Positions 1 through 20,226 of a stretch of 20,226 nucleotides of DNA are shown here, piece by piece. How positions within the stretch are numbered: position 1 is the stretch's first letter; every line of letters starts with the position of its first letter. Where the stretch lies: positions 1 through 20,226 of the forward strand of contig JAHLKG010000053.1 of assembly GCA_025526995.1 (NCBI GenBank). Reading direction: 5' to 3'. Both the position numbers and the translations under genes were made by a program. Origin of the DNA: Powellomyces hirtus. Taxonomy: Eukaryota > Chytridiomycota > Chytridiomycetes > Spizellomycetales > Powellomycetaceae. The notes beneath the pieces were generated by a model. The model was not told the origin of the DNA and searched no databases. It saw nothing but the letters and a program-made list of their open reading frames with translations.

Positions 1-236
1 AAGTGTGATGCAGGGCATCTACCATGAGCACCATAGCCGGGAGGAAGCCGAGTGACATTGGACACAGCGGACGCATACGAAATGCTATAAGGCTCAAGGG
101 AGCACAGCGATGAGAAGGCAAGTACAGCGATGAGATTGTGGTACTGAATTTGATTATACGGGCCGAAGGCCAGGCCCCGAAGGAGCAACAGACAACAAGT
201 GAAAGTATGTACAAGAAGGAGGGGGGGGAGAACTAA
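1..236. repeat. degenerate repeat tail of gypsy G1 copy A
   Basis: No gene is seen here. This is the inner part of the gypsy 3' region, just beyond the stop of the antisense gene. It holds weak short repeats: ACAGCGATGAGA occurs twice about 22 bp apart near 103-136, and GGCC-GAA-GGCC at about 161-171 can form a mini-hairpin. GGGCCGAAGGC also occurs inside the hairpin array of the right-hand gypsy copy (near 19657), which supports the two ends belonging to one family. The tract is much more decayed than that array. Confidence 0.45.
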
Positions 237-932
237 TCAACCAATCTTGGTGAAGGAGAATTGGCACCGGTTGCCGTGGCACCGGTCGCCCAACCCGCAC
301 CGGAGGGGGGTGTAATTTGCCACGTTCATCTCGCTGCGGAGAGAGCTGAGTTAGTCAGGTACGACAGCAGCAGGCCGAAGAGTACTACTTACGCGCGGAC
401 GTGGCCCATGCAGTGGAGATGGTTGCATGGAAACATGCGGAGGTCCGCTCCGACATGGTTGCAGCCAGCGAACTGGCACCCAGCGGGGATGGCCGCAAAG
501 AAGAGAACCCGGCCGCAGTGGGGGGCGCCGCACGTCAACTGGCCCTGAGGGCCGTCGTTCTGGAAAGCAAAGGAACGAAGGAACCACACCGTTAGGAAGA
601 CATCAGGCCGCCTCTCAGCGAAGGGGGGGGGGACATACCGTGTCATCGGCCGCCGCCACGATGCAGGGCCGGCACACCAAATGGTGGCATTCCGATGTGA
701 ACATCTTGCTCTTGCGGAATTGGTTGCACTTCCAGCAAGAGGGCAAGTCGGCCGACCTCTCGGGGGTGGACTTTTCATGGACCGAGGGGTCCTGTAGACA
801 ACAAGGGAAGACGGGGAACATGAGACGAGTTGCCACAGCCGAGGACGAGCACCGACCCCTACTCACCCGGGCGGGCTGGGCCCGCTTGGTTGCGCCTTTC
901 GCAAGTTGCTGGGCGGGCCGGCGCTTGCCCAT
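237..932 (-). CDS. antisense four-exon Cys/His-rich (RING-like) protein inside gypsy G1
   Basis: Predicted four-exon gene antisense to the retrotransposon, between pol and the 3' LTR. Exons on the minus strand are 932-867, 791-639, 559-393 and 333-237, giving about 160 aa. The introns are 75, 79 and 59 nt, with donors GTGAGT, GTATGT and GTAAGT and acceptors CTACAG, TTCCAG and CCGCAG. CTAAC-like branch sites are clear in introns 2 and 3. All junctions keep frame although the exons lie in different raw frames. The protein has a basic N-terminus (MGKRRPAQQLAKG). A RING-like array follows: CWKC, then C-H-H-L-V-C-R-P-C twelve residues later, then C-x4-C. A second cluster contains CNHLHC, and the C-terminus has C-x5-C-x4-C. 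There are 14 Cys in total. Zinc binding is inferred; E3 ligase activity is only possible. An in-frame extension upstream of ATG 932 is blocked by a C8 run. The exact family is not recognised. Confidence 0.72.
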
Positions 933-1017
933 GGTGGTGGTGGTGGTGTCGGGGGGGGAGGAGAGTTGTTGGGGGTGTCAGCCATGGTGTGTGTGCGTAT
1001 GTGTGTGTGTGTGGTGT
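932..1017. repeat. microsatellites upstream of the antisense gene
   Basis: A (GGT)n tract at about 932-948 is followed by a G8 run and then a TG-rich tract at about 989-1016. On the minus strand this is a CA-rich leader directly upstream of the antisense ATG. An alternative ATG at about 985 on the minus strand opens a Pro/Thr-rich frame that would join the antisense reading frame only if the C8 run changed length by one base. Confidence 0.6.
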
Positions 1018-1073
1018 GAGTTCGTCGAGCTACAAAGAAAAGAAGAGCGAGAGGGGGAGATTCAACGGGCAGT

Positions 1074-1086
1074 ACCTTTTAAAGGC
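1074..1086 (-). promoter_or_regulatory. possible TATA-like element for the antisense gene
   Basis: TTTTAAA lies in a near-palindrome (CCTTTTAAAGG) about 145 bp upstream of the antisense start codon. It is the most AT-rich point in this GC-rich stretch. The placement suits an antisense core promoter, but the motif is weak. Confidence 0.25.
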
Positions 1087-1151
1087 TCGACCTGCTTGGG
1101 AACGCTCGGAAATTCAGGTGTTAGTGTTTCATCCCCTACGGAGCGCAGCAG

Positions 1152-1403
1152 ATGTTACTTATCGAAATCTGCATGGAGGAAGCTACTCGTGATTCATCTA
1201 GGGCCCCTGCGAAGAGAGAAATAGACTTTCCGACGATTTCGCGCACCACGAAGGGCGGAGACTACCCGTCGGAGACTACCGCGACGCGACCCGCGCCAGG
1301 GCCGCCTCCCCAGCCTCATCTTCCCACAACCACGTCAGCATCCGTTAACCCGCCGCCGCCCGGCTTAGGCAAGCTTCGCCTCGCTGAAGAGATTCGAGCC
1401 TAA
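1152..1403 (+). CDS. small sense-strand ORF of unknown function next to the polypurine tract
   Basis: An 83-codon open frame ends in TAA 18 bp before the gypsy polypurine tract. The product has a charged N-terminal part (EICMEEATRDSS), a Pro/Thr-rich middle and a short charged end (KLRLAEEIRA). No domain is recognised. It lies upstream of the antisense gene on the opposite strand and could be chance in GC-rich DNA, a short accessory ORF, or part of the antisense promoter region. Confidence 0.2.
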   Translation: MLLIEICMEEATRDSSRAPAKREIDFPTISRTTKGGDYPSETTATRPAPGPPPQPHLPTTTSASVNPPPPGLGKLRLAEEIRA

Positions 1404-1420
1404 GAGATAGTCGCGAATCT

Positions 1421-1428
1421 AAGGGGGG
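1421..1428 (+). other. polypurine tract of gypsy G1 copy A
   Basis: AAGGGGGG lies immediately before the TGTAATGAGG start of the LTR. This is the expected plus-strand primer position and shows that the LTR at 1429 is a 3' LTR, so everything to its left is element interior. Confidence 0.8.
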
Positions 1429-1703
1429 TGTAATGAGGCGTGGCTCACCAGCCTAAGCCTAGACACGCGTCGGGAAGGGTCCCGCGCGAGATGGATGCTA
1501 GCGTCAGCATCCCGAAGGGTACTAGACCTCAGGGATGGCCACAGATGGCCATCACGTGACCAGGGCCGCTCCGCGGCCTAGAAGAAAAGTAGGAATGCTC
1601 TGACGAAGGCGCATTCAAGACTTAGAGATCTTACAGTAGAATTAGACATAGGGAATTCCCGAATAGAAGACTAGACTCTGGCAACGGACCTAGTATTATT
1701 ACA
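1429..1703 (+). repeat. 3' LTR of gypsy G1 copy A (275 bp)
   Basis: The LTR starts TGTAATGAGG and ends TATTATTACA, so it has 6-bp terminal inverted repeats TGTAAT/ATTACA. It matches 13860-14134 over the full 275 bp with two substitutions that I can find, both C/T transitions (near 1476 and 1611). It contains one CACGTG palindrome at 1553-1558 and a nearby pair of TGGCCA palindromes. Confidence 0.95.
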
Positions 1704-1708
1704 CGTAT
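1704..1708. other. target-site duplication CGTAT (right side of gypsy G1 copy A)
   Basis: CGTAT directly follows the LTR here and directly precedes the other gypsy LTR at 13855-13859. Removing the gypsy sequence and one CGTAT joins the copia frames as ...LAYC-VQHGLDIHS..., which is what a copia RT should read. This is therefore the 5-bp duplication of a gypsy insertion into copia RT. Confidence 0.9.
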
Positions 1709-3754
1709 TGTGTCCAGCACGGGCTAGACATCCACAGTATGGGCGCTGTCACCGCCTTCCTTAACAGCGATATTGATAAGGATATCTATATCGAGCAGTT
1801 TGAGGGATTCGAAGATCTGGATCACCCCAAAGGCGATTGGGTCCTGAAGCTACTGAAAGCTCTCTACGGCCTGAAGCAATCACCTCTTCTTTGGTATGAG
1901 ACCTTGAAGACTGCACTGTTGAAGCTCGGCTACGAAGCGGTTTCTGTATGCCCGTGTATCTTTTTCAAGTACGCGACAGATGACCGTACACCTCCGTCGA
2001 ACGACAACTTGGTCCTTATTCTCGTATTCGTCGACGATCTGCTCATTGCAGCGAAGGATCCGGAGATTCTGGCGACCAGCAAGAAAGAGCTACATTCGAA
2101 GTTCAAGTTTACGGAACAAGGTCGCGTAACCAGTCACCTTGGTCTCGTCTACAAATATGACTTCGACTCTGCTGTTCGTACCCTCAAAATCTCAAATGTC
2201 AAGTACATCGACGACGCTCTCGAACAATTCGGCATGAGCGACTGCCATCCTGTCTCCACTCCGTACGCCGTGTCAGCGCGTAACCAACAACCGGAGGATT
2301 CGACCCCATTCACGAATCTGAAAATGTATCAGGAAGCAGTGGGGGTCCTCACTTGGGCCTCCATCACATGGCGATGGGATATCGCCACTGCAGTCGGTTA
2401 CGTTGCGCGCCGCGTCGCCGCACCTACCAACTCCGACTGGAACAATGTTAAGCGCATTTTCCGCTATTTAAAGGGTACCCGCAATTATGCCCTCAAGTTT
2501 ACATCCGAACGAAATGATCCACGTGGTCTACGCGTATTCACGGATGCGGACTATGCAGGAGAACTCACCGACCGGACGTCCACTACAGGCATTTTGGCCC
2601 TTTACAATGGGTTCCCTGTTCTGTGGAAAAGCAGCAAGCAGAAGTGCACCGCCCAAAGTACGACCGAAGTGGAGTATATAGCTGCCAGTACCGGCCACAA
2701 CGAAGCCAAATGGCTACGCCAACTCTTGGCGGAAGTCTTGGGACCTCAACCGGATTACAAATCTCGACCGGTCCCTCTCCATGTCGATAATCAGAGCGCT
2801 GGGGCCTTGATTCAGTCTAAGGCTATCAACCAACGCACCAAACACATCGACGTTCGGTACCACGCTATACGCGATTCGTTCGCGAAGCAAATTATCGAAA
2901 TCATCGACACCAATACGGACGATCAACTGGCGGACATCTTTACGAAGCCTTTTCCCACTGTGAAACATAAGGACACTGTCCTGAGGATTACGAATGGGAC
3001 TCATATATTTGATGAAAGGATACGCAATGAGGGCGCGTCTACGGAAGCACACCAAGCTCAAGTGTTACTCGCTGAATGTCAGGAGAACTACTCACAACAC
3101 TGGCTTACCTTGGCTACTACACCGCAATTGCGGAACCCGAAGCAATGCCTCCCAAGGAGGATGGGCCTGCCCCTCCTCCATCATCCTCATCGCTTGAGGG
3201 TGAGCGTCGGCTTGAAGAACCCGATGGTCCCTCCAACTCCTCGGCTGCCCCCTCCTCCTCTTCCTCATCATTATATGGAGCTTCACGCTCCAGGATGTCC
3301 CACATCCTTTTCACCTCCGCTACAGACTTCTTGTCCGCAGCCCTCTTCTTCTCCTGGGCCGCATCCTTGCCCTTCCCAACCGCCAGCTTCCGGCTCCGCC
3401 GGTCCTCTAGTATGGACCTCAGTCCATCAAGCGTCCCGGTCGCCCGTGCGCGACCCAGAGACGTCCCAGACCTCGCCCGGTCTTTCACCCGGTCTTTCGC
3501 CTGCTCGATGTGACGTTCAAGGACCCCTTGACGGTCCTTGCGGTGGAACTGTCGGGCATGCGCCGCCGACATCGTTCGAATCTCCGCTCGGGACAACCCC
3601 GCAGCGGGTGCGCCTCCCTGTGGCGCAGAGGGCACCACTGACGACGGCACAGCAGGAGCTGTGGTCGTCGCAGGAGCGGTTACCGGCGGTCCCGTCTTTC
3701 TCGCTGTCTGCTTCGCTTTGCCCGAACCTGACAACTACACCGGCACATAGTTAG
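1704..3754 (+). pseudogene. copia C1 copy A pol, 3' half (RT C-terminus and RNase H)
   Basis: This is the 3' part of a Ty1/copia polyprotein, cut at the gypsy insertion. The frame is open from the LTR edge; the first ATG is 1739. RT motifs follow the Ty1/copia order: TAFLNSDIDKDIYIEQ, LYGLKQSPLLWYE, and the active-site FVDDLL near 2028-2045. RNase H carries FTDADYAGE (near 2536), the E of TEVEYIAAS, and HVDNQSA, and ends with DIFTKPFPTVKHKD near 2965. Normal copia pol would stop soon after this. Here the frame stays open to TAG at 3752, but the extension from about 3010 is Pro/Ser-rich and overlaps an antisense gene, so much of it is probably not functional. No nonsense codon is seen in this half. 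Confidence 0.9.
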
Positions 3755-3800
3755 AGCTTACGCCTCATTTGCGCGGATCTCATAGACGTACCCTAGCCAT
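3117..3800 (-). CDS. antisense two-exon gene of unknown function inside copia C1
   Basis: A 206-codon minus-strand frame (3734-3117, stop TAG) begins without an ATG and sits directly after a splice-like acceptor. The predicted intron is 3791-3735 (57 nt, donor GTACGT, branch CTAAC, acceptor GTGTAG). It joins the frame in phase to a 9-nt first exon, ATG GCT AGG (3800-3792), giving about 208 aa. The protein has an Ala/Pro/Thr-rich N-terminus and a charged helical middle (ERHIEQAKDRVKDRARSG, KKSVAEVKRMWDILEREA). An acidic stretch (NDEEEEEGAAEELEG) and a Ser/Asp-rich tail follow. The composition looks like a soluble, possibly nuclear, regulatory protein; no family is recognised. The opposite sense frame is Pro-rich and reads like a shadow. 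If the tiny first exon is wrong, translation could start at ATG 3572, giving 151 aa. Confidence 0.5.
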
Positions 3801-3907
3801 TCCTCGTCTTCTTAAATTGTAATAAATGGGGGTATGTGGGGTGTGTGCGCGGGGCTGTGTAGTAAAAGTAGATAGAGCAACTCTCTCACTGCCAGACTGA
3901 CAGGTCT
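3801..3907. other. copia C1 3' non-coding region
   Basis: This lies between the antisense start codon and the copia polypurine tract. It contains an AATAAA at 3821-3826 on the plus strand. The same AT-rich patch, read on the minus strand, is the best candidate promoter region for the antisense gene. A G/T-rich stretch occupies about 3827-3860. Confidence 0.4.
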
Positions 3908-3916
3908 GAGTGGGGG
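3908..3916 (+). other. polypurine tract of copia C1 copy A
   Basis: GAGTGGGGG lies immediately before the LTR start TGTTAG, interrupted by one T. It is the expected position of the plus-strand primer and identifies the following LTR as a 3' LTR. Confidence 0.7.
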
Positions 3917-4155
3917 TGTTAGCACGTACAGACTCTGTCATCGAGTCATAACTGCGCCATCGCAGGGCGTATCACGCGATCACGTGAGCCCACGTGATCA
4001 ACTCCGATATAAGTAGTTTTCCTTCCATACTTAATATATCGGTGGGACTTTTCTCTTTTTCTCCAGTAGAGCGGGATTAAGTTACTTCGTTGTTCTGCTC
4101 AGTCAACTACCCTAAAGCTTCCTCAATCATCTACTCAGATACTCTCAGACCAACA
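3917..4155 (+). repeat. 3' LTR of copia C1 copy A (239 bp)
   Basis: The LTR begins TGTTAGCACG and ends CAGACCAACA. It aligns along its whole length with 10114-10375, with roughly 15 substitutions (mostly transitions), a 20-bp indel and three 1-bp indels. Promoter-like content: two CACGTG boxes at 3981-3986 and 3991-3996, forming an inverted repeat with 9-bp arms, and a TATAAG box at 4008-4013. Confidence 0.92.
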
Positions 4156-4157
4156 AT

Positions 4158-4161
4158 TTAA
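4158..4161. other. candidate TTAA target duplication, left of Harbinger
   Basis: TTAA lies just outside the left inverted repeat and again at 7616-7619 just outside the right one. Because ATTTAAAT is palindromic, the true boundary is ambiguous. A 3-bp TTA/TAA duplication, usual for PIF/Harbinger, does not fit symmetrically. Confidence 0.45.
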
Positions 4162-4281
4162 TTGTGGCACAGCAGTCACATGTGAAGCCCCGAAATTTAA
4201 AATTCCCACTTGCCAACCTCACACATTGGCGCTATTTCTTGCTTTACTTTCTTATGTAATGCCCAAATAGACCGGTTGAGA

Positions 4282-5662
4282 ATGCTTGACAAATTCTGGG
4301 CCAAGTACGATACAAGGCAGTGGGGTAGACGCATTTTACAACGGAGACTGGAACAAAAAGAAGATGTGGAAAGAAAAACAGCAAGAAAGCGCCTCCGCAA
4401 CCGTGACCGCCTTAGAACACTCGGACAAGAGCGTCTACTTCGAGACTATTTCAGGCTGATTGCATCTACAGTGAAAAGGATTTTAGGCGCCGATTCCGAA
4501 TGTCACGCCAGCTTTTCCTGCGTATTCAAGCAGATCTGTGCAAAAGTGACCGTTACTTTAAACCAGTAAGTACGCTACCCGTTGGCCACGCAGTATGTTT
4601 GTATTAATCACAACCTCTGCAATAGCGTTGTGACTGTACAGGACTTACTGGTCTCTCATCCGAACAAAAGCTTACTGCCGCACTACGCATGCTCGCCTAC
4701 GGTGTTGCAGCAGATGCTGTGGACAAGTATGTTCGCTGCGCCGAAGCTACTGCAACAGTGGCATTACACCGCTTCTGTGCTGCCATTGTGCACATCTATG
4801 CCGCTACTTACCTGAGACCGCCAAACCAAAATGACCTAAATCATATATTGCAAATCAACAGGCAACGTGGTTTTCCTGGACTGCTTGGTTCTCTGGACTG
4901 CATGCCCTGGGCATCGAAAAACTGTTCTCGAGCGTGGGCCGGTCAATTTCAAGGCAAGGAAAAGGTTCTGACGATTATTTTGGAAGCGGTTGCAACCTAC
5001 GATTTACGAATTTGGCATTGCTCTTTCGGCGTTCCCGGCGCTAACAATGACATTAATGTTTTGGACCGCTCCCCTCTCTTTGATGACCAACTGGCTGGTT
5101 GCACACCAAACCTTGATTACGAGATTAATGGACGTCAATACACTCAAGGTGCGTTGCGTGGTGCGTGGTGCGTATCTGCACATTGCGTGGTACAGTACTG
5201 CATAGCACATACTCACGAAGAGCATTACTAGGATATTATTTGGTGGATGGAATATACCCTCCTTGGGCGATGTTTGTTCAGACGTTCTCACAGCCTGACT
5301 GCGAAAAGAAGAAGTTTTTTGCCCAAATGCAAGAGGCAGTGCGCAAAGACATAGAGCGTGCCTTTGGAGCATTACAAGTGCGATGGCACATTATTCAACG
5401 GCCCACTCGTGGATGGCATTGCGCGCAACTGGGAAATATCATGAAAACCTGTGTGATTTTGCACAACATGATTATTGAGGATCAAGGAGATGCGGCAATG
5501 GAAGATATAGCAGAGGATTTTGCCGACATTAACATCTCCCTGGGCAGTCGCAAAGAAACATCGCAACAAATAAGGAGAAAAACATTGCGTGACTCTGTGC
5601 TTCATCATCAGTTGCGCGCAGACCTGATACAACACTTATGGGAATGGAAGGGTAGTCAATAA
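4282..5662 (+). pseudogene. PIF/Harbinger DDE transposase, three exons, one frameshift
   Basis: The transposase would cut and join the element at its inverted repeats. Exons are about 4282-4565, 4626-5148 and 5232-5662. Intron 1 (4566-4625) has donor GTAAGT and acceptor AATAG; intron 2 (5149-5231) has donor GTGCGT and acceptor ACTAG. The exons recreate the family motifs FRRRFRMSRQLFLRI, LRMLAYGVAADAVDKYV, GFPGLLGSLDCM, NNDINVLDRSPLFDD, DGIYPPWAMFV and IERAFGALQ. The catalytic triad is D at 4896-4898, D at 5049-5051 and E at 5354-5356. Exon 1 has a frame break at 4453-4454: the family motif starting DYF resumes two bases later, which looks like a 2-nt insertion. Apart from this the frame spans about 411 codons, the usual family length. 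An in-frame ATG at 4210 is an alternative start. AATAAA overlaps the stop codon (5658-5663). Confidence 0.88.
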
Positions 5663-5862
5663 ATTGCATAAATCGTTTGCGATCCCTGAAACATGTCATT
5701 GCGACTCAATGAGAGCATGCGAGTGTGCAACGCAAACTGGAACCTTATGATGTATGCCTTAAAAGGGTTGACTGTTTCTTTGACACATGGCAATATGTCT
5801 CCAAAGCATTTTTATACTTATACTATACTAGGACAGCAATGCCGCGCTGTTTTCTCATCACA
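5663..5862. other. spacer between transposase and third Harbinger gene
   Basis: No separate feature is recognised. An open frame from ATG 5725 runs in phase into the next gene and would add 46 residues to its N-terminus. The region could be 5' leader or coding. Confidence 0.3.
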
Positions 5863-6299
5863 ATGCCTCGCCCTAAAAAACCCAGAGTCCAAACTGACGC
5901 TGAGCGTCAAGCTGAAGAGGATGCAGCAGCTCTTGTAATTTGTTAAATTACTATACTGCTTATAACACACCACTTAATTTGTTTGTATCAGGTTGCAAGG
6001 CGCGCAGTGCAGCTTCGTCAGCTGCAGCCCCAATACCCACGCCTCTACCAAGAGGCAATGAAGGAGCACCTTGATGCGGTAAATTGGAATATGGACTCGG
6101 CAAAGGTAATTGTAATATCATTTTCTGCTAACCTCGTTTACACTCACTGCAGCAAACTGTAACTCAGGCCAAGTTTGATGAAGTAACTGCATACGCGGAG
6201 AAATGGGTCCGTGCCTTTGCTTGGAGGGAAGGGGAGGGAAGGAGGAGGGGAGAAGAGGGGACGGGGCAAGGAGGAAGTGGAGGAGGAGGAAATGGGTGA
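5863..6299 (+). CDS. third Harbinger gene: small three-exon protein of unknown function
   Basis: Predicted exons are 5863-5934, 5992-6105 and 6153-6299, encoding about 110 aa. Intron 1 is 57 nt (GTAATT to TATCAG) and intron 2 is 47 nt (GTAATT to CTGCAG, with a GCTAAC branch site); both are phase 0. The start gives MPRPKKPRVQ, a short basic stretch like a nuclear localisation signal or AT-hook-like tail. A Gln/Arg-rich helical segment follows (RRAVQLRQLQPQYPRLYQEA), then KFDEVTAYAEKWVRAF and a Gly/Arg/Glu-rich end encoded by a purine tract. The gene lies between the transposase and the convergent Myb-like gene. No family is recognised. The start could instead be ATG 5725. Known PIF/Harbinger elements usually carry two genes, so this may be an accessory protein or a captured fragment. 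Confidence 0.5.
6222..6296 (+). repeat. purine-only-like tract (G/A rich)
   Basis: About 75 bp are almost entirely G and A, with repeated GGAGGG, GGGGA and GGAGGA blocks. It encodes the low-complexity C-terminus of the third gene. Several G-runs could form a G-quadruplex or triplex. Confidence 0.6.
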
Positions 6300-6352
6300 A
6301 AGTCCCGAGCAAAGCGACCGTAAACTCGGTGGCTACCTTAACCGGTAGACAG

Positions 6353-6362
6353 GTTTTTTTAT
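6353..6362 (-). terminator. poly(A)-signal-like site for the Myb-like gene
   Basis: TTTTTTTATT on the plus strand reads AATAAAAAAA on the minus strand, about 14 bp past the Myb-like stop. It lies in the short gap between two convergent genes. Confidence 0.5.
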
Positions 6363-6375
6363 TCACACATGAACG

Positions 6376-7431
6376 CTAGCTGCTATCCTCACTTTGCAGT
6401 TCTTTGGCCAAGGGAGACAAGGCCTTTTGAGCAATGGAGCTTTCACGCCCAAAAAGCTGTACCAGTCTTTCCACCCTGCTAAGACGCTGCTCGTTCTCCT
6501 TTAATTGTAGCTCACGTTGCTGTATTTCCAGCTGTTGCTTCACAAGTTCCAACTCTTCATTCTTCAGTAAGTCCTCATCTCGTCGGCGCTTTGCTCGTTT
6601 GATACCAATTGGACGGACTTCGTCCTCTTCTCCTGCTGCCTTTTGTGGCGTTTTCTCGCTGTCTGCCATAAATCTAAATAGAGTTGATGTTAAAGCATTT
6701 CTTTACCACGCAGTGCGCATCGCGCAGGTACGCACAACATGACCACGCAGTACGCAGGTACGCATCACGCAGTATGTTGCCACGCAATTAATTGCTTACC
6801 TGGGGCAGTTCTGCAGTAAATTGTAGGCGTGCAGCAGGACAAACTTTTGCTTTTCCGCTCTGTAGTAGAAGTCTTCTCCTAGAAGAACGATTTGGTCTCT
6901 AGTGGCGCCACTGGGCAATGAAGCTGTGGCTGAGCGTATATGTCCTGCGAATTTGGCAACCGCACGAGACACAACCCCCCAGCGGTTTTTCAGCGAGCTT
7001 CTGGTCCACGCTTCGTCTGGTGGATTGTCTTTGAACACCTTATGGATTCGACTCCAAAGTGCATCCGCTTTCTGCACGTTGCCGGTGATGGGGTCCTCAG
7101 ATATCTGAATCCAGACCACGCATAGGCGCTCGTCTTCTGTGCGAGAGAACCCTTTTCCTCTTGCACCACGCCACAAGAATGATTCTGATGGAGGTGTGGC
7201 CTGTGCTTGCGGTGCAAGTGTTTGGCGTGGAGTTAGCGGTGTGGCCTGTGGCGGAGCTGGCAAAGCCAAAGGGAGATGTATAGGCGGGACAAGTAGGCTG
7301 CTTTCTCCAGATTCTGTGTAGGTAGCTCCAGTATACGCAGCCGGGTTCTGTTTTAGCAAAGCTTGCGCAGCAACAGAATGCGGGTTTTGAGCAATCAACT
7401 GTGCAATTCGTGTTATAATGGGGTCTGCCAT
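6376..7431 (-). CDS. Harbinger Myb/SANT-like DNA-binding protein, two exons
   Basis: This is the second hallmark gene of PIF/Harbinger elements; such proteins bind the transposase and the element ends and help nuclear import. Exon 1 is 7431-6800 and exon 2 is 6673-6376. The 126-nt intron (6799-6674) has donor GTAAGC and acceptor TTTAG, joining CCC-AG to A-TTT-ATG in frame. The product is about 309 aa. A Pro/Ala-rich N-terminus is followed by a trihelix/Myb-like domain at residues ~95-155 (FSRTEDERLCVVWIQIS, SLKNRWGVVSRAVAKF). Exon 2 encodes a basic patch (KRAKRRRDED) and a Glu/Gln coiled coil (EELELVKQQLEIQQRELQL), as in the NAM-associated C-terminal domain common in this family. No inactivating change is seen. 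Confidence 0.85.
6674..6799 (-). repeat. CCACGCA-rich repeats in the Myb-gene intron
   Basis: The intron carries four CACGCA(G) copies within about 75 bp (near 6712, 6743, 6766 and 6780), with interspersed ACGCAGGTACGCA. The same word and its reverse complement TGCGTGG occur in both transposase introns (4586-4601 and 5152-5202). CACGCAGTATGTT is shared exactly by this intron and transposase intron 1. Confidence 0.65.
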
Positions 7432-7588
7432 GACGAAGGCAACTTTACGGGGTCGACTGTTGAGAGGCTTTATTTTAAAAGCTGGGAGCCGACCGGTTTC
7501 AAATATGAACTGTGGCGCATGAAAGTAGCGACGCTTAGTACAAAATAGCGCCCCCGCGCCACACCTATAACAGTGCTTTGGGAACCAC
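7432..7588. other. 5' flank of the Myb-like gene inside Harbinger
   Basis: This 157-bp non-coding stretch lies between the Myb-like start codon and the right inverted repeat. An AT-rich patch (TTTATTTTAAAA near 7469) about 40 bp upstream of the start is a possible core promoter. Nothing else is recognised. Confidence 0.35.
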
Positions 7589-7621
7589 GGGCTTCAAATT
7601 TTGACTGTGCCACAATTAAAT

Positions 7622-7760
7622 GCCTGCCGTTAAAGATGCTCTAAGAGCTGAATTGGATCATGTGTGATCACGTCATTGGAGAAAAAGTAGATTAGAACGC
7701 TCGACAAGCGAGACATTACCGATAAGACTTAAGACATAAAATACATTCACATACATTACA
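7622..7760 (+). repeat. possible LTR relic
   Basis: This stretch has the same order of short words as the gypsy G1 LTR: ATCACGT, an AGAAAAAGTAG block, GCTCGACAAG-like sequence, AGACTTA and a final ACATTACA. Identity is low and gappy and no TGT start is visible, so it may be a 5'-truncated LTR of a related family. Confidence 0.3.
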
Positions 7761-8271
7761 TCTCCGTGCATCTGACAACACTTCACCGTCAACTGCATAA
7801 CAGAAGAGCTCTGTAAACCCCCCTACAAAGGCAATACAAGCAGACTGCCTCGGATTCGTCCAATCCTCTGCATTTCCGATAAAGTACTGGAAACGCCGAT
7901 ATCTCCAACAGACCGGTCAGCGTCATACGCCCCACTTCCAAGCATTGCTATCATAAGTGATGAGGACTATCTCCTTAAGCCACTGGTTCGATTCTCAGTA
8001 AACGCGGGTCGGAGTTAGCTAAGGGGTGGCTGAAGAAAGCCTTATTTTATGCTGTCTATGATTAGGATAAAGCATATCCTTGTATTCAGCCAATCTGCCG
8101 CTGAATCCGGAATAAAGAAAAGCGGCTCGATAGTTGTTGTGATAAGTAGAATAGGTGCAAAGTAAAAATAGTAGAGTACTTCCCGCTCCCCCCAAAAATA
8201 ATATACACACCCAAGACACCCGACTTGTGCATCTGCTTCATATCATCCCGGATTCATTCAATCATATTACA
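7761..8271 (+). repeat. presumed 5' LTR/upstream part of decayed gypsy G2
   Basis: No gene is seen. The stretch ends ...TCATATTACA immediately before a primer-binding site, so its right end is the end of an LTR. An AT-rich AATAATATACAC near 8196-8207 may be the TATA region. The left end of the LTR cannot be placed because no TGTAAT start is visible. Confidence 0.45.
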
Positions 8272-8285
8272 TGGTAGCACCACTC
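8272..8285 (+). other. primer-binding site of gypsy G2
   Basis: TGGTAGCACCACTC directly follows the LTR-like end ATTACA. Twelve bases (TGGTAGCACCAC) are identical to the primer site of gypsy G1 at 14135. It is complementary to a tRNA 3' end ending GTGGTGCTACCA, consistent with an initiator Met tRNA (A1:U72 type). Confidence 0.8.
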
Positions 8286-8318
8286 TAGATCTTGGCTATC
8301 CTCACTACCAATTAGATT

Positions 8319-9528
8319 ATGTCGACTTCACTTATCCAAACCGCTATTAATGCACAAGTAGCAGCCGCTGCAGTAGCCGCCGCCGCTGCTCCCCACGGAG
8401 CTTCACCTGCACCAGCATTATGGGTAGCCCCAGTATCCGCTCCAGCCGGTGGCTGGTCCAGAACAGTCGAAACATACACCGCCTGTAATGCTATGGAATC
8501 CGGACGAACCGAGGCCTCTCAGTATAAAGCCCAACAAGATTTGAAAGTGATAGATCGTTTTGTCACTTACTATTGAAACACCTCTTCAATTTTGAATTGA
8601 ATTAATCCTCGTGTTAACAAATTGACATATCTTGTCGAACAAGTGCCTCCTACTCTTTCAGCGGAAGTCCATTCATGGCACGCCACTTTCATGTTGGCAA
8701 TGATTGCTGCGTCCGCTGCTCCATTAGCAGGCCTCTTGGAGGATTGGATTGATGGTCTTTTGTTCCGTTTTGCACCTAAGAATGTCACTGCACGACTTCA
8801 TACAGAAATCCACTTGGCCTATCTGAAGACGTCTCTTGAAGAGTATATCCGATATATTGAACGAAGACGCCACTTGGAAGGACTGGCCGTACACGCTAAT
8901 GGCATTGCAATGGAGCGACGGCTGACCGACCACAAACTTATCAACATCTTCAAAACGGGTTTATCAAGTCATCCTCGCTATGGTCAATACCTTGTGCAAG
9001 CGTTAGAAAACTATGCGACTACTGCTTTGACAAACCTGCAAGGGCCTGTAACCTTGAACGTTGCTGTTAACATTGTCCATAACGCATTTAATGTCAAAGG
9101 TCTTACAAATCAAGACCTAACTATCCAACGACGAGCATGGTCTACACCCAAAACCTCTTACGACAATCGGTCCAACCCTTATCCACAATGCGGTCGCAAT
9201 ATGCCTCCCTCTACTCCAAATCGTCAACAAGGACCGCCTCAGACACCTACACGCAGACAGACAGTTGAATCAGCCGCACCTCACACGCCTCAAACTCCGC
9301 GAAATCAAAGGTCGGGTAATCAAAACCAACGATGACAAACGAATACAGGAAGATCCTCCGGCTCCAACCGAATGCCTTGCAGTAGATGCGGTCGAACCAA
9401 TCATCGTGCAGAAGAATGCTTTGCTCGACGACATGTGGATGGAACACCTCTGAATGATACTATTGCAGCTTACGGTCCATCTGTGAAAAGGGAATCAGTG
9501 ACGAATTTTCTAAATGGTTGGGACCAAT
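8319..9528 (+). pseudogene. decayed gag of gypsy G2
   Basis: The frame runs from ATG 8319 (MSTSLIQTAINAQVAAA) to TAG 9526-9528 and is broken by three in-frame TGA codons at 8574, 8598 and 9333. The middle part contains capsid-like features (FRFAPKNVTARL, KTSLEEYIRYIERRRH) and a Pro/Gln/Arg-rich stretch. A zinc knuckle CSRCGRTNHRAEEC (C-x2-C-x4-H-x4-C) follows near 9379-9420, typical of retrotransposon nucleocapsid. With three stops it is very unlikely to make Gag. Confidence 0.75.
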
Positions 9529-9654
9529 AGAGGACTCAGAGTTCCTACCACATCAAATTTCCTCTGTATCCGATTGTCCGTTCCCTCCTCGTCTCTTGTC
9601 CGTTACCCATGAAAAATCTCCAAGCCAAACTTCAACTTCCTCGGCTCCTTATGG

Positions 9655-10113
9655 ATGATCACTGTGAGGATCGCAGGCAAAATTATTCCTGCCTTACTTG
9701 ACTCTGGTTGTAATACCATGGTGATGCAACCACGATTTGCCCATCGTCTAAATCTTCCCACTTCTCCACTTCCTGAACCCTATCAAGTTCATACGGCTGC
9801 AGAAGAACATATGCTGACGATTTATATGATTACGGAACAATCTGTGGACGCCTTTAATGCATGTACCAATACCTTCGAGCGAATTGCCACCTTCAAATTC
9901 GAATTAGCCCCTATCGGTCTTACTTGTATCTTGAGTCTCTTCTTCTTCGAAGCAATCGGCAACCATTATGTTACCACATCCATTCGCCCTCATCGAATAG
10001 AGTTCAAAATGAATGGAAAAGACTTTAAGATCACTACGATGCGGGATTACCACTATAAAGAAAAACCTGATTCTTTTGTTCGACATATTTCCACATATCG
10101 ACTTAAGCACATC
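9655..10113 (+). pseudogene. retropepsin-like protease fragment of gypsy G2
   Basis: The frame encodes MITVRIAGKIIPALLDSGCNTMVM, in which DSG is the aspartyl protease active site, followed by a typical retropepsin fold region. It is separated from gag by frame changes around 9529-9654. It is cut at 10113 by the copia LTR; the apparent stop lies inside that LTR. RT, RNase H and integrase of this element are absent from the window. Confidence 0.75.
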
Positions 10114-10375
10114 TGTTAGCGTGTACAGACTCTGTCATCGAGTCACAACTGCACCATCGCAGGGCGTATGCTACGCCACTACGATGAGTCACGCGATCAC
10201 GTGCAAACCACGTGATTAACTCCGATATAAGTAGTTTTCCTTCCATACTTAATATATCGGTGGGGACTTTTCTCTTTTTCTCCAATAGAGCGGGATTAAG
10301 TTACTTCGTTGTTTTGCCTAGTCAACTACCCTGAAAGCTTTCTCAACTATCTACCCAGATACTCTCAGACCAACA
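10114..10375 (+). repeat. 5' LTR of copia C1 copy B (262 bp)
   Basis: Runs from TGTTAGCGTG to CAGACCAACA. It is homologous to 3917-4155 but has a 20-bp insertion after GGGCGTAT. It has CACGTG boxes at 10198-10203 and 10209-10214 and a TATAAG at 10226-10231. The 5' flank ACATC (10109-10113) would be its target duplication. It is not repeated after the other copia LTR at 4156, so the two LTRs probably do not flank one insertion. Confidence 0.92.
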
Positions 10376-10389
10376 GGTTATGAGCCCTG
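10376..10389 (+). other. copia primer-binding site matching an internal (half) initiator tRNA
   Basis: GGTTATGAGCCCTG directly follows the LTR. Its complement CAGGGCTCATAACC is the anticodon arm of yeast-type initiator Met tRNA, not its 3' end. Drosophila copia is known to prime from such a tRNA half. The gag start codon (10380) lies inside this site. Confidence 0.8.
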
Positions 10390-13316
10390 AAATGGTAGGC
10401 AATGAAACAAGCCCCCGTTACACTCATAGTATGTTAAGACGCCTAGCGGGTCGACGGACCCCAGGGTCCAATACGCTACAACAAGCCGTAGATCGTGCCG
10501 CTAAGAAAAGCGCACGAGTGCCTGGTGAATGGACATCACCAAGCAATGGAGGGAACTCTGCCGGTAATGATACACTGGCAGAGCCAACGTCTTTGAGTGT
10601 CGACGCCAACGAGGGCGACGATGCATTGGAAGGGCGTACCCGAAACATCGACCGACGGGATGCCAAGGTTGATACCCGTCCCCTATCAAGCAGTACGGAT
10701 GATTACAGAACGATCAACTACAGTACTCCAGCGGCATTCCCAAGTGGGGAATCAGCAAACACTGTGCATGTCCGCCCGCGTGGGGCGGACATGGATAGGA
10801 TAGATCGGCTTGAGAATTCTCTAGCCCAACTAACGGAAATGCTCCAAATGAAGTGGCGCATGGATCAGGATGTGAACATCCCGATCAACCCTCAGGTACG
10901 TACGGCGCAACGGTGCGTACGCACACCATCACCCACTCGCAACGACGGGTTCGCTGCACCGTGGACAGAGTACAATCAGTAGATTGGAGCTCAACAGGAA
11001 TACCAACGTTCTCCAACCGAACACCGCCCTACGTCACCGACATCGAGCATACACAGCGTGACGACCAAAATCGTCGACAGTCGAGGTGCGAAGGCTTTCG
11101 TGGATGGAACGCTGAAAGATATTGGGTCCTACAATGGAAAATCCAATATGGTCAAACTTTGAACGTTCATCGACAAGATCGAGACAGTTGTGAAGTACGA
11201 AATGGTTCCGCCCGAGTTTCTCGTAGATTTTGTGGCTACGAAACTCACAGGATGGGCATACACTTGGTGGCAGTCGCTCTCACCAAATAAAAGGAACGAA
11301 ATTACAACGTGGCATGACTTTGAAGACGTTGATTCAGGAAGAACCAACACCGGTCTCAGGTCCGCCCTTCTGGCGCGGTTCGCGCCACGAAACCACACTA
11401 GGGATTCGCTGCAGAAACTACGGGAATTGCGTCCCAAAGGCCGCATGGATGAGTACATCACTCAGTTTAACATGCTGGCATTTTCTCTGCCGAAAACACC
11501 GGATTACGTCCTTCAGGATTACTTCATCAACGCGCTAACACCAGACCTTGCGGCCTTGGTTCAGGCTAATGAAGAAAACATAACTGATTTGAGCAGTTTA
11601 CAGGCCGCTGCATCCAGGATCGCCGCCAACATGGCTAAGAAACCTAGCGGGACCACAACGGATACGCGACCAGGTGCCGCACACACTGACGCCTCTAAGA
11701 AACAAAAGGGTGGCAAGAACCACGGGGAGAAGTCAACGAACGGCAAGAAGGACAAGGAATCTACTCCATCAAACAAAGGCCAGACCCAAAAGTCGGGTTG
11801 TTGGGCCTGTGGAGACCCTAAACACCGAACACAGGAGTGCGAAGTGTTAAAGAAGTTCAAATCCGAGATGGAGAAGAACAAGACGAAGCAGTCGTCTGAT
11901 GGTGCTGTTAGCACAAATGCTGTGGAAGCATTACACGTCTGGGTCCGCCAAGAACAACCGTATGAAGCCCTCATCGACTCTGGCGCTACGGACCACATGA
12001 CACCTCACAAAGCGACCTTGGATCACTCAACCGTGTACAGTGATGTCAGAGCTGTTATGCTTGCTGACAAAACATCACTACCCTCTACAGTTCGAGGTAC
12101 GGTACGAGTAGAAGTTAACGACTATCTGAATCCGCTCAAGTTGGGCGGAGTCCTGCATGTGCCAGGACTACGACGAGATCTCGTATCGGTAGCAAAATGC
12201 AACGATCAAGGCGTTGACGTGCTCTTCAAATCGAATGGAGACGTCATTTTCACGCGAGACGGCAAAGAAATCGCCAAAGGCGTACGCCGCAACAACACGT
12301 ATTACCTGCAAGGTACGCTGCTGTCTGAAAGTCTGTGGACAGATTCAGAAGCATGCACTGTCGAAGTCTCTCCTACACTCGCTCATGCTCGTCTTGGACA
12401 CGTTGGCAAACACGTCCTGGAGAAGATGGCATCGGTTACGGACGGTTGGTCCGTAGTGGGGGATCTAAGCGACTTCAAAGATTGTGAAGCCTGCGTGTTA
12501 GGAAAAGCCGCTCGTCTTCCATTCTCCCCTGGTAACGTTGAAACCAGGGAGATCTGTGAGCTGATTCATTCAGACCTACAAGGACCATTTCGCATCCCTG
12601 GTTACGAAGGATCACGCTATTCACTGGAGTTCATTGAACACACATCCAGATACGTGACTGTTTTCCCTATTCCTTCAAAGGATTCAGCAGTCATACTCGA
12701 CAAGTTTCTCATTTACAAGGCTTGGATTGAGAAACAGACTGACCGACACATCAAGATTCTACGCACGGATCGAGGCACCGAATACTTTGGCGAAGTTCTA
12801 GAGTACCTATTGGAAAATGGTATCACTCATCAAAAGTCCGCGGCCTATTCGAGTCAGCAAAACGGGATTGCCGAACGATGGCATCGCACGGCGCTGGACA
12901 GGGTCCGCGCCACCTTCGCGGATACGAAACTACCCCGAAGATTCTGGCCTGCTCTACTGATAGCGGCTGGATACATCTATTCCCTTACGTACAACCGCAT
13001 CAACAAGAAGACGCCGCATGAAATACTGTTTGGCCGGCGTCCTGATGTCGCCCATCTTCGGCGTATCGGTTGCGTGACGTATTCCGTTCTAACAAGCAAA
13101 GGACGCGATAAAATGGGAAATCGAGCGAAGAAGGCTTACTTGGTAGGCTATGCTCAACCCTCAGGTACCAAGGGGTATCTGGTTTGGGATCCTATCACTG
13201 ACAAGGTCGAAGTGTCACGAGACGTGATCTTCAAAGAAGACTTGGGACTCGAACCCAAATATCAGCAGGATCCAGCACATCTTGACCTCCTAGATGAGGT
13301 GGGTCAGGAGGATGAC

Positions 13317-13475
13317 GTCGAATACGCCGTGGAGGCAATTATCGACGAGCGCCGCAGTAAGGCGCACACGAAAGAGTACTTGGTTAAGTGGGAGGGATAT
13401 CAAGAACCTACGTGGGAGTCCCGACTTTCACTACTCGACACTACCGCATTGGATGACTGGGAGAATCGAGTCGCC
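13317..13475 (+). other. chromodomain within the copia polyprotein
   Basis: The segment reads VEYAVEAIIDERRSK, then EYLVKWEGYQEPTWES, then TTALDDWENRV. It has the aromatic Y/W/W positions and the LVKWxGY core of chromodomains that bind methylated histone tails. It lies just after the integrase C-terminal region and before RT. The same fold occurs at the end of the gypsy G1 pol (19097-19255), but the sequences differ. Confidence 0.85.
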
Positions 13476-13854
13476 GCGTACGATGTCGGCACACGACGAA
13501 ATGACCCCATTGCTGCATACGCCGCCCGCGCGCGGACTCAAACAACGATCAACGAAGACGCCATGACATGGAAGCAAGCGATGAAAACCCCTCAGAAGGA
13601 GGAATTTCTCAAGGCTGCACGCATTGAGTACCAATCCCTGGTCGATAACGGTACATGGGAACTCACGAAGCGTCCACATAACAAGCGTGTGATCGGAACA
13701 ACATGGGTCTTTCGAACGAAGGTCAATCCCGATGGCACCTTTAACAAGTTCAAAGCCAGAGCAGTGGCTCAAGGTTTCTCTCAACAACCCGGTCGCGACT
13801 TTGGTGATACATATTCACCTACGCTACCATTCACAGCGCTACGCCTCTTCTTGG

Positions 13855-13859
13855 CGTAT
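13855..13859. other. target-site duplication CGTAT (left side of gypsy G1 copy B)
   Basis: These are the last five copia bases before the gypsy LTR. They are identical to the five bases after the other gypsy LTR at 1704-1708. Confidence 0.9.
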
Positions 13860-14134
13860 TGTAATGAGGCGTGGCTCACCAGCCTAAGCCTAGACACGCG
13901 TCGGGAAGGGTCCCGTGCGAGATGGATGCTAGCGTCAGCATCCCGAAGGGTACTAGACCTCAGGGATGGCCACAGATGGCCATCACGTGACCAGGGCCGC
14001 TCCGCGGCCTAGAAGAAAAGTAGGAATGCTCCGACGAAGGCGCATTCAAGACTTAGAGATCTTACAGTAGAATTAGACATAGGGAATTCCCGAATAGAAG
14101 ACTAGACTCTGGCAACGGACCTAGTATTATTACA
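13860..14134 (+). repeat. 5' LTR of gypsy G1 copy B (275 bp)
   Basis: The LTR runs TGTAATGAGG to TATTATTACA and is nearly identical to 1429-1703. It is followed directly by a primer-binding site, so it is a 5' LTR. CACGTG lies at 13984-13989. It replaces the rest of the copia RT frame. Confidence 0.95.
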
Positions 14135-14150
14135 TGGTAGCACCACCCCG
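14135..14150 (+). other. primer-binding site of gypsy G1
   Basis: TGGTAGCACCACCCCG begins right after the LTR. It complements a tRNA 3' end GTGGTGCTACCA, compatible with initiator Met tRNA. The gag start codon follows only 12 bp later, so the untranslated leader downstream of the LTR is just 28 bp. Confidence 0.82.
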
Positions 14151-14162
14151 TAGACGACAACA

Positions 14163-15380
14163 ATGGCACGTAGCACCAGGAACAGCCCAATGGCAGTAGG
14201 AGAACCCAAAGTCGACACACCGACCGACAACCCCGTCGCAATGTTAGCTGCACAATTGGCGGAGACCCAACGCCTACTGCAGGAACAGATCGCAATGGGA
14301 GAGGCCCGCTTCGAAGCCCTTCTCTCAAGGATTCCGACCCCAGTCCAACCAGCGGTTGCAACACCGCACGTCGACATCATCCTGGCGGAAGAAAACCGCG
14401 CACGAATGCAAGCCGAGAAGGAACGCCGCGAGAACCTTCGCAAGCAGCTGACACACTTCGACGGAAAAGGGAACAGTGAAGAAATGGTGTCAAAGGTCGA
14501 CGAGTTCCTGAAGGTCCACACGCGCTACCTTGAGGCAACCGACTTCAGGACGGACCACCGGGACGTCGACCACATCTCGGGGTACCTCAAGGAAACCGCC
14601 AACGAATGGTGGCAAATGCTCAGAGATGCCGGCGACCAGCCCACGACATTGGAAGAATTCACGAGGATCCTCCGCATCCGCTTCTACCCCGCCAACTTAC
14701 GAAACACCGCAGAAGCAAAGATGAAGCGGTTGGTTTTCACCAATAGCATATCGGAGTATATCGCCAAGTTCAATACCCTTCGGGCCCAGATCGCGACGCT
14801 TGACGACAAGGAGCGGCTTACCCCAAGGCAAGAACGTGACTATTTCTTGACGGGATTCTCGACCAACCATGTCGGCCAGCGCATTCGGGACCACTGCTAT
14901 GCCGCAATCATGAGGAATAATGGCGCCGAGATCCCGATCACCAAGCTACAGAATGAAGCTCTACTATGCTACAGGATTCGAGGCTATGCGGACGATGTCG
15001 CGCGGGTAACCCCCGACGGGAGGAGACGTCAGTACGCTGCAGTCCAGCCGGCTCAGGTACATCGAGGGAACTATCAAGCACGAGAAAGGGGACGCCACAC
15101 CCCCTATGGCTCAGGTCCAGGTCGTCCCACACGCGGTATGGACAACTACCAAGGGATTTCACGCCGTGAGCGCACCATCTACGACGAACGCCGTGAGCGC
15201 AACGAATGTTTCAACTGCGGGGGCAAGGGGCATTACGCCCGTGGGTGCCCAGCAAGTAAAGGTAAAACCGGTGAGCATAGGACGTTCGCCGCCCCTGTAG
15301 AGATCACCGAAGGGTCCGGAGACGAGGCGGCCAGCGACGGGAGCTCAGTCAACAGCTCGGATTTTCGCCCCGGGTGCTGA
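14163..15380 (+). CDS. gag: gypsy G1 Gag (capsid and nucleocapsid)
   Basis: An intact 405-aa frame. Residues ~35-95 are Gln/Arg/Glu-rich and likely coiled coil (LAAQLAETQRLLQEQIAMGE). A retrotransposon Gag capsid domain follows at ~100-230 (VDHISGYLKETANEWWQML, EFTRILRIRFYP). The C-terminal part is Arg-rich and ends in a zinc knuckle CFNCGGKGHYARGC at 349-362, the RNA-binding nucleocapsid motif. It then runs into an acidic Ser-rich tail. It forms the virus-like particle that packages element RNA. The stop TGA overlaps pol, which is open in the -1 frame from 15281. No inactivating change is seen. Confidence 0.92.
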   Translation: MARSTRNSPMAVGEPKVDTPTDNPVAMLAAQLAETQRLLQEQIAMGEARFEALLSRIPTPVQPAVATPHVDIILAEENRARMQAEKERRENLRKQLTHFDGKGNSEEMVSKVDEFLKVHTRYLEATDFRTDHRDVDHISGYLKETANEWWQMLRDAGDQPTTLEEFTRILRIRFYPANLRNTAEAKMKRLVFTNSISEYIAKFNTLRAQIATLDDKERLTPRQERDYFLTGFSTNHVGQRIRDHCYAAIMRNNGAEIPITKLQNEALLCYRIRGYADDVARVTPDGRRRQYAAVQPAQVHRGNYQARERGRHTPYGSGPGRPTRGMDNYQGISRRERTIYDERRERNECFNCGGKGHYARGCPASKGKTGEHRTFAAPVEITEGSGDEAASDGSSVNSSDFRPGC

Positions 15381-15412
15381 ACGCTTGCACCGTCTCAGTA
15401 CCCCAACCCCGA

Positions 15413-18400
15413 ATGCAAGACAAGATCCCCACGGACAGACCGGGACCCCGCATTCACAGGAAGACATTTGTGGTCCACGGGAAGGTACAAGGGCACTTTG
15501 CCCGCATCCTAATCGATACCGGATGTAACACCCTGATCATCAGCGACACTTGGGCCGCCAAACACGGCCTCCGGACCTACACCTCCCCAACTCCGCTGGA
15601 GGTCCGGTGGGGCGACAGAGCGGGAAACTACGGGGCAACAAAGATGACCTGTGGGGACCTCTCGGTGTTCACTGAGGAGAAGATCATCTACCGGGAGGAT
15701 ACCGTACCGTTCGTGGTCGCGCCGATCAGGGTCGATGCCATATTGGGCTTGCCATTCATATTGGGGCTGGACGTCCGAGGGCTTTTCGACCAAGGGGGCT
15801 TTCCAACGATGACGTTCTACCACGACGGCCAGACCCTCAGCCTTCGAGCCAAATCGACCAACCGCCACTGGGAAGCACCATCCGCGTGCGCCGCCCGTCT
15901 ACTCTCCCCACGAGAAGTACGGCCCCGCAGATTCCAGCCGGCGAAGCCAGCACTCAATGCAGAGGGAATCTACACGGCCAAGCAATGGAAACGCTTGATG
16001 AAGAAGGGCGAGATCACTGGAGTCTTCGAGGTACACATCGTAGATGCGATTCCAGTCGCAGAGGCTCAATTTGTACGGACGGTCGACGCCAAGAAAAGGG
16101 CAATCTTGGAGGAACGACGCCACACCAACACTGAAGCCAAGGCGGCAGATCAAGAAGACCCGCTAGAGACGCTGGCAGCCGACCATCCACTCCGACTGAC
16201 CCTAGAAAAATACGTCACGACGCTATTCACCGAGCAGTCAGGCATGCCTCCGGACCGAGGCGAGGACAATTTCACCATTCGGCTCAAACCCGGCTCGAAG
16301 CCCGTGATGCAGCCACTCCGGCATTTGAGCCCTGACGAACTGGACGAGCTCGGCCAGCAGATGCAGCGTTTAATGGACAAGGGTTGGATCTCACACTCTC
16401 GCAGTCCGTGGGGCGCGCCCGTCCTATTTGCCCCAAAGAAGGACGGCGGCCTACGCTGCTGCATTGACTACCGGGCACTGAACAAGATGACTCACAAGGA
16501 TGCCACGCCACTTCCGAACCTCTCGGAGCTGCGCGACAGGCTTGTCAACATGCGGGTATTCACCGCGATCGACATCCGCGACGCGTACCACTGCATCATG
16601 ATCCGACCGGAAGATAGGGAGAAAACAGCGTTCCGAACACGTTTTGGACATTTCGAATACAATGTTCTACCTTTCGGCTTAACTAATGCACCTGCTACAT
16701 TCCAGCGACTAACCAACAAGCTCTTGGGCGACAAGTACGACGCCTACGTGATCTCATACCTCGACGATATCCTCATATTCAGCACCGACATGAGTTCGCA
16801 CATTCAGCACGTCGACGAGGTCCTCAAGACCTTGACGGAACATCGCCTCCACGTCAAACCCAGCAAATGTCAATGGGCGGTTGACGAAGTCGAGTTCTGC
16901 GGCCACCGAGTCGGCAAGGATGGCCTAAGTATCGCCCCCTCCAAGGTGACCGCGGTCCGGGAACGACCTCGCCCGACCAACTCCCTGGAGCTCCTTAGCT
17001 TCATGGGCCTCGTCAACTATGTCAAGGAATACATCCCCGAGTATGCACAGATTGCCCTACCCCTAACGAATCTGCAATCCGGCAACCGCCCATGGCAGTG
17101 GGGTGACGAGGAAGATCGAGCGTTCAATCGCTTAAAGGAATTATGCTCCTCGGCACCCACCCTAGCGTACTTCGACCCGGCGCTCGACACCTACTTGTTC
17201 ACGGACGCATCGGGCTACGCCTACGGCGGATGGCTGGCGCAGCCGGCCAAAGGGGATTTCCCTTACCCTCACCCACTACCAACCACCAAATCGGGCTTAG
17301 CCAACCTCCCGCAACTTCGCCCGGTGACATACTACTCCCGCAAGATGCAACCCGCCGAGACTCGATACCCCGTGCATGAACAAGAACTACTGGGATTAGT
17401 CAAGTCCATACGCGCCAACCGCCATTACCTCATCGGCCGCCCATTCCGCGCGTTTGTTGACCACAAGTCCCTGATCTACCTCCAGGAACAACCCCACCTG
17501 TCACGTCGCCAAGCAGGCTGGGTCGAGTTCCTCCAACAGTTCGGTTTCTCAGTGGAATACCTCCCCGGCACATGGAATTCGATCGCCGACTTCCTCAGTC
17601 GCGACCCGACTTACGCCCCCAAGTGTGCAACCTGCCAGGCCAAGATCGACGTGGTCACCGCCATTGTGCAGACGGAGAAGCCCGTCCCGACGCACATGCC
17701 GACCGATGCGGACTGGACCCAGGCGCTCGCATCGGATGATTTCGGCCAAAACATCTTACTAACCATCAACAGTCCCCCGGAGAACCTATCCGGCCATGCA
17801 CGCCGATTCCGGACAGTGGACTCCCCTCCGCACCGATTCTTGATGTACCATGACCGTCGGTACGTCCCCGACAGCTTGCGGGGGCCACTCCTTCAGATTC
17901 ATCACGACTCCCTCGCGAACGGTGGTCACTCCGGTGTCCAACGGACGCTCGCCAAACTTCTGGAGTCGTATTACTGGCCCCACATGGAGCGTGATGTGTA
18001 CCAATATGTCCGCACCTGCCCTACCTGCCAACGTCACAAGCGAACCGCGCCGATCGGTTTCCTCCGCAGCTTACCGATCCCCGACGCCCGTTGGCAACAA
18101 ATCGGCATGGATATATTCTTCCCCACGTCAGATTCTAAGGGGGGGGAACCTCGGGTAGAGCCCGACGTGACGAAGAACCCCCCGCACCACACCAGCGAGA
18201 GACTGACCAAGACGGCAGACGCCGTACTCCTCATCGTCGACTACCTTTCATGCCGCGTGATACTCCTACCTACTAACACACGCGCTACAGCTCAGGAGAT
18301 GGCTCAACTCTTTCTGGAACAGGCATTTCGCCACACGGGGTTACCCCACACCATCGTGAGCGATCGGGACCCCAAGTGGCTATCAGAATTCTGGCGGTAC

Positions 18401-19303
18401 CTCATGCGGGCACTCGACGTCAAGCAAGAACTCTCGTCGGCACGACACCAACAGACCGACGGCAAGGCGGAGAACGCCATCAAGACGATCAAGGGAATCA
18501 TGGGCCCCTTTCTCGACTATGCCGGCTCCAACTGGAAGAGTTTACTCCCCACACTCGAGTACAACTACAACCGAACGCCGCAGACGTCGACGGGACTATC
18601 CCCTTTCGAGATTGACCTAGGCCGCGCTCCCCGGGTACCGAACCAATGGGTAGCACCTAACCCCGGAGAGATGATAAGGCAATCGGCACGAACCGCCGTG
18701 GAGAGACGGATTAAGGAATTCGCCGACGTGAGTCGCATCGTGCAGCAACGGCTCCGAGATGCACAGGACCAGCAGGCAAAGTACTATGACCGCAAGAAGC
18801 ACACGGAAGCATACCGAGAGGGTGACAAGGTCTTACTCCATCGTGAGGGTATCGCGATTACCAGCGTCACCACAAGGAACAAAAAGCTGGCTGAGCAATG
18901 GATTGGGCCATTCACAGTACGCGGCAAGGGGCCGCATCCTGACACCTACGAGCTCGAACTACCCAAGGAGTTCACCGGATTGCACCCAGTCTTTCACGTC
19001 AGCATTCTGAGACGTTACCATGACCCGGGCGATACCCCGTACAGACAGGTCACCGCTCCGCCTGAGCCCGAGAAGGACGAAGACGGTCAGGAGACCTACC
19101 AAGTGGATAAGATCCTAAATGCCAGATGGCACAGGAACACCGAGCAGTTCTTAGTCAAGTGGACAGGTTACGACAGCACCCAGAACACGTGGGAGCCGTA
19201 TGCACACGTGAAGGGGACGACCGCGCTGGAAGAATGGCTCCGGGAGCACCCCGGAGAGGACCGCGGCCAAAGGCTAGCGGCCAGGCGACGTAAGAGAACC
19301 TAG
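15413..19303 (+). CDS. pol: gypsy G1 Pol: protease, RT, RNase H, integrase, chromodomain
   Basis: An intact Ty3/gypsy (chromovirus) Pol. The frame is open from 15281, overlapping gag by 100 nt in the -1 frame; its first ATG is 15413, so expression is probably by frameshifting or reinitiation. Counting residues from 15374: protease active site DTG 48-50; RT with CIDYRALNKMT, LPFGLTNAPATFQ and YLDD 462-465; RNase H from TDASGYAYGG (D611). The integrase has the HHCC zinc site (H843/H844 region, C882, C885) and triad D913, D997, E1033. A GPY/F-like module (WIGPF, FHVSILRRY) follows, then a C-terminal chromodomain from 1242 (FLVKWTGY). The spacing between the first two integrase aspartates is longer than usual by about 25 residues, with a hydrophilic insertion after FFPTSDSK. 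The order PR-RT-RH-IN defines Ty3/gypsy. Confidence 0.95.
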   Translation: MQDKIPTDRPGPRIHRKTFVVHGKVQGHFARILIDTGCNTLIISDTWAAKHGLRTYTSPTPLEVRWGDRAGNYGATKMTCGDLSVFTEEKIIYREDTVPFVVAPIRVDAILGLPFILGLDVRGLFDQGGFPTMTFYHDGQTLSLRAKSTNRHWEAPSACAARLLSPREVRPRRFQPAKPALNAEGIYTAKQWKRLMKKGEITGVFEVHIVDAIPVAEAQFVRTVDAKKRAILEERRHTNTEAKAADQEDPLETLAADHPLRLTLEKYVTTLFTEQSGMPPDRGEDNFTIRLKPGSKPVMQPLRHLSPDELDELGQQMQRLMDKGWISHSRSPWGAPVLFAPKKDGGLRCCIDYRALNKMTHKDATPLPNLSELRDRLVNMRVFTAIDIRDAYHCIMIRPEDREKTAFRTRFGHFEYNVLPFGLTNAPATFQRLTNKLLGDKYDAYVISYLDDILIFSTDMSSHIQHVDEVLKTLTEHRLHVKPSKCQWAVDEVEFCGHRVGKDGLSIAPSKVTAVRERPRPTNSLELLSFMGLVNYVKEYIPEYAQIALPLTNLQSGNRPWQWGDEEDRAFNRLKELCSSAPTLAYFDPALDTYLFTDASGYAYGGWLAQPAKGDFPYPHPLPTTKSGLANLPQLRPVTYYSRKMQPAETRYPVHEQELLGLVKSIRANRHYLIGRPFRAFVDHKSLIYLQEQPHLSRRQAGWVEFLQQFGFSVEYLPGTWNSIADFLSRDPTYAPKCATCQAKIDVVTAIVQTEKPVPTHMPTDADWTQALASDDFGQNILLTINSPPENLSGHARRFRTVDSPPHRFLMYHDRRYVPDSLRGPLLQIHHDSLANGGHSGVQRTLAKLLESYYWPHMERDVYQYVRTCPTCQRHKRTAPIGFLRSLPIPDARWQQIGMDIFFPTSDSKGGEPRVEPDVTKNPPHHTSERLTKTADAVLLIVDYLSCRVILLPTNTRATAQEMAQLFLEQAFRHTGLPHTIVSDRDPKWLSEFWRYLMRALDVKQELSSARHQQTDGKAENAIKTIKGIMGPFLDYAGSNWKSLLPTLEYNYNRTPQTSTGLSPFEIDLGRAPRVPNQWVAPNPGEMIRQSARTAVERRIKEFADVSRIVQQRLRDAQDQQAKYYDRKKHTEAYREGDKVLLHREGIAITSVTTRNKKLAEQWIGPFTVRGKGPHPDTYELELPKEFTGLHPVFHVSILRRYHDPGDTPYRQVTAPPEPEKDEDGQETYQVDKILNARWHRNTEQFLVKWTGYDSTQNTWEPYAHVKGTTALEEWLREHPGEDRGQRLAARRRKRT

Positions 19304-19365
19304 ATAGTGAGCTGTACCGTAAATTAACAAGAGAGATGCTACTTGAGGTAGAGGACATTATAGTG
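19304..19365. other. short spacer after gypsy pol
   Basis: AT-richer sequence between the pol stop and the first mini-hairpin. No feature is recognised. Confidence 0.4.
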
Positions 19366-19520
19366 CGAGATTCCGGCATCGTTGGACGATGGCCGGAGGC
19401 TGTTGGACAGCATGCCTCGCTGGGCGAGATGCCGGCATCGTTGGACGATGGCCGAAGGCTGCTGGGCAGCATACCTCACTGGGTGAGATGCCGGGATCGC
19501 TGGGCGATGAGCCGACGGCT

Positions 19521-19890
19521 TGCCGATGCAAGGTGACCGGCACCAGATTTGCATGGCGGCGTACCTCGAGACCCGCGGGGACCATGGCCGTGGTACATAC
19601 CTACGCGAAGGGGAAGAGAAGGGCTTCGGCCAAGATACCGGCATCGTTTGACGATGGGCCGAAGGCCGCTGGGCGGCATACCTCACTGGGTGAGAAGGGT
19701 GATGCTGGGCATCGACCGGCTGCCGATGCAAGGTGACCGGCACCAGATTTGCATGGCAGCGTACCTCGAGACCCGCGGGGACCATGGCCGTAGTACATAC
19801 CCACGCGAAGGGGAAGAGAAGGGCTTCGGCCAAGATACCGGCATCATTTGACGATGGGCCGAAGGTCGCTGGGCGACATACCTCGCTGGG
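19521..19890 (+). repeat. 200-bp tandem duplication inside the hairpin array
   Basis: TGCCGATGCAAGGTGACCGG starts at 19521 and again at 19721, exactly 200 bp later. About 170 bp after each start match with only a handful of differences. Two of the hairpin differences are compensated: GCCGC/GCGGC becomes GTCGC/GCGAC, and CTCAC/GTGAG becomes CTCGC/GCGAG. Confidence 0.88.
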
Positions 19891-19920
19891 CGAGATGCCG
19901 GGATCGCTGGGCGATGAGCC

Positions 19921-20195
19921 GAAGACTGCGAGGCAGTAGACCTCACGAGGTGAGATGCCGGCATCGTTGGACGATGGCCGAAGACTGCGAGGCAGTAGAC
20001 CTCACGAGGTGGGATGCCGGCATCGTTGGACGATGGCCGAAGACTGCGAGGCAGTAGACCTCACAAGGTGAGATGCCGGCATCGTTGGACGATGGCCGAA
20101 GGCTGCTGGGCAGCATATCTCGCTGGGCGATGAGCTGAAGACTGCGAGGCAGTAGACCTCACTAGGTGAGATACCGGCATCGTTGGACGATGGCC
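19921..20195 (+). repeat. 59-bp tandem repeats
   Basis: Copies begin GAAGACTGCGAGGCAG at 19921, 19980 and 20039 in direct tandem, and a fourth lies at 20137-20195. A variant unit with TGG loops sits between the third and fourth. Each unit holds one hairpin with stem ACTGC, one with stem CTCAC, the palindrome GATGCCGGCATC (GATACCGGCATC in the fourth copy) and the CATCGT hairpin. Confidence 0.9.
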
Positions 20196-20226
20196 GGGGA
20201 ACCGCTGAGTGGTCTCCCCAACGGGG

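Follow-up and report, generated by a model that had tools for sequence, protein, structure and literature searches.

Antisense genes are already known from the region between pol and the 3′ LTR of LTR retrotransposons, where the aORF-3R class includes maize Grande gene23, genes of rice RIRE2, Silene Retand and PvRetro13, and brtn of the fungal element Boty. The proteins of this class, as treated in parts of two reviews, have either no clear similarities or domains of the TRP28 or SMC type (PMC7264820, PMC11963269), and the word "intron" is absent from the main text of both. Retand also has tandem repeats lying past pol and before the 3′ LTR, according to part of the second review (PMC11963269), as does the element described here. 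Deltaretroviruses have antisense, spliced genes near the 3′ LTR, HBZ and APH-2, as outlined in part of a further source (PMC3185765). The gene that we describe, carried by a Ty3/gypsy retrotransposon of the chytrid Powellomyces hirtus, has the place and orientation of aORF-3R and is likewise present in many copies and conserved in its coding sequence; unlike that class, it has three introns, a RING-type ligand pattern and an exchange of two versions. It consists of four exons, is under purifying selection, moves with its element and exists as two old versions on common backbones. Antisense orientation, splicing and proximity to the 3′ LTR are features shared with HBZ and APH-2; HBZ, in contrast, starts in the 3′ LTR and encodes a bZIP factor, whereas the chytrid ATG, at position 985, lies 444 bases from the LTR (1429), and the chytrid gene has three introns between coding exons and a RING-like ligand pattern. 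No homology to HBZ or APH-2 was found, and Pfam scans of the gene's proteins returned no bZIP family. The kind of gene, an antisense accessory gene, is known; the introns, the RING-like pattern and the version exchange are the variant here. A literature search, a weak one with subscription papers mostly outside it, turned up no LTR retrotransposon with an intron-containing antisense RING gene.

The stretch of DNA analyzed, hereafter the window, is an entire 20,226-nucleotide contig (C53) of the 29.26-Mb, 60-contig genome, and both contig ends fall inside copies of one Ty3/gypsy element. The left copy (1-1703) comprises the end of the pol-to-gene linker, where the contig starts (1-236, plus strand), the antisense gene and a 3′ LTR (1429-1703, plus strand) bounded by TGTAAT..ATTACA and immediately preceded by a purine run. 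The right copy, from 13860, lies on the plus strand and contributes a 5′ LTR (13860-14134) with 99% identity to 1429-1703, gag (14163-15380; PF03732 and zf-CCHC), pol (15374-19303; protease, reverse transcriptase, RNase H, integrase and chromodomain) and the start of a linker (19427-20098), the contig ending before the antisense gene of this copy. The linker between pol and the gene carries tandem repeats of ~60 bases, in the window at 19427-20098 and in copy L025 at 6002-6734. A location between pol and the 3′ LTR, proposed in a sequence-only reading of the window, holds in other copies, the pol of the left copy itself lying outside the window. The window also contains a PIF/Harbinger-like transposase gene with likely introns (4210-5662; PF04827 at 4689-5228, E 6.3e-44) and a Ty1/copia-type polyprotein (11190-14012) with gag_pre-integrs, Pol_BBD, SH3_retrovirus and RVT_2 domains. 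The copia-type polyprotein has a chromodomain between integrase and reverse transcriptase, above cut-off (PF00385, 34.8 bits, E 1.6e-8), a domain typical of Ty3/gypsy chromoviruses rather than of copia elements.

The gene lies on the minus strand, to which all of the following features belong. A TATA-like motif, CCTTTAAAAGG (1075-1085), ~90-100 bases 5′ of the ATG, may serve as the promoter, and a similar motif lies 5′ of the gene in all 11 other copies whose upstream DNA was inspected. Exon 1 (867-985) runs for 119 nt from the conserved ATG and is followed by intron 1 (792-866, 75 nt), exon 2 with RING ligands 1-6 (639-791), intron 2 with a C10 run (560-638, 79 nt), exon 3 with C-x4-C, the final RING pair, and the second Cys/His cluster (393-559), intron 3 (334-392) and exon 4 with C-x5-C-x4-C and the stop (237-333). 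Much of the sequence-only reading is borne out by this structure: all three introns are GT..AG, introns 2 and 3 contain CTAAC branch-like sites, in line with the branch sites claimed for two introns, and the C-x4-C pair, said to appear only upon removal of the C10-containing intron, is indeed in exon 3, with the C10 run in intron 2. Its 160-residue protein with 14 cysteines needs amendment, since the cysteine count is right for the joined 160-residue reading but the start is not, the conserved ATG at 985 giving 178 residues. The exon phases, likewise, join from an internal ATG at 932, from which the window copy is open, but not from ATG 985, because exon 1 is 119 nt in this copy (the commonest lengths being 120 nt, in 14 copies, and 114 nt, in 13) and the frame is thereby lost. 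We rejected a start at ATG 932: ATG 985 has counterparts in versions A (that of the window), B and C, whereas B, C and a good number of A copies have another residue in place of the internal Met. That translation starts at ATG 985 is also shown by the N-termini, which read MADTPNNSP.. for A and MDVDRNNSP.. for B.

A DNA search of the genome gave 79 candidate places, 40 of which (the window and 39 others, all matching at 93-100%) were scored and examined as version A copies; the genome holds more than these 40, since by protein search at least 153 exon-level matches were present. Among the 40 copies, exons 2 and 3 always keep their lengths (153 and 167 nt), exon 4 is 97 nt in 37, and 38 have GT/AG at every one of the six splice positions. 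Intron 1 measures 75 nt in 39 copies and 76 nt in one, intron 3 is 59 nt throughout, and intron 2 takes seven lengths (74, 75, 76, 77, 78, 79 or 81 nt). The joined frame is open from the equivalent of ATG 985 in 31 copies, a count in which L044 and others that lack the usual stop are included; the other nine, to which the window belongs, have no open frame from the first ATG, and 39 copies are open through exons 2-4. The retention of exon lengths, splice sites and frame while intron 2 varies puts the four-exon structure beyond chance. A lack of exon and splice-site conservation in related copies was to have counted against the sequence-only reading; we find the opposite, and its four exons and three introns on the minus strand are kept across the scored copies. 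The deposited P. hirtus protein P0002 (DFJ77DRAFT_512327) is reproduced exactly from contig C15 by a three-intron GT..AG model whose splice junctions are the same three as those of the window gene. With splicing supported both by conservation and by this deposited gene model, sequence comparison makes it almost certain that the locus is a real spliced coding gene.

The protein search also revealed places at 34-48% and 62% identity, from which 14 loci were fetched: 11 of version B (L050-L060), two of version C (L048 and L049) and one of version D (L061). Version B has ~55% amino acid identity to A, and the B, C and D loci have exon order and phases as in A; the B introns measure 58-59, 74-76 and 62 nt, against 75, 79 and 59 nt in the window. 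With an A query, all four exons were found in nine of the 11 B copies, seven of which have six canonical splice sites (the third acceptor of L056 was placed otherwise by the script), and five of these seven (L051, L052, L053, L057 and L060) encode 178 residues. Exon 4 is out of frame in L054 and L055, and L059 has a stop in exon 4 and an altered donor. Ligands are lost at some positions in L048 and in L026; since L048 has two non-canonical splice dinucleotides as well as lost ligands, it is a relic.

The comparison of exons with introns and the dN/dS estimates that the sequence-only reading had called for agree, window against B, in finding exons better kept and replacing changes held back. 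The window is 60-68% identical to five B copies in exons and 39-52% in introns. By the NG86 method, applied to exons 2-4 of the window and eight of the 11 B copies (L050, L051, L052, L053, L057, L058, L059 and L060), dN/dS is 0.27-0.33 at a dS of 1.2-1.9; the value is 0.20 against the C copy L048, 0.53 against the broken D copy L061 and, with L058 excluded, 0.16-0.49 among the compared B copies. In all eight pairs, the largest silent excess of the six frames falls in the frame of the gene, one minus-strand frame showing a smaller excess. A sense-strand ORF at 427-1224 was considered as the selected frame and rejected, as the antisense frame has the larger silent excess in eight of eight pairs. 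Among the 40 A copies, per-site differences are 0.096 at silent sites, 0.052 in introns and 0.032 at replacing sites; since introns diverge less than silent sites, they are not simply free to change within A, base composition being one possible reason for their low divergence.

The carrier is a Ty3/gypsy chromovirus of ~8 kb. Its pol scores for protease, reverse transcriptase, RNase H, integrase and chromodomain, with the rve domain under its cut-off (24.0 versus 32.6 bits), and its gag for Retrotrans_gag and a zinc knuckle; the domain order, the C-terminal chromodomain, the LTRs and 5-bp duplications all uphold the earlier attribution to Ty3/gypsy. In 19 of 20 A copies fetched with long flanks, matching gag or pol lies beside the gene, with a 3′ LTR beyond it (gag is complete in 13, pol at least 96% covered in 14, and L011 has neither), and the antisense gene occupies the same place in the B, C and D contexts L062-L064. 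Eleven of the 20 have two full LTRs, and nine of these are flanked by identical 5-bp target-site duplications, the two without being L017 and L027. The paired LTRs and target-site duplications imply that the gene moves with the element, and the near-identity of LTR pairs, which match at 249-274 of 275 columns (274 in L009 and L018), that the carrier was recently active. The gene is conserved across copies that were located through it, so the count covers gene-bearing elements only. In the sense genomic RNA the introns are reversed and should not be spliced out; they would survive each round of retrotransposition, to be removed only from the minus-strand transcript, and would for this reason persist in the DNA copies. 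This reasoning agrees with the intact introns of copies that have LTR pairs identical at 274 of 275 columns. The same logic of a reversed intron is used in the intron reporters of retrotransposition assays.

The RING-like spacing noted from the window is present as eight ligands in C3HC4 order, by spacing only. In copy L012 they read C59-x2-C62-x12-C75-x-H77-x2-C80-x2-C83-x17-C101-x4-C106, and RING finger proteins such as RING1B and PCGF have the same eight-ligand C3HC4 order; the last pair of the chytrid protein, C-x4-C, is unlike the C-x2-C of the common RING finger. Further residues downstream in L012, C119-x4-C124-x11-C136-x-H138-x2-C141-x2-H144 and C159-x5-C165-x4-C170, could form a second zinc module. 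Profile matches are modest: Pfam RING scores fall under the curated cut-offs (best 16.6 bits against 21 for PF00097), zf-RING_5 matches four of eight members (best E 0.001), and the best matches among solved structures are PCGF5 (E 0.008) and RING2/BMI1 (E 0.014). An AlphaFold model, built from two sequences, has a mean pLDDT of 31.8 and is unusable for the fold. Ligand spacing nevertheless makes a RING-type zinc fold probable. Many E3 RINGs have Ile or Val before the second ligand; in the chytrid protein this residue is Lys, so ubiquitin ligase activity is not assured, and we regard the case for a protein that works through ubiquitin as evenly balanced. Searches for relatives outside Powellomyces found none: one gave a single match among 18 candidates, and another gave three matches among 5,530 candidates from a database of 5.8 billion proteins, none from outside the genus. 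The product is likely a RING-type accessory protein, whose function we infer.

Versions A and B have apparently been exchanged between closely similar elements. The B context L062 (7.8 kb), whose sequence extends from within gag to past the 3′ LTR, matches an A copy at 93-100% in every 100-base bin from 900 to 6400 except one (89%), then at 86%, falls to 51-69% over 6500-7200, where the gene lies (6502-7249), and returns to 73-83% over 7200-7500 and 88-99% from there to the end. Eight B copies with longer flanks were compared with A over the last part of pol: five (L062, L066, L067, L068 and L069) are 94-97% identical, L070 is 93% and L071 89%, and L065 has no real match. A and B thus share pol; the pol of C and D is distant, at ~54-75% amino acid identity over matched pieces, and yet dN of the gene is lower between A and C (0.25) than between A and B (0.38-0.56, L058 included). 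In a pol tree of 420 bases and 27 of 30 copies (L011, L065 and L067 dropped out), B copies fall among A copies, L069 with ten of them (support 0.99) and L066 with L024 (0.82), many nodes being weak; in an LTR tree, also of 27 of the 30, A and B are less mixed, and L062 stands beside the main A group (0.99). Since A and B genes both occur on backbones whose pol DNA is up to 94-97% identical, we conclude that the gene was exchanged as a cassette. The simple reading is that recombination between elements has replaced the whole gene, probably on several occasions; template switching during reverse transcription would be one example of a route. Within pol, the A copies L013 and L025 differ more over ~700 bases (88-94% at element positions 1800-2500) than elsewhere (mostly 95-100%), perhaps another exchange tract.

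The only named relative of the gene, P0001, raises the question of what is read and where it belongs. It is the "oncoid" of Powellomyces chytrid fungus MELD virus 1, a 21,205-base record, and is identical to the joined exons of the window at 125 of 129 aligned residues; its 197 residues were deposited as one unspliced viral ORF, in which introns 1 and 2 are translated and exon 4 is absent. Judged by this alignment, the oncoid corresponds to this same gene, translated straight through two of its introns. That the gene might really be read in this way gains something from the deposition itself and from the many A copies, among the matches listed, that are open over introns 1 and 2 (residues 1-197 without stops). 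We reject this reading as extremely improbable: across 40 copies the lengths of exons 2 and 3 are constant but intron 2 has seven different ones, the B introns measure 59 and 76 nt, neither divisible by three, and would break the unspliced frame, exon 4, which that reading loses, is under selection in the A-B comparison, and P0002 is spliced. The identity of P0001 could alternatively mean that a gene of a DNA virus passed to the retrotransposon, or the reverse. Five Pox_A32-type packaging ATPase matches (PF04665) above cut-off, possibly from integrated DNA viruses, occur in the genome (C26:295663-296112, C30:128246-128602, C13:791515-791901, C50:14180-14566 and C3:300575-300952), one of them ~15 kb from a copy of the gene; PF03175 and PF16903 match neither the genome nor the controls and are uninformative. 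The identity to the oncoid is, however, matched by that between retrotransposon copies, and gag or pol lies beside the gene in nearly all long-flank A copies, which makes a passage between virus and element improbable.

If the gene is a spliced gene of the element, its product might still act on the element itself. A protein that restrains its own element or relatives, a swap of versions changing mutual recognition as in phage immunity regions, would sit well with two old versions on near-identical backbones, mixed among A in the 420-base pol tree, and with the many copies that the genome tolerates; yet it is less easy to see why selection would preserve such a self-inhibitor in the majority of copies, it has no known binding site or target, and an arms race with the host would yield the same exchange. 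We consider such copy control unlikely. Nor is the protein likely to be incidental to an antisense RNA that forms dsRNA with the genomic RNA, although antisense transcripts possibly acting through dsRNA are discussed for other elements in part of one review (PMC7264820): replacing changes are constrained relative to silent ones, exon lengths stay in frame and GT/AG is kept, none of which an RNA function needs, and this explanation has, in our estimation, only a slim chance. The best explanation overall, which we hold tentatively and somewhat short of an even chance, is a spliced antisense RING-like accessory gene that directs ubiquitin to a host restraint factor; that the target is such a factor is, taken alone, rather doubtful. 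On this explanation, positions 237-932 would comprise the greater part of an accessory gene conserved in a Ty3/gypsy chromovirus, likely transcribed on the minus strand from its own promoter into a transcript likely spliced from four exons, which would yield a predicted 178-residue RING-like zinc-binding protein. Zinc would be bound by the RING-type cluster and by the second cluster of cysteines and histidines, the basic N-terminus (KRR..QQL.K.A.K) may direct nuclear entry, and the protein, by targeting a restraining host factor with ubiquitin, would benefit the element. Each of the swapped versions would recognize a different partner.

A public record presents this retrotransposon gene, its introns translated, as a viral oncoprotein-like ORF. 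The domain pattern of this gene suggests a biochemistry that involves zinc and possibly ubiquitin, its three introns, being reversed in the copied RNA, could be retained, and the natural swaps between near-identical elements provide matched pairs for testing. A broader proposal, to which we give about one chance in a few, is that the spliced gene determines specificity and can be exchanged as a cassette: two ancient versions would have been swapped between otherwise near-identical elements, and whichever is present would set the partner of the element, be it a host restraint factor or rival copies. If that were true, the chytrid gene would play in a retrotransposon the part that immunity cassettes play in phages or that ubiquitin-using accessory genes play in lentiviruses.
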